NCBI GenBank assembly: GCA_020849655.1
Contig: JADLFU010000269.1
Coordinates: 1 to 64,000 of the forward strand
DNA length: 64,000 nt
Direction: 5' to 3'
DNA from: Polyangiaceae bacterium
GTDB lineage: Bacteria > Myxococcota_A > Polyangia > Polyangiales > Polyangiaceae
Part shown: positions 1 to 64,000 of the stretch, piece by piece
How positions within the stretch are numbered: the stretch's first letter is position 1
How the letters are laid out: every line of letters starts with the position of its first letter
Position numbers and translations under genes: made by a program
The notes under the pieces: model-generated
Databases searched by the model: none
The model's input: only the letters and a program-made list of their open reading frames with translations
Told to the model about the DNA's origin: nothing

Positions 1-387
1 CTGTTCGTCGGCACCGGCACGGGCCTCACGCCGCTCCGCTCGATGCTGCTCGCCGCCGTCGCGCGTGGGGCGACCGAACCGCTGTGGGTGCTGCTCGGCG
101 TCCGCCACGAGGAGGACGCCCTCTACGGGGAGGAGCTCCGAGCGGAGGAGGCGCGCCGCCCGAACGTCCGCCTCTTCGTCACGCTCTCGCGCGCGCGACG
201 ACAGGCCCCGCGGACGGGCTATGTGCAGGCGCACGTCGCCTCGCTGCTCGGAGAGCTCGGGGCGTCGGGAGCAACGCCCCACCTCTACGTCTGCGGCCTC
301 GAGCGGATGGTCAAGGCGGTCCGGGACGTCGCGCGCAAGGAGCTCGGCCTCGAGCGACAGCGCGTGCACTCCGAGCGCTACGACTGA
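1..387 (+). CDS. FAD/NAD(P)-binding oxidoreductase, C-terminal part
   Basis: The 5' end lies outside the window; the frame is open from base 1 to a TGA at 385-387. The visible 128 residues are the nucleotide-binding half of a ferredoxin-NADP reductase-like flavoenzyme. LFVGTGTGLTPLRSM is the pyridine-nucleotide binding glycine turn, and HLYVCGLERMV near the C-terminus matches the usual YxCGP-type segment of this fold. Such proteins pass electrons between NAD(P)H and a flavin or iron-sulfur partner. The N-terminal FAD domain and any fused ferredoxin domain cannot be seen, so the substrate stays open. Confidence 0.75.
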   Translation: MFVGTGTGLTPLRSMLLAAVARGATEPLWVLLGVRHEEDALYGEELRAEEARRPNVRLFVTLSRARRQAPRTGYVQAHVASLLGELGASGATPHLYVCGLERMVKAVRDVARKELGLERQRVHSERYD

Positions 388-461
388 GCTGAGTCGTCGA
401 AACCTAACGCCGAGGCCGAGACGCTCGACGCTGTCCGCTGGGGCGTTCATCCTTTGCGCGC

Positions 462-1610
462 ATGCGCCCGCGCTTCTCTTCCTTCGCCGTCGCCTCGCTG
501 TCGTCTGCGCTCGCGCTCGCTGCCTGCGCGGGCTCGGACTCGGGCTCCGAGCTGACCCCTGCTGGCCTCGCCGGCGCGTCGCAGCTCGGCGGCGCAGGCG
601 GCGCCGCTGGCGGCGTGGTCGGCGGCGCGTCGCAGGCGGGCGGCGTGGGCCAGGGCGCCGCGGGGCAGGGCGGCTCGGGCGTCGTGCCCCCCTTGAACGC
701 GAGCGAGATCGGCTACGACGCGAGGAGCGCGCTGCCGATCGGACAGAGCATCGTGTTCAACGACTGGGCGTCCACGCCGAACCGCGTGCTCGCGATGACC
801 CCCGACGGCGCGACCGTGTCCGAGGTGTTCGCCGCGTCGCGCGTGTGGAGCATGGGCGTCTCGCGCAAGTCCGATCGCGTCGCGTTCGCCGCGGCGGATC
901 CCGATCAGCAGGCGCACTACGGCGTCTCGATCGGCGACGCCGTGCAGAACACCTGGCTGTACGACGTCGCGACCGCCACGGTCGAGCTGCTCTCCGGCGG
1001 CAACCTCAACGACGAGTGCCACGCGTTCTCGGACGACGACCGGTACCTGTACGTGTGTCGACGCGCAGGCTTCGTCGACGGCGCGCCGCCGCCCCCATAC
1101 GCGCTCGCGCGCGTCGACATCGTGACGCGCGAGGTGGAGCAGCTGACGGCGCCGTCGCCGACGTCCCTCGCGCTCCATCCCCAGCCGCTGCCCGGCGGCG
1201 CGCGCGTGCTCTACACCGAGGTGGCGCTGAGCGGCGGCAAGCAGAGCCGCAGCGTGCGCTCGCTCGATCTCGCGACGCACGCCTCGACGGAGGTGCGCGC
1301 GGGCGCGAGCCTCGGCGCCGTCAGCGCGGACGGCGCGCGCTACGTCTACGGCGACACGGCGAAGGGCGGCCTCTGGGTCGCGCCGATCGCGGGCGGCGCG
1401 CCCGTGCAGATCACCGCCGACGCGGGCACCTCGGCGCGCTTCTCGCCCGACGGCGCGAAGGTCGTCTACCTGCGGCACGACGACGCCGGCAACTGCAGCC
1501 ACGTGCTCGTCGTCGCGGCCGACGGCAGCGGCAAGGCCGCCCCCACGAAGATCCGCGACTGCGTCGCGTCGAAGGAGTTCATCACGCAGCTCGCGTGGAT
1601 CACGAGGTGA
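462..1610 (+). CDS. Lipoprotein with PD40/TolB-like beta-propeller repeats
   Basis: A 382-residue exported protein. The N-terminus is a lipoprotein signal (charged start, hydrophobic core, lipobox ending ALAAC at about residue 21). A Gly/Ala-rich linker of about 45 residues (repeated GGA and GGV units) follows, then a globular domain. Segments such as SARFSPDGAKVVYLRHD and the earlier VSRKSDRVAFAAAD are typical PD40/WD40-like propeller blades, as in TolB and periplasmic sensor proteins. The linker resembles those of at least four other lipoproteins here. A role in ligand or protein binding at the cell surface is inferred; no catalytic residues are evident. ATG at 462 is the only start that gives a clean signal peptide. 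Confidence 0.8.
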   Translation: MRPRFSSFAVASLSSALALAACAGSDSGSELTPAGLAGASQLGGAGGAAGGVVGGASQAGGVGQGAAGQGGSGVVPPLNASEIGYDARSALPIGQSIVFNDWASTPNRVLAMTPDGATVSEVFAASRVWSMGVSRKSDRVAFAAADPDQQAHYGVSIGDAVQNTWLYDVATATVELLSGGNLNDECHAFSDDDRYLYVCRRAGFVDGAPPPPYALARVDIVTREVEQLTAPSPTSLALHPQPLPGGARVLYTEVALSGGKQSRSVRSLDLATHASTEVRAGASLGAVSADGARYVYGDTAKGGLWVAPIAGGAPVQITADAGTSARFSPDGAKVVYLRHDDAGNCSHVLVVAADGSGKAAPTKIRDCVASKEFITQLAWITR

Positions 1611-1631
1611 TCCCGGCGGCTCTGGCGCGCG

Positions 1632-1660
1632 TTGACACAGCGCGGCGAGCGCCGTAAGCG
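1632..1660 (+). promoter_or_regulatory. Promoter of lysC (TTGACA-N17-TAAGCG)
   Basis: A perfect -35 hexamer TTGACA at 1632-1637 is followed after exactly 17 bases by TAAGCG at 1655-1660, which fits a housekeeping-sigma -10. The GTG start of aspartate kinase lies 10 bases beyond, so the leader would be only a few bases. The TTG at 1632 could be misread as a start codon; as part of a consensus -35 it is better read as promoter. Confidence 0.75.
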
Positions 1661-1670
1661 TCCGCGCTCC

Positions 1671-2912
1671 GTGGCCCTCGTCGTTCAGAAGTTCGGCGGC
1701 ACCTCCGTCGGCACCCTCGACCGAATCCAGAACGTCGCGCGCCGCGCGCTCGCGACCCGCGCGGCCGGCCACGACGTCGTGCTGATCGTGAGCGCGATGA
1801 GCGGCGAGACGAACCGCCTGCTGAAGCTCGCGCACGAGACCTGCCAGATCCCGAGCGAGCGCGAGCTCGACGTCATCGCGGCGACGGGCGAGCAGGTGGC
1901 CGCGGCGCTGACGGCGCTCGCGATCCAGTCGCAGGGGGGCGAGGCGCGCAGCCTGCTCGGCCACCAGCTGCGCGTGCACACCGACAGCGCCTTCACGAAG
2001 GCGCGCATCGTGCGCATCGACGGCGACCGCATCTTCGAGACCGTGCGCGAGGGGAAGATCGCGGTCGTCGCGGGGTTCCAGGGGGTCGACCCCCGCGGCA
2101 ACATCACCACGCTCGGCCGGGGCGGCTCCGACACGAGCGCGGTCGCCGTGGCCGCGGCCATCCACGCCGACGAGTGCGAGATCTACACCGACGTCGACGG
2201 CGTCTACACGACCGACCCGAACATCTGCCCCTCCGCGCGCAAGATCGGCCGCATCGCGTACGAGGAGATGCTCGAGCTCGCGTCGCTCGGCGCCAAGGTG
2301 CTGCAGATCCGCAGCGTCGAGCTCGCGATGAAATACGGTGTCCCCGTGCACGTTCGCTCCTCCTTCTCCGATGTGACAGGTACCTGGGTCGTGAAAGACG
2401 AAGAGACTCTCGAAGACGTGGTCGTCGCAGGCGTCGCCTACGACAAGAACGAGGCGAAGGCGCAGATCCTCGAGGTGCCCGATCGCCCCGGCGTCGTCGC
2501 GGAGCTGTTCGGGCAGCTCTCCGCGCGCAACGTGCCGGTCGACATGATCATCCAGAACACCGCGTACGGGTACGGCGACCGCACCGACGTCACCTTCACG
2601 CTCGCGAAGACGGATCTGCACCGGTACCGCGGCGACATCGAGGAGCTCGCCCGCAAGGTGGGTGGCTCGGGCGTCCGCTACGACGAGGACGTCGTGAAGG
2701 TGTCGATCGTCGGGCTCGGCATGCGCTCGCACGCCGGCGTCGCCTCGAAGATGTTCGGCTTGTTGGCGAAGGAGGGCATCAACATCCAGGCGATCACGAC
2801 CAGCGAGATCAAGATCTCGTGCCTCATCGCGGCGAAGTACACCGAGCTCGCCGTGCGCGCGCTGCACGACGGGTTCGGCCTGCAGCACGCGTCCACGCGC
2901 GACGCGTCGTAG
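1671..2912 (+). CDS. lysC: Aspartate kinase
   Basis: Phosphorylates L-aspartate with ATP, the first step toward lysine, threonine, methionine and diaminopimelate. The N-terminal VQKFGGTSVG motif, the central GRGGSDTSAVA and DVDGVYTTDP segments and two C-terminal ACT domains (starting near AQILEVPDRPGVVAEL and VSIVGLGMRSHAGVA) are all present, so feedback control by end-product amino acids is likely. The 413-residue length is normal for the family. I chose GTG 1671, which puts the KFGGTS motif at the usual distance from the N-terminus; an upstream TTG at 1632 lies inside a consensus -35 box. The gene stands alone and ends convergent with the DUF882 gene. Confidence 0.95.
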   Translation: MALVVQKFGGTSVGTLDRIQNVARRALATRAAGHDVVLIVSAMSGETNRLLKLAHETCQIPSERELDVIAATGEQVAAALTALAIQSQGGEARSLLGHQLRVHTDSAFTKARIVRIDGDRIFETVREGKIAVVAGFQGVDPRGNITTLGRGGSDTSAVAVAAAIHADECEIYTDVDGVYTTDPNICPSARKIGRIAYEEMLELASLGAKVLQIRSVELAMKYGVPVHVRSSFSDVTGTWVVKDEETLEDVVVAGVAYDKNEAKAQILEVPDRPGVVAELFGQLSARNVPVDMIIQNTAYGYGDRTDVTFTLAKTDLHRYRGDIEELARKVGGSGVRYDEDVVKVSIVGLGMRSHAGVASKMFGLLAKEGINIQAITTSEIKISCLIAAKYTELAVRALHDGFGLQHASTRDAS

Positions 2913-2921
2913 CCCGCGCGA

Positions 2922-3659
2922 TCACGGCGCGCGCTCGGGCAGATCGTCGTCCGCAGACCACGCGGCGTCCTGGGCCTGGAGCCCGAGCGTGGGCAGGCGC
3001 CACGTCCCGCTGCCTCGACCGGGCGCCGTGCCGTCGAGCCAGTGGAAGCTCTGCTCGCGCACGTCGAGGTGCACGTAGCGCGTGCGCGGGTGGAGGTACT
3101 CCCCGACGCCCGCGCGCGGCTGCTTGCGGAGGAAGGCGGCGAGCGCGCGCGAGCTCGTGTCACGCAGCCGAAAGTCCATCGCGCGCCCCTCCGCGTGCAG
3201 CCCCTCGCGGTAGCGCAGCGGCGCGCGGTACGCCGAGACGACCTCCACCACGCGCGCGTCGAAGTGGTGCGCCGCGCGCGCGACGAGCGACAGGAGGCGA
3301 CGATCGAGGGGGCGCAGGCGCACGTCCCCGCCGCGCCTTCGCCGGTCCGCGAGCAGGTGGTCGAGCCTCGAGGCCTCGCGCTCGTCGATCGCGCCGTCCG
3401 CGCCGAAGAGCGCGACCGTCTCCACGCTGCCGCCGTTCTCCGCGAAGAAGGTCAGCGCCGGGAGCGCCGCGAACGCGGAGCGCGCCGGGCGCCAGGAGAT
3501 CACGGGCCCCGGAGCGTCGACCGTCGGCTCGTCCGGCGAGCGCGTGGCGGCGACGGCGGGCCAGGGCGTGCGCCTCGCGCGCGGCGCCGCCACGCCGAGC
3601 GCGGCGGCACAGGCCACGACGGCGGCGACTCGCCACGAGGTCGCCTCGAGGTCGCGCAC
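2922..3659 (-). CDS. DUF882 / YcbK-like M15-fold peptidase protein
   Basis: A 245-residue protein with an N-terminal hydrophobic export or anchor segment (about residues 8-25). It ends in a DUF882 domain, a relative of peptidoglycan-cleaving M15 peptidases. The metal-site motifs are visible: HAEGRAMDF (H...D spacing) and YVHLDVREQSFHW (HxD). VSAYRAP upstream is the conserved SxYR segment. The likely role is cell-wall remodelling in the periplasm, inferred from the family. It is the last gene of the minus-strand run starting at 8983, 40 bases after the FGE-like gene. The GTG start has TACCTC 8 bases upstream, so an internal promoter is possible. Confidence 0.8.
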   Translation of the reverse strand: MRDLEATSWRVAAVVACAAALGVAAPRARRTPWPAVAATRSPDEPTVDAPGPVISWRPARSAFAALPALTFFAENGGSVETVALFGADGAIDEREASRLDHLLADRRRRGGDVRLRPLDRRLLSLVARAAHHFDARVVEVVSAYRAPLRYREGLHAEGRAMDFRLRDTSSRALAAFLRKQPRAGVGEYLHPRTRYVHLDVREQSFHWLDGTAPGRGSGTWRLPTLGLQAQDAAWSADDDLPERAP

Positions 3660-3699
3660 GGGAGGCGGAGGTAACCACGGACGCCGCCGCGCGGGAGGC

Positions 3700-4812
3700 T
3701 CACGGCGGATCGGCGCAGCAGCGGAAGCCCTGCGAGTGGTTGACGTACAGCGGCCCGTGCCCGCGCGTCGCCGGGCGGCACCGCGAGCGCACGAAGCCCG
3801 AGTGGCCGCCCTTCAGGATCATCCGGTACCCGCCGCGCCGCGTGCTCGTGGTCCACTCGTCGACGTTGCCCGTCAGATCGGCGACGCCCGTCGGCGAGAC
3901 GCACCTCGGGCGCTCGCCGGACGGCAGCCCCTCGAAGGCGCGGTCGAGCGCCGCGGCCGTGGAGGGCAGCATCCGCGGCGCGAAGTCGCCGGCGATGTCG
4001 AGCGGCACCTTGCGCTCGAAGTTGCACGCGCCGGGATCGCGCGCGTAGCCGTACGGATAGGGCAGGCCCTCCTCGCCCTCGCACGCGAACGTCCACTCGC
4101 TCTCGGTGCAGAGGCGCTTCCCGTCGCGCGCGCAGTAGGCCGCCGACTCCGCGTACGTCGAGACCACCACCGGGTACTCGCCTCGTCGGTTGGGGAACTC
4201 GAAGCGATCGACGCACACGCTCATCGGGCGGCGCCCGAGCCGCGCGCGCTCGATCGCCCAGCGGCCCGCGTCGAACGTCGCGCACAGCCCGTCCGCCCCG
4301 CGCGAGGCCGACCGCCACTCGGTGCAGCAGGAGTTCTGTGAGGCGAGGACGCTGTCGTCGTCCGCGCCGCTCGCCGCCACCAGGTACTGCCCCTCGACCC
4401 GCACCATCCCGTCCGGGCACCCGCGCGGGGAGGGCGCGGCGTCGTCGACCGGGAGGGGGCGCGGCGCCTCGTCGAACGCCTGCCAGTTCACGGCCGAGAT
4501 CCGGCGCCAGTGATGACGTGGCGCAGGATAGGTTTGTGTGACTGTCACCCCGAGCTCCTCGACGCGTGCGGCGACGGGGACGAGCGAGGCTGGCGCGCTG
4601 CGGCTCGGCGCTGGGGGCGGGGAGTGAACCTGGGAAGCGTGAGCGGGGGCGCTCGTCGCGGCCGCGGGCGGGGCGACCTCGTGGTGCAGGCGGCGCTCAC
4701 GGCAGCCGAGCGCGGCCAGGCAGAGGAGCAGGGGGAGGGCGCCGCGCACGCGCGCGCTGGACGCGCCCGAGGCTCGAGGCTCAGCGGAGCGGACCGAGCG
4801 GGCCCGGCTCAC
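3700..4812 (-). CDS. SUMF1/FGE-sulfatase-domain lipoprotein, probably non-catalytic
   Basis: A lipoprotein (lipobox LCLAALGC after a long basic N-region) with a Pro/Ala/Ser-rich spacer and a C-terminal formylglycine-generating-enzyme fold. The fold shows in RLCTESEWTFAC, YPYGY, LTGNVDEWT and the terminal CRPATR...GFRCC. In genuine aerobic FGEs two active-site cysteines flank the GGS-loop. Aligning GGHSGFVRSRCRPATR by eye, the first position is Phe and only the second Cys remains. A binding or surface role is therefore more likely than sulfatase activation. I chose the GTG at 4812 because it overlaps the upstream peptidase stop as GTGA, a pattern repeated across the window; a GTG at 4833 is the alternative. 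Confidence 0.75.
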   Translation of the reverse strand: MSRARSVRSAEPRASGASSARVRGALPLLLCLAALGCRERRLHHEVAPPAAATSAPAHASQVHSPPPAPSRSAPASLVPVAARVEELGVTVTQTYPAPRHHWRRISAVNWQAFDEAPRPLPVDDAAPSPRGCPDGMVRVEGQYLVAASGADDDSVLASQNSCCTEWRSASRGADGLCATFDAGRWAIERARLGRRPMSVCVDRFEFPNRRGEYPVVVSTYAESAAYCARDGKRLCTESEWTFACEGEEGLPYPYGYARDPGACNFERKVPLDIAGDFAPRMLPSTAAALDRAFEGLPSGERPRCVSPTGVADLTGNVDEWTTSTRRGGYRMILKGGHSGFVRSRCRPATRGHGPLYVNHSQGFRCCADPP

Positions 4813-7028
4813 CGTAGCTTGGCGTCGAGCCACGAGTAGACGTCCGCGGTGCGGGCGACGTCCTTCTTCACCATGTCACCCCCGCCGTGCCCGGCGTTCT
4901 GCTCGATGCGCAGCAGCACCTCGGACGTGCGCCCGGTCGCGTGGCGCACCTCCGCCACGAACTTGCGCGCGTGCAAGGGGTCGACCCTGTCGTCCGAGTC
5001 GGCGGACAGCATCAGCAGCGGAGGGTACGCGCGCCCCTCGACGACGTTGTGCAAGGGAGAGTACGCGCGCAACGCCTCGAATTGCCTTGGATCCTCGGCC
5101 GAGCCGTACTCGCTCACCCACGTCTTGCCGCTGCCGAACCTGTGAAACCGCAGCATGTCGAGCAGCGGCACGGAGCACACGACGGCGCCGAAGGAGGCCG
5201 GGGACTGCGTCATCGCCGCGCCCACCAGCAGCCCGCCGTTCGACCCGCCCTGGATGGCGAGCCGCGAGGGACGGGTCCAGCCCTCGTCGACGAGGAACCT
5301 CGCCGCCGCGAGGAAGTCGTCGAACACGTTCTGCTTCTTCAGCAGCATCCCGTCGCGGTGCCAGGCCTCCCCGTACTCTCCGCCGCCGCGCAGGTTCGGG
5401 ATGGCGTACACGCCGCCCTGCTCGACCCAGGCGACGATGGCCGGCGAGAACCAGGGCGTCATCGAGTGGTTGAACCCCCCGTAGCCGTAGAGGATGGTCT
5501 TCGCTTCGCCCGTCTTCTCCGCGCCGCGGCGGTGCATCACGAACATCGAGACGCGGGTGCCGTCCTTCGATCGGTAGAACACCTGCGTCACCGCGAGCGT
5601 CGCGCCGTCGACCGGGTACGTGACGGTCGCCCACGTCTCCTGCGTGCGCCTCGCGAGATCGACGCGGAAGACCCGCGGCGGATCGGTGTACGAGCTGAAG
5701 GAGTAGTACGCCTCGGGATCGTCCGGATCGCCGAGCATGCCGGACGTCGTGCCGGGCCCGGGCAGCTCGACCCGGCGCTCGAGCTTGCCCGAGAGGGCGC
5801 GCAGCTCGAGCTGGCTCTTGGCGTCGACCAGCAGCGACAAGGCGAGCCTGCCTCCGACGATGGACAGGCCGTCGATCTTCGCGGGCCCCTCCGGGACGAT
5901 CTCGCGCCAGTGTCGGCGGTCGAGGCGCGCGGGGTCGACCGCGAACACGCGCGAGCGCGGCGCGCCCTCGTCGGTGAGCACGACCAGCGTGCCCTTGTGC
6001 GCCGTCACGTCGTAGTGGGCGTCCTTGCCAGTGACGAGCGGCGTGAAGCCCGCGCCGCAGGCCGCGCCGGGCTGGCCGACCGGCAGCCCGAGCTTCGACA
6101 GATCTCTCACCCACACGTCGTTGGACGTCCAGCCGTGGGCGAGCTCCAGGATCAGCCAGCGGCCGTCGCGCGACACGTGCGCGCCGACGAACTTGCTGGA
6201 GTCTCCGGTCGCCGGGTGCACGAGCGCGTCGCTCGCGGGATCGTCGCCGACCCTGTGAAACCGCACCTCGGCGCGCCCGGGCAACAGGGCGGGCGGGATG
6301 GAGGGATCGGTGGGCAGCCGCGTGTAGAAGAACCCCGCGCCGTCGGGCGTCCACGACGGGTGCGCGTACTTGGCGCCAGGGATGACGTCCCTCGGCAGAT
6401 CGACGCCCCTGTCGACGTCGCGCAGGTGGAGCGTCGCCGCGTCGGAATTGTTCTTCGACAGCGAGTACGCGACGAGCTTGCCGTCGCGGCTCGGCGACCA
6501 CCCGCGCAGCGACACCGAGCCGTCCTCGCTGAGGGTGTTGGGATCGAACAGCACCCGCTCGGGGCCGTCGCCCGCCTTCACGTAGACGATCGCCTTCTCC
6601 TTGTCGGCGTGGCGGCGCGTGTAGAACAGGCGGCCCCCGCGCTTGAGGGGCGCGGTGATCCCGTCGTGGTAGAAGAGCTGGGCGAGCCTCGCCTCGCGCG
6701 CCCCACGCCCCGGCAGCGCGCCGAGCGCCCGCCTCGCGAACGCGTCCTCTGCGCGCATCCACGCGGCGACCTCCGGCGACTTCGCGTCCTCGAGCCAGCG
6801 GTACGGATCGAGCACCGTCACGCCGTGCAGGACGTCCTTGTCGTCGCCGCGGCGCGCGGGGGGCGGGGCATCAGCGGCGGGCGCCGAGGGCTGCGCGCTC
6901 GACGCGGGAGGGGGCGGGGCGAGCGGCATCACCGGGGGAGGCGGCTGTGCGGGCGGGCTCGGAGCGCCGCAGCCGACCCCGAGCAGCGCGAGGCCGAGGG
7001 CGGCGAGGGGCCCCGAGCGCGTGCTCAA
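4809..7028 (-). CDS. Prolyl oligopeptidase family (S9) lipoprotein
   Basis: Serine peptidase of about 739 residues with a lipoprotein signal (lipobox LLGVGC at about residue 20) and a Pro/Ala-rich spacer. An N-terminal beta-propeller (entry motif DPYRWLED) precedes the alpha/beta hydrolase domain. The catalytic Ser is in QGGSNGGLL, Asp in [10 protein letters not shown] and His in QNAGHGGGD, all in order. It should cleave short proline-containing peptides, here anchored in the envelope. The start is uncertain: a TTG at 7028 gives a clean signal peptide and overlaps the upstream TGA as TTGA, while an ATG at 7055 would add 9 residues. It sits between the CTDC-repeat and FGE-like lipoproteins, apparently in one operon. 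Confidence 0.85.
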
Positions 7029-8983
7029 TAGCACTTCTTGGTCGAATTCCCGCATCGGCCCGACTCGCACTGGATGTCGGCGCCGCAGCTGTCGCCGTTC
7101 TTGATCTTCGGCAGGCACTTGTTCGACATGCAGTACTGGTCCGACGGCGACGCGCACGAGGTCGTCGTGTTGTCCTGGCAGGTGGTCGCGCAGGTGGCGC
7201 CGCTCATGATCTGGCACGCGAGCGAGCTGCCGCACACCGTCGAGATCTTCTTGCAGCTGCCGCTGGCGGGCTCGCAGGCCTCGGTGACGATCGTGCCGCC
7301 GTTGCAGGCAGCCGGCGCGCAGCTCACCGGCGTCCCGGCCGCGCAGTCGCCGGCCGCCGTGCACTGCTCCTCGCCGTCGCACTTGTTCGCGTTGGCGCAG
7401 GGCGTGCCGACAGGCTTCGGGCTGTGGGTGCAGGCGCCGCCCGGGGCGCAGCCGTCGATGGTGCAGGGGTTCGCGTCGTCGCAGTCGCCGGGCGTCGTGC
7501 ACGGCTTGCACCCCGGGATGGGCACGTGCTTCGGGCCGGTGACGGCGTCGCAGCTGTCGGTGGTGCACGGATCCTTGTCGTCGTACGAGACGGGGTCGTG
7601 CTGGACGCCGATGCCCGGCGCGCAGGAGTCGACGGTGCAGGCGTCGTTGTCGTCGGTCGGCAGCGGCGTGCCCGGCGCGCAGGCGCCTGCCGCGCAGCGC
7701 TCGTCGCCGTTGCACTGATCGTTGTCTGTGCACGAGAACCCGTCCGGGCGCGGGGTGTACGAGCACACCTTCATCACGCAGCTCTTCAGGTTGCAGGGCC
7801 TGTCGGGGCAGTCTCCCGCGCCCGTGCACCCCGCGCAGTCGGGGATGGCGGTGTGGGTGACCCCGCCCGGGGTCGCGCACGCGTCGACCGTGCAGACGTC
7901 GCCGTCGTCGAGGACCGCGGGGACGTGCGTGACGCCGGTCGCCGGGTCGCAGGCGTCCACGGTGCAGTCGTTCCCGTCGTCGAGGTTCACGGGGGAGTGG
8001 GCGACGCCGGTGACGGGATCGCACACGTCGACGGTGCACTTGTCCTTGTCATCGACCACGAGCGCCGTGCCGGCGACGCACACGCCGGCGCCGTCGCACG
8101 CCTCCTGGCCGTTGCACACTGTCGTGTCGGCGCAGCTCGCGCCGGCCGCGAGGTTGCCGGGCAGGCAGGCCCCGGTGGTGGTGTCGCACTTGTGCAAGTG
8201 ACACGGGTTGCCGTCGTCGCAGTCTTCGTCCTTCGTGCAGCCCGAGCACCCGACGATGGTCTCGTGCTTCACCCCGGAGGTCGGATCGCAGGAGTCCTTC
8301 GTGCACGGGTCCGCGTCCGAGGGGTTGATGGGCGCGTGCACCACGTTGCCGTTCGAGTCGCAGGAGTCCTTCGTGCAGAGGTTCCCGTCGTCGACCATGG
8401 AGACGTGGGTGATCTCGCCCGTCTTCGGGTTGCACGCGTCCACGGTGCAGGGGTCGCCGTCGCCGACGCTCCGGGGCTTGTGCTGGACGATGCCGGTCGC
8501 CGGATCGCAGACGTCGTCCGTGCAGGCGTCGCCGTCGTCCACCGAGACCGGCGCGCCCTTCTGGCAGGCCCCGTCGACGGCGCAGACCTCCTTGCCGTTG
8601 CACGCGTTGCCGTCGGAGCAGGACGGGTTCAGGTACGATTTGTTCTCGCACACCGAGCCGACGCACACGTCCTGCGTGCACGGGGAGCCGTCGTCACAGT
8701 CGGCGTCGGCCGCGCAGGGCTTGCCCGTCGCGCCGCCCTGGCCCGCAGCGGTCGCCCCCGCTTGCCCCGCGCCGCCGGCTCCCGCCGTCGCGCCCCCGCT
8801 CCCGGCCTGGGGGCTCCCGCTCGCTCCAGCTGCCGCGCCGCCGGCGCCCGACGTCCCCTGGGAGTTGCCTGCCTGGGAGCCCGTCTCCGTCGAGGCGACC
8901 CCCGTCCCTGTCGTGTCGAGCGTGCAGGCCACGAGGGCGAGGACGGGCAGCGTGAGCCAGAGACGAGGGCGAAGCAGGCGCAT
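7025..8983 (-). CDS. CTDC (Dictyostelium-type) cysteine-repeat lipoprotein
   Basis: A 652-residue surface protein. The lipoprotein signal ends LVLALVAC at about residue 20 and is followed by a Gly/Ala-rich linker of about 65 residues. The rest is more than ten cysteine repeats of the form DDGDxCTxDxCDxxTG, with irregular CxxC-containing repeats between. This matches the CTDC repeat first known from Dictyostelium extracellular matrix proteins and later seen in myxobacteria. The regular Cys spacing implies disulfide-bonded or metal-bound modules outside the cell. It is the first gene of a four-gene minus-strand operon, so it may be a substrate, partner or matrix anchor for the peptidases encoded behind it; that link is inference. 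Confidence 0.85.
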   Translation of the reverse strand: MRLLRPRLWLTLPVLALVACTLDTTGTGVASTETGSQAGNSQGTSGAGGAAAGASGSPQAGSGGATAGAGGAGQAGATAAGQGGATGKPCAADADCDDGSPCTQDVCVGSVCENKSYLNPSCSDGNACNGKEVCAVDGACQKGAPVSVDDGDACTDDVCDPATGIVQHKPRSVGDGDPCTVDACNPKTGEITHVSMVDDGNLCTKDSCDSNGNVVHAPINPSDADPCTKDSCDPTSGVKHETIVGCSGCTKDEDCDDGNPCHLHKCDTTTGACLPGNLAAGASCADTTVCNGQEACDGAGVCVAGTALVVDDKDKCTVDVCDPVTGVAHSPVNLDDGNDCTVDACDPATGVTHVPAVLDDGDVCTVDACATPGGVTHTAIPDCAGCTGAGDCPDRPCNLKSCVMKVCSYTPRPDGFSCTDNDQCNGDERCAAGACAPGTPLPTDDNDACTVDSCAPGIGVQHDPVSYDDKDPCTTDSCDAVTGPKHVPIPGCKPCTTPGDCDDANPCTIDGCAPGGACTHSPKPVGTPCANANKCDGEEQCTAAGDCAAGTPVSCAPAACNGGTIVTEACEPASGSCKKISTVCGSSLACQIMSGATCATTCQDNTTTSCASPSDQYCMSNKCLPKIKNGDSCGADIQCESGRCGNSTKKCY

Positions 8984-8989
8984 CCTGCG

Positions 8990-8995
8990 AGACTA
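8990..8995 (-). promoter_or_regulatory. Candidate -10 (TAGTCT) 6 bases before the CTDC-lipoprotein start
   Basis: On the minus strand TAGTCT ends 6 bases before the ATG at 8983. Transcription starting at the usual distance would yield a leaderless mRNA. No convincing -35 is visible. Confidence 0.4.
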
Positions 8996-9032
8996 CTCCA
9001 CCCGAGTCGTCCAGCGGGCCGGGATTTTTCGG

Positions 9033-9560
9033 TCAGCGCTCGCGCAGTCGGGGCATCAGCTCGACCAGGTTGCAGGGCCGCGTGCGGCTGTCGAGCTGAG
9101 ACGCGAGGATGTGGTCCCACGCGTCGCGGCACGCGCCGGTCGAGCCCGGGATCGCGAAGAGGTACGTGCCGCGCGCGACGCCCGCCGTGGCGCGCGACTG
9201 CATCGTCGACGCGCCGATGGACTGGTAGCTCAGCCACCGGAACAGCTCGCCGAAGCCGGGGATCTCCTTCTCGCAGACGCGCGCGAAGGCCTCGGGCGTG
9301 ACGTCCCGGCCGGTGAGGCCCGTGCCGCCGGTCGCGAGCACGACGTCGACCGCAGGATCGTCGATGAGCCTCGTGAGCGCCACCTCGAGGCGCCCGACGT
9401 CGTCGATGACGATCTCGCGCGAGACGACCCGGTGCCCCGCGGCGGTCGCGCGGTCGACGAGCGCCTGCCCGGACGTGTCCGTCTCGAGCGTGCGGGTGTC
9501 GGAGACGGTGATCACGGCCAGCTGCACGGGGACGAGCGGCCGCGTCGTGTCGATGCTCAT
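9033..9560 (-). CDS. moaB: Molybdopterin adenylyltransferase-type protein MoaB/MogA
   Basis: A 175-residue single-domain protein of the MoaB/Mog fold, used in molybdenum cofactor synthesis (adenylylation of molybdopterin). Conserved segments are VITVSDTRTLETDTSG near the N-terminus, the nucleotide/substrate loop LATGGTGLTGRDVTPEA and the C-terminal FAIPGSTGACRDAWD. Length and architecture are normal. It is transcribed alone, divergent from the LamG lipoprotein gene with which it shares a very short promoter region. Its start codon lies 8 bases from a TATACG hexamer. Confidence 0.93.
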   Translation of the reverse strand: MSIDTTRPLVPVQLAVITVSDTRTLETDTSGQALVDRATAAGHRVVSREIVIDDVGRLEVALTRLIDDPAVDVVLATGGTGLTGRDVTPEAFARVCEKEIPGFGELFRWLSYQSIGASTMQSRATAGVARGTYLFAIPGSTGACRDAWDHILASQLDSRTRPCNLVELMPRLRER

Positions 9561-9568
9561 CGCCTCGC

Positions 9569-9594
9569 CGTATACACGGCTTCTCTGCTAGCGT
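9569..9594. promoter_or_regulatory. Compact divergent promoter region between moaB and the LamG lipoprotein
   Basis: On the minus strand TATACG (9569-9574) ends 8 bases before the moaB ATG. On the plus strand TAGCGT (9589-9594) ends 13 bases before the GTG at 9608. The two -10-like hexamers are only 14 bases apart, so each gene's polymerase would cover the other's start site. Confidence 0.45.
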
Positions 9595-9607
9595 GGGGCG
9601 GACCTAC

Positions 9608-10819
9608 GTGCACCGCTCGCTCGCCGCGTCCTCCCTCTGTTGTGTCCTGATCCTCGCGTGCTCCGGCAGCGACAGCGGCGCCGACGGCGCGGCGCCCGGC
9701 CCCTCCGGCGCCGGCGGCGCGACGGGCCTGGGCGGAGGGCTGGCGTCCGGGGGCCTCGGCGGCAAGCCCGTGGGCGGCGGCGCGGGCGGCGCGGGCGGCG
9801 CGGCGAAGGCGGGCGCGGGCGGGATCGCCGGCAAATCAGGGACGGCGGGCGCGGGGGCGAACGCGGGATCGAGCGCGGCGGGCGCGGCGGGCAGCGGCGG
9901 CGCGGCGGGCAAGGGAGGCACGGCCCCGTATCCGCCCCCGATCTGCGCGGCGCTCGTCCTCGACGGCAAGGAGGCCCGCGCGGTCGCGCCGTGGATCGCC
10001 CCGTACGACGTCGCGGGGGCGCTGACGGTCGAGGCGTGGGTGGAGCCGCTCTCCTTCCCGGTCGGCGCCGCGGCGCCGATCGTCGCGCACTGGGACGGCG
10101 CGACGGACACGGCGTCGTACGGGCTGTTCCTGCAGCCGGGCGGCAAGGCCGCGTTCTTCGTGTCCTCCAACGGCGCCGCGACCTCCGGCGTCTCGTCGGC
10201 GAAGCCGCTGAAGACGGGCGTGATGCAGCACGTCGCCGGCGTGTTCGACCCCTCCGCCAAGGCGCTCCGCTTGTTCGTCGACGGGGCGCTCGACGCGACG
10301 TTGCCGGTCACCTTCAAGGCGCCGATGGCCGTGGTCGGCGCCGCGCTCACGCTCGGAAACTTCGCGTCTCCCACGGCGGCCCAGCAGTCGCTGTTCGGCG
10401 CCATCGCGTCCGCGCGCGTGGCCTCGACGGCGCGCTACACGGCGGCCTTCGTGCCGGCCTACCCGCTCTCGGCCGATCCGTCGACGTTCGCCGCGTTCGC
10501 GCTCGACGCCGAGCTGTCGACCAAGGCGCTCGACGGGTCGAGCAGCTCGAACGCCGCCCAGCTCATGGGCGGCGCGAAGATCGGCAAGCCTGCGTCGTGC
10601 TCGGGCGGAGGTGGCGGGGCCGCCGGCGCCGCGGGGCACGCCGGCGCGTCGGGCGGGGCCGGCGTGGGAGGGGCGGCAGGCAAGGCTGGCAGCGCGGGCG
10701 CGTCCGGCGGCGGTGGCGCGTCCGGCGGCGGTGGCGCGTCCGGCGGCGGTGGCGCGTCCGGCGGCGGTGGCGCGTCCGGCGGCGGTGGCTCCTCCGGGAG
10801 CGCGGGCAAGGGCGGCTGA
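9608..10819 (+). CDS. LamG/concanavalin-like lipoprotein with Gly-rich linker and tail
   Basis: About 403 residues. The signal peptide ends in lipobox LILAC (about residue 18), followed by a Gly/Ala linker of some 80 residues. A beta-sandwich of the laminin-G_3/concanavalin type comes next: LTVEAWVEP, then SYGLFLQPGGKAAFFVSS, QHVAGVFDPSAKALRLFVDG and LTLGNFAS. Such domains usually bind carbohydrate or protein. The C-terminus is a second Gly-rich tract with five identical ASGGGG units. GTG 9608 is preferred because GTG 9593 lies inside the putative -10 and 9608 gives a shorter, cleaner signal peptide. No enzymatic residues are seen; the ligand is unknown. Confidence 0.8.
   Translation: MHRSLAASSLCCVLILACSGSDSGADGAAPGPSGAGGATGLGGGLASGGLGGKPVGGGAGGAGGAAKAGAGGIAGKSGTAGAGANAGSSAAGAAGSGGAAGKGGTAPYPPPICAALVLDGKEARAVAPWIAPYDVAGALTVEAWVEPLSFPVGAAAPIVAHWDGATDTASYGLFLQPGGKAAFFVSSNGAATSGVSSAKPLKTGVMQHVAGVFDPSAKALRLFVDGALDATLPVTFKAPMAVVGAALTLGNFASPTAAQQSLFGAIASARVASTARYTAAFVPAYPLSADPSTFAAFALDAELSTKALDGSSSSNAAQLMGGAKIGKPASCSGGGGGAAGAAGHAGASGGAGVGGAAGKAGSAGASGGGGASGGGGASGGGGASGGGGASGGGGSSGSAGKGG
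10700..10789 (+). repeat. Five tandem 18-base repeats coding ASGGGG
   Basis: Five apparently identical copies of GCGTCCGGCGGCGGTGGC, in frame with the LamG lipoprotein, lie just before its stop. In-frame 18-base units allow copy number to change without frameshift. Confidence 0.9.
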
Positions 10820-10825
10820 CACCTG

Positions 10826-10859
10826 GTCGCTGACGAGGGCGCTCTCCCCCGTCAGCGAC
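10826..10859 (+). terminator. Perfect 10-bp inverted repeat after the LamG lipoprotein gene
   Basis: GTCGCTGACG (10826-10835) and CGTCAGCGAC (10850-10859) are perfect reverse complements separated by 14 bases, which themselves hold a GGG/CCC pairing. It starts 7 bases after the stop codon. There is no T-run, so it is either a U-poor terminator or mRNA-end hairpin, or an operator for the purQ promoter just downstream. Confidence 0.5.
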
Positions 10860-10880
10860 GCGCCGCGCGCCGATCCGCGC

Positions 10881-10886
10881 TATGAG
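10881..10886 (+). promoter_or_regulatory. Candidate -10 (TATGAG) 7 bases before the purQ ATG
   Basis: TATGAG ends 7 bases before ATG 10894. This favours 10894 over the in-frame ATG at 10882, which lies inside the hexamer. Confidence 0.35.
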
Positions 10887-10893
10887 CGCCGCC

Positions 10894-11589
10894 ATGCGCG
10901 CCGCCGTCGTGGTGTTCCCTGGGTCCAACGCCGATTCCGAGATGCTCGCCACGCTGCGCCTCGCTGGCTTCCTTGCGGTCTCCGTGTGGCACAAGGAGAC
11001 CGCGCTCCCGTCGCCTGTCGACCTCGTCGCGTTGCCGGGAGGCTTCTCCTACGGTGACTACCTCAGGTGCGGCGCGATCTGCCGCGCGAGCCCGATCCTG
11101 CCGGCCATCCAGGCGCACGCGGCGCGCGGCGGGCTCGTGCTCGGCGTGTGCAACGGCTTCCAGATCCTGACCGAGGTCGGCCTGCTCCCCGGCGCGCTGA
11201 CGCGCAACGCGCACCTGCGGTTCGAGTGCAGCGACGTCTGGGTGACCCCCACCGGAGACAGCGCGTTCACGCGCGGGCTGCCGCGGGTCTTGTCGCTGCC
11301 GATCGCGCACGCGGAGGGCCGGTACCAGGCCGACCACGAGACCCTCGCGCGCCTCGAGGACGAGGGGCGGATCGCGCTCCGATACTGCGACGCGCACGGC
11401 ACCCCGAGCGACCGCGGCCCGAACGGCTCCGTCCGCGGCATCGCCGGCGTGATCGGCGGCCCGTCGAGGAACATCCTCGGGCTGATGCCGCACCCCGAGC
11501 GCCGCAGCGAGGCGCTGCACGGCGGCGCGGACGGCAAGCTCCTCTTCGACGCCGCGCGGGCGTCGCTCCTCGCGGGGGTCGCCGCGTGA
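10894..11589 (+). CDS. purQ: Phosphoribosylformylglycinamidine synthase glutaminase subunit
   Basis: Class I glutamine amidotransferase subunit that supplies ammonia to PurL in the fourth step of purine synthesis. The triad is visible: Cys in LGVCNGFQILTE, and His and Glu in MPHPERRSE. VVFPGSNAD at the N-terminus and ALPGGFSYGDYLR are PurQ hallmarks. The length of 231 residues is typical. Neither purL nor purS is adjacent. It heads a chain of four genes joined by 4-base GTGA overlaps, the rest being a membrane protein, a methyltransferase and a ferredoxin. Confidence 0.95.
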   Translation: MRAAVVVFPGSNADSEMLATLRLAGFLAVSVWHKETALPSPVDLVALPGGFSYGDYLRCGAICRASPILPAIQAHAARGGLVLGVCNGFQILTEVGLLPGALTRNAHLRFECSDVWVTPTGDSAFTRGLPRVLSLPIAHAEGRYQADHETLARLEDEGRIALRYCDAHGTPSDRGPNGSVRGIAGVIGGPSRNILGLMPHPERRSEALHGGADGKLLFDAARASLLAGVAA

Positions 11590-12338
11590 GCCGCGACGAC
11601 TCGACCCTCGCGCCCGGCGACGATCCCGTCGCGCCGCCGGCGCTCGGCAACCCGGCGGCGCGGCCTGGGCCCGCGGCGCACGAGCGGTGCCCGCACTGCG
11701 GCACCACGGCCGTGCTCGAGCGCTCGTCGAGCCTCAGGTTCGTGTGCGGCGTGTGCGGCAAGGCGCGCGTCCCCATCGACGATCCGAAGCTGGAGCGCAG
11801 CTTCGACGAGCGCGACGCGCTCGCGCGGGCGACGACCGCGCGCAACGCCGCGCGCGTGTGGATGGCGATCTCGGCGACGTCGGGCGCGTTCTCGATCGTC
11901 TCGCTGATGTTCCTCGCGCTGGCGGTCGCGTTCGCGTCGCCGCCGCTCCTCGCGTCTCTCCTCGCCCTGCTCGCCGCGGTGACGCCGCTCGCGTTCGCGC
12001 TGTGGGGTCGGGGCCGCGCGCGCGCGCACGAGGCCGCCGTGGGGCCGGCGCTCGAGGAGGGCTGGGCGGCCGCCGCGCGCGAGATCGTCGAGGAGCGAGG
12101 CGACGTGTCCGCCGACGAGCTCGCGAGGCTGCTCCGGGTCGACGGAGCGTGGGCGGAGCGCGTGCACGCGTCGCTCGGCGCGCAGCACGGCGTCCGGGCT
12201 CGCGTGCGGGAGGAGGACGCGGCGCTCTCGTTCGAGGCGGACGCGAAGAAGCTCCGCGTGAAATCCGCGGTGGGCGACGCCGAGGCGGCCGCGGACGAGG
12301 CGAGCGCCGCGCCGGAGGAGGAGCGAGAGCGCGCGTGA
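11586..12338 (+). CDS. Zinc-ribbon membrane protein of unknown function
   Basis: About 250 residues, not recognised beyond its parts. There is an N-terminal zinc ribbon CPHCGTTAV...FVCGVCGKA (two CxxC pairs, about residues 36-58), then a charged stretch. Two adjacent transmembrane segments follow (FSIVSLMFLALAVAFAS and LLASLLALLAAVTPLAFAL, about residues 105-140). The soluble C-terminal region contains VSADELARLLRVD, which looks like a helix-turn-helix or winged-helix piece, and an acidic tail. The start is a GTG overlapping the purQ stop (GTGA). Its position between purQ and a nucleic-acid methyltransferase does not suggest a clear function. Confidence 0.75.
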   Translation: MSRDDSTLAPGDDPVAPPALGNPAARPGPAAHERCPHCGTTAVLERSSSLRFVCGVCGKARVPIDDPKLERSFDERDALARATTARNAARVWMAISATSGAFSIVSLMFLALAVAFASPPLLASLLALLAAVTPLAFALWGRGRARAHEAAVGPALEEGWAAAAREIVEERGDVSADELARLLRVDGAWAERVHASLGAQHGVRARVREEDAALSFEADAKKLRVKSAVGDAEAAADEASAAPEEERERA

Positions 12339-13549
12339 AGGGGGAGCGTCGCGCGCTCTCGCACCTCGGTGGGGAGATCGAGACGGCAGGGGACGCGTCC
12401 GCCGCCCGCCTGCTCGCCGCGGCGCTCTCGTCGATCAGCGAGGCCGGCGCGCGCGCGCACGTCCACGCGTTTCATAGCTACCCGGCGCGGCTGCACCCGG
12501 ATCTCGCGCGCGGGCTGGTCTCGGCGCTCGCGCCCGCGGGAGGGGTCGTGCTCGATCCGTTCGCGGGGAGCGGCACGGTGCTCGTCGAGGCGCGCCTGCT
12601 CGGCCGCGCGGCGGTGGGCTCGGACCTGAACCCGCTCGCCGTCTCGCTCGCCCGGCTGAAGGTGACCGGGAGGGACGCCGCGCGCCGCGATCGGCTCGTC
12701 GCCGCGGCGCGGAGGGTCGCAGACGTCGCGACGGCGCGGCGCAAGCAGCGCGCCGGCGCGTCCCGGCGCTATCCTCGAGAGGACGTCGAGCTGTTCGCGC
12801 CTCACGTCCTGCTCGCGCTCGACGCGCTGCGCGTGGGCATCGAGGCCGATCCAGACGCCGAGGCGCGGGGCGATCTCTGGCTCGTGCTCTCGTCGATCTT
12901 GACCAAGCTCGCGCGTCGCCGCGGCGACTCGTCCGACCAGGCCGCGGAGAAGCAGCTCGCGCGGAGCTTCCCGGCGAGGCTGTTCGTGATGCGCGCCGAG
13001 GAGCTCGCCGGCCAGCTCGGCGATCTCGAGCGCGCGCTGCCGCCCGGCGCGCCGCCCCCGCGCGTGCTGCTCTCGGACGCGCGCGAGCTCGGGCCGGTCG
13101 ACGACCGGAGCGTCGATCTCGCCGTCTCGTCGCCGCCGTACCCGGGCAACTACGACTACCTGTCGCACCACCGCGACAGGCTGCGCTGGCTCGGCCTCGA
13201 CGCGCGGCAGCTCGACCGAGGCGAGCTCGGCGCGCGTCGTCACCTCTCCCCCGACCCCGCGCGCGCCGTCGACGTGTGGACGGCGCAGCTCACGGCGTCG
13301 CTCGTCGCGCTCCGCCGCGTGCTCCGCGCGGACGGCGCGGCCGCGCTCGTGCTCGCCGACAGCGCGGTCGGCCGCGTCGCGCTGCTGGAGGACGAGCTGG
13401 TCGCGCGCGCCGCGCCCCGGGCGGGGCTCGCGCTCGTCGCCCGCGCGTCCCAGCCTCGCCCCCACTGTCACGCGGCGTCGGCGGCCGCGTTCGGCGCGCG
13501 CCCGCGCAGGGAGCACGTCCTCTTGCTCGCGGGGGCGCGCCGGCGGTGA
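12335..13549 (+). CDS. DNA (or tRNA) methyltransferase, amino-group specific
   Basis: About 404 residues of the SAM-dependent amino-methyltransferase fold. The sequence FHSYPARLHPDLARGL leads into motif I LDPFAGSGTVLVEA (about residue 72). The catalytic motif IV follows much later as SSPPYPGNYDYLSHH (about residue 267). An SPPY rather than DPPY tetrapeptide is typical of N4-cytosine and some N6-adenine DNA methylases. The order motif I then IV is also that of Trm11-like tRNA methylases, so the substrate is not certain. There is no restriction endonuclease next to it; it would be a solitary methylase. The GTG start overlaps the previous stop by 4 bases. Confidence 0.75.
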   Translation: MKGERRALSHLGGEIETAGDASAARLLAAALSSISEAGARAHVHAFHSYPARLHPDLARGLVSALAPAGGVVLDPFAGSGTVLVEARLLGRAAVGSDLNPLAVSLARLKVTGRDAARRDRLVAAARRVADVATARRKQRAGASRRYPREDVELFAPHVLLALDALRVGIEADPDAEARGDLWLVLSSILTKLARRRGDSSDQAAEKQLARSFPARLFVMRAEELAGQLGDLERALPPGAPPPRVLLSDARELGPVDDRSVDLAVSSPPYPGNYDYLSHHRDRLRWLGLDARQLDRGELGARRHLSPDPARAVDVWTAQLTASLVALRRVLRADGAAALVLADSAVGRVALLEDELVARAAPRAGLALVARASQPRPHCHAASAAAFGARPRREHVLLLAGARRR

Positions 13550-13848
13550 TCACGGTCCGGGTCGAAGAGAGCGCGCGAGGCCCTGCGCGCGAGGGTCGAC
13601 TCCGGGGCGCCCGCCTCGTCGATTTCGTCGACGAAGCGCGCGCGCCCATCCCGCTCTCGTGCCGAGGCGGGACGTGCGGGACGTGCAGGGTCCGCGTGCT
13701 CGAGGGCGCCCACCTGCTCGCGCCTCCCTCCGCGCGCGAGGCCGAGACGCGGGCGTGGTTCGGGGAGGGGCCTGATGTCCGGCTCGCGTGCGTCGCGCGC
13801 GCCGTGGCCGGTGGGCGCGGCCTGCTGCGGCTCGTCGCGCTCGACTGA
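13546..13848 (+). CDS. Small plant-type [2Fe-2S] ferredoxin
   Basis: A 100-residue protein with the ligand pattern SCRGGTCGTCRV (Cys-x4-Cys-x2-Cys) and a fourth Cys in LACVARAV, spaced as in plant/adrenodoxin-type [2Fe-2S] ferredoxins. It is an electron carrier; the redox partner is unknown. It begins with GTG overlapping the methyltransferase stop (GTGA) and closes the purQ chain. Only a weak functional link to its neighbours can be drawn. Confidence 0.8.
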   Translation: MITVRVEESARGPAREGRLRGARLVDFVDEARAPIPLSCRGGTCGTCRVRVLEGAHLLAPPSAREAETRAWFGEGPDVRLACVARAVAGGRGLLRLVALD

Positions 13849-13876
13849 CGGCGGCGCGGCCGCGCCGGCCGTGTGC

Positions 13877-13882
13877 TATCCG
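13877..13882 (+). promoter_or_regulatory. Candidate -10 (TATCCG) 7 bases before the ppiC-like start
   Basis: TATCCG ends 7 bases before ATG 13890; transcription from it would be leaderless or nearly so. Confidence 0.45.
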
Positions 13883-13889
13883 GGCGCTC

Positions 13890-14513
13890 ATGTCCGACCG
13901 CGATGACGAGGCCCGCGACGACGCCGCGTCGCCAGATCCCGAGGCCCCGCGCAGGAGGCGCCGCCGCCGCAGCGACGACGCCCCCGCGGAGGAGCCGCAC
14001 GACGCGCCGCCAGCGCCTCCGTCGGACGCCGGCCCGGACGATCCGTACTGGTGGACCCCGCACGCCGTGCTGTTCACGCTCGTGATGGTCGGCGTGTGGG
14101 GCTTCTTCGGCGGCATGGACAAGATCGGGCGCCCGGCTGCCCCGGGCCCCGACGCGCCCGCGGCGGCGGCGCACGCGGAGCCGACCGAGATAGGCGCGCA
14201 GCACCTGCTCGTGATGCACAAGGACTCGCAGCGCGTGCCGCCCGGCATCACGCGGACGAAGGACGAGGCCCGCGCGCGCGCCGCCGACGCGCTCGCGCAG
14301 CTCAAGGGTGGAAAGCCCTTCGACGACGCCGTCCGCGAGTACTCCGACGAGCCGGGCGCGAAGGACCGCAACCCGCCGGGGAGCCTCGGGACGTTCGCGA
14401 AGGGCGCGATGGTGCCCGCGTTCTCGGACGCCGCGTTCAAGCTCGCGGTCGGCGCCCAGTCGGGCGTGGTCGAGACGCCCTTCGGGTTCCACGTCATCAA
14501 GCGCACGAAGTGA
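13890..14513 (+). CDS. Membrane-anchored parvulin-type peptidyl-prolyl isomerase
   Basis: About 207 residues. An N-terminal highly charged cytoplasmic segment (acidic, with an Arg-rich run) is followed by one transmembrane helix (AVLFTLVMVGVWGFFGG, about residues 57-73). A periplasmic parvulin/PpiC domain comes next: IGAQHLLVMHKDS, GKPFDDAVREYSDEP, GSLGTFAKGAMVPAFSDAAF and the closing VETPFGFHVIKRT. It should assist folding of exported proteins by cis-trans isomerisation of prolyl bonds. It leads a three-gene chain with the esterase and RNase HII, each joined by a GTGA overlap. Confidence 0.88.
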   Translation: MSDRDDEARDDAASPDPEAPRRRRRRRSDDAPAEEPHDAPPAPPSDAGPDDPYWWTPHAVLFTLVMVGVWGFFGGMDKIGRPAAPGPDAPAAAAHAEPTEIGAQHLLVMHKDSQRVPPGITRTKDEARARAADALAQLKGGKPFDDAVREYSDEPGAKDRNPPGSLGTFAKGAMVPAFSDAAFKLAVGAQSGVVETPFGFHVIKRTK

Positions 14514-15484
14514 CGTCGCTCGGCCGGGCCATCAACCGCGGGCTGCACGTCGTCGGCGATCGCGTCGTGCACCTCGCGGCCCGCGTCGGCTACGCGACCC
14601 CGCTCGCGCAGCCCTCGCGCTACGGCGTCGAGCTGCACCGCGACGTGCCCTACGGCGACGGGGGCAAGGCGCACCTCGCGGACGTGTACGTCCCGCGGCG
14701 CTCGCCCTTCGGCGCGAGGATGCCGCTCGTCGTCTACGTGCACGGCGGCGGCTTCGCGATGCTGTCGAAGGACACCCACCGGGTGATGGCGATGCAGTTC
14801 GCCGCGCGCGGGTACCTGGTCGTCAACGTCAACTACCGCCTCGGCCCGCGACACGCCTACCCGGCCCCGCTGCTCGACGTGGCGCAGGCGGTCGGGTTCG
14901 CGTGCGCCGAGGCGGGGCGGTGGGGCGGCGATCCTGCGCGGCTCGTCCTCGCGGGCGAGTCCGCGGGCGCGAACCTCGTCACCGCGCTCACGATCGCCGC
15001 CTGCGTCGACCGCCCCGAGCCCTTCGCGCGGGCGCTGCGAGCGACGGGCGTGCGGCCGCGGGCGACGCTGCCGATCTACGGCCTGCTGGATCTGACGGCG
15101 ATCGAGCGGTTCTGGAGCGACCGCCCGCTGCCTCGCCACCTCCGCGCGCAGATCGTCCACGCGTGCGAGGCGTACGTCGGGCGGCCGTCGCAGCTGACGT
15201 CCCTGACGATGCCGCTCGCGAGCCCGCTGCGCGTGCTCGAGGAGCTCTCGCCTGTCGCGGCCCGCGAGCTGCCGCCGTTCTTCGCGGCGGTGGGCACGGC
15301 CGATCCCTTGCTCGACGACACGCGCCGGCTCGGCGCTGCGCTCGCGCGGCTCGGCGTGCGCGCCGACGTCGTCGTGCACCCGGGGGAGATCCACGGCTAC
15401 AACGCGATGCTCTTCCGCGACGCCGCGCGCGACATGTGGCGCCGCGCGTTCGATTTCGTGCGTGACGTGCTGCCGTCGTCGTGA
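14510..15484 (+). CDS. Alpha/beta hydrolase, hormone-sensitive-lipase type (esterase family IV)
   Basis: About 324 residues. The oxyanion-hole motif VHGGGFAM, the nucleophile elbow [10 protein letters not shown], Asp in [10 protein letters not shown] and His in GEIHGYNAM make a complete catalytic triad in the order of the HSL/GDXG esterase family. It should hydrolyse short- to medium-chain esters; there is no signal peptide, so it is probably cytoplasmic. The start is a GTG overlapping the stop of the isomerase gene, and its own stop overlaps the rnhB start, so the three are translationally coupled. Confidence 0.85.
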
Positions 15485-16284
15485 AGGCGCCGACCCTCGC
15501 CGAGCTGCGGCGCCTCTACGTCGACGAGGGTCGCAGCCTGCCCATCGAGCTCGAGCGCGCGCTCGCCGCCGATCCGCGCGCGGGCGCCCGCGCCCTCCTC
15601 CGCGCCGTGGAGGCCAGGCGGAGCGCCGCGCGCGCCGAGGGGCAGCGCCTCCGCGTGATGCTCCGGCGCGAGCGCGAGCTGTGGGCGTCCGGCGTCGCGC
15701 GCGTCGCCGGCGTCGACGAGGCCGGCGTGAGCCCGCTCGCCGGGCCTGTCTGCGCCGCCGCCGTGATCTTGCCGGTCGGCTGCCGTCTGCCGGGCGTGGA
15801 CGACTCGAAGAAGCTCGACGCGCCGACGCGCGCGAGGCTCGCGGAGGTCGTGAAGCGCGACGCGGTCGCGTGGGCCACGGCGTTCGCGTCGCCCGAGGAG
15901 ATCGATCGCCTGAACCCCTACCACGCGAGCCTGCTCGCGATGACCCGCGCCGTCCGCGCGCTCGGCGTCGCGCCCGAGCACCTCCTGATCGACGCTCGCA
16001 GCCTGCGCGACGTGCCGCTGCCGCAGGACGCGATCGTGGGCGGCGACGGCAAGAGCCTGTCGATCGCGGCGGCGTCCATCCTCGCGAAGACGACCCGCGA
16101 CGCGCTGATGATCGAGCTCGACGCGACCTATCCGGGGTACGGCCTCGCGCAGCACAAGGGCTACCCCGTGAAGGCGCACGTCGAGGCGCTGATGCGGCTC
16201 GGCGTGACGCCCATCCACCGCCGGTCGTACGAGCTCGTGCGCGAGGCGCTCGCTGGCGGCCCGCGGCAGACACGCCTGTTTTGA
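15481..16284 (+). CDS. rnhB: Ribonuclease HII
   Basis: Removes misincorporated ribonucleotides and RNA in RNA-DNA hybrids. The 267-residue protein has the family's optional N-terminal extension of about 70 residues, then GVDEAG (first two acidic catalytic residues), [32 protein letters not shown] and the C-terminal HKGYPVKAH. The glycine-arginine-glycine loop normally found in DEAGRGPLAGP reads [11 protein letters not shown] here, so the Arg that contacts the RNA-DNA junction in studied enzymes is absent. The GTG start overlaps the esterase stop (GTGA). Confidence 0.93.
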
Positions 16285-16400
16285 CGCCGGTCACGTGGGC
16301 CGGGCGCGGCGTGGTAGATCCCCCGGGCGCGTCGCTCGTCCGTTGACGATGACAGATTCGCGTCCGACTACTTCTCGTCTCGTTTCTGCGTCGGCTACTC

Positions 16401-16429
16401 TGGAATTCGCGCCCCTTTCTCGCTAGGGT
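16401..16429 (+). promoter_or_regulatory. Possible promoter of the zinc-ribbon/GYF gene
   Basis: TGGAAT (16401-16406), 17 bases, TAGGGT (16424-16429); the start codon follows 34 bases later. The -35 is a weak match, so this is tentative. The rest of the 16285-16463 gap shows nothing else. Confidence 0.35.
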
Positions 16430-16463
16430 CGAACCAAAGCCTCCTGAGAGGACTCTCCCCCCA

Positions 16464-17705
16464 ATGAAGATCACGTGCCCCTCGTGTGACGCCAAGTACT
16501 CGATCGCCGACGAGAAGGTTCAGGGCAAAGTCGCCAAGATCCGCTGCAAGAAGTGCGGCGCCACGATCGTCGTGGGCGGCGACGGCGCGCAGAGCGGCGT
16601 CGCGCCCGCCGCGGCCGCGAGCTCCACGAGCTACTCCGTCAGCGTCACCGACGCCGATCAACGCTCGATGACGCTCCCCGAGATCGTCGACGCCTACAAC
16701 ACCGGCGTCATCACCGGCGAGACCTACGTCTGGGCCGACGGGATGGACGACTGGGCGGCGCTCGCCAACGTGCCCGAGATCGTCGCGGCGCTCGGCGGGG
16801 GCGGAGGTGAGCCCGAGGCCGCGTCCGAGCCGCCCCCGGCCGCGCCGTCCGATCCGGTGGCGCCCGCCGCGGCTCGCCGCGACTCGTCGCGCAAGGGCGT
16901 CGATCTGTTCGGGGCCGCGCCCGCCGAGGCGCCCGTCGCCGCCGCGCCCGCGCCGTTCGCTGCGCCCTCGGGGCCGGTGGGCGGCGCCGCGGCCGGGCTC
17001 ACGGGAGAGCGCAACGAGCAGTCGGTGCTGTTCTCGCTCAACGCCCTGCAGAAGGCCGCCGACGCGAAGCCGTCCGGCGGCGCGGCGTCGGGCGGCACCG
17101 AGAAGAAGATGGGCGACGACTCGGGCCTGATCGATCTCGGCGCGCTCGCGAAGCAGGCCGAGACGTCGGCGCCCGCGCTCGGTGGCCCCTCGCTGCTCGG
17201 CGCGCCCGTGCTCGGCGCGCCGATGCTGGGCGGCCCCTCGCTCGACATGGCGCCGACGGCCGCGTCCGCCGCGCCGCCTCCGCCGGCGAAGAGCAAGACG
17301 GGCCTGATCATCGGCCTCGCGGTGGCGTTCTCCGCCGTGGTCATCGCCGGCGCGATCGTCGCGACGCGGAGCCCGGCGCCCGCCGCGCCCGCGCCGAGCG
17401 CCGCGCCCGTCGCGACGACCGCCGCGCCCGCCGAGTCCGCCGCGCCCGCGCCCACGACGACGAGCACGGCGGTCGATCCGACGGCCGCGGCCAGCACGGC
17501 GGCGCCCGCGGCGGCCGGTGCGCCGAAGCACGCTGGCGGCCCGGTGAAGCCAGGCGGCAAGCCCGCGCCCGGCGCGAAGGATCCGCCCGCGGCCGCCGCG
17601 CCTGCCGCGCCCGCGACCCCGCCGAAGGCCGCCGGCAGCCCGTGCGGCTGCGCGCCCGGCGACCTGATGTGCAACATGCAGTGCTCGACGAAGAAGAAGA
17701 AGTAG
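16464..17705 (+). CDS. Zinc-ribbon (MJ0042) plus GYF_2 domain membrane protein
   Basis: A 413-residue protein. Residues 1-40 are an MJ0042-type zinc finger (ITCPSCDAKYSI...IRCKKCGA). At about 65-110 there is a GYF_2 domain (MTLPEIVDAYNTGVITGETYVWADGMDDWAAL). A long Ala/Pro-rich disordered region follows, one transmembrane helix (GLIIGLAVAFSAVVIAGAIV, about residue 275), another Ala/Pro/Thr-rich region, and a short Cys-containing end CGCAPGDLMCNMQC before a Lys tail. The finger-GYF-TM layout recalls the cytoplasmic half of the myxobacterial gliding-motor protein GltJ/AgmX. The TonB-like periplasmic end of that protein is missing, so it is a relative or a separate adaptor. Confidence 0.8.
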   Translation: MKITCPSCDAKYSIADEKVQGKVAKIRCKKCGATIVVGGDGAQSGVAPAAAASSTSYSVSVTDADQRSMTLPEIVDAYNTGVITGETYVWADGMDDWAALANVPEIVAALGGGGGEPEAASEPPPAAPSDPVAPAAARRDSSRKGVDLFGAAPAEAPVAAAPAPFAAPSGPVGGAAAGLTGERNEQSVLFSLNALQKAADAKPSGGAASGGTEKKMGDDSGLIDLGALAKQAETSAPALGGPSLLGAPVLGAPMLGGPSLDMAPTAASAAPPPPAKSKTGLIIGLAVAFSAVVIAGAIVATRSPAPAAPAPSAAPVATTAAPAESAAPAPTTTSTAVDPTAAASTAAPAAAGAPKHAGGPVKPGGKPAPGAKDPPAAAAPAAPATPPKAAGSPCGCAPGDLMCNMQCSTKKKK

Positions 17706-17713
17706 CCGCTCGT

Positions 17714-18157
17714 CTAGACCGCGCGCGCGGGCGTCTCCTCTAGCCGTCCTCTCTCCACCAGCTGGGTGAGGGCGGCGCCGATCGGGAACGTGACGAGCCA
17801 GCCCGACAGCAGCCGGCTCGGGTGGAACACCGGGTGCCACCCGAGGTCCTGCGTCGTCAGCTCGACGAGCAGGAACAGCGCGCCCGCCGTGACCGCGACG
17901 CGCAGCGTCCGCACCGACAGGCGCGGCCACGCGACGAGCATCCCGAGGCCGAAGCCCGTCGCCAGGCCCACGCAGCGCGAGCAGAGCGGCATCGTCTCGC
18001 CGAACAGCTGGAGGCTCCGCTCCGGCAGCCGGTGGCACATCCCCACGAAGAGCAGATCGAGCCACTCGGCCGCGCGGCCGCCGACCACGTTCGACACGAA
18101 GGGCGACAGCGCGATCAGCGCGCCGAGCGCCCTCGACGTCACGCCGAGCGCCCGCAT
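17714..18157 (-). CDS. DUF2085 membrane protein
   Basis: A 147-residue protein with three to four hydrophobic segments. The DUF2085 signature MCHRLPERSLQLFGETMPLCSRCVG supplies conserved His and Cys residues that could bind a metal. Function is unknown for the family. The start ATG overlaps the last base of the uracil-DNA glycosylase stop (TGATG), so it is probably co-translated with it and with trxB. Confidence 0.75.
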   Translation of the reverse strand: MRALGVTSRALGALIALSPFVSNVVGGRAAEWLDLLFVGMCHRLPERSLQLFGETMPLCSRCVGLATGFGLGMLVAWPRLSVRTLRVAVTAGALFLLVELTTQDLGWHPVFHPSRLLSGWLVTFPIGAALTQLVERGRLEETPARAV

Positions 18158-18936
18158 CAGCGCTTCTTGCCGAGGCGTTCCATCACGGCCTGCAGATCGC
18201 GCCACACGTCGCGCTTCGCCTCGGGCTGTCGCAGGAGGTACGCCGGGTGGAGCGTCGGCATCACCGGCACCCGGCCGGCGTAGAGCCTCCAGCTGCCCCG
18301 CGCGCGCGTGATGGCCACGGGCGCGCCGAGCAGCCCGTGCGCGGCCGTCGCGCCGAGCGCGACGATCACCTTCGGCGAGACGAGCGCGAGCTGCTGGTGC
18401 AGGTACGGCAGGCACGCGCTCAGCTCCTCCGGCTCGGGCTTGCGGTTGCCAGGCGGCCGGCACTTGACGATGTTGCAAATGTAGACTTCGTCCGGGGCGT
18501 ACCCCATCGCCGCGATCATCTTGTCGAGCAGCTGGCCCGCCTGCCCGACGAAGGGCAGGCCGGAGGCGTCCTCGTCCGCGCCCGGCCCCTCTCCGACGAA
18601 GCACAGCTCGGCGAGCGGGTTGCCGCGCGCGAACACCGTCTGCGTGCGCCCGCCCGCGAGCGCGCAGCGGGTGCACCCGACGACCTCGGCCGACAGCGCG
18701 GCGAGCGAGCGCGCCCGCTCCTCGGGCGGCGTGGTCGACGCCTCGGGGAGCGGCGGCGGCGCTGGCGGGAGCGGAGCGTGCTCGACGGCGGGTGACGTCG
18801 ACGACGGCCTGGTCGCGACGGCGACGTGCCTCGGCGCCGCGGGGACGCCGCTCGCGCCGGACGCGCGGAGCTGCTCCGCGAGCGTCCGCGTCGCGCGCAC
18901 GAGCGCGCGCAGCTCGTCGGCGTCGTCGCTGGTCAA
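18157..18936 (-). CDS. Family 4 (iron-sulfur) uracil-DNA glycosylase
   Basis: About 259 residues. A low-complexity Pro/Ala N-terminal region precedes the glycosylase domain. CTRCALAGGRTQTVF provides Fe-S cysteines, GEGPGADEDASGLPFVGQAG is the catalytic/uracil-recognition region, CNIVKCRPPGNRKP the second cysteine pair region and LHPAYLLR the DNA-contact motif. It excises uracil from DNA. The TTG at 18936 overlaps the trxB stop (TTGA) and is chosen on that ground. The N-terminal extension could bind a polymerase clamp or similar, which is speculation. Confidence 0.88.
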   Translation of the reverse strand: MTSDDADELRALVRATRTLAEQLRASGASGVPAAPRHVAVATRPSSTSPAVEHAPLPPAPPPLPEASTTPPEERARSLAALSAEVVGCTRCALAGGRTQTVFARGNPLAELCFVGEGPGADEDASGLPFVGQAGQLLDKMIAAMGYAPDEVYICNIVKCRPPGNRKPEPEELSACLPYLHQQLALVSPKVIVALGATAAHGLLGAPVAITRARGSWRLYAGRVPVMPTLHPAYLLRQPEAKRDVWRDLQAVMERLGKKR

Positions 18937-19886
18937 TGAGGCTGCTCGCCCAGGAACCGCTCCGCCTCGAGGGCCGCCATGCAGCCCGTGCCCGCGGCCG
19001 TGACGGCCTGGCGGAACGTGAAGTCCTGCACGTCGCCCGCCGCGAAGAACCCGGGCACGCTGGTCCTCGTCGACCCCGGCACCGTCTTCACGTAGCCGTT
19101 GTCGTGCAGCTCGACCTGCCCGCGCACGAGGTCCGCGAGCGGCGTGTGGCCGATGGCGACGAACATCGCCGCGACGTCGACGCGCGACGTCTCGCCCGAG
19201 CGGAGGTTGCGCAGCGACAGCCCGCCGACCGCGCCCTCGCGCTCCAGCACCTCGTCGACGACCGTGTCGTACAGCACCCGGATCTTCGGGTTCGACAGCA
19301 CCCGCTCCTGCATCGCCTTCGACGCGCGAAACGCGTCGCGCCGGTGGATCAGCGTGACCTTCGCGCAGAGCCCGGAGAGGTAGTGCGCCTCTTCCATCGC
19401 CGTGTCGCCGCCGCCGACGACGGCGACCTCGCGGTCCCGGTAGAGCGCGCCGTCGCAGACCGCGCACGCGGAGACGCCGCGGTTCTTCAGCTTCTCCTCC
19501 GACGGCAGGCCGAGGTAGTTCGCGCGGGCGCCGGTGGCGAGGATGACCGCCCTCGCGAGCCGCGGCTCGGGCTCGCCCTCGACCCACACCTTGAACGGCC
19601 GCGCCGACAGATCCAGCCGCTCGACGTCGGCGGTGACGATCTCCGTGCCCTGCCGCTCGGCCTGATCGCGGACCCGCTGCATCAGCTCCTGGCCCGTCAC
19701 CTTCTCGGGGAACCCAGGGTAGTTCTCCACGTCGGTCGTGAACATCAGCTGGCCGCCGGGCACGAGCCCGCCCGCGGAGAACCCCTCGACGCAGAGCGGG
19801 GCGAGGTTCGCGCGCGCGGCGTAGATCGCGGCCGTCAGCCCCGCGGGGCCCGAGCCGACGATGATCACGTTGTAGACCTTGCTCAT
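18933..19886 (-). CDS. trxB: Thioredoxin-disulfide reductase
   Basis: FAD- and NADPH-dependent enzyme that keeps thioredoxin reduced. The 317 residues show the FAD motif VIIVGSGPAGLTAAIYAARA at the N-terminus, the redox-active pair SACAVCDGAL, the NADPH motif VAVVGGGDTAMEEA and the C-terminal FFAAGDVQDFTFRQAV with the second FAD contact. Length is standard. It is followed by coupled genes for uracil-DNA glycosylase and DUF2085. A TATCCG hexamer lies 7 bases before the ATG, giving it a promoter separate from aspS. Confidence 0.96.
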   Translation of the reverse strand: MSKVYNVIIVGSGPAGLTAAIYAARANLAPLCVEGFSAGGLVPGGQLMFTTDVENYPGFPEKVTGQELMQRVRDQAERQGTEIVTADVERLDLSARPFKVWVEGEPEPRLARAVILATGARANYLGLPSEEKLKNRGVSACAVCDGALYRDREVAVVGGGDTAMEEAHYLSGLCAKVTLIHRRDAFRASKAMQERVLSNPKIRVLYDTVVDEVLEREGAVGGLSLRNLRSGETSRVDVAAMFVAIGHTPLADLVRGQVELHDNGYVKTVPGSTRTSVPGFFAAGDVQDFTFRQAVTAAGTGCMAALEAERFLGEQPH

Positions 19887-19893
19887 GGCCGCC

Positions 19894-19899
19894 CGGATA
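19894..19899 (-). promoter_or_regulatory. Candidate -10 (TATCCG) 7 bases before the trxB start
   Basis: Same hexamer and spacing as before the ppiC-like gene at 13890; would give a leaderless trxB mRNA. Confidence 0.45.
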
Positions 19900-19939
19900 G
19901 CACGGCCGCGGGCGGGGCGAGGCGCGGGTCGCCGAGTCG

Positions 19940-21829
19940 TCAGGGCTGCTCGATCACGCGCACGGCGAGCTCGCCGAGCTGCTCGGGCGAGACGGCCGTC
20001 GGCGCGTCCGTCATCAGGTCGGTGCCCTTCTGCGTCTTCGGGTACGGGATCACGTCGCGCAGGCTCTCGGCGCCCGAGAGCAGCATCGCGACGCGGTCCA
20101 TCCCGAGCGCGATCCCGCCGTGCGGGGGCGCGCCGTAGCGGAGCGCCTGCAGCAGGAACCCGAACTTCTCCTTCGCCTCGGCGTCGCTGATGCCGAGCGC
20201 GCGGAACACCTTCGCCTGCACCACGGGGTCGTGGAGGCGGATGGACCCGCCGCCGATCTCGAAGCCGTTCAGCACGAGATCGTAGCGGTAGCACCGCACG
20301 TTGCCCGGATCGGTCTCGAGCTTCTCGACGTCGCCGTCGTGCGGCCGGGTGAAGGCGTGGTGCGCGGCGGCCCAGGTCTTCCTCTCGTCGTCGTACTCGA
20401 ACAGCGGCGGATCGACGACCCAGAGGAACTGCCATTTCCCGCCGTGGCCGTGCTCCGGGATGAGCCCCATCTTCTTCGCGACGTGCACGCGGAGGTTCGC
20501 CATCACCGTCTGCACGACCGCCTCCTTGCCGAACTGGAAGACGAGCAGATCACCCGGCTTCGCGCCCGCCGCGGCGTTGATCGCGTCGCGCAGCGCGGGC
20601 GTGATCGTCTTCGCGAGCGGCGACTGGGTCCACCCGCCGTCGTCGCCCACCTTGGCGCGGGCGAGCCCCTTCGCGCCCATGCCCTTCACGAGGTCCTCGA
20701 GCTTGTCGGTCTCGGCGCGCGAGAGGTTCGCGCTGGCGGGGATGACCATGCATTTCACGATCTCGGCGGGCAGATCGCGGCGGTACCGGCCGCTCGTGAA
20801 CTTCTCCGCGATGTCGGCGAAGAACGGCACGCCGCCGCCCGCGTGCTCGATCACGAGCGAGGTGAGATCGACGTGCGGCATCTCGAAGCGCAGATCGGGC
20901 TTGTCGTTGCCGTACCGCTCCATCGACTCGTAGAACGGCATCCGGGGGAACCGCCCGCTCGGGAACAGCTCGAGCAGCTCGACGCCGAGCACCTCCCGCC
21001 AGATCGAGAAGATCAGGCCCTCCATCAGCGCGAAGACGTCGTCCTGGTTCACGAACGACAGCTCGACGTCGATCTGGGTGAACTCCGGCTGGCGATCGAG
21101 GCGGAGATCCTCGTCGCGGAAGCACTTGACGATCTGGAAGTAGCGGTCGAACCCGGCGACCATGAACAGCTGCTTGAACAGCTGGGGGCTCTCGGCGAGC
21201 GCGAAGAACTTCCCCCGGTTGGTGCGCGACGGGACGAGGAAGTTGCGCGCGCCGCCGGGCGTGTACTTCACCATGTAGGGCGTCTCGAGCTCGAGGCAGC
21301 CGTGGTCGGAGAGGTAGTTGCGCGTGATCTGGTTGAGCTTGTGGCGCACCCGCAGCGTGTGCTGCAGCGGCGCGCGGCGCAGATCGAGGTAGCGGTACTG
21401 CAGCCGCACCTCCTCGCGCGTGTCGAGCTGGTCGGAGAGCTCGAACGGCGGGGTGTCAGATTTGTTGAAGACGCACGCCTCGACGACGTGCACCTCGATC
21501 TCGCCCGTCGCCATCTTCGGGTTCACCTTGTCGCCGCGGGAGACGACGATCCCGCGCACGCCGAGCACCCACTCGCCGCGCACCTCCTCGGCGAGCGCGT
21601 GCGCCGCCTTCACGGAGGCCGGATCGTGCGCCGCGCCGCTCGGCGCGAAGGCGGGATCGAACACCACCTGCGTCAGCCCGTCGCGATCGCGCAGATCGAC
21701 GAACACGCACTGCCCGTGATCGCGGCGCGACGCGGCCCAGCCGAACAGCACGACCTCCTCGCCGACGTGTGTGGCGCGGAGATCTCCGCAGCGGTGGGTG
21801 CGCTTCAGCTGGTCGATGAACCTATGCAC
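19940..21829 (-). CDS. aspS: Aspartyl-tRNA synthetase (bacterial type)
   Basis: Charges tRNA-Asp (and tRNA-Asn if non-discriminating). The 629 residues show the N-terminal OB anticodon-binding domain (VVLFGWAASRRDHGQCVFVDLRDRDG), class II motif 2 (FRDEDLRLDRQPEFTQIDVELSF), the bacterial GAD insertion (around SPLAKTITPALRDAI) and motif 3 (GGIALGMDRVAMLL). GTG 21829 is chosen because GGAGG lies 4 bases upstream and the frame before it is not protein-like. A TATAGG hexamer about 30 bases further upstream may be its -10. It lies 53 bases upstream of trxB. Confidence 0.96.
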   Translation of the reverse strand: MHRFIDQLKRTHRCGDLRATHVGEEVVLFGWAASRRDHGQCVFVDLRDRDGLTQVVFDPAFAPSGAAHDPASVKAAHALAEEVRGEWVLGVRGIVVSRGDKVNPKMATGEIEVHVVEACVFNKSDTPPFELSDQLDTREEVRLQYRYLDLRRAPLQHTLRVRHKLNQITRNYLSDHGCLELETPYMVKYTPGGARNFLVPSRTNRGKFFALAESPQLFKQLFMVAGFDRYFQIVKCFRDEDLRLDRQPEFTQIDVELSFVNQDDVFALMEGLIFSIWREVLGVELLELFPSGRFPRMPFYESMERYGNDKPDLRFEMPHVDLTSLVIEHAGGGVPFFADIAEKFTSGRYRRDLPAEIVKCMVIPASANLSRAETDKLEDLVKGMGAKGLARAKVGDDGGWTQSPLAKTITPALRDAINAAAGAKPGDLLVFQFGKEAVVQTVMANLRVHVAKKMGLIPEHGHGGKWQFLWVVDPPLFEYDDERKTWAAAHHAFTRPHDGDVEKLETDPGNVRCYRYDLVLNGFEIGGGSIRLHDPVVQAKVFRALGISDAEAKEKFGFLLQALRYGAPPHGGIALGMDRVAMLLSGAESLRDVIPYPKTQKGTDLMTDAPTAVSPEQLGELAVRVIEQP

Positions 21830-21902
21830 GATGCCTCCGAAAATGGGGGAGCGAGCCCTATAGCGCGGCGCGGCGCACGGCAAGTGCGCGTTCGTGGAGC
21901 GC

Positions 21903-21932
21903 TTTACCTGGCTCGGCACCGGGTGGTAGCGT
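21903..21932 (+). promoter_or_regulatory. Candidate promoter TTTACC-N18-TAGCGT
   Basis: A four-of-six -35 and a TAGCGT -10 lie in the 195-base gap between aspS and the plus-strand sensor-like gene. The coding start is about 90 bases further, an unusually long leader for this window, with no clear hairpin. Confidence 0.45.
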
Positions 21933-22024
21933 CCGCGCTGTCGCGCCGCGCGAACGGCGGGATGACCGGCACGGGGGACGCCCGGCGCCGGTGTGTCTGA
22001 CTCGATCTCGCGCAAGGGCCACCA

Positions 22025-23539
22025 ATGCGTTGGAAAATCATCGCAATTTACAGCGTCATCGTCGCCGTCGTCGGGTTGCTCGCGTTCGCGCTGATGCGGG
22101 CGTCGATCGGCGATCTCGTCTCGAACCCCGACCGCGCGCGCTCCGAGGCCGACAGGAGCGCGTCGGCCGCCGCGGCCCAGCTGCAGCTCGAGGCGCTCTC
22201 GCTCCAGCGGTGGCTCTCCGAGCAAGAGGTCCAGGCGCGCGACGTGTTCACCAGGGAGACCCCCGAGGCCCGCAGCGAGGCCGCCACCAACCAGGCGAAC
22301 CGCCTGTTCTCGATGGCCGACGCCGAGTTCAAGCAGAGCGCGCCCACGGTGGTCGCGTTCGTCGACGCGAACGGCGTCGGGGTCGGCCGCAACGGCTCGA
22401 CGCTGATGCGCGGTGACGATCTCGGCAAGGCGTACCCGGCGCTCCTCGACACCGTGAAGAAGGGCAAGACGGGCGCGGACGTGTGGGTCAACAAGACCCG
22501 CGGCGAGCAGCTGCTCGTGTCGTACGCCGCCGTCCGCGACGCCCAGGGCAAGTCGCTCGGCGGCGTGCTCATCGGCACGTCGCTGTCGGACGGCCGCCTC
22601 TCCTCGCTCTCCGACGCGACCAGCGGCAGGCCCATCGGCATCCTCGTGACGACCGGCGACAAGCTCGATCTCGTCGCGAAGAGCCCCTCGGTCAGCGGCG
22701 AGCTGCTCACGGCCGCGTCGGGCCTGAAGGGCGCAGCCGCCGATCGCCCCGTGCAGCTCCAGGGCGCGCCGGCGGGCTTCGCGGCGTCGGGCGTGGGCCT
22801 CCGCGGCTACGGCGACGGCAAGCGCGCGATGCTGGTGGCCTTCGCGCCCGTGTCGATCGTCGAGAGCGTGACCTCGATGCTCTGGCCCATCCTCGGGGCG
22901 ACCGGCCTCGGCCTCGTGCTCGTGTTCGTGGCGGGCAACATGCTCGGCAACTACCTGCGCGGCCCGATCGTCGAGCTCGAGGAGGGGCTCCTGCAGGTCA
23001 TCAACGGCCAGGGTGATCGGCGGTTCGAGATCGAGCACGCGGAGTTCGGCGGGCTGGTATTCCGCATCAACCAGCTGCTCAACACGCTGATGGACGTCCC
23101 CGAGGACGACACCGACGCCGAGGGGCGGCCGAGCCACCCGCCGCGCCAGCAGGACTACCAGGAGGCGATGGCGGTCGGCGGCGGCGGCGACGAGGACGCC
23201 TACTACGACAAGCTCTACACCGACTACATCAGCGCGAAGCGCGGCCTCGGCGACGCGGTCGACCACATCACGAAGGACGCCTTCGTGCAGCGCATGCGGC
23301 AGTCCGCGGCCGAGCAGTCGGCGCAGCAGGGGCGGCCGGTGAGGTTCCGCGTGGAGGTGCAGGGGCGCGAGGTGAAGCTGCTCGCCATCTTAGTCGGGCG
23401 CGTCGCTTTTCGCTTGCGCGGCAGGGCCGTCCGACTAGGTTGCGCGCCCTGCCCATGGGGCTGTAGCTCAGCTGGGAGAGTGCCTGACTGGCAGTCAGGA
23501 GGTCAGGGGTTCGATCCCCCTCAGCTCCACGAAGTGTAG
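22025..23539 (+). CDS. MXAN_5187-type sensor-like membrane protein; frame runs through tRNA-Ala
   Basis: The N-terminal helix (IIAIYSVIVAVVGLLAFAL) is followed by a periplasmic sensor-like region of about 230 residues (central VVAFVDANGVGVGRNG and GGVLIGTSLS look cache/dCache-like). A second helix (LWPILGATGLGLVLVFVAG) is followed by a HAMP-like segment. The cytoplasmic end has YYDKLYTDYISAKRGLGDAV and RPVRFRVEVQGREVKL, resembling the MXAN_5187 C-terminal family known from myxobacteria. Homology should end just after VKLLAI. The frame has a rare TTA codon at 23390 where a TAG sits one base out of phase (23391-23393). It then reads on through the whole tRNA gene to 23539, so the last 48 or so residues are almost certainly not native. 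Confidence 0.7.
   Translation: MRWKIIAIYSVIVAVVGLLAFALMRASIGDLVSNPDRARSEADRSASAAAAQLQLEALSLQRWLSEQEVQARDVFTRETPEARSEAATNQANRLFSMADAEFKQSAPTVVAFVDANGVGVGRNGSTLMRGDDLGKAYPALLDTVKKGKTGADVWVNKTRGEQLLVSYAAVRDAQGKSLGGVLIGTSLSDGRLSSLSDATSGRPIGILVTTGDKLDLVAKSPSVSGELLTAASGLKGAAADRPVQLQGAPAGFAASGVGLRGYGDGKRAMLVAFAPVSIVESVTSMLWPILGATGLGLVLVFVAGNMLGNYLRGPIVELEEGLLQVINGQGDRRFEIEHAEFGGLVFRINQLLNTLMDVPEDDTDAEGRPSHPPRQQDYQEAMAVGGGGDEDAYYDKLYTDYISAKRGLGDAVDHITKDAFVQRMRQSAAEQSAQQGRPVRFRVEVQGREVKLLAILVGRVAFRLRGRAVRLGCAPCPWGCSSAGRVPDWQSGGQGFDPPQLHEV
23414..23441 (+). promoter_or_regulatory. Promoter of tRNA-Ala (TTGCGC-N16-TAGGTT)
   Basis: TTGCGC (23414-23419), 16 bases, TAGGTT (23436-23441), 15 bases before the mature 5' end of the tRNA. 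It lies inside the extended part of the upstream reading frame, another reason to think that frame should stop at 23393. Confidence 0.5.
23457..23529 (+). tRNA. tRNA-Ala (anticodon GGC)
   Basis: Complete cloverleaf. The acceptor stem GGGGCTG/CAGCTCC has one G-T pair. The D arm contains AGCTCAGCTGGGAGAG, and the anticodon stem CCTGA/TCAGG has the loop CTGGCAG, giving anticodon GGC. The T arm is AGGGG-TTCGATC-CCCCT and the discriminator base is A. The 3' CCA is not encoded (CGA follows). It reads GCC and GCT alanine codons, GCC being very common in this genome. Confidence 0.97.
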
Positions 23540-23549
23540 ATGCAGCGCC

Positions 23550-23577
23550 GAGGGCCCCGCGAGGGGCCTTCGTCGTT
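23550..23577 (+). terminator. Intrinsic terminator after tRNA-Ala
   Basis: A nine-base-pair GC-rich stem (23550-23558 with 23563-23571, one G-T pair) is capped by a GCGA tetraloop and followed by a short T-containing tail (GTCGTTT). It starts 20 bases after the tRNA. Confidence 0.75.
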
Positions 23578-23594
23578 TCTACGCGCTCAAGGCG

Positions 23595-24134
23595 TCAGAG
23601 CTCGGCCTGCACGAGCGCGTCGAGCGAGGCCTCGTCGACGAGGCCCTGCCGCACCGCGCGCACCTTGCCGTCCTTGCCGACCATCACCAGGGTCGGCAGG
23701 CTGCGCACGTCATAGGTGTCGCAGACCTCGCCGCCCGCGTCGAACACGACCGGGAAGCTCAGGCGCTTCTTCGCGGCGAACGGCCCGGCGAGCCCGGGCT
23801 TGTCGTTCGTGTTCACGCCGACGACCACGAGCCCGCGCTCCTTGTAGCGCTCGGCGACGCGGCTCACGATGGGCGCCTCCGCCTGGCAGGGCCCGCACCA
23901 CGTCGCCCAGAAGTCGAGCAGCACCGGCTTGCCTCGGAGCGCCTCGAGCGACAGCCGCGCGCCCGGCTCCCCGTTGTGGACGACCTCGAGCGCGAAGGGG
24001 GGCGCCTCCTTGCCGACCAGGGCGTGCCGCGAGAACCCGAGGCGCGGCAGCACCGCGAGCAGGAACAGGACCCCCGCGGCGAGGAGCGCGATCGTGAAGG
24101 GGCTCGTCTTGTCGTCCTCGGGCTCCAGGGGCAC
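23595..24134 (-). CDS. TlpA/ResA-like membrane-anchored thioredoxin
   Basis: A 179-residue periplasmic thiol-disulfide protein. A short charged N-terminus and an uncleaved signal anchor (FTIALLAAGVLFLLAVLPRL, about residues 13-32) precede the AhpC/TSA-thioredoxin domain. The active site is LDFWATWCGPCQAEAPIV, and the cis-Pro is in VRSLPTLVMVGKDGKV. The WCGPC site is that of reducing TlpA/ResA/CcmG-type proteins. A third Cys (GGEVCDTYD) precedes the cis-Pro loop. No cytochrome-maturation genes are adjacent, so the client is unknown. The GTG start lies 6 bases after a TAGAGT hexamer. Confidence 0.88.
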   Translation of the reverse strand: MPLEPEDDKTSPFTIALLAAGVLFLLAVLPRLGFSRHALVGKEAPPFALEVVHNGEPGARLSLEALRGKPVLLDFWATWCGPCQAEAPIVSRVAERYKERGLVVVGVNTNDKPGLAGPFAAKKRLSFPVVFDAGGEVCDTYDVRSLPTLVMVGKDGKVRAVRQGLVDEASLDALVQAEL

Positions 24135-24140
24135 CCGGCG

Positions 24141-24146
24141 ACTCTA
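24141..24146 (-). promoter_or_regulatory. Candidate -10 (TAGAGT) 6 bases before the TlpA-like start
   Basis: TAGAGT on the minus strand ends 6 bases before GTG 24134, the leaderless arrangement seen repeatedly in the window. Confidence 0.4.
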
Positions 24147-24212
24147 GTACGCGGCCGCGCGCTTGCGAGGGGCGCGCGCGCGTTTTGTGTTTTGCGCCGC
24201 GCAGGCGCAGAC

Positions 24213-24218
24213 TACCCG
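24213..24218 (+). promoter_or_regulatory. Candidate -10 (TACCCG) 8 bases before the membrane protein start
   Basis: TACCCG ends 8 bases before GTG 24227. TTGCGC lies 15 bases upstream of it, a short spacer. Confidence 0.35.
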
Positions 24219-24226
24219 CCGCTCCC

Positions 24227-25066
24227 GTGGCCCCCGTACGCAGGCTGCAAGACGACGAGGACACCTCTCGCGATCCGGGGCTCGAGCTGGAGCTGCTCGA
24301 GTTCCCCGCGGCGGTGGTGTGCGCGACGTGCGGCGCGGGCGACTGCCCGGGGTGCCACGACGAGCGCGTCACCGGTCACTCTGGCGTCGTCGTGTTCGTG
24401 CCCTGGGAGCGCGCGGGCGGCGTCTTCGCGCGGTTCTGGGCGACGACCCGCGCGTCGACGGACGGCGCGGACGCCTTCTTCTTCGGGCTGCCCGACGGCC
24501 CGGTCGGCGCCGCGCTGTCGTACGCGCTCGTCGCCGAGGTCGCGGCCGTCGGCTCGTCGCTGGCCGTGTGCTTCGCGGCGGGCGCCGCGCTCGTCTGGGC
24601 GCTGTTCCCCGCCTGGGCGGCGCTGCTCGCGAGCGAGACGGCGACCCGGCTCGCGTGCGCGCGGGTGTTCGTCGTGATGGTCACGAGCTTCACGTGGCTG
24701 CTCGTCTCGGTGCACGCCCTCCACGGCTGGCTGCTCGATCGGGCGGCGTCGCGCGCGGGCGCGGCGCGGGCCACCACCCGCGCGCTAAGGTTCGGGCTCT
24801 ACGCGTCGGGGTGGGACGTGATGACCTCGCCGCTCGGCGCGCTCGTCACGCTGGTCACGGCCGGCCCGCGCGCGGCCCTCGGGCTGACGGAGCACGCGAT
24901 CCGCACGCCCGGACGCGCGACCTCCGCGATGCTCCGCGGGCTCTACCGCCTCGACGGGGACGCCGCGGCGCGCGCGCGCGGCCACGCGATGCGCGTGACG
25001 ATGGTCGCATCGGTCGCGCTGGTCGTCGTCGCGCTCGGCGTCTCTGCGCTCGCGCTCAGGGCTTGA
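24227..25066 (+). CDS. Membrane protein with N-terminal Cys4 knuckle, possibly Yip1-like
   Basis: About 279 residues. Near the N-terminus VVCATCGAGDCPGCHDE has Cys-x2-Cys-x4-Cys-x2-Cys, a likely zinc site. An amphipathic stretch (VVVFVPWERAGGVFARFWATTRAS) and four to five transmembrane helices follow, including SSLAVCFAAGAALVWAL and a C-terminal VTMVASVALVVVALGVSALAL. The layout resembles myxobacterial proteins annotated as YIP1 family, but I cannot confirm this by eye. GTG 24227 is chosen from the -10 spacing and because upstream residues are not protein-like. The 3' end overlaps the convergent cyclic-nucleotide gene by 11 bases. Confidence 0.65.
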   Translation: MAPVRRLQDDEDTSRDPGLELELLEFPAAVVCATCGAGDCPGCHDERVTGHSGVVVFVPWERAGGVFARFWATTRASTDGADAFFFGLPDGPVGAALSYALVAEVAAVGSSLAVCFAAGAALVWALFPAWAALLASETATRLACARVFVVMVTSFTWLLVSVHALHGWLLDRAASRAGAARATTRALRFGLYASGWDVMTSPLGALVTLVTAGPRAALGLTEHAIRTPGRATSAMLRGLYRLDGDAAARARGHAMRVTMVASVALVVVALGVSALALRA

Positions 25067-25550
25067 TGCGGCGCAGGTAGGCGTCGTTCACCTGCATCAC
25101 GAGCTCGGCGACGATGCCGTCGGCCACGCGCAGGCGCCGCGACATCTCGCGCGCGAGGTTCAGCACCACGAGCGAGTACGAGCGCAGATCGCGGCGGTAG
25201 AGCGCGTCGAGATCCTTGGACGTGACGTACAGCAGGCGAGACGGCGCGAGCGCGCGCACCGTCGCCGAGCGCGGCTGGACGTCGAGCAGGCTCATCTCGC
25301 CGAACCAGTCGCGCAGCCCCAGCAAGGCGACGCGCGCGTCCTGGCCTGCCTTCGAGCTCTTCATCACCTCGAGCTCGCCGCTCAGCACCACGTACAGATC
25401 GCGCCCGGCGTCGCCCTCGGAGAACACGACGTGGCCAGGCGGCGCGTCGACCACCGCGAGCGCCTCCGCGAGGGAGGCGAGCGCCTCGTCGTCGAGGCCT
25501 CCGAAGAGGCCGATCTCTCGGAGCTCCGCGGTCGTGGCCCTCGGTGTCAT
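25056..25550 (-). CDS. Cyclic nucleotide-binding domain protein
   Basis: A 164-residue single-domain protein of the CAP-type cNMP-binding fold. An N-terminal helix (LREIGLFGGLDDEALASLAEAL) leads into the beta-roll (GHVVFSEGDAGRDLYVVLSGELEVM). The phosphate-binding cassette region reads GEMSLLDVQPRSATVRAL, with the Glu and Arg that contact cAMP or cGMP, followed by a C-terminal helix. There is no DNA-binding helix-turn-helix, so it is a regulatory or scaffold module rather than a CRP-type activator. ATG 25550 lies 8 bases after a TAGCCC hexamer. Confidence 0.85.
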   Translation of the reverse strand: MTPRATTAELREIGLFGGLDDEALASLAEALAVVDAPPGHVVFSEGDAGRDLYVVLSGELEVMKSSKAGQDARVALLGLRDWFGEMSLLDVQPRSATVRALAPSRLLYVTSKDLDALYRRDLRSYSLVVLNLAREMSRRLRVADGIVAELVMQVNDAYLRRIKP

Positions 25551-25558
25551 GGGTGCGA

Positions 25559-25564
25559 GGGCTA
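25559..25564 (-). promoter_or_regulatory. Candidate -10 (TAGCCC) 8 bases before the cNMP-binding gene
   Basis: Minus strand; the ATG at 25550 follows after 8 bases. Confidence 0.35.
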
Positions 25565-25610
25565 CACGATTTCGCCTCGGCCGTCTCGCGTTCGGGTACA
25601 CACGCGCCCC

Positions 25611-25988
25611 GTGTGGCCGAGGCTCGCGCTCTCGTCGGCGGCGTCGGCCGGCCTGCTCATCGCCTCGCTCGGCGCCGCGACCCTGGCGGTCGAGGCGGGC
25701 GCGGTCGCGGGGCGTGAGCGCGCGTCGGCCGTCGCGCTCGCCGCCTCGATGGTCGCGGCCGTCGTGGTCGCGGGCCGCGGGTCGCGCGGGGAGCTCGTCT
25801 CCGCCGCGCTCGCGGGGCCGGCGCTCGGGTGGGGCGCCGCGCGCGCGCTCGACGCCGTGGTCATCTCGCCGCTCGACCTGTCGGCGCGCGCCGGGTCGGC
25901 GCTCGCGGTGCTGCTCGGCCTCTCGGCGTTCGTCAGTACCGAAGCAAGGAGACGATCGGCGTCGGCGAGAGCTTCCGGCGGCCCTTGA
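25611..25988 (+). CDS. Small hydrophobic membrane protein, unknown
   Basis: About 125 residues from a GTG. Almost the whole chain is hydrophobic, with perhaps four helices (LALSSAASAGLLIASLGAA, SAVALAASMVAAVVVAG, ALAGPALGWGAARAL, SALAVLLGLSAFVS) and a basic C-terminus. No family is recognised. Its last 56 bases overlap the 3' end of apt on the other strand. A real gene is likely because the GC bias falls in third positions and the helices are regular, but it could be a chance frame. Confidence 0.5.
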   Translation: MWPRLALSSAASAGLLIASLGAATLAVEAGAVAGRERASAVALAASMVAAVVVAGRGSRGELVSAALAGPALGWGAARALDAVVISPLDLSARAGSALAVLLGLSAFVSTEARRRSASARASGGP

Positions 25989-26556
25989 GCGCGTCGAGCT
26001 CTACCACGAACGCGTAGGCGGCGACGTAGCCGCCCTGCCGCCGGACGAGCTCGGCCGCCGCGGCCGCCGTGCCGCCGGTCGCGAGCAGGTCGTCGACGAT
26101 GATCACCTTCGCGCCGCTCTCGAAGCTGTCCTCCTGGACCTCGAGCTCGTTCGTGCCGTACTCGAGCGAGTACGAGACGCGGTCCGTCTCGCCCGGCAGC
26201 TTCCCCGGCTTGCGCAGCGGCACGAAGCTCGCGTTCAGCCGGGCCGCGAGCGCGCCGCCGAAGATGAAGCCCCGCGCCTCGATGCCCGCGACCGCGTCGA
26301 TGTGCTCCCCGATGAAGGGGTGCGCGAGGCCGTCGAGCACCATGTGGAACGCCTTCGGATCGGTGAGCAGCGGGACGATGTCCTTGAAGAGGATGCCCGG
26401 CCGGGGGAAGTCGGGCACCTCGCGCACGCGCGCGCGCAGGTAGGCGTCCGGGGTCTGCTCGCCGCGCGCCTTCGACTTCTGCAGCACCTCGCGCGAGACG
26501 CCGCGCGGGGTGGGGGAGGGCCGGGGCGGGGTGCGGGGCTGCTTCTTCTGGGCCAT
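25933..26556 (-). CDS. apt: Adenine phosphoribosyltransferase
   Basis: Salvages adenine to AMP with PRPP. The 207 residues show the family start VREVPDFPRPGILFKDIVPLL, the GIEARGFIFGGALAARL loop and the PRPP motif VIIVDDLLATGGTAAAA. An unusual N-terminal extension of about 45 residues, basic and Pro-rich (KKQPRTPPRPSPTP), precedes the catalytic domain. An ATG further in is not available at a better place, so the extension is probably translated. TATCGT ends 11 bases before the ATG. Confidence 0.93.
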   Translation of the reverse strand: MAQKKQPRTPPRPSPTPRGVSREVLQKSKARGEQTPDAYLRARVREVPDFPRPGILFKDIVPLLTDPKAFHMVLDGLAHPFIGEHIDAVAGIEARGFIFGGALAARLNASFVPLRKPGKLPGETDRVSYSLEYGTNELEVQEDSFESGAKVIIVDDLLATGGTAAAAAELVRRQGGYVAAYAFVVELDALKGRRKLSPTPIVSLLRY

Positions 26557-26628
26557 GGCGCGGCGACACGATAGCTCGACCCAGGCGCGCGCGCGCGACT
26601 GTCGCTCGCAACGACCGGCGTCTGCCGC

Positions 26629-26634
26629 TACGCT
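26629..26634 (+). promoter_or_regulatory. Candidate -10 (TACGCT) 9 bases before pspA
   Basis: TACGCT ends 9 bases before ATG 26644. No sigma-54 (GG-N10-GC) element of the enterobacterial psp type is visible. Confidence 0.35.
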
Positions 26635-26643
26635 CGCGGGCGC

Positions 26644-27483
26644 ATGGGATTCTTCGCGCGACTCGCAGAGCTCATCCGGGCGAACCTCAACGATCTCGTC
26701 AACAAGGCCGAGGACCCGGAGAAGATGCTGAACCAGGTCGTCCTCGAGATGAACGCGCAGCTCATCCAGGCGAAGAAGCAGGTCGCGATCGCGATCGCCG
26801 ACGAGAAATCGCTGCTGCGGCAGGCCGAGCAGGCGAAGGCGGAGGCCGAGGAGTGGGAGCGCAAGGCCACGCTGGCCGTCCGCTCGGGCGACGACGAGCT
26901 CGCGAAGGAGGCGCTGATCCGCCGGCGCCGCCACGAGCAGGACGCGGCGGAGTTTCACAAGCAGTGGCAGAAGGCGAAGCGCGAGGTCGACCAGCTGAAG
27001 GAGGCGCTGCGCCGGCTCTCCGAGAAGATCGAGGAGGCGAAGCGCAAGAAGAACGTGCTCATCGCGCGGAAGAAGCGCGCCGAGGCGCAGAAGGCCATCC
27101 ACGAGACGATGGGCGGCCTGAAGGACGAGTCCGCGTTCGACACGTTCCAGCGCCTCGAGCAGAAGATCGACCGGATGGAAGCGGAGGCCGACGCGGGCGC
27201 GGAGCTCGCGGAGGAGTACGCGGGCGGGAAGCTCGAGCAGAAGTTCCGGGATCTGGAGCAGAAGGGAGGGATCGACGACGATCTGCTCGCGCTGAAGCGC
27301 AAGCTGGGCGTGGCCGCGCCCGAGCCCGAGGTCGCCGCGGCGCCGCAGGTGCGCGTGCAGGCCGCGCCGCCCGCCGCCGCGAAGCCGAGCGCGCCCGAGG
27401 ACGCCGAGAAGGACGAGCTCGCCGCGGCGCTCGCGGAGCTCGAGGCCGAGGAGGCGCGGGCGAAGTCTCAGCTGCGCAGGTGA
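26644..27483 (+). CDS. pspA: Phage shock protein A / IM30 family (ESCRT-III-like)
   Basis: A 279-residue, almost entirely helical protein. The amphipathic N-terminal helix MGFFARLAELIRANLNDLV, then EDPEKMLNQVVLEMNAQL and long coiled-coil stretches (about residues 25-190), are the PspA/Vipp1 hallmarks. Such proteins assemble on stressed inner membranes. The C-terminus adds a Pro/Ala-rich linker and a final helix (KDELAAALAELEAEEARAKSQL), longer than enterobacterial PspA (about 220 residues). No pspF, pspB or pspC lies next to it, so regulation must be different. Confidence 0.93.
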   Translation: MGFFARLAELIRANLNDLVNKAEDPEKMLNQVVLEMNAQLIQAKKQVAIAIADEKSLLRQAEQAKAEAEEWERKATLAVRSGDDELAKEALIRRRRHEQDAAEFHKQWQKAKREVDQLKEALRRLSEKIEEAKRKKNVLIARKKRAEAQKAIHETMGGLKDESAFDTFQRLEQKIDRMEAEADAGAELAEEYAGGKLEQKFRDLEQKGGIDDDLLALKRKLGVAAPEPEVAAAPQVRVQAAPPAAAKPSAPEDAEKDELAAALAELEAEEARAKSQLRR

Positions 27484-28991
27484 GCCGTCACGGGAGCCAG
27501 TGCGTGCCCTCCGAGTACGGACCGAGCAGCGCGCGCCCGAGCGCCTCGAGCGCGCCGCTCACGCGTGGCAGCGGCGCCGGGGGATCGAACACCGCGACCG
27601 ACACCCACGTCCGGCCGCTGCCGGCGCCGGCGATCTCCACCGAGTCGCGCGTGTCGGGGTCGCGGTACACGCCCACCTCCACGGGCCTGCGGCAGATCGT
27701 GCCGTACGGCAGGCGCGTCGCGGGGGAGGTCACAGGCTCGTGCGGATCGCTGAGGGACACCTCGCGCGAGCGAAACGAGACCGACACGATCGCCCGCGCG
27801 TCCGCGCCGAGCCCGAGCAGCTCGCCGAGCGGCGAGGTGGGCGTCGCGAGGAGCTTCTGGCCGAGATCGGCGTCGGCCTCGGCGAGCGCGCGCTCGATGG
27901 CGTCGTCCCCGACCGAGAACACCTCGCCGCGCGCGTACCGATCCTCGACGCGCACGCGCGCCTGCAGCACGAGCGGGCCCTTCGGCGCGGCGAGCGCGCG
28001 GACCCCCGCGAAGAACTCGCCGACGCGCCTGGCGTCGAGCGCGACGTCGCGGTCCAGGGGGACGAGCACCCGCGCGAAGTAACGCAAGCAGGAGCCCCGA
28101 GAGCACGGCCGCGAAGTCGCTGGGCGGCGCGAGCGTGAGCCTCAGGTGCCGGCCCGTGTCGGGGTGCTCGAACCCGAGCTCGGCCGCGTGCAGCATCACG
28201 CGCGGCGCGGGGATCGGCGCCTGCCGCAGCTCCCGCACGTACACGCGCTCGCCGAGCAGCATGTGCCCCCGCTCGGCGAGGTGCACGCGGATCTGGTGGG
28301 TGCGACCCGTCTCGAGGCGACACGCGACGAGCGTCGCGCCGCGAAGGCGCTGCACCGGCTCGACGTGCGTCACCGCGCGCTGCCCCTGGCCGGCGCGCCG
28401 GGTGGAGCCGCGCAGCCCGTCGCCGCGGTCGGCGACGAGGTGGCTCTCGATGCGCGCCGCCGCGACGTCGCCGTGCGCCAGCGCGAGGTAGCGGCGGTGC
28501 ACGGTGTGCTCGCGGAGCTGCTGCGCGAGGGCGCGCTTCGCGGCGAGCGTCCGCGCGAACACGAGCAGCCCGCTCGTCTCCTTGTCGAGGCGCTGCACGA
28601 CGCCGAGCGTGCCCTGCCTGCGATCGCCGGGGCCGCGCGAGAGCAGCGCGCGGACGAGCTCGTCGAGCGTGCCGCGCTCGCCCTCGTCGAAGGGGACGGT
28701 GCTGACGCCGGCGGGCTTGTTCACGACGACGACGTGGCGATCGACGTGCACGATCACGTCGCGCGAGAGGCGCGCGCTCGTCGACGGGCGCGGCGCGCTC
28801 GGCGACACGACGATGGCGTCGCCGCGCCTCACCCAGGCGCGCGGATCGGCGACAATCTCGCCGTTCACCGTCACCTTGCCGGTCGTCACCCAGGCGCGCA
28901 CGTCGCCCCAGCTCTCGCCGGTGAGCTGGCGGAGCGCGCGGTCGATCGGCTGCTTGTGCGCCTCGGGCGGCGCGACCAGCTCGCGCCTCAT
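27468..28991 (-). CDS. RluA-family pseudouridine synthase; stop codon missing at the expected end
   Basis: Converts uridine to pseudouridine in rRNA or tRNA. An N-terminal S4-type RNA-binding domain (IDRALRQLTGESWGDVRAWV) precedes the catalytic domain with VVVNKPAGVSTVPF, the catalytic Asp in VVQRLDKETSGLLVFAR, and CRLETGRTHQIRVHLA. The family-like part ends near residue 301 (LAPPSDFAAVLSGLLLALL, about 28088). No stop occurs there in any frame. This frame continues as Arg/Gly/Ala-rich, non-protein-like sequence to 27468, wholly overlapping the next gene. A single T-to-G change at the TTA codon before 28080 would give a TGA. The start ATG overlaps the response-regulator stop (ATGA). Confidence 0.8.
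   Translation of the reverse strand: MRRELVAPPEAHKQPIDRALRQLTGESWGDVRAWVTTGKVTVNGEIVADPRAWVRRGDAIVVSPSAPRPSTSARLSRDVIVHVDRHVVVVNKPAGVSTVPFDEGERGTLDELVRALLSRGPGDRRQGTLGVVQRLDKETSGLLVFARTLAAKRALAQQLREHTVHRRYLALAHGDVAAARIESHLVADRGDGLRGSTRRAGQGQRAVTHVEPVQRLRGATLVACRLETGRTHQIRVHLAERGHMLLGERVYVRELRQAPIPAPRVMLHAAELGFEHPDTGRHLRLTLAPPSDFAAVLSGLLLALLRAGARPPGPRRRARRQARRRVLRGGPRARRAEGPARAAGARARRGSVRARRGVLGRGRRHRARARRGRRRSRPEAPRDAHLAARRAARARRGRAGDRVGLVSLARGVPQRSARACDLPRDAPAVRHDLPQARGGGRVPRPRHARLGGDRRRRQRPDVGVGRGVRSPGAAATRERRARGARARAARSVLGGHALAPVTAHLRS
27488..28087 (-). CDS. Hypothetical protein downstream of the RluA-type gene
   Basis: A 199-residue soluble protein with normal residue composition. It begins VLVPLDRDVALDARRVGEFF and ends ALLGPYSEGTHWLP, with a mixed alpha/beta pattern and no signal peptide, metal or catalytic motif that I recognise. 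The only start is TTG 28087; a TGA about 20 codons upstream closes the frame. The C-terminal SVAVFDPPAPLPRV may be a beta-strand end of a ligand-binding domain. It lies entirely inside the run-on part of the rluA frame, but its composition makes it the real coding frame there. It ends 4 bases from the convergent pspA. Confidence 0.65.
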   Translation of the reverse strand: MRYFARVLVPLDRDVALDARRVGEFFAGVRALAAPKGPLVLQARVRVEDRYARGEVFSVGDDAIERALAEADADLGQKLLATPTSPLGELLGLGADARAIVSVSFRSREVSLSDPHEPVTSPATRLPYGTICRRPVEVGVYRDPDTRDSVEIAGAGSGRTWVSVAVFDPPAPLPRVSGALEALGRALLGPYSEGTHWLP

Positions 28992-29326
28992 CGCGCGGGG
29001 TCCATCGCCCAGCGGAGCGCGCGCTCGACGTCGACGGCCTTGTCGAACAGCGGGCCGAGCGCCGCCGCGCGCGCCAGCGTCGCCTCGTCCGCGCCCCCCG
29101 AGAGGAAGGCGACCGGCACCGCGCGCGCGAGGGCGCAGCAGGCGTCGGGGCCCCAGCCGTCGCCGAGATCGACGTCGCAGAGCACCGCGTCGACGTCACC
29201 GGGATCGATCTCGCGCGCCTCCGCGGCCGACGCCCGCGTGACGACCGAGGCGCCGAGCGCGACGAGCCCGCGCGACAGCACCGCGCGGGTGACCGGGGAG
29301 TCGTCGACGACGAGCACGCGGCGCAT
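28988..29326 (-). CDS. Single-domain response regulator (CheY-like receiver)
   Basis: A 112-residue receiver domain. VLVVDDSPVTR carries the acidic pair, VLCDVDLGDGWG the phospho-acceptor Asp (about residue 51), VPVAFLSGG the conserved Ser/Thr position and LFDKAVDV the conserved Lys. There is no output domain, so it acts by protein contact or as a phosphate relay. It is coupled to the RluA-type gene by an ATGA overlap; no histidine kinase is adjacent. The ATG lies 6 bases after a TACCCT hexamer. Confidence 0.88.
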   Translation of the reverse strand: MRRVLVVDDSPVTRAVLSRGLVALGASVVTRASAAEAREIDPGDVDAVLCDVDLGDGWGPDACCALARAVPVAFLSGGADEATLARAAALGPLFDKAVDVERALRWAMDPAR

Positions 29327-29332
29327 CGACGC

Positions 29333-29338
29333 AGGGTA
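29333..29338 (-). promoter_or_regulatory. Candidate -10 (TACCCT) 6 bases before the receiver gene
   Basis: Minus strand TACCCT ends 6 bases before ATG 29326. Confidence 0.4.
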
Positions 29339-29415
29339 CCAAGGCGCGCCCCGCGCGGCCGAGAGAACTGCGCGCGGCGTGGCCAGGCGCCCTTCGCCGT
29401 GCGAGGGTCCGCCGC

Positions 29416-30225
29416 GTGAAGAACCTCGATCTGTCGAACAAGCGCGTCCTCGTCACCGGCGCGTCGTCCGGGCTCGGCCTCGAGATGGCGCGGCAGCTCG
29501 CGCGAGATCACAAGGCTCACCCGATCCTCGTCGCGCGCCGCCGCGATCGGCTCGCCGACCTCGCCAAGGAGCTGGAGCAGCTCGGCGCGTCGCCCGAGCT
29601 CATCGCGGCCGACATGACCCGCGCCGACGATCGCGCGCGCGTCTTCGCCGAGACGACCGAGCGCGCGCCGCTCGCCGCCGCCATCCTGAACGCGGGCGTC
29701 ACGTTCTTCGGGCGCGCGGTCGAGCAGGGGCGAGAGAGCGTCGACGGGCTCATCGCGACGAACGTGACCGCCGTCGTCGATCTCTCGCTCCGCTACGTCT
29801 CGTACTTCAAGCAGCGCGGCGACGGCGGCGGCCTCCTGCTCGTCTCGAGCATGGCGAGCCTGCAGCCGATGCCCTACCAGGCGACCTACGGCGCCTCGAA
29901 GGCGTTCGTCACGAGCTTCGGCCAGGCGCTCGCCGAGGAGCACGCGGGCGACGCGCTCTCGGTGACGACGTTCTGCCCCGGCGGCATCGCGACCGACATG
30001 ATCGAGAGCGCGGGCATGAGCGAGAAATACAACAAAGATCACCCGATGGTGATGGCGGTCGAGCCGTGCGCGAGGCTCGCGCTCGGCGCCTTCGTGCGGC
30101 GCGACCGCGTCTACGTGCCGGGGGCGCTCAACAAGCTGACGGCGCTCTCGTCGAAGCTCGCGCCGATGTCGCTCGTGACGAAGCTGGTCGCGCGCGACTA
30201 CCGCGACGTGCTGCCCAAGCGCTGA
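29416..30225 (+). CDS. Short-chain dehydrogenase/reductase
   Basis: A 269-residue NAD(P)-dependent oxidoreductase of the classical SDR fold. The dinucleotide motif VLVTGASSGLGLEMA, an AILNAGVT turn, and the catalytic Ser in LLVSSMAS followed by Tyr/Lys in YGASKAF are all present. The C-terminal part (PGGIATDMIESAG) is of the DltE/YdfG-like group that often acts on acyl or small carbonyl substrates. The start is a GTG. Its last 28 bases overlap the convergent FadL-type gene. Confidence 0.9.
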   Translation: MKNLDLSNKRVLVTGASSGLGLEMARQLARDHKAHPILVARRRDRLADLAKELEQLGASPELIAADMTRADDRARVFAETTERAPLAAAILNAGVTFFGRAVEQGRESVDGLIATNVTAVVDLSLRYVSYFKQRGDGGGLLLVSSMASLQPMPYQATYGASKAFVTSFGQALAEEHAGDALSVTTFCPGGIATDMIESAGMSEKYNKDHPMVMAVEPCARLALGAFVRRDRVYVPGALNKLTALSSKLAPMSLVTKLVARDYRDVLPKR

Positions 30226-31661
30226 CCACTCCCCGGCGGGGCGGGCGGCGCGCCGAACGAGTACTGCAGGCCGAGGCCGAGCAGATCGGCGCGCGCGCGG
30301 TACCGGCCGCCGTTCACCGACTCGAACGGCGCGCTCTTCTGCAGCGGGTTGATGCGCCCGATCCTCGCGGACTCGGGCGCGACGTCGGCCTCGGCCGCGA
30401 AGATGTGCCCGATGACCGCGTCGAACCGCCAGCGCTCGCCGATGTACAGCGAGCCGCCGCCCGCGAGCGTGGTCTTGTCGAAATCGAGCGACGACAGCGA
30501 CAGGTACTCCGGCGGCACCGCGCTCTGCTCGTACGAGATGCCCGCGCGCGCGGCGAGCTTGTAGCCCTTCACGCGGAAGGTCACCTCGCCGCCGAGCCGG
30601 TACGAGCTCGCGTCTCGGAACCGCCGGGGGATGCGGATGACCGGCAGGTTGACCCTGTCAGGACCGCCGGTGACGCCACGGAACGAGATCCCGGTCGGCT
30701 CCGCCACGATCTCGTCGTGCTTCGACCAGAACTCGCGCGCGTACGCGACCTCGACCCGCACGTCGTCGAACCTCGCCTCGACGCCGACGCGCGCGATGTC
30801 GGGCAGCGTGAACGACACGTGGGCGCGATCGCCCACGACGGCGGCCCCGTCGAAGACCGACGACGACGGCAGCCGCACCTGCAGCGTCGCGTCGCTCGAG
30901 ACCCGGGTCGGCAGCTGGTACGCGGCCCCGATGCGCAGGTAGGGGAGGGGCGTGACGATCGCGCCGAGGTTCGCCGTCGGCGCGAAGATGGGGCCGACGC
31001 GCATCTCGCTCGACGCGTCGAAGTCCGGGTCCTCCGGGGCGGAGAGCAGCCTGTCCTGCGGCGCGGCGCTGAAGGTGATCTGCGAGACGAACGTGCCGAC
31101 GAGCGCGTGCACGCCGGCGCCGAGCTGCAGCCAGTCGAGCGGCTTGCCCGCGATCCACACGCCCGGCAGCGCGAGCGCGGAGCCGTCGAACGAGCCGAGC
31201 GTGTAGCGCGCGGGCGACGGCTGGCCGTCGCTCGTCTTCTTGTCGTAGCTCGCGAGCGCGACGTACGGCGCGAACACGCCGCCCGCGACCGTCAGCTTGC
31301 CGTCGAGCAGGCCGTAGGACGCCACCATCGTCGGCAGCGGGAGGATGGGCGACGAGCCCGCCACGGTCGGCGAGTGGACGCGCTTGACGACGCCGTCCGC
31401 GTCGCGCACCGCGAGCTCGCGCGTGTACTCGTTGGAGAATCGCAGCCACGTCCCGTCGACGAGGACGGTGTTCGGCGCCGCGGTGATGCCGGCGGGGTTG
31501 TACCAGACGGCGCCGAGATCGTCCGCGCCCGCGACGAACGCGCCGCCGCGCCCCATCGGTCGCACGCCGCGGTCGGAGAACCAGAGGCCGCCGGCCGCCG
31601 CGGGCGACGGTGAACAGAGCGCCGCGCCGAGGAGCGCGATCGCGACCGGGGCGCGCCTCAC
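30198..31661 (-). CDS. FadL/OmpP1/TodX-family outer membrane channel
   Basis: A 487-residue outer-membrane beta-barrel. The signal peptide (VAIALLGAALCSPSPAAAG) is followed directly by GVRPMGRGGAFVAGADDLGAVWYNPAGI, the N-terminal hatch signature of the FadL family that carries hydrophobic compounds across the outer membrane. Alternating strands follow to the end, and the last strand finishes LGLGLQYSFG before a short Pro-rich tail. The GTG start overlaps the stop of the 1306-residue lipoprotein (GTGA), so the two are translated together and probably act together in the envelope. Confidence 0.88.
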   Translation of the reverse strand: MRRAPVAIALLGAALCSPSPAAAGGLWFSDRGVRPMGRGGAFVAGADDLGAVWYNPAGITAAPNTVLVDGTWLRFSNEYTRELAVRDADGVVKRVHSPTVAGSSPILPLPTMVASYGLLDGKLTVAGGVFAPYVALASYDKKTSDGQPSPARYTLGSFDGSALALPGVWIAGKPLDWLQLGAGVHALVGTFVSQITFSAAPQDRLLSAPEDPDFDASSEMRVGPIFAPTANLGAIVTPLPYLRIGAAYQLPTRVSSDATLQVRLPSSSVFDGAAVVGDRAHVSFTLPDIARVGVEARFDDVRVEVAYAREFWSKHDEIVAEPTGISFRGVTGGPDRVNLPVIRIPRRFRDASSYRLGGEVTFRVKGYKLAARAGISYEQSAVPPEYLSLSSLDFDKTTLAGGGSLYIGERWRFDAVIGHIFAAEADVAPESARIGRINPLQKSAPFESVNGGRYRARADLLGLGLQYSFGAPPAPPGSGQRLGSTSR

Positions 31662-34600
31662 TGCCGCGTCGCCTCGCGGATGAGGTCGTACACCTGCTCG
31701 AGCCCGCTCCCCTCGTCGGCGCAGAACGAGGAGACCTCCTTCGTGATGTTCGCGTAGTCGTCGCCGCTCAGCTTGTCGGCGACGCTGGGATCGGCCCGGT
31801 TCACGTCCGCGATCACGGAGAAGATCACCTCGATCGGCGCCGTCCTCGTGTCGGCGGCCGGGGTCACGAGGCGCGACAGCGCGAGGCCGAGGGTCTCGTT
31901 CGGATCGAGCTTGCTCGTGCAGGTGAGCTTGCCCGCGCCGTCGTACCCGCGCGCGAAGAACCGCGACATCAAGCGGACGATCGCGTCGAGCAGCGGCTTC
32001 TGCTGCTTGCCCTTCCGCTCGCTCGCCCGCATCGCGGCCGAGGCGATGCGGTACACGGGGCCGAGGTTGGTGTCGTCCGCGAGCACCTGCAGCAGATCGG
32101 CGGTCGACGTCAGCGTCGTGTCCTCCGCGTCGTTCGTCGCGCTCGCCATCAGGTAGTCGGTGAGCCGGAGGAACTCGCCCCGCACCTCTGGGTCGCGGCG
32201 CACGGCCTCGAAGAACGAGAGCACGGTCGCGGCGGTCGGGCCCTCGATCGAGTCGACCATGCTCTCGACGAGCTCGCGCTGCGCCCAGGCGCAGTCGCGC
32301 ACGCCGGGGGTGCAGTGCGCGCGGGTCTGCTCGCGGAGCGCGTCGATCACGAGCGGCAAGAGGCGCGGCGTCGCCGGGTTGTGCCAGCTCGACTGCGCGC
32401 CCTCGCCGTCGATCGCGAAGAACGTGTCGACCATCCGCGAGCGCGCGAGCTTCCAGCGCTTCCACACGTCCGCGGCGTCCGGCGCGGGGTTCGACTGAAA
32501 AGCCCTGTCGAAGCCCTTCAGCGCGTCGATGACGAGGTACGCCGGCGTCGTCTGCGGCACCTTGTCGCCGTCGTTGCGCACCGCGAACGAGTCGCCCGCG
32601 CGGTTCTTGATCCCCGCGTTCTTCGCCGGATCGATCATGATGCGCACGACCTCGGCGAGCACGGTGACGCCGTCGACCTCGGTCGACTGGGTGCAGCGCT
32701 TGTCCGCGCCCCACGCGACGCAGCGCTGGATCTTCATCGTCTTCAGCAGGTTGACGAGGTCGAGCACGGCCGGGAAGAGATCGGACTCCAGCATCTCCGC
32801 GAGCAGCGGCTCGTAGGTGACCGCGCCGTCCTGGCTGCACCAGCGCTTGTCGGTCTTCGGCGCGGAGGGATCGCACTCCTCCTTCGACTGCTTCGGCGAG
32901 CCCCAGTGCAGGTGCATCCTGTCGAACAGCTCGACGAACAGGAGCGGCTGCCCGGTGTCGGCGAAGGCCGCCGCGAGCGGCTGGATGTTCTCGACGAACC
33001 CGAACTGCTCGAGCGGGAACACGACGCCCGGGTGCCGCCCGCGGATCGTGTCCTTGAAGGCCGCGCACTTGCGCAGGGCGACCACCTTGCCGTCGGAGTC
33101 CTTGAAGGGCGCCGCGGGGCACACCATCGTCGGCACGGGGTCCATGATGTCCTTGAAGAAATCGCGGCTCTTCACGTAGTAGTCGTCGCCCGCGTAGCCG
33201 CCGAACTCGGCGTAGGGCGCGTCGAAGTGGACGAACCGCCCGATGCCGGGGACGGTGGGCTTCGTCGAGAACCCCTTGATGCCCGACGCGCTCTCGAGAA
33301 ACGCGTCGACCCCGCCGACGAGCCCGGTGAGCGTGCCGTTCGCCATGATCTTCTGCAGGCACGGCTCGCGCACGTCGAACTTCGCGCGGCCGAGCGCGAC
33401 GTCGACGAGCATCGTCGAGACGTTCTCGAGGCGCAGCACGCCGCACTTCGGGATGGTCTTCGGCGCCGGCGCCCCGACGAACGCGCAGACCGCGCCCACC
33501 AGCCCCTCCTCGACGAGGCCCTGCCCCGGGAAGCTGAGCTTGATCTTCACGCCGTTGGGCTGCGGCCAGACGATCTCGAAGTGCGCGACGGCGCCCTCCT
33601 TCGTGCACGCGGCGAGGCCGTCCGCGTCGTGCAGGAGGTGGATGAACTTCTGCAGCGCCGAGCGGTTGTCGCCGGTGTCGGGCAGGCTGCGGTCGACGGG
33701 CGTCGAGAGCTCCTTGATCGAGCCCGTGGTCTTGTTGAACAACGGCCCGTTGAGCTTCGCCTCGCTCTGCTTGTCGTTCGGATCCTTCTGGTACGTGAGC
33801 TGATCGCGGTACCGCATGTACGCGGTGAAGGTCTTCTCGAGCTTCGGCGTGCGCGCGTCGCCGAACGACCGGATGATGGCCTCCAGCAGCCCCGGCGCCG
33901 CGGCGATCCGCGCGAAGGTCTCGAGGAAATCGTCCCAGATCGTCGCGTTCTCGGGCACGCTCGCCTCCGGGTGCGCGTCCGCGATGCGCTTCAGCGACAG
34001 GCCCAGGTTGACGAGGCGCGCGACGCGCCCTGGCTCCTCGCGGAGCAGCCGCTCGATCAGGATCCAGCCCTCGTCCATCCGCGGATCGTTCAGCGTCTGC
34101 CCGAACGCGTGCACGAGGTCGGCGAGCGGCGCGTGGGCGCCGTCGAACTTGCGGTACTGGAGCGCGACCGGCGCCGTCTGGCCAGGCAGCGGCGGGTACA
34201 CGCGCGTGCCCGTCGGCGTAGCCTCGCGCCCGCCGAGCAGCACCGGGATGCCCGCGAGGAGGTTCATCAGCGTCTGATCGTCGTCGGCCGCGGCCGGATC
34301 GGCGAGCGGGCGCAGATCGCGGAGCGCGCGCGCCGCGTACGTGCGCGACACGTCGATCGTCGAGAACAGCGGCCGGCCGTCGACGAGGGCGCGACCGTCG
34401 AGATCCCGGTCGCCGTCCGGCTCGCCGAGCGCGAAGAAGGGCGTGGTGACGCGGCTGCCGTCGGCGGTGACGAAGCGCCCGAGCGGATCGATCTCGGGCA
34501 GGCCCGTCCCGTCGTCGACGAACGGCGCGGGCAGCGCGCCGCCGACGGGCAGGACGCCCGCGAACCCGCGCGGATCGCGCCGCACGACGAGCCGCGGCGC

Positions 34601-35578
34601 GCCGCCGATCGAGAAGGCGTCGTCCTCCTCGAGCAGGATCCGTCGCGCGACCTCGAGCTTCGTCCGCGGCCGGGAGAGCACCGCGATGCCCGCGGTGTCG
34701 TCCGGTGTCACGCCGAGCACGGGCGCGGGCTCGTCGGGCACGCGCAGCTCGTTCGACAGCGCCTCGACGAGCTCGCGGTACTCTGCGTTCGCCTTGCCGG
34801 GGACGGGGGTCTTCGAGGGACCGTACGGATCGGAGTCGTCCGAGAGGAACCGCAGCGCGGTGTTCGCGAGGTCGAACAGGCGCGGGTACGCGAGGATGGG
34901 CCGGGCGAGGCCGATCGCGATCTGCGTCGGTCGGTAGCCCTGCCGCGCCTCGAGCCTCGCGAGCGCCGCCTGCGCCTCGGGATCGCGCCCGACGTAGTCG
35001 AGCGTCGCGGCGAGCCCGCGCGTCACGTCGGGGATCGTCCCGTCGTTGTAGAGATCGATGAAGCGCGAGATCGTCTCGGCGAGCTCGGACAGGAGCTTCG
35101 CGCGCACCTCCGCGTCGCCGGGCTGCGGGCCGCAGCCCTGGTCGGTCGTGCGGGTCGTCTGTCGCAGGACGACCTCGAGGTCGGGGAGCGTCGCGTCGAT
35201 CGCGCGCACGAGGTCCTCGCGGCGGCGCGCGAGCGCCTCGACGCGCGCGACGCGCCGGCGGCGGTTCTCGCGCTGGGTCGCGATGGGGACGAGCTTGTCG
35301 TGCACGTCCACGGCCGTCGTCAGCGGCGGCAGCTTCGACGTGTCGACCTTCGCCGCGTAGGCGCCCTTCGCGTCGGGGTGGCACACGGCGGCGAACGAGC
35401 GGCCCGAGATGTCCTCGCGGAGCGCCTGCGCGCCGACGCGCGAGCAGAGCAGCGTGTACAGCTCGGCGCCGAGCGATCGGCGCTTCGGCGTCACGCGCGT
35501 CGCGTCGAAGTCGGATCCACACCCGACCGCCACCGCCCCCGGCAGGAGCGCGAGACCCAGGAGACGTGTCCGCACCAT
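31658..35578 (-). CDS. Giant lipoprotein (1306 residues) of unknown function
   Basis: The signal peptide ends in lipobox AVAVGC (about residue 20). The rest is a single very long, mainly helical chain with no recognised domain. It includes an early CSRVGAQAL...AAVCHPD segment, scattered Cys pairs in the second half (for example CVAWGADKRC, HCTPGVRDC) and many Leu-rich helices (LLPLVIDALREQTRAH). No catalytic motif or repeat is obvious. It is coupled to a FadL-type channel by a GTGA overlap, suggesting a periplasmic or surface partner in export or uptake of a hydrophobic cargo; that is inference. The start ATG lies 6 bases after TAGCCT. Confidence 0.85.
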   Translation of the reverse strand: MVRTRLLGLALLPGAVAVGCGSDFDATRVTPKRRSLGAELYTLLCSRVGAQALREDISGRSFAAVCHPDAKGAYAAKVDTSKLPPLTTAVDVHDKLVPIATQRENRRRRVARVEALARRREDLVRAIDATLPDLEVVLRQTTRTTDQGCGPQPGDAEVRAKLLSELAETISRFIDLYNDGTIPDVTRGLAATLDYVGRDPEAQAALARLEARQGYRPTQIAIGLARPILAYPRLFDLANTALRFLSDDSDPYGPSKTPVPGKANAEYRELVEALSNELRVPDEPAPVLGVTPDDTAGIAVLSRPRTKLEVARRILLEEDDAFSIGGAPRLVVRRDPRGFAGVLPVGGALPAPFVDDGTGLPEIDPLGRFVTADGSRVTTPFFALGEPDGDRDLDGRALVDGRPLFSTIDVSRTYAARALRDLRPLADPAAADDDQTLMNLLAGIPVLLGGREATPTGTRVYPPLPGQTAPVALQYRKFDGAHAPLADLVHAFGQTLNDPRMDEGWILIERLLREEPGRVARLVNLGLSLKRIADAHPEASVPENATIWDDFLETFARIAAAPGLLEAIIRSFGDARTPKLEKTFTAYMRYRDQLTYQKDPNDKQSEAKLNGPLFNKTTGSIKELSTPVDRSLPDTGDNRSALQKFIHLLHDADGLAACTKEGAVAHFEIVWPQPNGVKIKLSFPGQGLVEEGLVGAVCAFVGAPAPKTIPKCGVLRLENVSTMLVDVALGRAKFDVREPCLQKIMANGTLTGLVGGVDAFLESASGIKGFSTKPTVPGIGRFVHFDAPYAEFGGYAGDDYYVKSRDFFKDIMDPVPTMVCPAAPFKDSDGKVVALRKCAAFKDTIRGRHPGVVFPLEQFGFVENIQPLAAAFADTGQPLLFVELFDRMHLHWGSPKQSKEECDPSAPKTDKRWCSQDGAVTYEPLLAEMLESDLFPAVLDLVNLLKTMKIQRCVAWGADKRCTQSTEVDGVTVLAEVVRIMIDPAKNAGIKNRAGDSFAVRNDGDKVPQTTPAYLVIDALKGFDRAFQSNPAPDAADVWKRWKLARSRMVDTFFAIDGEGAQSSWHNPATPRLLPLVIDALREQTRAHCTPGVRDCAWAQRELVESMVDSIEGPTAATVLSFFEAVRRDPEVRGEFLRLTDYLMASATNDAEDTTLTSTADLLQVLADDTNLGPVYRIASAAMRASERKGKQQKPLLDAIVRLMSRFFARGYDGAGKLTCTSKLDPNETLGLALSRLVTPAADTRTAPIEVIFSVIADVNRADPSVADKLSGDDYANITKEVSSFCADEGSGLEQVYDLIREATRQ

Positions 35579-35584
35579 GGACCG

Positions 35585-35590
35585 AGGCTA
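35585..35590 (-). promoter_or_regulatory. Candidate -10 (TAGCCT) 6 bases before the giant lipoprotein
   Basis: Minus strand TAGCCT ends 6 bases before ATG 35578; no -35 recognised. Confidence 0.4.
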
Positions 35591-35619
35591 GCGAAAAAGT
35601 CTCGGCCCGCGGCGCAGAA

Positions 35620-35645
35620 CGCGCGCGTCGACGGGGACGCGCGCG
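35620..35645 (-). terminator. Hairpin between the OmpA/TSP3 gene and the giant lipoprotein
   Basis: A perfect 10-bp stem (CGCGCGCGTC with GACGCGCGCG) and 6-base loop lie 8 bases after the OmpA-like stop. A CTTTTTC run comes 20-25 bases later on the transcribed strand. Probably a terminator separating the two genes. Confidence 0.5.
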
Positions 35646-35653
35646 CTCGGCGT

Positions 35654-37612
<1,959 letters not shown>

Positions 37613-37736
37613 GGGGGAGGGGCTCCGTGCGTGGGAGTGGATTCGGACCGCGCGCGAGCGAGCCGAGCAGGCGCACGCTCTCACACCGCGGGCGCGCGCC
37701 GCAAGGCGCATTCGCGCGCTCCGTGGGGCGCTCTGC

Positions 37737-37742
37737 TATCCT
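37737..37742 (+). promoter_or_regulatory. Candidate -10 (TATCCT) 8 bases before the kinase start
   Basis: TATCCT ends 8 bases before GTG 37751. Supports that start over in-frame upstream codons in non-protein-like sequence. Confidence 0.45.
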
Positions 37743-37750
37743 CACCGGCC

Positions 37751-38833
37751 GTGACGCAGCCGCAGCCGACGGGGGCCGTCTTCGACCTCGGCTGGGGGCG
37801 CGCGGTCGCGGGCGACGTCATCGGCGACGGCGGGATGGGCACCGTCTACCGAGGCTGGCTCTACTACAACCCCAGGGGGCCGCTCGCCGGCAAGGAGGCG
37901 CACCCTGTCGCGATCAAGGTGCTGCACCCCGCGCTCGCCTCGAAGCCGCACGTGCTGAAGCTCTTCCGCGGCGAGGCCGAGGCGCTGGCGACGCTGTCCC
38001 ACCCCGGGATCGTGCGCTTCTTCGCGCTGTTCGAGGCGGGGCCGGTGCTCGCGATCGTGCTCGAGCTGGTCGACGGCGAGTCGCTCGATCGCGTCATAGA
38101 GCGCCACGTCGCGCGCGCCGTGCCGGGGGGGCTGCCGGCGATGCCGTTCGCGCGGGCGTGGCACTATTTCCAGCAGCTGCTCGGCGCGCTCGCGGCGACG
38201 CACTCGCTCGGCATCATCCACCGCGACGTGAAGCCGGCGAACCTCTTGATCCGCCGCGACGGCCTCGCGAAGCTCACGGACTTCGGCATCGCGCGGCTCC
38301 CGCAGGACGCGGCTCGGTCGAGCGGCGGCATGCAGCCCGGGACGGGCGCGTACATGTCGCCGGAGCAGGTGCTGGGCAAGCCGATCGACGGGCGGTCCGA
38401 CCTCTACTCGGCCGCGATCGTGCTGTTCGAGATGTTGACCGGGTGCACGCCGTTCGACGCGCCGGGCAAGAGCGAGCTGATGATCCGCGCGTCGCAGCTC
38501 GACGACTTCCCGCCGCCGCTCTCGAGCCTCGTGCCGTCGGCGCCCCAGGTGCTCGACCGCCTGCTGTCGCGCGCGCTCGCGAAGGATCCGGCGCACAGGT
38601 TCGCGACCGCGATCGAGCTCGGCGACGCGTTCCGGCGCGCGATCGCCATCCCGGACACCGCGGGGTGGCAGGCGCAGCAGGCGATGGCCGCGCACGCGCC
38701 CGCCATCGTCGCAGGCCCCGCGGCGCGAGGCGGCACGCTGCGCCTGCCGGTGCACGAGGCCGACCGCATGCGCCACGCGGTCGCGCAGGCGTACGCGGGC
38801 TCGGTGACGCCGCCGGCGGGCTCCGTCTCCTGA
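37751..38833 (+). CDS. Ser/Thr protein kinase (PknB/Hanks type), cytoplasmic
   Basis: About 360 residues, almost all kinase domain. The Gly-rich loop is IGDGGMGTVYRG, the invariant Lys is in VAIKVLHP, the catalytic loop is IIHRDVKPANLL, the metal-binding motif is LTDFGIARL, and the activation segment ends TGAYMSPEQVLG. There is no transmembrane helix and no sensor domain, only a short Ala-rich C-terminal tail, so it may act on a soluble partner. Insertions are small. It precedes nuoE by about 100 bases but the nuo genes have their own promoter. Confidence 0.93.
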   Translation: MTQPQPTGAVFDLGWGRAVAGDVIGDGGMGTVYRGWLYYNPRGPLAGKEAHPVAIKVLHPALASKPHVLKLFRGEAEALATLSHPGIVRFFALFEAGPVLAIVLELVDGESLDRVIERHVARAVPGGLPAMPFARAWHYFQQLLGALAATHSLGIIHRDVKPANLLIRRDGLAKLTDFGIARLPQDAARSSGGMQPGTGAYMSPEQVLGKPIDGRSDLYSAAIVLFEMLTGCTPFDAPGKSELMIRASQLDDFPPPLSSLVPSAPQVLDRLLSRALAKDPAHRFATAIELGDAFRRAIAIPDTAGWQAQQAMAAHAPAIVAGPAARGGTLRLPVHEADRMRHAVAQAYAGSVTPPAGSVS

Positions 38834-38869
38834 GCGCTGCGCCGAAAGACCGCGCGCGCGAAACCCATG

Positions 38870-38898
38870 TTGAAAGTTCGGGCGACCGCCACTAGCGT
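38870..38898 (+). promoter_or_regulatory. Promoter of the nuo cluster (TTGAAA-N17-TAGCGT)
   Basis: A five-of-six -35 (TTGAAA, 38870-38875), an ideal 17-base spacer and TAGCGT (38893-38898). A transcript would start near 38905, leaving a leader of about 26 bases before nuoE. Confidence 0.7.
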
Positions 38899-38931
38899 CC
38901 GCGCGCCCTCGCCCGCCGAGGCTCCACGTCC

Positions 38932-39411
38932 ATGGCCTTCGCCCTCACTCCCGAGCGAGAGATCGAGCTCGCCGACATCTTCGGTCGCTACCCCAACAAG
39001 ATGGCGGCCACGATCCCCGCGCTGCACCTCTGCCAGGACCAGAACGGCTGGGTGAGCCCCGAGGTCGTCGCGTTCGTGGCCGAGCGCTGCGAGGTGTCGG
39101 TCGCGCACGTCCAGGGCGTCGTCACCTTCTACACGCTCTTCAACCAGAAGCCCGTCGGCCAGCACCAGGTCTGGGTCTGCCGCACGCTCTCCTGCGCGCT
39201 GCGCGGCGCCGACGACGTGCTGCACCACTGCGAGAAGCGCCTCGGCATCCACGTCGGCGAGACGACGAAGGACGGCAAGATCACGCTGCGCACGGCCGAG
39301 TGCCTCGCCGCGTGCGGCCAGGCGCCGATGATGCAGGTCGACAAGGACTACCACGAGAACCTCACGCTGGAGCAGGTCGACGTCATCCTCGATCGGCTGA
39401 AGCGGAGCTGA
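38932..39411 (+). CDS. nuoE: NADH-quinone oxidoreductase subunit E
   Basis: The 24-kDa [2Fe-2S] subunit of the complex I input module. The 159 residues carry the four ligands as CRTLSC (Cys-x4-Cys) and CLAACG (Cys-x3-Cys), plus the thioredoxin-like fold start YPNKMAATIPALHLCQDQNGWV. First gene of the nuo run, directly after its promoter and 7 bases ahead of nuoF. Confidence 0.96.
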   Translation: MAFALTPEREIELADIFGRYPNKMAATIPALHLCQDQNGWVSPEVVAFVAERCEVSVAHVQGVVTFYTLFNQKPVGQHQVWVCRTLSCALRGADDVLHHCEKRLGIHVGETTKDGKITLRTAECLAACGQAPMMQVDKDYHENLTLEQVDVILDRLKRS

Positions 39412-39418
39412 GCGCTCG

Positions 39419-40771
39419 ATGATCAAGCACACCAACTACCTCTCCCGGACGTACAAGCTCCCGGACGGCCACAAGCTCGCCGCCTACGAGGGGGTCGGCG
39501 GCTACAAGCAGGCGCGCCGCGCGCTCTCGACGATGAAGCGCGAGGACGTCGTCGAGGAGGTCAAGAAGGCCAACCTCCGCGGGCGCGGCGGCGCCGGGTT
39601 CGCGTGCGGCGTGAAGTGGAGCTTCATGCGGCCGCACCCGACGAAGCCCGCGTACCTCGTCATCAACGCCGACGAGGGCGAGCCGGGGACGTTCAAGGAT
39701 CGCACGATCATGGAGCTGAACCCCCACTCGGTCGTCGAGGGGTGCATCATCGGCTGCCTCGGGATCGGCGCGCACGCGGCCTACATCGACGTGCGCGACG
39801 AGCTGCACCTGTCGAAGGCGCGGCTCTGGGAGGCCATCAAGGAGGCCCGCGCGAAGGGCTACCTCGGCAAGCGGCCGTTCGGCGTCGACTACGAGGTCGA
39901 GGTCTACGTGCACACCGGCGGCGGCGCGTACATCTGCGGCGAGGAGACGGCGCTGCTCAACAGCCTCGAGGGGCGCCGCGGCGAGCCGCGGTTCAAGCCG
40001 CCGTTCCCCGCGCAGGTCGGCGCGTTCGGCTGCCCGAGCACCGTCAACAACCTCGAGACGATCGCCGCCATCCCGACCGCGCTCGAGCTCGGCTGCGAGG
40101 AGTTCTCGAAGCTCTCCGCGCTGCACGACGTCCGGGACGGCGGCACGCGCCTCTTCGGCGTGTCGGGCCACGTGAAGACGCCCGGCGTGTTCGAGTGCTG
40201 CGTCGGGCTCACGCTCCGCGAGCTCGTCTACGACCTCGGCGGCGGCGTGCTCGGCGACGCGAAGCTGCTCGGGGTCATCCCCGGCGGCAGCTCCTGCCCC
40301 ATCCTCCGGCCCGAGGAGATCGTGCACGCGCCCGACGAGAAGAGCCCGCTCCACCGCTGGCACGGGCAGAGCGTGCTCGACGTCCCGATGGGCGTCGACA
40401 CGTACCGCGCGCTCGGCACGATGCTCGGCACCTGCTGCGCGATCGTCCTCAGCGACAAGGCCGACCCGGTGCTCGCGTTCCACAACCTGATGCGGTTCTA
40501 CCGCCACGAGAGCTGCGGGCAGTGCACGCCGTGCCGCGAGGGCACCGGGTGGATCGAGCGCATCCTCGACAAGATCGTCGCGGGCGAGGGCTCGATGGAG
40601 GAGCTGAACCTCCTGCACGACGTCGCGAGCGGCATCATGGGCAACACGATCTGCGCGTTCGGCGAGGGCGCCGCGATGCCCGCGCTCGGGTTCGTCCAGA
40701 AGTTCCGGCCCGAGCTCGAGGCCTACGTGACGTCCGGCGGAAAGTCCGGGACGGGGAGGCTGACGCCATGA
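39419..40771 (+). CDS. nuoF: NADH-quinone oxidoreductase subunit F
   Basis: The 51-kDa NADH- and FMN-binding subunit. LRGRGGAGFACGVKWSF is the FMN site, VHTGGGAYICGEETALLNSL the NADH site, and the 4Fe-4S cluster is bound by SCGQCTPCREG plus the later Cys in GNTICAFGEGA. The length of 450 is typical. The stop overlaps the nuoJ start (ATGA), so nuoG, nuoH and nuoI, which normally follow nuoF, are absent here. Confidence 0.97.
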   Translation: MIKHTNYLSRTYKLPDGHKLAAYEGVGGYKQARRALSTMKREDVVEEVKKANLRGRGGAGFACGVKWSFMRPHPTKPAYLVINADEGEPGTFKDRTIMELNPHSVVEGCIIGCLGIGAHAAYIDVRDELHLSKARLWEAIKEARAKGYLGKRPFGVDYEVEVYVHTGGGAYICGEETALLNSLEGRRGEPRFKPPFPAQVGAFGCPSTVNNLETIAAIPTALELGCEEFSKLSALHDVRDGGTRLFGVSGHVKTPGVFECCVGLTLRELVYDLGGGVLGDAKLLGVIPGGSSCPILRPEEIVHAPDEKSPLHRWHGQSVLDVPMGVDTYRALGTMLGTCCAIVLSDKADPVLAFHNLMRFYRHESCGQCTPCREGTGWIERILDKIVAGEGSMEELNLLHDVASGIMGNTICAFGEGAAMPALGFVQKFRPELEAYVTSGGKSGTGRLTP

Positions 40772-41382
40772 ACGTCGAGCTGCTGAAGACCATCTACTTC
40801 TACCTGTTCGCGGCGTGCGCGCTCGCGGGCGCCGTCTCCACGATCGCCGCGCGCAACCCCATCCGCGGCGCGATGGGCCTCCTGCTGACGATAGGCTCGA
40901 TGGCGGGGCTGTTCCTGTCGCTGCACGCCGAGTTCCTCGCGGCGGTGCAGCTCATCGTCTACGCGGGCGCGGTCGTCGTGCTGTTCCTCTTCGCCATCAT
41001 GGTCCTCGGGCCCGAGGCCGTCCCGAGCGCGGACAACGAGACGGTGGGGCCGCGGGTGTTCGCGGGCGCGTGCGTCGCGCTCGCGTCGATCTCGGCCGTG
41101 TGGATGTCGTGGGAGTGGACGGGCGACCGCACGCGCGAGGGCGCGCGCGTGTTCACCGCGCTGCCGACGGCCGATCCCGCGACCGGCACGGTGGAGTCGG
41201 TCGCGCGCGAGGTGTTCGGCGTCGGGATCGTCCCCTTCGAGATCGCGAGCGCGCTGCTCATCGTCTCGATCGTCGGCGCCGTCGCCGTCGCGCGCGGCAA
41301 GCAGGGCGAGCCAGCGCACCGGCGCCTGCCCGCGGTGCCGTCCCTGCCCGACGGCCTCGTGAAGAAGGGAGCGGCCGAATGA
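40768..41382 (+). CDS. nuoJ: NADH-quinone oxidoreductase subunit J
   Basis: About 204 residues with five transmembrane helices. The signature is AARNPIRGAMGLLLTIGSMAGLFLSL and EFLAAVQLIVYAGAVVVLFLFAIM in the third helix with its pi-bulge region. Part of the membrane arm around the quinone/E-channel. Coupled to nuoF upstream and nuoK downstream by 4-base ATGA overlaps. Confidence 0.94.
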   Translation: MNVELLKTIYFYLFAACALAGAVSTIAARNPIRGAMGLLLTIGSMAGLFLSLHAEFLAAVQLIVYAGAVVVLFLFAIMVLGPEAVPSADNETVGPRVFAGACVALASISAVWMSWEWTGDRTREGARVFTALPTADPATGTVESVAREVFGVGIVPFEIASALLIVSIVGAVAVARGKQGEPAHRRLPAVPSLPDGLVKKGAAE

Positions 41383-41783
41383 CCCCCATCGCGCTCGAGC
41401 ACTACCTGATCCTTGGCGCGCTGCTGTTCTGCGTCGGCGCCATGGGCTTCATGACCCGCCGGAACATGATCGTCGCGTTGATGAGCATCGAGCTGATGCT
41501 GAACGCGGTGAACCTCACGCTGGTGGCCTTCAACCGCATGTACCAGCAGGCGCACACCGGGCAGATGTTCACGTTCTTCATCGTCGCGGTCGCCGCCGCG
41601 GAGGCCGCGGTCGGGCTCTCGATCGTCATCGCGCTCTACCGCGCGAACAAGAGCATCCGCACCGACCAGGCCGACCAGCTCAAGGGCTTAGAGAGATGGA
41701 CACGCTCCTTCGGATCTTTCCGCCGCAGCACTTCACGCTGCTCGCCGTCATCCTCGGGATGCCGCTCGTCGGCGCCTTCGTGA
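41379..41783 (+). CDS. nuoK: NADH-quinone oxidoreductase subunit K, with run-on 3' end
   Basis: Three-helix membrane subunit homologous to Mnh/MrpC. The conserved Glu residues lie in MIVALMSIELMLNAVNL and AAAEAAVGLSIVIALYR. Normal NuoK ends near residue 103, where the sequence is DQADQLKG. Here GGC is followed by TTA (41688-41690), a codon rare in this window, with TAG one base out of phase (41689-41691). The frame therefore continues for 31 Arg/Ser-rich residues to 41783, overlapping the first 88 bases of nuoL. The tail is unlikely to be native; loss of one T would restore a 103-residue protein ending 5 bases before nuoL. Confidence 0.88.
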   Translation: MTPIALEHYLILGALLFCVGAMGFMTRRNMIVALMSIELMLNAVNLTLVAFNRMYQQAHTGQMFTFFIVAVAAAEAAVGLSIVIALYRANKSIRTDQADQLKGLERWTRSFGSFRRSTSRCSPSSSGCRSSAPS

Positions 41784-44257
41784 ACGGCGTGTTCGGCAAG
41801 CGCCTCGGCAAGGACGCCGTGCGCCTGATGGCGCTCTCCGCGCTCGGCACGTCGTTCCTCGCCGCGGTGGTCGCGTTCCTCGCGCTCCACCACCAGGCCC
41901 ACGCGCTGCACGACCCGGCCACGCACAAGGTGACCTCGGTCGCGAAGCTGTCGTGGGAGGCGTGGCGCTGGGCGACGGTGTCGCTCCGCGAGGGCGTCGG
42001 CTCGACGACCATCAACGTGTCGTTCGCGATCGACCCGCTGAACTCCGTGATGATGCTGGTGGTCACGGGCGTGGGGTTCCTCATCCACCTGTACGCGTCG
42101 TCGTACATGGACGGCGACCCGGGCTACTACCGCTTCTTCTCGTACCTGAACCTCTTCGTCTTCTCGATGCTGGTGCTGATCCTCGGCGACAGCATGCCGC
42201 TCCTGTTCGTCGGGTGGGAGGGCGTCGGGCTCTGCTCCTACCTGCTGATCGGGTTCTGGTTCACCGAGGAGAAGAACGCGGAGGCCGGCAAGAAGGCCTT
42301 CATCGCGAACCGCGTCGGCGATTTCGGCCTGCTCTGCGGCATGGCGATGCTGCTCTACTACACGGGCGCGCTCGACTTCGCGGGCATCCACGCGGGCGCG
42401 CAGGGGCTGCTCACGAAGGTGCAGATCTGGCCGCTCGGGTCGGGGCTGCCGTCGTTCCTGTCGTTCCTGCAGCCGGCGAAGCCCGTCGAGGTCTACGCGG
42501 CGACGCTGTGCGGCCTCGCGCTGTTCCTCGGGTGCGCGGGCAAGAGCGCGCAGCTGCCGCTGTACGTCTGGTTGCCGGACGCGATGGCGGGCCCCACGCC
42601 CGTCTCCGCGCTCATCCACGCGGCGACGATGGTCACCGCTGGCCTCTACCTCGTGTGCCGCCTCGCGGGCGTGTTCGTGCTGTCGCCCGCCGTGATGACC
42701 ACGATCGCGACGACCGGCGCGCTGACGGCGCTGCTCGCGGCCTCCATCGGGCTCGTGCAGCACGACATCAAGAAGGTGCTCGCGTACTCCACCGTGAGTC
42801 AGCTCGGGTACATGTTCATCGGCGTCGGCGTCGGCGCGTTCAGCGACGGCTTCTTCCACGTCTTCACGCACGCGTTCTTCAAGGCGTGCCTGTTCCTCGG
42901 CGCGGGGTCGGTCATCCACGCGATGCACGCGACCATCCACGACTCCGACGCTTCGCAGGACATGCGCAACATGGGCGGCCTGCGCAAGTACATGCCCTTC
43001 ACGCACGCGAGCTACCTGCTCTCGTGCCTCGCGATCGCGGGCGTGCCGCTGACGGCGGGCTTCTTCTCGAAGGACGAGATCCTCGCGAAGGCGTTCGAGT
43101 CGACGATCACCCCGGCGCACCCGCTCATGTGGACCCCCCCGGCCTACTGGGGGAAGGTGCTGTTCGCGATCGGCATCATCGGCGCGACGATGACGGCGTT
43201 CTACATGTTCAGGACGTATTTCCTCACGTTCTGGGGCGAGTTCAAGGGCTGGAGGATCGTCGAGCGCCACGGCCACGACGACCACGGCCACGACGACCAC
43301 GGCCACGACCACGACGCGCTCGAGCCCGGCACGGGCCGAGAGCACCTCGAGGGGCCGGCGCCGCACGAGTCGCCGTGGCAGATGACCCTGCCGCTGATGG
43401 TGCTCGGGTCGATGGCGATCCTCGCGGGGTACCTCAACGCGAAGATCCTCGGCGAGACGCTGCACGCGCACGGGCTGATGTGGCTCGAGCACTGGCTGGA
43501 GCCGGTGTTCGAGCACGCGAGCCGCGCCGTCGTCGTGCCCGCGTTCAACACGTCGCACGCGTGGACGCTCGCGGCGCCCGGCATGGCCGCGGCGGCCATC
43601 GGCATCGGCTTCGCGTACTACGCCTATGTGCTGCACGGCGGCGCGCCGACGCGCGACCTCGCCGAGAAGGTGCCGCAGCTCCACAAGCTGCTGCTCGACA
43701 AGTGGCGCGTCGACGAGCTGTACGAGGCGACGGCGGTCGGCGCGGTCGACGAGCTGGCGACGACCGCGGTCATCGCCGACAAGTGGCTGGTCGACGGCGT
43801 CGTGGCGAAGCTGACCTCCGCGCTGGTCAAGGGCCTCGGCTTCGTGCTGCGCCTCGCGCAGACGGGGCGGGTGCAGGTGTACGCGGCCGCGACGATGGTG
43901 GGGCTCGTGGCGATCGGGTGGTTCGTGTGGGCGCCGCACCCCGACGCGGTGGTCATCGGCGATCCCGGCACCGGCGCGTACAAGGTCCAGGCGGCGGGCG
44001 GCGTCGGCTACAAGTTCAAGTGGGACGCCGACGGCGACGGCAAGCCCGACACCCGCGAGTGGCTCGAGAGCGACACTGTCGAGGTGAAGCTCGAGCCGGG
44101 CAAGGCCCAGAACGTGACCCTGTACGTGGTCAACTCGTTCCGCCGCACCGCGAAGAAGACGTTCCAGGTGGCTCGCCCGAAGAAGGACGGCCAGGCGTCG
44201 TCGCTCGACGAGCTCAACAAGCAGCTCGAGCAGCTCCAGCAGCTCATCAAGGACTGA
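41696..44257 (+). CDS. nuoL: NADH-quinone oxidoreductase subunit L with extra C-terminal domain
   Basis: The distal antiporter-like proton-pumping subunit. Core motifs are present: FVGWEGVGLCSYLLIGFW with the key Glu, KSAQLPLYVWLPDAMAGPTPVSALIHAATMVTAG, and HDIKKVLAYSTVSQLGYM. At 853 residues it is well over the usual 610-700. Two insertions explain this. A His/Asp-rich loop (HGHDDHGHDDHGHDH, about residues 524-538) lies after the antiporter helices. A soluble domain of about 100 residues follows the last helix (ends FVWAPHPDAVV, about residue 752); it has an EF-hand-like loop DADGDGKPDTRE, a beta-rich segment and a Gln-rich coiled tail. Confidence 0.95.
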   Translation: MDTLLRIFPPQHFTLLAVILGMPLVGAFVNGVFGKRLGKDAVRLMALSALGTSFLAAVVAFLALHHQAHALHDPATHKVTSVAKLSWEAWRWATVSLREGVGSTTINVSFAIDPLNSVMMLVVTGVGFLIHLYASSYMDGDPGYYRFFSYLNLFVFSMLVLILGDSMPLLFVGWEGVGLCSYLLIGFWFTEEKNAEAGKKAFIANRVGDFGLLCGMAMLLYYTGALDFAGIHAGAQGLLTKVQIWPLGSGLPSFLSFLQPAKPVEVYAATLCGLALFLGCAGKSAQLPLYVWLPDAMAGPTPVSALIHAATMVTAGLYLVCRLAGVFVLSPAVMTTIATTGALTALLAASIGLVQHDIKKVLAYSTVSQLGYMFIGVGVGAFSDGFFHVFTHAFFKACLFLGAGSVIHAMHATIHDSDASQDMRNMGGLRKYMPFTHASYLLSCLAIAGVPLTAGFFSKDEILAKAFESTITPAHPLMWTPPAYWGKVLFAIGIIGATMTAFYMFRTYFLTFWGEFKGWRIVERHGHDDHGHDDHGHDHDALEPGTGREHLEGPAPHESPWQMTLPLMVLGSMAILAGYLNAKILGETLHAHGLMWLEHWLEPVFEHASRAVVVPAFNTSHAWTLAAPGMAAAAIGIGFAYYAYVLHGGAPTRDLAEKVPQLHKLLLDKWRVDELYEATAVGAVDELATTAVIADKWLVDGVVAKLTSALVKGLGFVLRLAQTGRVQVYAAATMVGLVAIGWFVWAPHPDAVVIGDPGTGAYKVQAAGGVGYKFKWDADGDGKPDTREWLESDTVEVKLEPGKAQNVTLYVVNSFRRTAKKTFQVARPKKDGQASSLDELNKQLEQLQQLIKD

Positions 44258-44284
44258 CCGCGGCCCCCCGCAAGCAGACTCATC

Positions 44285-46099
44285 ATGCCCTCCTCGCTCT
44301 TCGATCTCTGGCCCGTGCTCGGCGTGGGCGCCATCGGCGCCTTGATCCCGACCAAACAAGACTGGAAGCTCCGGGCCGGCCTCGGGCTCTCTGCCGCCTT
44401 GCTCGTGCTGTTCGCGCTGAAGACGTGGGACGTCCCCGTCGTGCCCGAGGACGGCCCGAAGGAGTGGCCGAACCTCCTCTCGGCGCTCATCGCGATCCCG
44501 CTGCTCGGCGCCGGGTTCCTGCTGTTCCTGCCGCGCCAGTCGCCCGAGCTGCTGAAGCGCTTCACGCTCGGCGTGCTCGCGCTCGATCTGCTGCTGTCGC
44601 TCTCGCTCCTGTCGGTGCCGATGACGAAGGGCTGGCACTTCCAGTCGATCAAGGAGTGGGTGCCCTCGCTCGGCATCCGCTACCACGTCGCGGTCGACGG
44701 CATCAGCGTGTGGCTCGTGCTGCTGACGACGTTCATCACGCCGATCGCGGTGTTCGCGTCGTTCGGCAGCATCAAGACGCGCATCAAGGAGCTGTGCTTC
44801 TCCTACCTGCTGATGCAGGGCGCGATGCTGTGCTCGTTCGTCGCGCTCGATCTCTTCTTGTTCTACGTCGCGTTCGAGCTGATGCTCGTGCCGATGTACG
44901 TGATGATCGGCATCTGGGGCGGCGCCGAGAAGATCAAGGCGTCGCTGAAGTTCTTCCTCTACACGATGTTCGGCAGCGTGCTGTTGCTGGCGTCGATGCT
45001 GTACCTCGTGTGGGAGTACACGCGCATCACCGGCGCGCCGAGCTTCGACCTGCTCGCGCTCTCTCGCGTGATGCTGCCGCAGAAGGTGCAGACCGTGTGC
45101 TTCCTCGCGTTCGCGCTCGCGTTCTTCATCAAGGTGCCGATGTTCCCGGTGCACACGTGGCTGCCGGACGCGCACGTGCAGGCGCCGACGGGCGGGTCGG
45201 TGATCCTCGCGGCGATCATGCTGAAGGTCGGCACGTACGGGTACCTGCGCTTCGGGATGGGCCTGTTCCCCTGGGCGGCCGGCACGATGAGCGCGAACCT
45301 CGCGGGCGTCGCGGTGCTCGGCGGCATCCTCTACGGGGCGCTCTGCGCGTGGAAGCAGGACGACGTGAAGAAGCTCGTGGCCTACTCGTCGGTCGCGCAC
45401 CTCGGCTACGTGATGTTGGGCTTGTTCAGCGCGACCCCGAGCGCGATCTCCGGGTCGATCCTGCAGATGGTCAACCACGGCATCTCGACGGGCGCGCTGT
45501 TCCTCCTCGTGGGGGTCATCTACGACCGCAGGCACACGCGGCAGGTCGACGAGTTCGGCGGCCTCGCGAAGGTGATGCCCGTCTACGCGGTGCTGTGGCT
45601 CATCGTGACGTTCGCGAGCATCGGCGTGCCGGGCACGAACGGCTTCGTCGGCGAGTTCCTCGTCATCATGGGCACGTACGTCAGCCCGCGGCTCGGGAGG
45701 TTTGCCGGCATCGACGCGGTGCTCGCGGCGTTCGGCGTCATCCTCGGCGCGGTCTACATGCTCAGCGTCACCCAGAAGATGATGTTCGGCCCGCTGTCGA
45801 ACCCGAAGAACAAGCGCCTCGCCGACGTGAACACCCGGGAGAGCGTCGCGCTCGCGCCGCTCATCGTCCTCATCTTCGTCATCGGGTTCTTCCCGTCGCT
45901 GTTCACCGACCGGATGAAGGACGCCGTCGCCGCGTTCGACGTGCGCTACCGCGACTCGTTCGAGCTCGCGAAGGCGCACGGCAACAACCCGGCGGAGCTC
46001 GTGACCATCGACGACGCGTCGTTCTTGAAGGGCGCGCCGCCGCTCGGCAAGGCCGCCGTCGAGGCCGCGCGCCAGGCCGCCGCCGAGGGGAGCAAGTGA
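44285..46099 (+). CDS. nuoM: NADH-quinone oxidoreductase subunit M
   Basis: The second antiporter-like subunit, 604 residues. It shows FYVAFELMLVPMYVMIGIWGG with the conserved Glu, KVPMFPVHTWLPDAHVQAPTGGSVILA, and DVKKLVAYSSVAHLGYVMLG. The C-terminal 60 or so residues (from about VRYRDSFELAKAHG) are soluble and longer than in most homologues. It overlaps nuoN by one base (TGATG). Confidence 0.96.
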   Translation: MPSSLFDLWPVLGVGAIGALIPTKQDWKLRAGLGLSAALLVLFALKTWDVPVVPEDGPKEWPNLLSALIAIPLLGAGFLLFLPRQSPELLKRFTLGVLALDLLLSLSLLSVPMTKGWHFQSIKEWVPSLGIRYHVAVDGISVWLVLLTTFITPIAVFASFGSIKTRIKELCFSYLLMQGAMLCSFVALDLFLFYVAFELMLVPMYVMIGIWGGAEKIKASLKFFLYTMFGSVLLLASMLYLVWEYTRITGAPSFDLLALSRVMLPQKVQTVCFLAFALAFFIKVPMFPVHTWLPDAHVQAPTGGSVILAAIMLKVGTYGYLRFGMGLFPWAAGTMSANLAGVAVLGGILYGALCAWKQDDVKKLVAYSSVAHLGYVMLGLFSATPSAISGSILQMVNHGISTGALFLLVGVIYDRRHTRQVDEFGGLAKVMPVYAVLWLIVTFASIGVPGTNGFVGEFLVIMGTYVSPRLGRFAGIDAVLAAFGVILGAVYMLSVTQKMMFGPLSNPKNKRLADVNTRESVALAPLIVLIFVIGFFPSLFTDRMKDAVAAFDVRYRDSFELAKAHGNNPAELVTIDDASFLKGAPPLGKAAVEAARQAAAEGSK

Positions 46100-47592
46100 T
46101 GGGACCGTACCTCGCGGTCGCGCCGCTGCTCCTGCTCGCGCTCGGCGGCTGCGGCCTGATGATGACGGAGGCGTACGCGAGCTTCACGAAGACGCGCGAG
46201 GAGGGGGCGAGCTCCCAGCTCGCGCTGCCCTCGGCCGTGACGATGCTCGCGGCGGCCGTGATGGCGTTCGGCCTGTGGCTGAAGGATCCGGCGACCCTCG
46301 ACGGCGCCGCCGTGCTCGCGCCGTGGCTGGTGATCGACCGGTTCAGCGTGTTCTTCACGATGGTGACGTGCCTCGGCGGCGCGCTCGCGACGCTGCTCGC
46401 GGGCGGGTACCTGCCCGAGCACAACCTCGACCGCGGTGAGTTCTACCCGCTGATGATCTTCTCGACGCTCGGGTGCGTGGTGCTCGGGGCCGCTGGCGAT
46501 CTGCTGACGCTGTTCCTCGGCCTCGAGACGATGAGCCTCGGCGTGTACGCGCTCACAGGGTTCCGGCGGTCGCCGCGCAGCGTGGAGGCGGCGCTGAAGT
46601 ACTTCCTGCTCGGCTCGTTCGCCGCGGCGCTCCTGCTCTACGGCGGGGCGCTCCTCTATGGCGCGACGGGGCACACCGATCTCGTGGGCATCGGCCAGGC
46701 GCTCGCGAAGGGCGGGCGCCTGCCGTACCCGGCGCTGGTGTTCGCGTTCTGCCTGATCCTGGTCGGGCTGGTCTTCAAGATCGGCGCCGTGCCGTTCCAC
46801 ATGTGGGTGCCCGACGCGTACGAGGGCGCGCCGACGCCGGTGATGGCGTACATGAGCGTCGCCGTGAAGAGCGCCGCGTTCGCGATGGCGCTGCGCGTGC
46901 TCGTGACGACCTTCGGCGACGCGAAGTTCGGCTCGTGGGCGACGGGCTGGCCGCCGATCCTCGCGCTCCTGGCGGTGCTGACGATGGTGATCGCGAACCT
47001 CATCGCGGGTCGCCAGGAGAGCGTGAAGCGCATGCTCGCGTACTCGTCGGTCGCGCACGCGGGGTACGTGCTCGTCGGGGTCGTCAGCGTGATGCGCGTC
47101 GGCGCGGAGGCGCAGGCGAGCGTGCTCTTCTACCTGCTCGCGTACACGGTCTCGACCGTCGGCGCGGTCGGCGCGCTCGTGTGGATGGGCTCGCGCGGCA
47201 AGGAGGCGACGAGCTACGAGGATCTCGCCGGGCTCGGGCGCCGCCACCCCGCCGCGGGCTTCGCGATGAGCTTCTTCCTCCTCTCGCTCGCGGGCGTGCC
47301 GCCGTCAGCGGGGTTCTTCGCGAAGATGTACGTGTTCCGCGCGGCGGTGGGCGCGGGCTTCTACTGGCTGGCCGTGATCGGCCTGCTCTCCAGCGTCATC
47401 GGCGCGTACTACTACCTGCGCGTGATGGTCTACATGTACATGCGCGAGCCGGCGCCGGGCGCGCCGGAGGCCGAGCCGATGCGCTCGGGGATGGTGGTCT
47501 CCGCGCTCCTGATCTCGGGCGTCGTCGTGCTGCTCCTCGGCCTCGTGCCTGGCGCGAGCCTCGAGATGGCGATCGCCGCGGCCGTCAAGTGA
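46099..47592 (+). CDS. nuoN: NADH-quinone oxidoreductase subunit N
   Basis: The third antiporter-like subunit, 497 residues. Core motifs: LFLGLETMSLGVYALTGF, KIGAVPFHMWVPDAYEGAPTPVMAYMSV and ESVKRMLAYSSVAHAGYVLVG. Typical length. It ends the nuo run; the next gene (a cupredoxin-like lipoprotein) overlaps its stop by 4 bases (GTGA), so it is probably in the same transcript. Confidence 0.96.
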   Translation: MGPYLAVAPLLLLALGGCGLMMTEAYASFTKTREEGASSQLALPSAVTMLAAAVMAFGLWLKDPATLDGAAVLAPWLVIDRFSVFFTMVTCLGGALATLLAGGYLPEHNLDRGEFYPLMIFSTLGCVVLGAAGDLLTLFLGLETMSLGVYALTGFRRSPRSVEAALKYFLLGSFAAALLLYGGALLYGATGHTDLVGIGQALAKGGRLPYPALVFAFCLILVGLVFKIGAVPFHMWVPDAYEGAPTPVMAYMSVAVKSAAFAMALRVLVTTFGDAKFGSWATGWPPILALLAVLTMVIANLIAGRQESVKRMLAYSSVAHAGYVLVGVVSVMRVGAEAQASVLFYLLAYTVSTVGAVGALVWMGSRGKEATSYEDLAGLGRRHPAAGFAMSFFLLSLAGVPPSAGFFAKMYVFRAAVGAGFYWLAVIGLLSSVIGAYYYLRVMVYMYMREPAPGAPEAEPMRSGMVVSALLISGVVVLLLGLVPGASLEMAIAAAVK

Positions 47593-48473
47593 GCCGCCGC
47601 GCCGCGTGCGTCGCGGGCGCGCTGCTCGCGCTCACGGCGGGGTGCGAGCGCTCGAGGCCGCGCACGGACGCCCCGCCGACGCTGACGGTCATCCCGCCGC
47701 CGTCGGCGTCCGTCGACGTGCCTGTCGCGCCCCCCGTCACGCCCGAGCAGATCGCGGCGAGCAACAACCCGTCGGGCTTGCCGGCGTACGGCGGGCCGTT
47801 CGGCGCGATCGAGGGGACGATCACCTACAAGGGCCCGGCCCCCGAGGCAGAGCCGCAGGAGCTGCCCATCCCACGGCGCTGCGCGCGCGCGGCCGATATG
47901 TACGCCAAGCGGTTCCGGGTCGCAGCGAACGGCGCGCTCGGCGACGCCGTCGTCGCGGCGACGGGCTTCGAGCGCTACGTCGAGCCCGCGGCCGAGGCGG
48001 TGACGACGAAGATCGAGGGCTGCGCGTACTCGTCGCGGACGCTCGTGCTCACGTTCGGGCAGCGCCTCGACATCGTGAACCAGGACGACCAGCCCTACGT
48101 GCCGCACCTCTGGGGAGCGCCCGCGCGCGCGCTGATGGTCGCGGTGCCCCACGGCGCGCCGGTGAAGCTGTACCCGAGCACGATCGGCCGGTTCAAGCTC
48201 GCGGACGACATGCGCCGGACGTGGATGGAAGCCGAGCTGCTCGTGCTGAAGTTCCCGACGCACGCGGTGACGGACGGAGCCGGGCGCTACCGCATCGAGC
48301 GGGTGCCGCCCGGCGAGGCGCGCGTCGGCGCGTGGCACCCGAAGCTCGGCGCGTCGCTCGCGCCGCAGGCGACCCGTGACGTGAAGGTCGTCGCCGGCCA
48401 GACCACGAAGCTCGACCTCGAGATCGCCATCGCGCCGTCGCCGTCGGCGTCCGCGTCGGCGAAGAGGCCCTGA
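47589..48473 (+). CDS. Lipoprotein with cupredoxin-like and carboxypeptidase-regulatory-like folds
   Basis: About 294 residues. Lipobox ALTAGC (about residue 19), a Pro-rich spacer, then GAIEGTITYKGPAPEAE (start of an Ig-like or regulatory beta domain). RTLVLTFGQRLDIVNQDDQPYVPHLWG follows, the plastocyanin-like pattern of envelope blue-copper relatives. It ends with VPPGEARVGAWHPKLG and a CarboxypepD_reg-like finish. The His of VPHLWG and a Met (LMVAVPHG) could be metal ligands, but a full copper site is not clear. Coupled to nuoN by GTGA; a periplasmic redox or assembly role is possible. Confidence 0.72.
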   Translation: MSRRAACVAGALLALTAGCERSRPRTDAPPTLTVIPPPSASVDVPVAPPVTPEQIAASNNPSGLPAYGGPFGAIEGTITYKGPAPEAEPQELPIPRRCARAADMYAKRFRVAANGALGDAVVAATGFERYVEPAAEAVTTKIEGCAYSSRTLVLTFGQRLDIVNQDDQPYVPHLWGAPARALMVAVPHGAPVKLYPSTIGRFKLADDMRRTWMEAELLVLKFPTHAVTDGAGRYRIERVPPGEARVGAWHPKLGASLAPQATRDVKVVAGQTTKLDLEIAIAPSPSASASAKRP

Positions 48474-48480
48474 GCGCGCC

Positions 48481-49668
48481 GTGCCGCCCCGACCGCGTGC
48501 GCGACCGACCGTCAGGCTGCGAGAGCCCGCGGCGCGCGCGGCGATGAGGGGGCACCCGTGGGTCTTTCGCGAGGGGGTGGCGCGGATGCCGGAGGTCGAG
48601 CCGGGCGACGTGGTGTCGGTCGAGGGCGCTGACGGGCGGGCCCTCGGCCTCGCGCTCTGCGATCCCGGGGGCGCGATCGCGGTGCGGATGCTGTCGTCCC
48701 CGGAGGCCGACGAGGCCGCGCTCGTGCGCGCGAGGCTGGCGTCCGCGTTCGACCTGCGGGCGCGCCTCTTCGCGTCTGGCGAGACGACCGCGTACCGCCT
48801 GTTGAACGGCGAGGGCGACGGGCTGCCAGGGATCGTCGTCGATCGCTACGCCGACGTCGCGGTCGCGCGGCTCGACGGCGAGGCGCCCGCCCGGTTCTTC
48901 ACGCGCCACCTGGGCGCGTTCGTGGCGGCCCTGCACGCGGCGGGCGTCGTGTCGGTGGGCGCGCGGCGCGCGGACGCCCGGGCGGGCGAGGTGAAGATTG
49001 AGGATCTCGAGGGCGAGGTGCCGAGGGACGTCCTCGTGCGCGAGCACCGGATGAAGATGTGGGTCGATCTGCACCACGGCCAGAAGACCGGCGCGTTCCT
49101 CGACCAGCGCGAGAGCCGCCGGCGCGTGCGCGAGCTCGCCGCGGGGCGCCGTGTGCTCAACCTCTTCAGCTACGCGGGCGGGTTCAGCCTCGCCGCAGCG
49201 CAGGGCGGCGCGACGCACACGACGTCGGTCGATCTCGCGGCGGGCGGCCACAAGACGGGCGCGCGATCGTTTCAAGAGAACGGCCTCGATCCGCGCGCGC
49301 ACGCGTGGATCACGGCGGACGCCTTCACCTTCCTCGAGGGCGCGCGGGCGCGCGGCGAGGCGTGGGATCTCGTGATCTGCGATCCGCCGAGCTTCGCGCA
49401 CAACGAGCGGAGCCGGGCCCGCGGGCTCGCCGCGTACCGCAAGCTCCACGCGGCCGCGGCGGCCGTGCTCGCGAGGGGCGGCGCGCTGTGCGCGGCGTCG
49501 TGCTCGAGCCACGTCACCCACGACGATTTCCTCTCGACGCTCGACGTCGCGGCGACCGGGCGCGCGCTCCGCCTGCACGAGCTCACGGGGCCGCCCGCGG
49601 ACCACCCGATCACGCCCGCGTGGCCCGAGGGCCGCTACCTCAAGTTCGCGTGGCTGACCGAGCTGTAG
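48481..49668 (+). CDS. RlmI/RlmK-type 23S rRNA (cytosine-C5) methyltransferase
   Basis: About 395 residues: an N-terminal PUA domain (RGHPWVFREGVARM, VEPGDVVSVEGADGRALGLALC), then a SAM-dependent methyltransferase domain. GLPGIVVDRY, KTGAFLDQRESRRRV, motif I VLNLFSYAGGFSLAAA and the catalytic-loop motif LVICDPPSFA identify it as the RlmI/YccW family that makes m5C in 23S rRNA. The usual TCSCS region reads CAASCSSHV. The GTG start is 8 bases after the lipoprotein stop. Confidence 0.88.
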   Translation: MPPRPRARPTVRLREPAARAAMRGHPWVFREGVARMPEVEPGDVVSVEGADGRALGLALCDPGGAIAVRMLSSPEADEAALVRARLASAFDLRARLFASGETTAYRLLNGEGDGLPGIVVDRYADVAVARLDGEAPARFFTRHLGAFVAALHAAGVVSVGARRADARAGEVKIEDLEGEVPRDVLVREHRMKMWVDLHHGQKTGAFLDQRESRRRVRELAAGRRVLNLFSYAGGFSLAAAQGGATHTTSVDLAAGGHKTGARSFQENGLDPRAHAWITADAFTFLEGARARGEAWDLVICDPPSFAHNERSRARGLAAYRKLHAAAAAVLARGGALCAASCSSHVTHDDFLSTLDVAATGRALRLHELTGPPADHPITPAWPEGRYLKFAWLTEL

Positions 49669-50981
49669 GCGGGGCGCCGCGCGCCGCGCGCGTGCTGCTC
49701 GTCTCGGCGAACCGCGAGCGCCTGCCGCAGCCCGTCGCGCCGCTCGGGGTGCTGTACGTCGCGGCTGCGCTTCGTCCGCGGTGCGACGTCGAGGTGCTGG
49801 ATCTCTGCTTCGAGCCCGATCCTCACGAGGCGCTGCGCCGGCGGCTCGCGGCGTCCTGTCCCGACGTCGTCGGGCTCGCGCTCCGCAACCTGCACGACAA
49901 CGCGTACAGAGACCCCGCCGCCCTCGTCGCCGAGTACGCCGCGCTGGCGGAGGTGATCCGCGCGGCGTCGTCGGCGACGCTCGTGCTCGGGGGCGCCGGC
50001 TTCTCGCTGCAGCCGGAGCGCCTGATGGCGACGCTCGGCGCCGACCATGGCGTCGTGGGCGAGGGAGAGCGCGCGATGCTGGAGCTGGTCGAGGCGCTGT
50101 CCCGCGGCGAGCGCCCGCCGCGGCTCGTCTCGGCCGACGCGGTCGCGGGCGCGCCGGTGCGCCTCGGGGCCGCGCGGGGCGACGTGCTCGACGCGCTCGC
50201 GCCGCCGCTGCGTGATCTCGCCGATCCGCGCTACCTCGCCTTCGACGGCACCGCGAACGTGCAGACGAAGCGCGGCTGTCCGTTCACGTGCGCGTACTGC
50301 GACTACCCCGATCTCGAGGGGCGCAAGGTGAGGAAGCGGAGCCCGTCGCGGGTCGCCGACGAGGTCGCCGCGCTCGCGGTGACGCCGGGCGTCAGCCACG
50401 TGTTCTTCGTCGACAGCGTGTTCAACGTGCCGCGGTCGCACGCGCGTGAGATCTGCCACGAGCTCGCCGCGCGCGGCGCTCCTCTGCCGTGGGTGGCGTA
50501 CGTCACGCCGCTCGGGCTCGACGACGAGCTCGCCGCGGCGATGGCGGCGGGCGGGAGCGTGGGCGTCGAGCTCGGCACCGACACGGGCACGGAGGCTGGG
50601 CTCCTGCGCCTCCGGAAGCCCTTCTCGCTCGCGGACGTCCGCCGCGCGACCTCGGCGCTCCGAGCGGCCGGCGTGCGCGACTGCCACACGTTCGTGCTCG
50701 GCGCGGAGGGCGAGACGCTCGACGAGGTGCGCCGCACGATCGATCTCGCCGACTCGCTCGATCCTGCGCTCGCGGTGTTCCTCGTGTTCACGGAGGACAG
50801 GGAGGCGCGCGCCGTCGGGCCGGCGTCGAACCGCGAACAGATCCTGCGGCTGCTCGCCGACGTCGCGCCGAGGCGCCGTGGGTTCGTGGTGCCGGAGCTC
50901 GGCGTGCGGTTCGGGCCCAAGATCACGCGGCTCGTCGAGGCGAGGGGCCTGCGAGGCCCGTCGTGGCTGCACCTGCGCTGA
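49650..50981 (+). CDS. B12-binding radical SAM protein
   Basis: About 443 residues. The N-terminal cobalamin-binding Rossmann domain (VLLVSANRERLPQPVAPLGVLYVAAAL; LVLGGAGFSLQPERLMATL) leads into a radical SAM core. The cluster motif is KRGCPFTCAYCDYPD (Cys-x3-Cys-x2-Cys). Later segments GVELGTDTGTEAGLLRLRK and FVLGAEGETLDEVRRTID are typical of the Elp3/MiaB-like barrel. It lacks a known substrate domain; methylation or C-C chemistry is possible. GTG 49650 overlaps the upstream gene by 19 bases; the GTG at 49690 is an alternative. Confidence 0.8.
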   Translation: MADRAVGGAPRAARVLLVSANRERLPQPVAPLGVLYVAAALRPRCDVEVLDLCFEPDPHEALRRRLAASCPDVVGLALRNLHDNAYRDPAALVAEYAALAEVIRAASSATLVLGGAGFSLQPERLMATLGADHGVVGEGERAMLELVEALSRGERPPRLVSADAVAGAPVRLGAARGDVLDALAPPLRDLADPRYLAFDGTANVQTKRGCPFTCAYCDYPDLEGRKVRKRSPSRVADEVAALAVTPGVSHVFFVDSVFNVPRSHAREICHELAARGAPLPWVAYVTPLGLDDELAAAMAAGGSVGVELGTDTGTEAGLLRLRKPFSLADVRRATSALRAAGVRDCHTFVLGAEGETLDEVRRTIDLADSLDPALAVFLVFTEDREARAVGPASNREQILRLLADVAPRRRGFVVPELGVRFGPKITRLVEARGLRGPSWLHLR

Positions 50982-50997
50982 CGCGAGATCGGGACGC

Positions 50998-52287
50998 TCA
51001 GAACAGCCTGCGCGCGCCGAGGAGCGGCCTCGTGCGCTCGTCGGCGACGCCCTTCACCAGCCTGGTCGTCACCACGCCGTCGTCGCCGATCGTCACCGAG
51101 AACGTCGCCTCGCGCGCGATGGGCAGGCCTGGCGTGGCGAGCCGCTTCGTCTCGTCGTCGAGCTCGGCCGCGCTCATCCGCTCGCGCTTGTACGTCGTCG
51201 CGAGCGGCAGCCGCAGCGGGCACGACGTCTCGCGGCGGCGCTCGTCCGCGAGCAGGCAGAGCACGACGTCGCGGGTGTCGTCCGACTCGATCTCGTCCAC
51301 GCCGAGATCGCTGTCTGCGCGGCGCTTCTGCACCTCCAGCCAGAGCACCTTCGCCCCCTTGTGCTCGCGGATCTCGATCCTCGGGAAGCTCGCCTCCTCC
51401 GAGATCCCGAACGCGCCCGGGTTGAACGTGCGCGTCAGCTCGGCGACGGTGCTCCAGCCGCGCAGGCTCGACGCCACGAGCAGGAGCACCTCCTCGGTGC
51501 GGGACGCCTGCGCCTGGACGATCGAGACGCGCTTCGTGAGGCCGTCGGGCGCGGCCTCGATCGGGACGAGCGCAGGCGGGCGCAGCTCGGCCGGATCGTC
51601 GTCGTCGTCGACGCGGGTCGCCTTGCCGAGGCACGCTGTCAGCTCGTCCATCGGCGTCGCGCCGGTGCAAGGCAGCGCCACCGGCGCCGCTGACGTCGCG
51701 GGCGGCGCCGACGCGGCCGGCGCGGGCTTCGTGAGCGCGTCGAGCTGGCGCTGCACCGTCTCGTTCGGGCGCAGGCGCAGCGACTCCCCGTAGCACCGCG
51801 CGGCGAGATCGCGCTTGCCCTCGGCCTCGGCGACGCGGCCGAGGTTGTAGTGCGCCTTCGCGCGGGTGGCGGCGTCCGGCGCGCGGCGCACGGCCTCGCG
51901 GCTCGCGCGCTCCGCCTTCTTCACGTCCCCTGCCTGGAAGGCTGCCCAGCCGAGATCGAGCAGCGCGCGAGGATCGTGGGGCACCTCCGCGAGCGCCTTG
52001 TCGAGCTCGGCCGTCGCCTCGCCCCAGCGCTTGTCCGCCGCGAGCTTGCGGCCCGCGGCGAGGTGGACCGCGTACGCCTTGCGCGCGTCGGGCGTGACCG
52101 CGGGCGCCGTCGGCTTCGCGGGCGCGCGGGGCGGCGGCGCGGCCGTCGACGCGGCCGTCGACGCGGTCCTGGGAGGCGCGGGCGCGGCGGTGGGCCCGGA
52201 GCGCTTCGGGAGGACGGACTCGTCGCGGCTGCACGCCGCGAGCGCGAGGACGAGGGCGGAGGAGAGCGAGGCGCGTCGAGCGATCAC
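50998..52287 (-). CDS. TPR-repeat lipoprotein
   Basis: About 429 residues. GTG 52287 gives a lipoprotein signal (lipobox LALAAC, about residue 19), then a Pro/Ala/Thr-rich spacer. Two to three tetratricopeptide repeats follow (WGEATAELDKALAEVPHDPRALLDLGWAAFQAGDVKKAERASREAV; YNLGRVAEAEGKRDLAARCYGESLRLRPN, quoted here only as pattern positions about 115-190). The C-terminal beta-rich half carries CTGATPMDELTACLG and is not recognised. Probably a periplasmic scaffold. It is divergent from the acyl-CoA dehydrogenase gene. Confidence 0.78.
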   Translation of the reverse strand: MIARRASLSSALVLALAACSRDESVLPKRSGPTAAPAPPRTASTAASTAAPPPRAPAKPTAPAVTPDARKAYAVHLAAGRKLAADKRWGEATAELDKALAEVPHDPRALLDLGWAAFQAGDVKKAERASREAVRRAPDAATRAKAHYNLGRVAEAEGKRDLAARCYGESLRLRPNETVQRQLDALTKPAPAASAPPATSAAPVALPCTGATPMDELTACLGKATRVDDDDDPAELRPPALVPIEAAPDGLTKRVSIVQAQASRTEEVLLLVASSLRGWSTVAELTRTFNPGAFGISEEASFPRIEIREHKGAKVLWLEVQKRRADSDLGVDEIESDDTRDVVLCLLADERRRETSCPLRLPLATTYKRERMSAAELDDETKRLATPGLPIAREATFSVTIGDDGVVTTRLVKGVADERTRPLLGARRLF

Positions 52288-52383
52288 GAGACGCCGACGA
52301 TGACGCCGGGCGCGCCTCAGCGGCAAGCGCGGCGCGCGCCGGGGGAGGGAAGGGACGACCGCTCCGGTCCCGCCGCCGGCGTG

Positions 52384-52389
52384 TAGCAT
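52384..52389 (+). promoter_or_regulatory. Candidate -10 (TAGCAT) 8 bases before the acyl-CoA dehydrogenase
   Basis: TAGCAT ends 8 bases before ATG 52398, identical to the hexamer in the promoter at 60690. No good -35. Confidence 0.45.
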
Positions 52390-52397
52390 CGGCGCCC

Positions 52398-53630
52398 ATG
52401 ATCGACTGGTCCGAGACCCACCTCTCCATCCGTGACGCGTTCCGCCGCTTCGTCGATGCGGAGCTGAAGCCGAACCTCGAGGCGATCGAGCACGGCGATC
52501 TGCCGCCGTACGAGCTCATGCGCAAGATGTCGGCGACGTTCGGGCTGCGCGACATGGCGGCGATGAAGTTCCAGGCCGACATCGCGAAGGCGAAGGCGCG
52601 TCGCGAGCGCGGCGAGGCCGACAAGCCCCGCGAGCCCCGCGCGAACCCCGCCGCCGGCGAGGAGCTCGCGATGCGGATGATTCCCATCATCGAGCTCTCC
52701 CGCTACAGCCCCGGCATGGTGACGGCGCTCGGCGTCAGCATGGGGCTGACGGCGAACGCCATCATGTCGAAGGGCACCATCGAGCAGAAGGAGCGCTGGG
52801 CGCTCGATCTGCTCACGCTCGACAAGATCGGCGCCTGGGCCATCACCGAGCCTGGCTCCGGCTCCGACGCGTTCGGCGCGATGCACAGCACGGCCCGGCG
52901 GGACGGCGACGGCTACGTGCTGTCGGGCAGCAAGACCTTCATCACCAACGGCCCGTACGCGGACACCATCGTCTTCATCTGCAAGCTCGACGAGGGCAAC
53001 GATCCCAAGGATCGCAAGGTGCTCTCCTTCGTGCTCGACAAGGGCATGCCGGGGCTCACGCAGTCGAAGCCGTTGCGCAAGATGGGGCTGCACGCGTCGC
53101 CGACGGGCGAGCTGTTCCTCGACGGCGTGCGCGTCGGGCGCGACAGGCTCATCGGCGAGACGGAGGACGTCCAGGCGCGCGACGGCGCCAAGGACACCTT
53201 CGCCTCCGAGCGCACCGGCGTCGCCGCGATGGCGCTCGGCATCGTCGAGCAGTGCCGGATGCTGTGCATCGACTACGCGAAGACGCGCGTGCAGTTCGGG
53301 CGGCCCATCGGTGAGTTTCAGCTGGTGCAGCTGAAGCTCGCGAAGATGGAAGTCGCGCGGATGAACATCCAGAACCTGGTGTTTCGTCAGATCGAGCTCG
53401 CCGGCGCGGGGCGCGGGATGACGCTCGCCGAGGCCTCCGCCTGCAAGCTGTACTGCGCGCAGGCGGCGATGGAAGTGTGCCTCGAGGCGGTGCAGCTGTT
53501 CGGCGGCAACGGCTACATGGCCGAGTACCAGGTCGAGCAGCTCTGCCGCGACGCGAAGGTGCTGCAGATCTACGGCGGCACCGACGAGATCCAGATCTCG
53601 CAGATCGCGCGCAACCTCTTGTCGACCTGA
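52398..53630 (+). CDS. Acyl-CoA dehydrogenase
   Basis: A 410-residue FAD enzyme that oxidises acyl-CoA thioesters to enoyl-CoA. Signature segments: GAWAITEPGSGSDAFGAM, SGSKTFITNGPYAD, ERTGVAAMALGIVEQC, then GRPIGEFQLVQLKLAKM and LQIYGGTDEIQISQIARNLL. An unusual charged insertion of about 30 residues (KARRERGEADKPREP) lies in the N-terminal helical domain after DMAAMKFQADIAK. No other beta-oxidation genes are nearby, so the substrate chain is open. Confidence 0.93.
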   Translation: MIDWSETHLSIRDAFRRFVDAELKPNLEAIEHGDLPPYELMRKMSATFGLRDMAAMKFQADIAKAKARRERGEADKPREPRANPAAGEELAMRMIPIIELSRYSPGMVTALGVSMGLTANAIMSKGTIEQKERWALDLLTLDKIGAWAITEPGSGSDAFGAMHSTARRDGDGYVLSGSKTFITNGPYADTIVFICKLDEGNDPKDRKVLSFVLDKGMPGLTQSKPLRKMGLHASPTGELFLDGVRVGRDRLIGETEDVQARDGAKDTFASERTGVAAMALGIVEQCRMLCIDYAKTRVQFGRPIGEFQLVQLKLAKMEVARMNIQNLVFRQIELAGAGRGMTLAEASACKLYCAQAAMEVCLEAVQLFGGNGYMAEYQVEQLCRDAKVLQIYGGTDEIQISQIARNLLST

Positions 53631-53644
53631 CGGCGGCGCGCCCG

Positions 53645-54400
53645 TCAGGGGGCGAGCGACACCTCGACGAGGCCGCCCGCGGCGGGCAGCGAGAACTCCT
53701 TCGTCACCGTGCGGATCGGCTTCGGCTTCGGCGCGCCGGGTCCGCCCGGTCCGCCGGGCGTCGAGGTCGGGTAGATCGGGACCTCGACGCGGTACGCTGC
53801 GGCGGGCGCGACGTGCGTGTCGTGACAAGCGCAGCCGTTCATCGTGGAGAAGGTGAAGGTGTGGCCCGCCCAGCCGAGCTCCTTCGCCTCGCCCGGCGCG
53901 AGCGTGAGCTCCTCCGACAAGCACGCGCCGCACGCGATGCAGCCGGAGCTGCTCCCGCACTCGATGGTGCAGGCGCCGCTCGTGACGAGCGGCGTCGAGA
54001 ACCCCGACTCGCACGAGGTGATGCGGTGGTCGATCGCGCACTCTTGCCAGAGCGACAGCGGCGCGGAAGTGTCATTCTTGAGGGTGAGCTTGACGGGGAA
54101 CGGCCCCTGGCCTGCGCCTGGCGTCAGGCACGCCGCGCCGCCGCTCCCCCCGGCGCCTCCCGCGCCCGCGCTCGTCGTACCCGCCGCGCCTGCGCTCGTC
54201 GCACCCGCCGCGCCTGCGCTCGTCGTACCCGCCGCGCCTGCGCTCGTCGCACCCGCCGCGCCTGCGGTCGTCGCGCCCGCCGCGCCCGCGGTCGTCGCGC
54301 CCGCCGCGCCTGCCGCCGCGGGCGGGGTGGCATCATCGGTCTTGCCGCCGCACGCGGCGGCGAGGAGCAGCATGGAAGTGGACAAGGAGAGGTTGCGCAT
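53645..54400 (-). CDS. Lipoprotein with 8-residue repeat linker and Cys-rich beta domain
   Basis: A 251-residue protein. The lipobox ends LLAAAC (about residue 17). A linker of seven or so AGAAG(A/T)T(S/T) units follows, then a small domain with eight or more cysteines (SLWQECAIDHRITSC, TIECGSSSGCIACGACL, NGCACHDTHV) and a Pro/Gly-rich bridge before the last strands. The paired cysteines and HDTH could be a metal or disulfide site. The function is unknown; the architecture equals the other linker lipoproteins here. Confidence 0.75.
   Translation of the reverse strand: MRNLSLSTSMLLLAAACGGKTDDATPPAAAGAAGATTAGAAGATTAGAAGATSAGAAGTTSAGAAGATSAGAAGTTSAGAGGAGGSGGAACLTPGAGQGPFPVKLTLKNDTSAPLSLWQECAIDHRITSCESGFSTPLVTSGACTIECGSSSGCIACGACLSEELTLAPGEAKELGWAGHTFTFSTMNGCACHDTHVAPAAAYRVEVPIYPTSTPGGPGGPGAPKPKPIRTVTKEFSLPAAGGLVEVSLAP
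54160..54316 (-). repeat. Tandem 24-base repeats coding the lipoprotein linker
   Basis: Units of 24 bases coding AGAAGATT/AGAAGTTS are repeated about six to seven times, with two sub-types (GTAC versus GCAC core) alternating in part, so the array has expanded in double units as well. Confidence 0.75.
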
Positions 54401-54407
54401 GTCCGCC

Positions 54408-54413
54408 GTGGTA
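54408..54413 (-). promoter_or_regulatory. Candidate -10 (TACCAC) 7 bases before the repeat-linker lipoprotein
   Basis: Minus strand TACCAC ends 7 bases before ATG 54400; weak hexamer match. Confidence 0.3.
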
Positions 54414-54482
54414 GCGCAGGCGCGCCTCGCGGGCGAGCGTGAGCGCCAGGTGCGCGAGGGCCTTGCTGCAAGTCAACGTTGG

Positions 54483-56030
54483 CTAGGTCGTGAGGAGCGC
54501 GGCGACGCGCTCGGCGACCCGCACGCCGTCCATCGCGGCCGACACGATCCCGCCGGCGTAGCCCGCGCCCTCCCCGCACGGAAACAGCCCCCTGACGTCG
54601 GGGTGCTCGAGGCGCTCGGGATCTCTTGGCACGCGCACGGGTGACGAGGTGCGCGACTCGACCGCCACCACCACGGCCTCGTTGGTCACGTAGCCTCGCA
54701 GCTTCTGTCCGAAGTCCCGCATGGCGAGCTGCAGGCGCTCCGTGATGTCCGCGGGCAACAGCTGATCGACCCGATGACTGACGACTCCGGGGAGGTAGCT
54801 GCACGCCGGCAGCGTCGAGGACGCGCGCCCCTCCATGAAATCCACCATGCGCTGCGCCGGCGCCGCCTGCGTGCGACCGCCCGCGATCCACGCCGCGTGC
54901 TCGAGCTCGCGCTGGAGCCGCACGCCCGACAGCGGCCCCCCGCCCGCCTGCGGCCCCTTGATCTCGACGACGACGCCGCTGTTGGCAAAAGGGTTGTTGC
55001 GCTTGCTCGGGCTCCAGCCGTTGGTCACGACCTCGTCGGGGGAGGTCGCGCACGGCGCGATGACCCCGCCAGGGCACATGCAGAACGTGTACACCCCGGC
55101 GCCGCGGATCTGCGTCACCGCGCTGTAGCTCGCGGGGGGCAGGCGCGGATCACGCGGCGCGCGGCGGTAGCGGACCCGGTCGATGAGCTCCTGCGGGTGC
55201 TCGAGCCGGACGCCGATCGCAAAATCCTTGCGCTCGATCGCGACCCCCGCGCGGACGAGCAGCTCGAACACGTCGCGCGCCGAGTGCCCGGTCGCGAGCA
55301 CGACGCGCTCGGCCTCCTCGAGCTCGCCCGACGCGAGGCGCACGCCCCGGACCCGGCCTCCGTCGAGCACCAGCTCCGTGACGCGCGCGCCGAAGCGGAC
55401 CTCTCCGCCCGAGGCGACGATCGCCTCGCGCATGCGCGTGACGATGTCGGGCAGCTTGTTGGTGCCGATGTGCGGGTGCGCGTCGACGAGGATGTCGGGG
55501 CTCGCGCCGAACGCGACGAGCGCGTGGAGCACGCCCGCGACGTCGCCCCGCTTGTGCGCGCGCGTGTAGAGCTTGCCGTCGCTGAACGTGCCCGCGCCGC
55601 CCTCGCCGAAGCAGTAGTTGCTGTCAGGGTCGACGACGTGGCGCTGGGTGATCGCGGCGAGATCGTGCCGGCGCGCGCGGACGTCCTTGCCGCGCTCCAG
55701 GAGGACGGGCCGGACGCCGAGCTCGATCAGCCGCAGCGCCGCGAACATCCCCGCGGGCCCGCACCCGATGACCAGCGCGCGCGGCGCGTGGCGGACGTCG
55801 CGCAGCCGGGGCGCGCGGATCTCGGGGGGCGCGATCGGCCCCTCGTCTGACAAGGCGACGCGCAGCCGCAGCCTGACCTCGCGTCCGCGCGCGTCGATCG
55901 AGCGGTGCTCGACGCGCATCCCCGACGCGCGGCCGAGCGCCCAGCCTGCGGCCCGCTCGGCGGCCTTCTTCACGCGCGCGGGATCGGCGGCCGCGACGGG
56001 CGCGAGCGCGACCTCCACCGTGACCTTCAC
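54483..56030 (-). CDS. FAD-dependent dehydrogenase, COG2509 type
   Basis: About 515 residues. A small N-terminal alpha/beta domain (about residues 1-90) precedes the FAD site ALVIGCGPAGMFAALRLIELG. The family segments SNYCFGEGGAGTFSDGKLYTR, ERVVLATGHSARDVFELL and MCPGGVIAPCATSPDEVVTNG follow, then a C-terminal FPCGEGAGYAGGIVSAAMDG. This is the uncharacterised FAD-dehydrogenase group near the HI0933/BaiN flavoproteins; the reaction is not known. GTG 56030 overlaps the stop of the SpoU-type methyltransferase (GTGA). Confidence 0.82.
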   Translation of the reverse strand: MKVTVEVALAPVAAADPARVKKAAERAAGWALGRASGMRVEHRSIDARGREVRLRLRVALSDEGPIAPPEIRAPRLRDVRHAPRALVIGCGPAGMFAALRLIELGVRPVLLERGKDVRARRHDLAAITQRHVVDPDSNYCFGEGGAGTFSDGKLYTRAHKRGDVAGVLHALVAFGASPDILVDAHPHIGTNKLPDIVTRMREAIVASGGEVRFGARVTELVLDGGRVRGVRLASGELEEAERVVLATGHSARDVFELLVRAGVAIERKDFAIGVRLEHPQELIDRVRYRRAPRDPRLPPASYSAVTQIRGAGVYTFCMCPGGVIAPCATSPDEVVTNGWSPSKRNNPFANSGVVVEIKGPQAGGGPLSGVRLQRELEHAAWIAGGRTQAAPAQRMVDFMEGRASSTLPACSYLPGVVSHRVDQLLPADITERLQLAMRDFGQKLRGYVTNEAVVVAVESRTSSPVRVPRDPERLEHPDVRGLFPCGEGAGYAGGIVSAAMDGVRVAERVAALLTT

Positions 56031-56836
56031 TTGGGAGCGCCCGCCTGCCGCGCGAACTCGCTGCACAGCGCCGCCGCCGCCATCGCCACGTTCAGCGACT
56101 CGGCGCGCCCGACGCGCGGGATGGACAGCACCTGCGCACAGAGCCCGCGCAGCACCTCCGACAGCCCGTGCGACTCGCTGCCGAGCACCAGCACCGCGGG
56201 GCGCGCGAGCGGGGCGTCGTACGCGGACGCGCCGCCCATGTCGGCGAGGTACAGGTGCACGCCGGCCGCCGCGCACTGGGGCAGCTCGACCGCCAGCTGT
56301 GCGTACCGCACCTGCACGCGGAACAACGAGCCCATCGTCGACTGCACCACCTTGGGGTTGGTGACCTCGATGCAGTCCTGGCTGCACACGACGCGCCGGA
56401 CGCCGAACCAGTCGGCGATGCGCAGCAGCCCGCCGAGGTTGCGCGGATCGTGCACGCCGTCGAGCGCGAGCACGAGCTCGCCGGGCTCGGGGAGCCTGAA
56501 TTTCGCCTGCTCGCGCGAGACGGCCACCGCCACGAGCTCGTTGCCCCGCTCGAACGTCCCGAGGCGCTCGAGCTCGTGCGCGGGGAGGACGTGCACCTCG
56601 ACGCGGCGGCGCCTGGCCGCGTCGGCGACGAACGCGGCGGCGTCCTCGGTCGCGTAGATGGCCTCCACGTCCCACGTCGAGGCGAGCAGCTCGGCCGTGA
56701 CCTTGCGCCCCTGCACGAGGAACCGCGACGCCTCGGCGCGCGCCTTCTTCTGTTGCAGCGCGCGCACGCGCTTCAGCTCCGCCTGGCTCACCGTCACGAC
56801 GGCGCGCCTGTAGCGCGGGCGCGGGACGCTGGCCAT
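56027..56836 (-). CDS. TrmH/SpoU-family RNA 2'-O-ribose methyltransferase
   Basis: About 269 residues from ATG 56836. An N-terminal substrate-binding domain (LQQKKARAEASRFLVQGRKVTAELL) precedes the SPOUT knot domain with the three SpoU motifs: ALDGVHDPRNLGGLLRIADWFG, LVLGSESHGLSEVL and IPRVGRAESLNVAMAAAALCSEF. It methylates a ribose in rRNA or tRNA. Coupled to the FAD dehydrogenase by GTGA; divergent from the MoeB fusion. Confidence 0.9.
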   Translation of the reverse strand: MASVPRPRYRRAVVTVSQAELKRVRALQQKKARAEASRFLVQGRKVTAELLASTWDVEAIYATEDAAAFVADAARRRRVEVHVLPAHELERLGTFERGNELVAVAVSREQAKFRLPEPGELVLALDGVHDPRNLGGLLRIADWFGVRRVVCSQDCIEVTNPKVVQSTMGSLFRVQVRYAQLAVELPQCAAAGVHLYLADMGGASAYDAPLARPAVLVLGSESHGLSEVLRGLCAQVLSIPRVGRAESLNVAMAAAALCSEFARQAGAPK

Positions 56837-56923
56837 GGGCAGCGCTCGCGGCCTCGTCGCCCGCTCGCCGTGCCCGCGCGCGCTTGACGCGGAGTCCATT
56901 CAAGTGAAGGTTCCTCCACTACC

Positions 56924-58090
56924 ATGACGAAGACCTACAGCGATCTCCTCTCGGACGTGAAGGCGGAGGTGCGCCTCGTGACGCTCGAGGAGGTGAAGCG
57001 CCGCCTCGACGCGCGCGAGCCGATGGTGCTGGTCGACGTGCGCGAGAAGGACGAGGTCAAGCTCGGGAAGATCCCGGGCGCGCTCTCGCTGCCGCGGGGG
57101 TTCCTCGAGATGCAGGCCGAGTCGCGCCTCCCCGATCGCGGGGCGCCCATCGTCGTCTACTGCGCGGGCGGCGTGCGCTCGGCGTTCGCCGCGAGGACGC
57201 TGCAGGAGCTCGGCTACACCCGGGTCGAGTCGGCGAGCCTCGGGTTCGTGCGCTGGAAGGACGTCGGCTACCCGGTCGAGCTCCCGCCGAACCTCACCGA
57301 CGCGCAGCGCGAGCGGTACTCACGGCACCTCCTCTTGCCGGAGGTCGGCGAGGCGGGCCAGGCGAAGCTGCTCGCGAGCAAGGTGCTCCTGCTCGGCGCG
57401 GGCGGGCTCGGCAGCCCGGCGGCGCTGTACCTCGCGGCGGCCGGCGTCGGCACGATCGGCCTCGTCGATCTCGACGTCGTCGACACCTCGAACCTCCAGC
57501 GACAGATCCTCCACGCGACGAGCCGCATCGGCCGCCCGAAGGTCGAGAGCGCCGAGGTGGCCCTCCGCGATCTGAACCCCGACGTGAAGGTGGTGAAGCA
57601 CGAGGCCCGCCTCACGCGCGAGAACGTCGACGAGCTGTTCGCGGCCTACGACCTCGTCGTCGACGGCTGCGACAACTTCCCCACGCGCTACCTCGTCAAC
57701 GACGCGTCGATCTTCCACAAGAAGCCGGTCGTCCACGGGTCGATCTTCCGCTTCGAGGGGCAGGTCACCACGTTCGTGCCAGGCGCGGGGCCCTGCTACC
57801 GCTGCCTGTACCCCGAGCCGCCGCCGCCGCACCTCGCGCCGTCGTGCCAGGAGGCGGGCGTGCTCGGCATCCTGCCCGGCACCGTCGGCATCCTGCAGGC
57901 GACCGAGGCGCTGAAGTTCCTGCTCGGCAAGGGAGAGCTGCTCAACGGCCGGCTGCTGACGTATGACAGCCTCAAGATGAAGTTCCGCGAGCTCAAGCTC
58001 CGCCGTGACAAGTCCTGCCCGGTGTGCGGCGACGCCCCGACGATCACCTCGTACGTCGACTACGAGGGCTTCTGCATGGCGGGCGGATGA
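56924..58090 (+). CDS. Rhodanese-MoeB/ThiF fusion (sulfur-carrier adenylyltransferase)
   Basis: A 388-residue protein. Residues about 15-120 form a rhodanese domain with active-site loop VVYCAGGVRSAFAA (Cys in position), then an E1-like ThiF/MoeB domain. RYSRHLLLPEVGEAGQAKL, the ATP loop LLLGAGGLGSPAALYLA, DGCDNFPTRYLVND and zinc ligands in CYRCLYPE and SCPVCG are seen. It should adenylate and sulfurate the C-terminus of a small sulfur carrier (MoaD, ThiS or similar). In MoeZ-type proteins the rhodanese domain is usually C-terminal; here it is N-terminal. The stop overlaps argC (ATGA). Confidence 0.92.
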   Translation: MTKTYSDLLSDVKAEVRLVTLEEVKRRLDAREPMVLVDVREKDEVKLGKIPGALSLPRGFLEMQAESRLPDRGAPIVVYCAGGVRSAFAARTLQELGYTRVESASLGFVRWKDVGYPVELPPNLTDAQRERYSRHLLLPEVGEAGQAKLLASKVLLLGAGGLGSPAALYLAAAGVGTIGLVDLDVVDTSNLQRQILHATSRIGRPKVESAEVALRDLNPDVKVVKHEARLTRENVDELFAAYDLVVDGCDNFPTRYLVNDASIFHKKPVVHGSIFRFEGQVTTFVPGAGPCYRCLYPEPPPPHLAPSCQEAGVLGILPGTVGILQATEALKFLLGKGELLNGRLLTYDSLKMKFRELKLRRDKSCPVCGDAPTITSYVDYEGFCMAGG

Positions 58091-59106
58091 TCCCGGCGCC
58101 GGTCGGCGTCGTCGGCGCGTCTGGCTACTCGGGCGCGGTGCTGGTGTCGTTGCTCGCGCGGCACCCGGGCGCGCGGCTCGTGTTCGCGACGAGCGACAAG
58201 CGCGCGGGCGAGCGCGTGTCCGACGTGACGGGCGCCGACACGGGCGAGCTGCGCTTCTCGCCGAACGGGTCCGCGCTCGAGCTCGCGGCGGGCTGCGACG
58301 TCGCCCTGCTCGCGACGAGCGCGGAGGTGTCGCTCGACCTCGCGCCGCGGCTGCTCGCCGCGAACAAGCGCGTCGTCGATCTCTCGGGCGCGTTTCGCCT
58401 CCGTGACGCGGCAGAGTATCCCCGCTGGTACAGGCTCGAGCACCGCCACCCGGAGCTGCTCGCCGAGGCGCACTACGGGTGCTTCGAGATCGCGGGGCCG
58501 CCGCCCGCCGGCGCGCGGCTCGTCGCGAACCCGGGCTGCTACCCGACCGCGGCGCTGCTCTCCGTGGCTCCGCTGCTGTCGGCCGGGCTCGCCGAGCCGC
58601 GCGGCGTCGTCGTCGACGCGAAGTCGGGCGTCACGGGCGCGGGCCGGCAGGCGAAGGAGGAGTACTCGCTCGCCGAGGCCGCGGGCGATCTGCGCGCGTA
58701 CAAGCTCCTCTCGCACCAGCACACGCCCGAGATCGAGCAGCGCGCGGGCGCGAAGATCACGTTCACCGCGCACCTCCTGCCTATCCGCCGCGGCATCCTG
58801 ACGACGTCGTACCTGCGGCCTCGCGGCGGCGCGACCACCGACGCGGTGATGGGCGCGCTCGAGCGGGCCTACGAGGGCAGCCCGTTCGTCCGCGTGATGC
58901 CGCCCGAGCGCGTGCGCATCACCGGCGTCGCCGGGACGAACCAGGCGCACGTGGGCGCCGTCGCCGACGCGGACGTCGTCGTCGTCACGTGCGCGATCGA
59001 CAACCTCGTGAAGGGCGCGGCGGGGCAGGCGGTGGAGAACCTGAACCTCCTGCTCGGGCTCCCGCGCGAGACGGGCCTGCTCGGCCTGCCGCGGTTCGCG
59101 CCGTAG
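58087..59106 (+). CDS. argC: N-acetyl-gamma-glutamyl-phosphate reductase
   Basis: A 339-residue NADPH-dependent enzyme, third step of arginine synthesis. GVVGASGYSGAVLVSLL is the dinucleotide loop, the catalytic Cys is in LVANPGCYPTAALL, and HQHTPEIEQ and HLLPIRRGILTT are the conserved ArgC segments. Coupled to the MoeB fusion by ATGA. It ends convergent with argH, 21 bases apart. Confidence 0.96.
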   Translation: MIPAPVGVVGASGYSGAVLVSLLARHPGARLVFATSDKRAGERVSDVTGADTGELRFSPNGSALELAAGCDVALLATSAEVSLDLAPRLLAANKRVVDLSGAFRLRDAAEYPRWYRLEHRHPELLAEAHYGCFEIAGPPPAGARLVANPGCYPTAALLSVAPLLSAGLAEPRGVVVDAKSGVTGAGRQAKEEYSLAEAAGDLRAYKLLSHQHTPEIEQRAGAKITFTAHLLPIRRGILTTSYLRPRGGATTDAVMGALERAYEGSPFVRVMPPERVRITGVAGTNQAHVGAVADADVVVVTCAIDNLVKGAAGQAVENLNLLLGLPRETGLLGLPRFAP

Positions 59107-59127
59107 GCTGCCGCGGGCTCGCCGCGA

Positions 59128-60588
59128 TCACAGGGATCGCGCGGCGACCCGCGCGGCGAGCGCGTCGAGCGACGGGATCCTCTCTGCGACGCCCTTCAGC
59201 TCGTCGGCCTCGCGCGCGAGCTTCTCTGCGTGCGCCGCGACGGGCGCGGGGCCGGTCGCGCCGTGCACCTGCTTCGCCGCCACCGCGCGCGCGGGATCGA
59301 GCGCGGCGCGCGCGTCGCGCGTGAGCGCGGGGTGCAGCGTCGTGGCCGTCAGGTCATCGACGTCGACGAGCGCGACGCCGCGGTCGAGCGCCGCCCGCAC
59401 GAGCGCGCCGGACGCCTTGTACGCCTCGCGGAACGGCACGCCGCGCCGCACGAGCTCCTCGGCGAGATCGGTCGCCTGCGTGAAGCCGTCGGCGAGCGCC
59501 GCCCGCCCGCGCTCCGGGTGGAACCGCACGAACGGCAGCGACGTGCGCACCGCAGTGAGCGCCCCAAGGACGAGCGGCGACGTCTCGAGCACGGTCGCGC
59601 GATCCTCCTGCTGGTCGCGGTTGTACCCGGAGGGCAGGCCCTTCACGAGCGTGAGCAGCGAGACGAGGTTCCCGACGCCGCGGGCCGACTTGCCCCGCAC
59701 GAGCTCGAACACGTCGGGGTTCTTCTTCTGCGGCATCATCGACGAGCCGGCCGCGATCTCGCCGCCCATCTCCACGAGGCCGAACTCGCTCGTCGCGTAG
59801 TCGACGAGATCGGCCGACAGCTTGCCGAGCGCGAGCAGCACGCGCGACGCCGCGTACGTGTAGTCGAGCGCGAAATCGCGGTGGCCGACGGTGTCGAGCG
59901 CGTTGTCCGAGAGCCGCGAGAACGCGAGCAGCTCCGCGACGAGCGCGCGGTCGATCGCGAGCGACGAGCCCGAGCACGCGCCCGAGCCGAGCGGCAGCTC
60001 GTCGACGCCGTCGAGGCAGAACGCGAGCGCGCGCCCCGCGCGGACGAGGCCCGCCGCCCAGGCGCCGAGCAAGAACGCCGCGCTGATCGGCTGCGCGCGC
60101 TGGCGGTGCGTGTACGCGGGGAGGAGCGTGTCGCGCTCGCTCGCGCCGCGGGCCGCGAGGTACGCGACCAGGTCCGCGACGGACCCGAGCAGCGCCGCGG
60201 CCTCCGCGCGGACGTGCAGGCGCAGATCGAGGCACACCTGATCGTTGCGCGACCGCGCGGTGTGTAGCCTGCCCGCGACGGGGCCGAGCCGGCGCGCGAG
60301 CTCGGCCTCGACCGCCATGTGGATGTCCTCCTCGCCGTCGGGGAGCGCGAGCGAGCCCTTCGACGCGAGGTAGAACATCGCCAGGAGCTCGCTCTTCAGC
60401 TGGGCCGCGTCGACGCGCGACACGAGCCCCGCGTGGCAGAGCATCGTCACGTGCGCGGCGCTGCCGAGCAGATCCTCGCGGGCGAGGGCGCGGTCGAGCT
60501 CGTACGACGACGACCACGCGACGAGCGAGGGCAACATGGCGGCGCCGGTGGCGGCGGTGCGGGCGATCCCGGGGCGCTCGTGCGTCAT
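59128..60588 (-). CDS. argH: Argininosuccinate lyase
   Basis: Last step of arginine synthesis, splitting argininosuccinate to arginine and fumarate. About 486 residues; LHTARSRNDQVCLDLRL, TYAASRVLLALG, the signature GSSMMPQKKNPDVFELVRG and VKGLPSGYNRDQQED are intact. ATG 60588 is chosen over an upstream in-frame ATG (60624) because the additional 12 residues are Arg/Ala-rich and not family-like. Confidence 0.96.
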   Translation of the reverse strand: MTHERPGIARTAATGAAMLPSLVAWSSSYELDRALAREDLLGSAAHVTMLCHAGLVSRVDAAQLKSELLAMFYLASKGSLALPDGEEDIHMAVEAELARRLGPVAGRLHTARSRNDQVCLDLRLHVRAEAAALLGSVADLVAYLAARGASERDTLLPAYTHRQRAQPISAAFLLGAWAAGLVRAGRALAFCLDGVDELPLGSGACSGSSLAIDRALVAELLAFSRLSDNALDTVGHRDFALDYTYAASRVLLALGKLSADLVDYATSEFGLVEMGGEIAAGSSMMPQKKNPDVFELVRGKSARGVGNLVSLLTLVKGLPSGYNRDQQEDRATVLETSPLVLGALTAVRTSLPFVRFHPERGRAALADGFTQATDLAEELVRRGVPFREAYKASGALVRAALDRGVALVDVDDLTATTLHPALTRDARAALDPARAVAAKQVHGATGPAPVAAHAEKLAREADELKGVAERIPSLDALAARVAARSL

Positions 60589-60665
60589 CGCGCGGGCTCT
60601 CCGCGCGGACGGCGGCGACGTCAAGGCGGCCGACGCCGACGGATCGCCCAGCTAGAATTTTACGC

Positions 60666-60695
60666 TTGCGGAGCACTTCAGCGGCTGGGTAGCAT
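60666..60695 (+). promoter_or_regulatory. Promoter of the ASH-repeat lipoprotein (TTGCGG-N18-TAGCAT)
   Basis: TTGCGG (60666-60671), 18 bases, TAGCAT (60690-60695) in the argH/lipoprotein intergenic region. The coding start lies about 80 bases further. This resembles the tRNA-Ala promoter (TTGC.., TAGG/CnT). Confidence 0.5.
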
Positions 60696-60775
60696 CACCT
60701 TTCAACCTGACCGCTGTTCCGGTCCGGCACTGGCGCCGGCCCGCCTGGAGCGGCTCTGATCCCGAGGGGTTCCCA

Positions 60776-63700
60776 ATGCTGAAATCGAAGTTCTTTTTCC
60801 TCCTTAGCGCGTCCGCGCTCGTCGCCACGATGCCAACGGTGGGCTGCGGCGGCAGCGACGACGAGGCGGACACGCCCGGCGCGGCCGCGGGCAGCGGCGG
60901 CGGCAAGGCGGGCTCTGGCGGCAAGGCCGGGTCTGCGGCGACGGCGGGCGCTGCCGGCAAGGCGGCGGGCGGCGCGGGCGGCGCGGGCGGCGCGGGCGCA
61001 GGCGGCAAGGCCGCAGGTGGCGCGGGCACGGGCGGCACGGCCGGCAAGGGCGGCGCGGGCACGGGCGGCACGGCCGGCAAGGGCGGCGCGACGGGCGGCA
61101 CGGGCGGCACGGCCGGCCAGGGCGGCGCGACGGGCGGCACGGGCGGCACGGCGGGCGCGGCTGGCAAGGCCGGCGCGGGCGGCGCGACGGGCGGCACGGG
61201 CGGCACGGCGGGCACAGCCGGCGCAGGCGGCAAGGCCGGCGGCGCGGTCGCCGAGGTGAGCACCACGAAGGCCGATTTCGGCCTCGTCGACTGCGGCGGC
61301 GCGGCGCCCGGCAACCAGACGGTGAGCATCAAGAACAACGGCACCTCCGACCTGACGGTCGCGGCGTCGGTCGGCGGCTCGAGCACGTTCTCGATCGTCG
61401 GCAACGCGTCGATCACCGTCGCTCCCGGCGCGACCGGGACCATCACCGTGGCGGCCACGGCCGTCCCGGCGGGCGCGACGGCGGGCGCGGCCATCCAGGG
61501 CACGCTGACGCTCGCGACCAACGATCCGGCGAAGCCGTCGGTCCAGGTCGCGCTGAGCGAGACCCCGCAGGGCGCGACCTTGACCTGGGTCACGCCGGCC
61601 ACCGGCGCGTACGCGTTCGGCCAGGTCTCGACGGGCTCGACGGGCAAGAGCGGCCCGCTCGACCTGAAGAACACCGGCAACGCGCCGGTCGACATCACCT
61701 GGGGCAAGTCCTCGGCGGCCGACTTCTCGATCGCCCCGGGCACGGCGACCGTCGCCGCCGGCGCGAGCGCCTCGGGCCTCGAGGCGAGCTACACCCCGAC
61801 GGCCGACGGCGCGGCGAGCGGCAGCATCCCGTTCACGACGACCGGCGTGCTCTGCGGCACCAACGCCACCAAGCTCGACGTCTCGGGCACGGGCGTGAGC
61901 GGCGCCATCACGGTGTCGGGCGACCTCGACTTCGGCAGCAACCCGTGCGGCGGCGCCGCGGCGGCCCCGCAGAAGATCACGCTGACCAACAGCGGCGCGG
62001 GCTCGTACACGTTCACCGCGACGAACGGCAACCCGGCCGCGTACACCGTCTCGCCGGCCTCCGGCACGGTCGACGCGGGCGGCTCGCTCGACATCACCGT
62101 CACCCCGGCGGCCATCCCGTTCCCGTCGCCGGTGCCCGGCAACTACGCGGACGCCGTCACGATCAAGACGAGCATCCCCGGCGACGTCGACCACCTGGTG
62201 CAGCTGACGCAGAGCGCGAAGGGCGCGATCGTCGGGTTCAGCCAGTCGGCGATCACGTTCCCCGGCGTGCCCGTCAACGGCACGACGAGCAGCGGCTTCG
62301 ACATCACCAACACCGGCAACCAGCAGGCGATCGTCCAGATGCAGGTGACGAACTCGCCGATCTTCGCGGCGAGCCCCGGCGGTGACATCACGGTCGTCAA
62401 CGGCACGCCGTCGCCGGCCAGCGTCTCCTTCTCCCCGGCGGACAACACCGCGCAGACCGGCACGATCACGCTGGTCGTCAACGATCCGGCGACCGTGCTG
62501 TGCGAGCCGCTCCCCGCGGCGCTGCAGCTGAGCGGCACGGGCCTCAACGGCGGCGTGCTGCTCGACACGCAGGCCGTCGACTTCGGCCAGGTCGACTGCG
62601 GCACGACGGCAGGCGCGAAGACGGTCAAGCTCACCAACAACGGCAACGCGCCGTTCGACTGGACGGGCACGATGAGCGGCGCCAACGCGGCGCAGTTCAC
62701 CGTCGCGCCGTTGAGCGGCACCGCGCTCGCGCCCGGCGCCAGCGTCGACATCACGATCACGCCGTCGCAGGTCGCGCAGTTCGGCGGCATCGCGCAGCTG
62801 GTCGCGCAGCTGCAGATCAACACGACGGTCATCAACGACGCCCCGCACAACATCGCGATCACCGAGACCCCGCGCGGCGCGGTGCTCTCGTGGGGCCCGA
62901 CGGTCGACTTCAACGAGGTGCCGATCACGAAGACCGCGAGCCAGAACGCGATCCTCACGAACTCCGGCAACGCGCCGGCGAACGTGAGCTACTCGATCAC
63001 GGCCGGCAAGGGCACCGCCGCGGGCGAGTTCACGCTCGCGGCGACGACGGGCACGGCGGCGGTCGGCGACACGAACGTCGGCGCGTCGTTCAACCCTGTC
63101 GCGCCTCCCGGCACGAAGACGGCCACGCTCGGCGTCTCGTCGAGCGACGTCCTCTGCGCGCCGACCCCGGCCGGCGTCACGCTGACCGGCAAGGCGACGA
63201 TCGGCAACTACGTCCAGTCCGGCAACTTCGCGTTCGGCTCGACGAACTGCGGCGCCACCGCGGCGCCGAAGTCGATCACGATCACGAACAGCGGCACGAC
63301 CGACTTCAACCTGACGAGCATCTCGCTGGTGAACAACCAGTGGTACACGCTCACCCAGTCGGGCACGGTCGTCACGCCGGCGGGCGGCGCCTCTCCGGCG
63401 GTGACCGTCACGCTGACGCCGAAGCAGATCCCGTTCCCGTCGATCCCGGGCAGCTACAACGACACGCTGCAGATCACGACCGACATCCCGGGTGACGTGC
63501 AGCACACGGTGGCGGTGACGCAGGCCTCGCAGGGCGCCATCCTCTCGATGCAGCCCACGAACCTCGTGTTCTCCGACACGCAGGTCAACACGCAGGACAA
63601 CGTCCAGTACCTGCTGCGCAACACCGGCAACCTCCCGGCGAACGTGAGCTTCGCGATCGCGTCGGGCGGCCCGTGGTTCTCGATCGACTCGAAGACGGTC

Positions 63701-64000
63701 GCCGGCGGCACGCAGATCGTCGCCGACGCGCGCTTCACCCCGACGAACGCGCAGGCGTACAGCGACACGGCGACCCTCAACGTGTCGAACACGGTGCTCT
63801 GCCAGCCGCTGCCTGACAACACGCAGGCGAACGCCATCACCCTCGCGGGCAAGGGCGTCGCGGCGGGCTCGGGCGTCTACAGCATGACGCCGTCGTCGGC
63901 GACCTTCGGGTCGGTCGGCATCGTCGACAACAACGTCGCCGTCGGCGTCTACTGCGGCACCGGCGCCGGCGCCGAGGCGAAGGTGTTCACGCTGAAGAAC
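60776..64000 (+). CDS. Very large lipoprotein of ASH/HYDIN-type Ig repeats (3' end outside window)
   Basis: The frame is open from ATG 60776 to the window end (1075 codons seen). Signal peptide (SKFFFLLSASALVA) ending near VGC, then a Gly/Ala/Thr/Lys-rich linker of about 135 residues (GGTAGKGG-type units), then repeated 100-residue beta-sandwich modules. Each module begins with a V/TxFG-V-x-CG pattern (ADFGLVDCGG, LDFGSNPCGG, VDFGQVDCGT, FAFGSTNCGA), followed by a TLTNSGNAP-type strand and an SFxPT-type strand. This is the ASPM/SPD-2/Hydin-MSP type (choice-of-anchor D). At least seven modules are visible. A cell-surface adhesion or matrix role is inferred. Confidence 0.85.
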   Translation, partial: MLKSKFFFLLSASALVATMPTVGCGGSDDEADTPGAAAGSGGGKAGSGGKAGSAATAGAAGKAAGGAGGAGGAGAGGKAAGGAGTGGTAGKGGAGTGGTAGKGGATGGTGGTAGQGGATGGTGGTAGAAGKAGAGGATGGTGGTAGTAGAGGKAGGAVAEVSTTKADFGLVDCGGAAPGNQTVSIKNNGTSDLTVAASVGGSSTFSIVGNASITVAPGATGTITVAATAVPAGATAGAAIQGTLTLATNDPAKPSVQVALSETPQGATLTWVTPATGAYAFGQVSTGSTGKSGPLDLKNTGNAPVDITWGKSSAADFSIAPGTATVAAGASASGLEASYTPTADGAASGSIPFTTTGVLCGTNATKLDVSGTGVSGAITVSGDLDFGSNPCGGAAAAPQKITLTNSGAGSYTFTATNGNPAAYTVSPASGTVDAGGSLDITVTPAAIPFPSPVPGNYADAVTIKTSIPGDVDHLVQLTQSAKGAIVGFSQSAITFPGVPVNGTTSSGFDITNTGNQQAIVQMQVTNSPIFAASPGGDITVVNGTPSPASVSFSPADNTAQTGTITLVVNDPATVLCEPLPAALQLSGTGLNGGVLLDTQAVDFGQVDCGTTAGAKTVKLTNNGNAPFDWTGTMSGANAAQFTVAPLSGTALAPGASVDITITPSQVAQFGGIAQLVAQLQINTTVINDAPHNIAITETPRGAVLSWGPTVDFNEVPITKTASQNAILTNSGNAPANVSYSITAGKGTAAGEFTLAATTGTAAVGDTNVGASFNPVAPPGTKTATLGVSSSDVLCAPTPAGVTLTGKATIGNYVQSGNFAFGSTNCGATAAPKSITITNSGTTDFNLTSISLVNNQWYTLTQSGTVVTPAGGASPAVTVTLTPKQIPFPSIPGSYNDTLQITTDIPGDVQHTVAVTQASQGAILSMQPTNLVFSDTQVNTQDNVQYLLRNTGNLPANVSFAIASGGPWFSIDSKTVAGGTQIVADARFTPTNAQAYSDTATLNVSNTVLCQPLPDNTQANAITLAGKGVAAGSGVYSMTPSSATFGSVGIVDNNVAVGVYCGTGAGAEAKVFTLKN

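Follow-up and report, generated by a model that had tools for sequence, protein, structure and literature searches.

Introduction

In the usual picture a FadL channel works by itself and lets its substrate out sideways into the outer membrane; how greasy molecules get across the periplasm from there is still a question. The DNA analysed here, a window of 64,000 nucleotides from a Polyangiaceae bacterium, touches this question: the gene for a FadL-type channel overlaps that for a giant lipoprotein. Is the lipoprotein a partner of the channel, and what might the two do together? An earlier note on this DNA had pointed out the overlapping pair, and the observation is real, with both open reading frames and their overlap confirmed. 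The features are as follows.

31658..35578, minus strand: giant lipoprotein gene, encoding a precursor of 1306 aa (ORF, coding composition, homologues)
35522..35578, minus strand: lipoprotein signal peptide, residues 1-19 (hydrophobic stretch, AVAVG before Cys20)
35519..35521, minus strand: codon of the lipidated cysteine, Cys20 (+1) (lipobox A-V-G-C in the window protein)
31658..31661, minus strand: GTGA overlap of the channel start GTG and the lipoprotein stop TGA (sequence)
30198..31661, minus strand: gene for a FadL/TodX-family outer-membrane channel of 487 aa (PF03349, solved-structure matches)
31491..31499, minus strand: NPA motif near the N-terminus, channel residues 55-57 (sequence, aligned partners)

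Results

The lipoprotein and its predicted fold

The lipoprotein ORF (31658-35578) has the top coding-composition score in the gene calling of the window. Homologues were found in 146 of the 289 genomes of the class and in 97 of the 377 genomes of the phylum; none of the plasmids searched gave a match. The cysteine at the lipidation site is present in all 37 aligned homologues, with a lipobox of the strict E. coli form in 6/37 and of a relaxed form in 30/37. A lysine at position +2, described in M. xanthus as the mark of inner-membrane lipoproteins (PMC3222651), follows the lipidated cysteine in none of the 37 members, and by the M. xanthus rule this argues for a predicted location in the outer membrane.

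Beyond the lipidated cysteine, the 37-member alignment has ten conserved cysteines that fall into five pairs with matched frequencies, so the cysteine pairs mentioned in the earlier note are there. The same note had called the protein leucine-rich; its leucine content of 10.6% we regard as ordinary. A calcium-type DxDxDG motif was considered as a family hallmark, but it is present in merely 18/37 members and therefore does not define the family.

No Pfam family matched the window lipoprotein at E <= 0.01, a single chance-level match (0.0075) was obtained across the 37 members, NCBIfam gave no family for any of them, and the PDB sequences held nothing credible. The structure model of a full-length homologue was confident (pLDDT 82.9, pTM 0.78) and mainly helical, with 51% helix and 8% strand. 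The N-terminal half of the window lipoprotein (precursor residues 20-729) was modelled less well than the full homologue (pLDDT 75.2, pTM 0.46). Neither model had a Foldseek match in the PDB at E <= 0.001. The best VIA-align Z scores were 3.7 for the whole homologue and 4.1 for the window N-terminal half, a weak or missing match being no proof of a new fold, and Foldseek against viral models gave nothing credible. None of Pfam, NCBIfam, PDB sequences, Foldseek and VIA-align pointed credibly to a known domain or fold. The profile searches and structure prediction that had been proposed as a check therefore bear out both the claimed lack of a recognised domain and the claimed helical character: they gave no family and a confident helical model that matches no solved fold in these searches. 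Nothing was found to support the periplasm-spanning shape that had also been suggested.

The channel

The channel is, from its sequence, a member of the FadL/TodX family PF03349, which it matches with E 1.8e-19 and 70 bits, above the curated cut-off of 29.7. It matches TbuX (3bry) in phmmer, and profile A4, run against solved structures, recovered TbuX (9.6e-17), FadL (7.3e-13), CymD (1.8e-12) and TodX (5e-9). The NPA motif, which we take to be a marker of the FadL N-terminal hatch, recurs in 29 of the 30 aligned channel partners, always before residue 91.

Linkage and neighbouring genes

The two genes are coupled through the GTGA at 31658-31661, which is common to the end of the lipoprotein gene and the start of the channel gene, as the earlier note had stated. 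FadL lies directly downstream of the lipoprotein in 45/48 usable Polyangia loci, and 28 of these 45 linked loci offer a start codon in the FadL frame that overlaps the stop of the lipoprotein gene (-4 or -1). Another 20 loci come from other families, chiefly of classes other than Polyangia; in these FadL is downstream in 11, upstream in 3, where gene order is reversed, convergent in 1 and non-adjacent in 5, an adjacency of 15/20 in total.

Lipoprotein copies without a local FadL do occur (L070, L073, L074, L093, L124 and L125, and in other families L146, L147, L149, L159 and L162). For eight genomes in which a lipoprotein has no adjacent FadL in the fetched DNA, FadL matches were found elsewhere in all eight, top-tier in seven and second-tier alone in one (G303). 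The pair is therefore kept, often with stop and start still overlapping, and homologues without a FadL neighbour, which if found consistently would by the earlier note have refuted its reading, are not the rule.

Most loci of the pair have housekeeping surroundings. An OmpA/TSP3 gene upstream (35654-37711) was considered as a third operon member, but it adjoins the pair in no genus other than that of the window. Besides it, GlmU alone is a frequent neighbour (34/105 loci, some from the same genomes), and this is a housekeeping gene, divergent in the loci inspected. As one is restricted to a genus and the other is housekeeping, neither is counted in the unit. There is no recurring lipid gene near the clustered loci; one lipoprotein paralogue that lacks FadL adjoins START, KshA-type Rieske, thiolase and acyl-CoA genes.

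Co-occurrence and co-evolution

A FadL clade was delimited at E < 1e-90, at a gap noticed afterwards, the profile having been made from FadLs linked to the lipoprotein; so defined, it is present in 88 of the 377 phylum genomes, all 88 of which also encode the lipoprotein. No genome among the 377 has the clade without the lipoprotein, and conversely 88 of the 97 lipoprotein genomes carry it, so co-occurrence is near-obligate. The second-tier FadLs had a lipoprotein partner in 0/32 loci (L163-L179, L183-L197), also with a broadened profile; some of these stretches end not far from FadL itself, and in two of them the FadL is a second copy in a genome that encodes the lipoprotein.

The lipoprotein and FadL trees, compared over 32 pairs, gave a Mantel r of 0.80, with a permutation maximum of 0.37 and 0/2000 permutations reaching the observed value. 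Paralogous copies are coherent between the two trees, and the two genes are co-inherited. These results strongly support the lipoprotein as the dedicated partner of one FadL clade.

The reach of the genome set was gauged with two markers. TIGR02269 was found in 0/169 genomes, its controls likewise being without a match, and MglA in 81/245 genomes at E <= 1e-100, with a best identity of 84%. Judged by these scans, the phylum set appears to lack Myxococcia.

Discussion

This undescribed lipoprotein and one type of FadL channel are kept together in soil-dwelling and predatory bacteria of many families and are therefore probably one uptake unit. To the fuller proposal, a single functional unit of the outer membrane that most likely takes up long-chain fatty acids or similar lipids, we give about even credence. 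In it a channel of the FadL type, which admits hydrophobic molecules, would be joined by a dedicated lipoprotein of ~140 kDa, disulfide-stabilised and mainly helical. The channel would pass lipid into the outer membrane or across it, and the lipoprotein, with its membrane anchor, would either capture the lipid or receive it and hand it on. We infer a physical complex of the two proteins, lipid as its substrate, import rather than export, and likewise the lipoprotein's side of the outer membrane and the hand-over step.

Transport of hydrophobic compounds, one half of what the earlier note had proposed, is the best reading; the other half, secretion, found no support. Nor did a link to secondary metabolites, as no recurring biosynthetic cluster was seen near the loci and the pair occurs in genomes of 3-5 Mb as well as in large ones. 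Several observations hint at the substrate. The M. xanthus fadL mutant (MXAN7040) is reported not to incorporate alkynyl palmitate (PMC4048283), and for Bradymonabacteria, described as lacking key enzymes of fatty-acid synthesis, FadL uptake from prey has been proposed (PMC7460792). The FadL-less lipoprotein paralogue beside START, Rieske, thiolase and acyl-CoA genes is a further hint of this kind, as is the outer-membrane abundance of the putative lipoprotein numbered next to MXAN7040. Against the proposal we count the reported downregulation of M. xanthus FadL genes during predation (PMC9548883), the housekeeping surroundings of most loci, the lipoprotein copies that have no local FadL, and the way in which the E < 1e-90 cut was placed.

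Several other explanations have to be weighed. The lipoprotein might be needed for the assembly or stability of the FadL barrel and have no contact with the substrate. Small lipoproteins do this for other outer-membrane barrels; the coupling, strict co-occurrence and co-evolution would suit an obligate assembly partner just as well, and no catalytic family was found for the lipoprotein. We nevertheless think it unlikely, as a length of some 1300 residues makes the protein very large for this role, FadL of other bacteria is not known to need a partner of this kind for folding, and lipoprotein copies without a local FadL exist, though their genomes hold FadL elsewhere. It is more doubtful that the lipoprotein is a surface enzyme that frees the channel's substrate, as VolA does for FadL in Vibrio cholerae. 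The genetic pairing looks similar, but none of the 37 members has a Pfam or NCBIfam hydrolase family, GxSxG is absent from the window lipoprotein, though present in 9/37 members, and the mainly helical model matches no solved enzyme.

Export of a hydrophobic product, be it a signal lipid, a sterol or a metabolite, seems just as improbable. FadL-type channels are passive, so the family does not fix the direction of transport, and at some distant loci (L198, L199) the pair is next to tripartite RND efflux genes. However, the clustered loci have no recurrent biosynthetic or efflux neighbour, and the only genetic evidence from a FadL that may be related, that of M. xanthus, shows uptake. We see very little chance that the two genes merely travel together, functionally unlinked. 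Over short distances an operon may stay intact by passive inheritance, but here adjacency is retained despite reversed order, FadL is co-retained even when unlinked from the lipoprotein, the clade is alone in no sampled genome, and the paralogue trees match.

An uptake unit is the reading that we prefer, and a more ambitious form of it can be put forward tentatively. SusD-like lipoproteins serve SusC channels, and the pair may be a new two-component route of lipid acquisition with a similar split of roles, in which a FadL channel works solely with a giant lipoprotein of unrelated fold and with which predatory and soil Myxococcota would forage for lipids. Many of the bacteria that bear the pair live by consuming other cells. 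As the lipoprotein was missing from none of the sampled genomes with this FadL clade, it offers a direct genetic handle on the periplasm-crossing step, and many so far unannotated lipoproteins, predicted to be in the outer membrane, gain a defined protein family.

Comparison with known systems

The window channel resembles the FadL/TodX/TbuX channels (PF03349) in exceeding the Pfam cut-off, in its NPA motif and in its matches to TbuX, FadL, CymD and TodX. It differs in that it belongs to a distinct clade which, across the 377 sampled genomes, is found only where the giant lipoprotein is encoded too, whereas E. coli FadL is described as needing no partner (PMC5989066). The same source describes alkane uptake in Marinobacter by AupA, a FadL-family channel, and AupB, which is encoded in the same operon and whose function is annotated as unknown; the two interact and both are required, and AupB is an inner-membrane protein (PMC5989066). 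Compared by description alone, the window pair is likewise an operon-like arrangement with a FadL-family channel, here with a 4-nt overlap and conserved linkage, but its partner has a lipoprotein signal without the inner-membrane +2 lysine.

In having a lipoprotein encoded beside a FadL channel, the window is also like Vibrio cholerae, where volA presumably neighbours a fadL gene. VolA is described as a surface lipoprotein and lysophospholipase that frees fatty acids for FadL (PMC9496633, PMC12208996); the window lipoprotein, in contrast, matches no hydrolase family and is predicted to be largely helical.

A further likeness may be in M. xanthus, where the putative lipoprotein MXAN7039, with 34 peptides in the outer-membrane fraction, and the FadL MXAN7040 are both reported as prominent in the outer-membrane proteome (PMC3222651). 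The two have consecutive locus numbers and are likened to the window pair by annotation alone, with homology as a lead. If MXAN7039 is homologous, the pair is immediately testable in M. xanthus, where a channel mutant already exists.

Gene organisation

The unit consists of two tandem genes.

35578 down to 31658, minus strand: lipoprotein gene, 1306 residues, first of the two
31661 down to 30198, minus strand: FadL/TodX channel gene, 487 residues, second of the two

The lipoprotein stop and the FadL start have the four bases GTGA in common. The lipoprotein begins MVRTRLLGLALLPGAVAVG-C, with a signal peptide running up to an invariant cysteine. The channel matches PF03349 with 70 bits (cut-off 29.7; E 1.8e-19), and its top PDB sequence match is TbuX. 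A second lipoprotein copy lies on another contig of the same genome, and FadL is again the next gene. As both reading frames, the overlap, the FadL family match and the domain-less lipoprotein were verified, the observation in the earlier note stands, including the stop/start overlap, except that the protein is not Leu-rich (leucine 10.6%).

The FadL gene end overlaps a convergent short-chain dehydrogenase gene (29416-30225, plus strand) by 28 bases (30198-30225); in a sister genome (L082) the two gene ends do not overlap. Upstream of the lipoprotein start, 75 bases away and on the same strand, lies the end of a gene (35654-37711, minus strand) for an OmpA protein with thrombospondin type 3 repeats; it is next to the pair in the window's genus (G000, G001) alone. 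An M. xanthus OmpA protein, MXAN7037, is two locus numbers ahead of the putative lipoprotein MXAN7039.

Linkage and co-inheritance

We surveyed stretches round the lipoprotein genes of near relatives and other families, picked non-randomly from match lists, by gene calling and then profiles of both proteins. The first set had 52 entries (the window and L033-L083), 48 of them usable; L071 and L082 contain no lipoprotein by design, and L075 and L081 end 121 bases or less from the lipoprotein stop. FadL lay downstream on the same strand in 45 of the 48, so the pair is conserved together, a point the earlier note had raised. A start codon in the FadL frame overlaps the lipoprotein stop at 28 of these 45 loci; at one of the 45, L040, the lipoprotein frame is broken mid-gene and the gene distance is meaningless. 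The three unlinked exceptions were L070 (genome G021, on one contig) and L073 and L074, both from G035, which has linked copies too. G035 carries at least four lipoprotein copies (L043, L073, L074, L076), two beside FadL and two without.

Among 20 loci from other families (L143-L162), FadL was downstream at 11, directly upstream on the same strand at three, convergent at one and not adjacent at five. The reversed order with adjacency kept (L153-L155) matters for the pairing. L161 (3462-7853) has very divergent forms of both genes, a lipoprotein at 73 bits and, after it, a FadL-like gene at 23-35 bits, which suggests that the pairing extends beyond the reach of the profiles. Loci from named records, partly the same genomes, repeat the pattern: FadL lies 0.8 to 4 kb away at the Labilithrix-type loci L097, L098 and L123, and L093, L113 (the L074 locus), L124 and L125 have no FadL, though the stretches have room for one. 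In two distant genomes (L198, L199) a deoxynucleoside-kinase-like gene stands between lipoprotein and FadL, with tripartite RND efflux genes alongside.

Of 59 near relatives 40 carry the lipoprotein, as do 146 of the 289 class genomes; a profile search finds it in 97 of 377 phylum genomes, some of them in families beyond the class, where scores are much lower and matches mostly come in pieces. The 48 loci found in a collection of named records carry titles of Myxococcota or 'delta proteobacteria' (Polyangium, Minicystis, Labilithrix and a Sorangium-named assembly among them), although absence elsewhere cannot be deduced from this search, which used two short patterns.

FadL matches were found in all nine genomes searched, eight of them picked since the locus holds a lipoprotein (two partial) without adjacent FadL. 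Seven of the eight have a FadL of the top tier (E < 1e-90): G021 (629 bits), G565 (611), G566 (653), G567 (630), G306 (485), G302 (476) and G203 (428). G303 has only a second-tier match (258 bits). In G021 (L070, L071) about 7.8 Mb of a single contig separate the two genes, which makes it a natural test case for regulation of the split pair.

A profile of 30 lipoprotein-linked FadLs (A4), run on the same 377 phylum genomes, matched 241 at E <= 1e-20. Between 4e-97 and 5e-87 the best scores per genome leave a gap, ten orders of magnitude wide. All 88 genomes with a FadL below the gap have the lipoprotein, and they account for 88 of the 97 lipoprotein genomes; in two of the nine others (G048, G053) the FadL match is split in pieces. 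Fisher's test gives 3e-76, uncorrected for relatedness, a value that overstates the co-occurrence because the clade cut was set after the gap was visible and the profile was made from linked FadLs. No genome among the 377 sampled has this FadL clade without the lipoprotein, and none of the 32 loci read for FadLs above the gap has a lipoprotein neighbour. Tree distances of the two proteins correlate (r = 0.80, 32 pairs; permutation maximum 0.37, n=2000), in part owing to species relatedness. Relatedness does not explain the agreement between paralogues: in two-pair genomes the nearest relatives of a lipoprotein and of its partner FadL coincide, fully or nearly so. It is very probable that the two proteins function together.

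The lipoprotein

The mature lipoprotein is about 140 kDa. In line with the earlier note's 'no recognised domain', searches of Pfam, NCBIfam and PDB sequences yielded no credible match to it. Its 37 aligned homologues gave a single chance-level match in Pfam and NCBIfam, and their profile found nothing credible in the PDB. Thirty of the 37 carry a relaxed lipobox, and just six fit the strict E. coli pattern. The Cys pairs noticed earlier are real: ten further cysteines are conserved, paired at equal or near-equal frequency, from which we infer five disulfides.

Conserved cysteine pairs (mature positions; frequency in 37 homologues)
26/47 and 639/693: 37/37
801/819: 86%
883/895: 84% and 78%
1070/1077: 78%

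In M. xanthus, lysine at +2 is reported to mark inner-membrane lipoproteins and alanine at +7 is linked to the extracellular matrix (PMC3222651). No homologue of the 37 has the lysine; just three, the window protein among them, have the alanine, which is therefore undecisive on location.

AlphaFold2, given 39 sequences, modelled a full-length but shorter homologue of 1154 residues at pLDDT 82.9 and pTM 0.78; helix makes up 51% of the model and strand 8%, bearing out the predicted helical character. The model has no match among solved structures, and nor does the weaker one of the window protein's N-terminal half folded alone. Together the two models suggest a single body into which both halves pack.

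Function

The channel's membership of the FadL family makes hydrophobic compounds the likely substrate, and three outside facts point to fatty acids or related lipids. The M. xanthus FadL MXAN7040 is reported as required for incorporation of alkynyl palmitate (PMC4048283). MXAN7039, a 'putative lipoprotein' whose locus number directly precedes it, gave 34 peptides in purified M. xanthus outer membrane, second to Oar, and is flagged as detected in an earlier biotinylation study too (PMC3222651, Table 3). For Bradymonabacteria, reported to be predators whose fatty-acid synthesis is incomplete, FadL is proposed as the means of gathering prey fatty acids (PMC7460792). MXAN7039 as the counterpart of our lipoprotein is a strong lead from numbering and annotation, distinct from homology evidence; the only mention of it found in open-licence PubMed Central literature is a table entry. 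The last of the three comes from L073 (3800-14654), where a FadL-less lipoprotein copy adjoins a START-domain gene, near a Rieske oxygenase with KshA C-terminal domain, thiolases, acyl-CoA synthetase and acyl-CoA dehydrogenase, a gene set resembling those for steroid degradation.

We hold with middling confidence that the pair takes up fatty-acid-like lipids, with the lipoprotein sharing in substrate handling. Against this, M. xanthus FadL genes are reported as downregulated in predation (PMC9548883), and lipid genes near the pair are absent from most loci. The linkage and joint inheritance might also be read as those of a channel and its assembly factor, a role we think unlikely for the lipoprotein. 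Export by the pair, set beside the palmitate incorporation that needs MXAN7040, seems improbable, and it is equally doubtful that the lipoprotein is an enzyme, given a family in which Pfam and NCBIfam found only the chance-level match.

Comparison with known systems

We found no description of the pairing as a system in the titles and abstracts that our searches of open-licence PubMed Central listed. AupA-AupB is the closest working analogue: a FadL-family channel whose operon partner, AupB, binds it and is needed for alkane uptake; AupB is reported to be an inner-membrane protein (PMC5989066). VolA of Vibrio cholerae is likewise a lipoprotein, described as freeing fatty acids for FadL (PMC9496633, PMC12208996); VolA, however, is a hydrolase, and the lipoprotein here has no hydrolase family match (Pfam, NCBIfam, 37 members). 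On this comparison the unit is best called a new FadL-type uptake variant with its own undescribed lipoprotein family.
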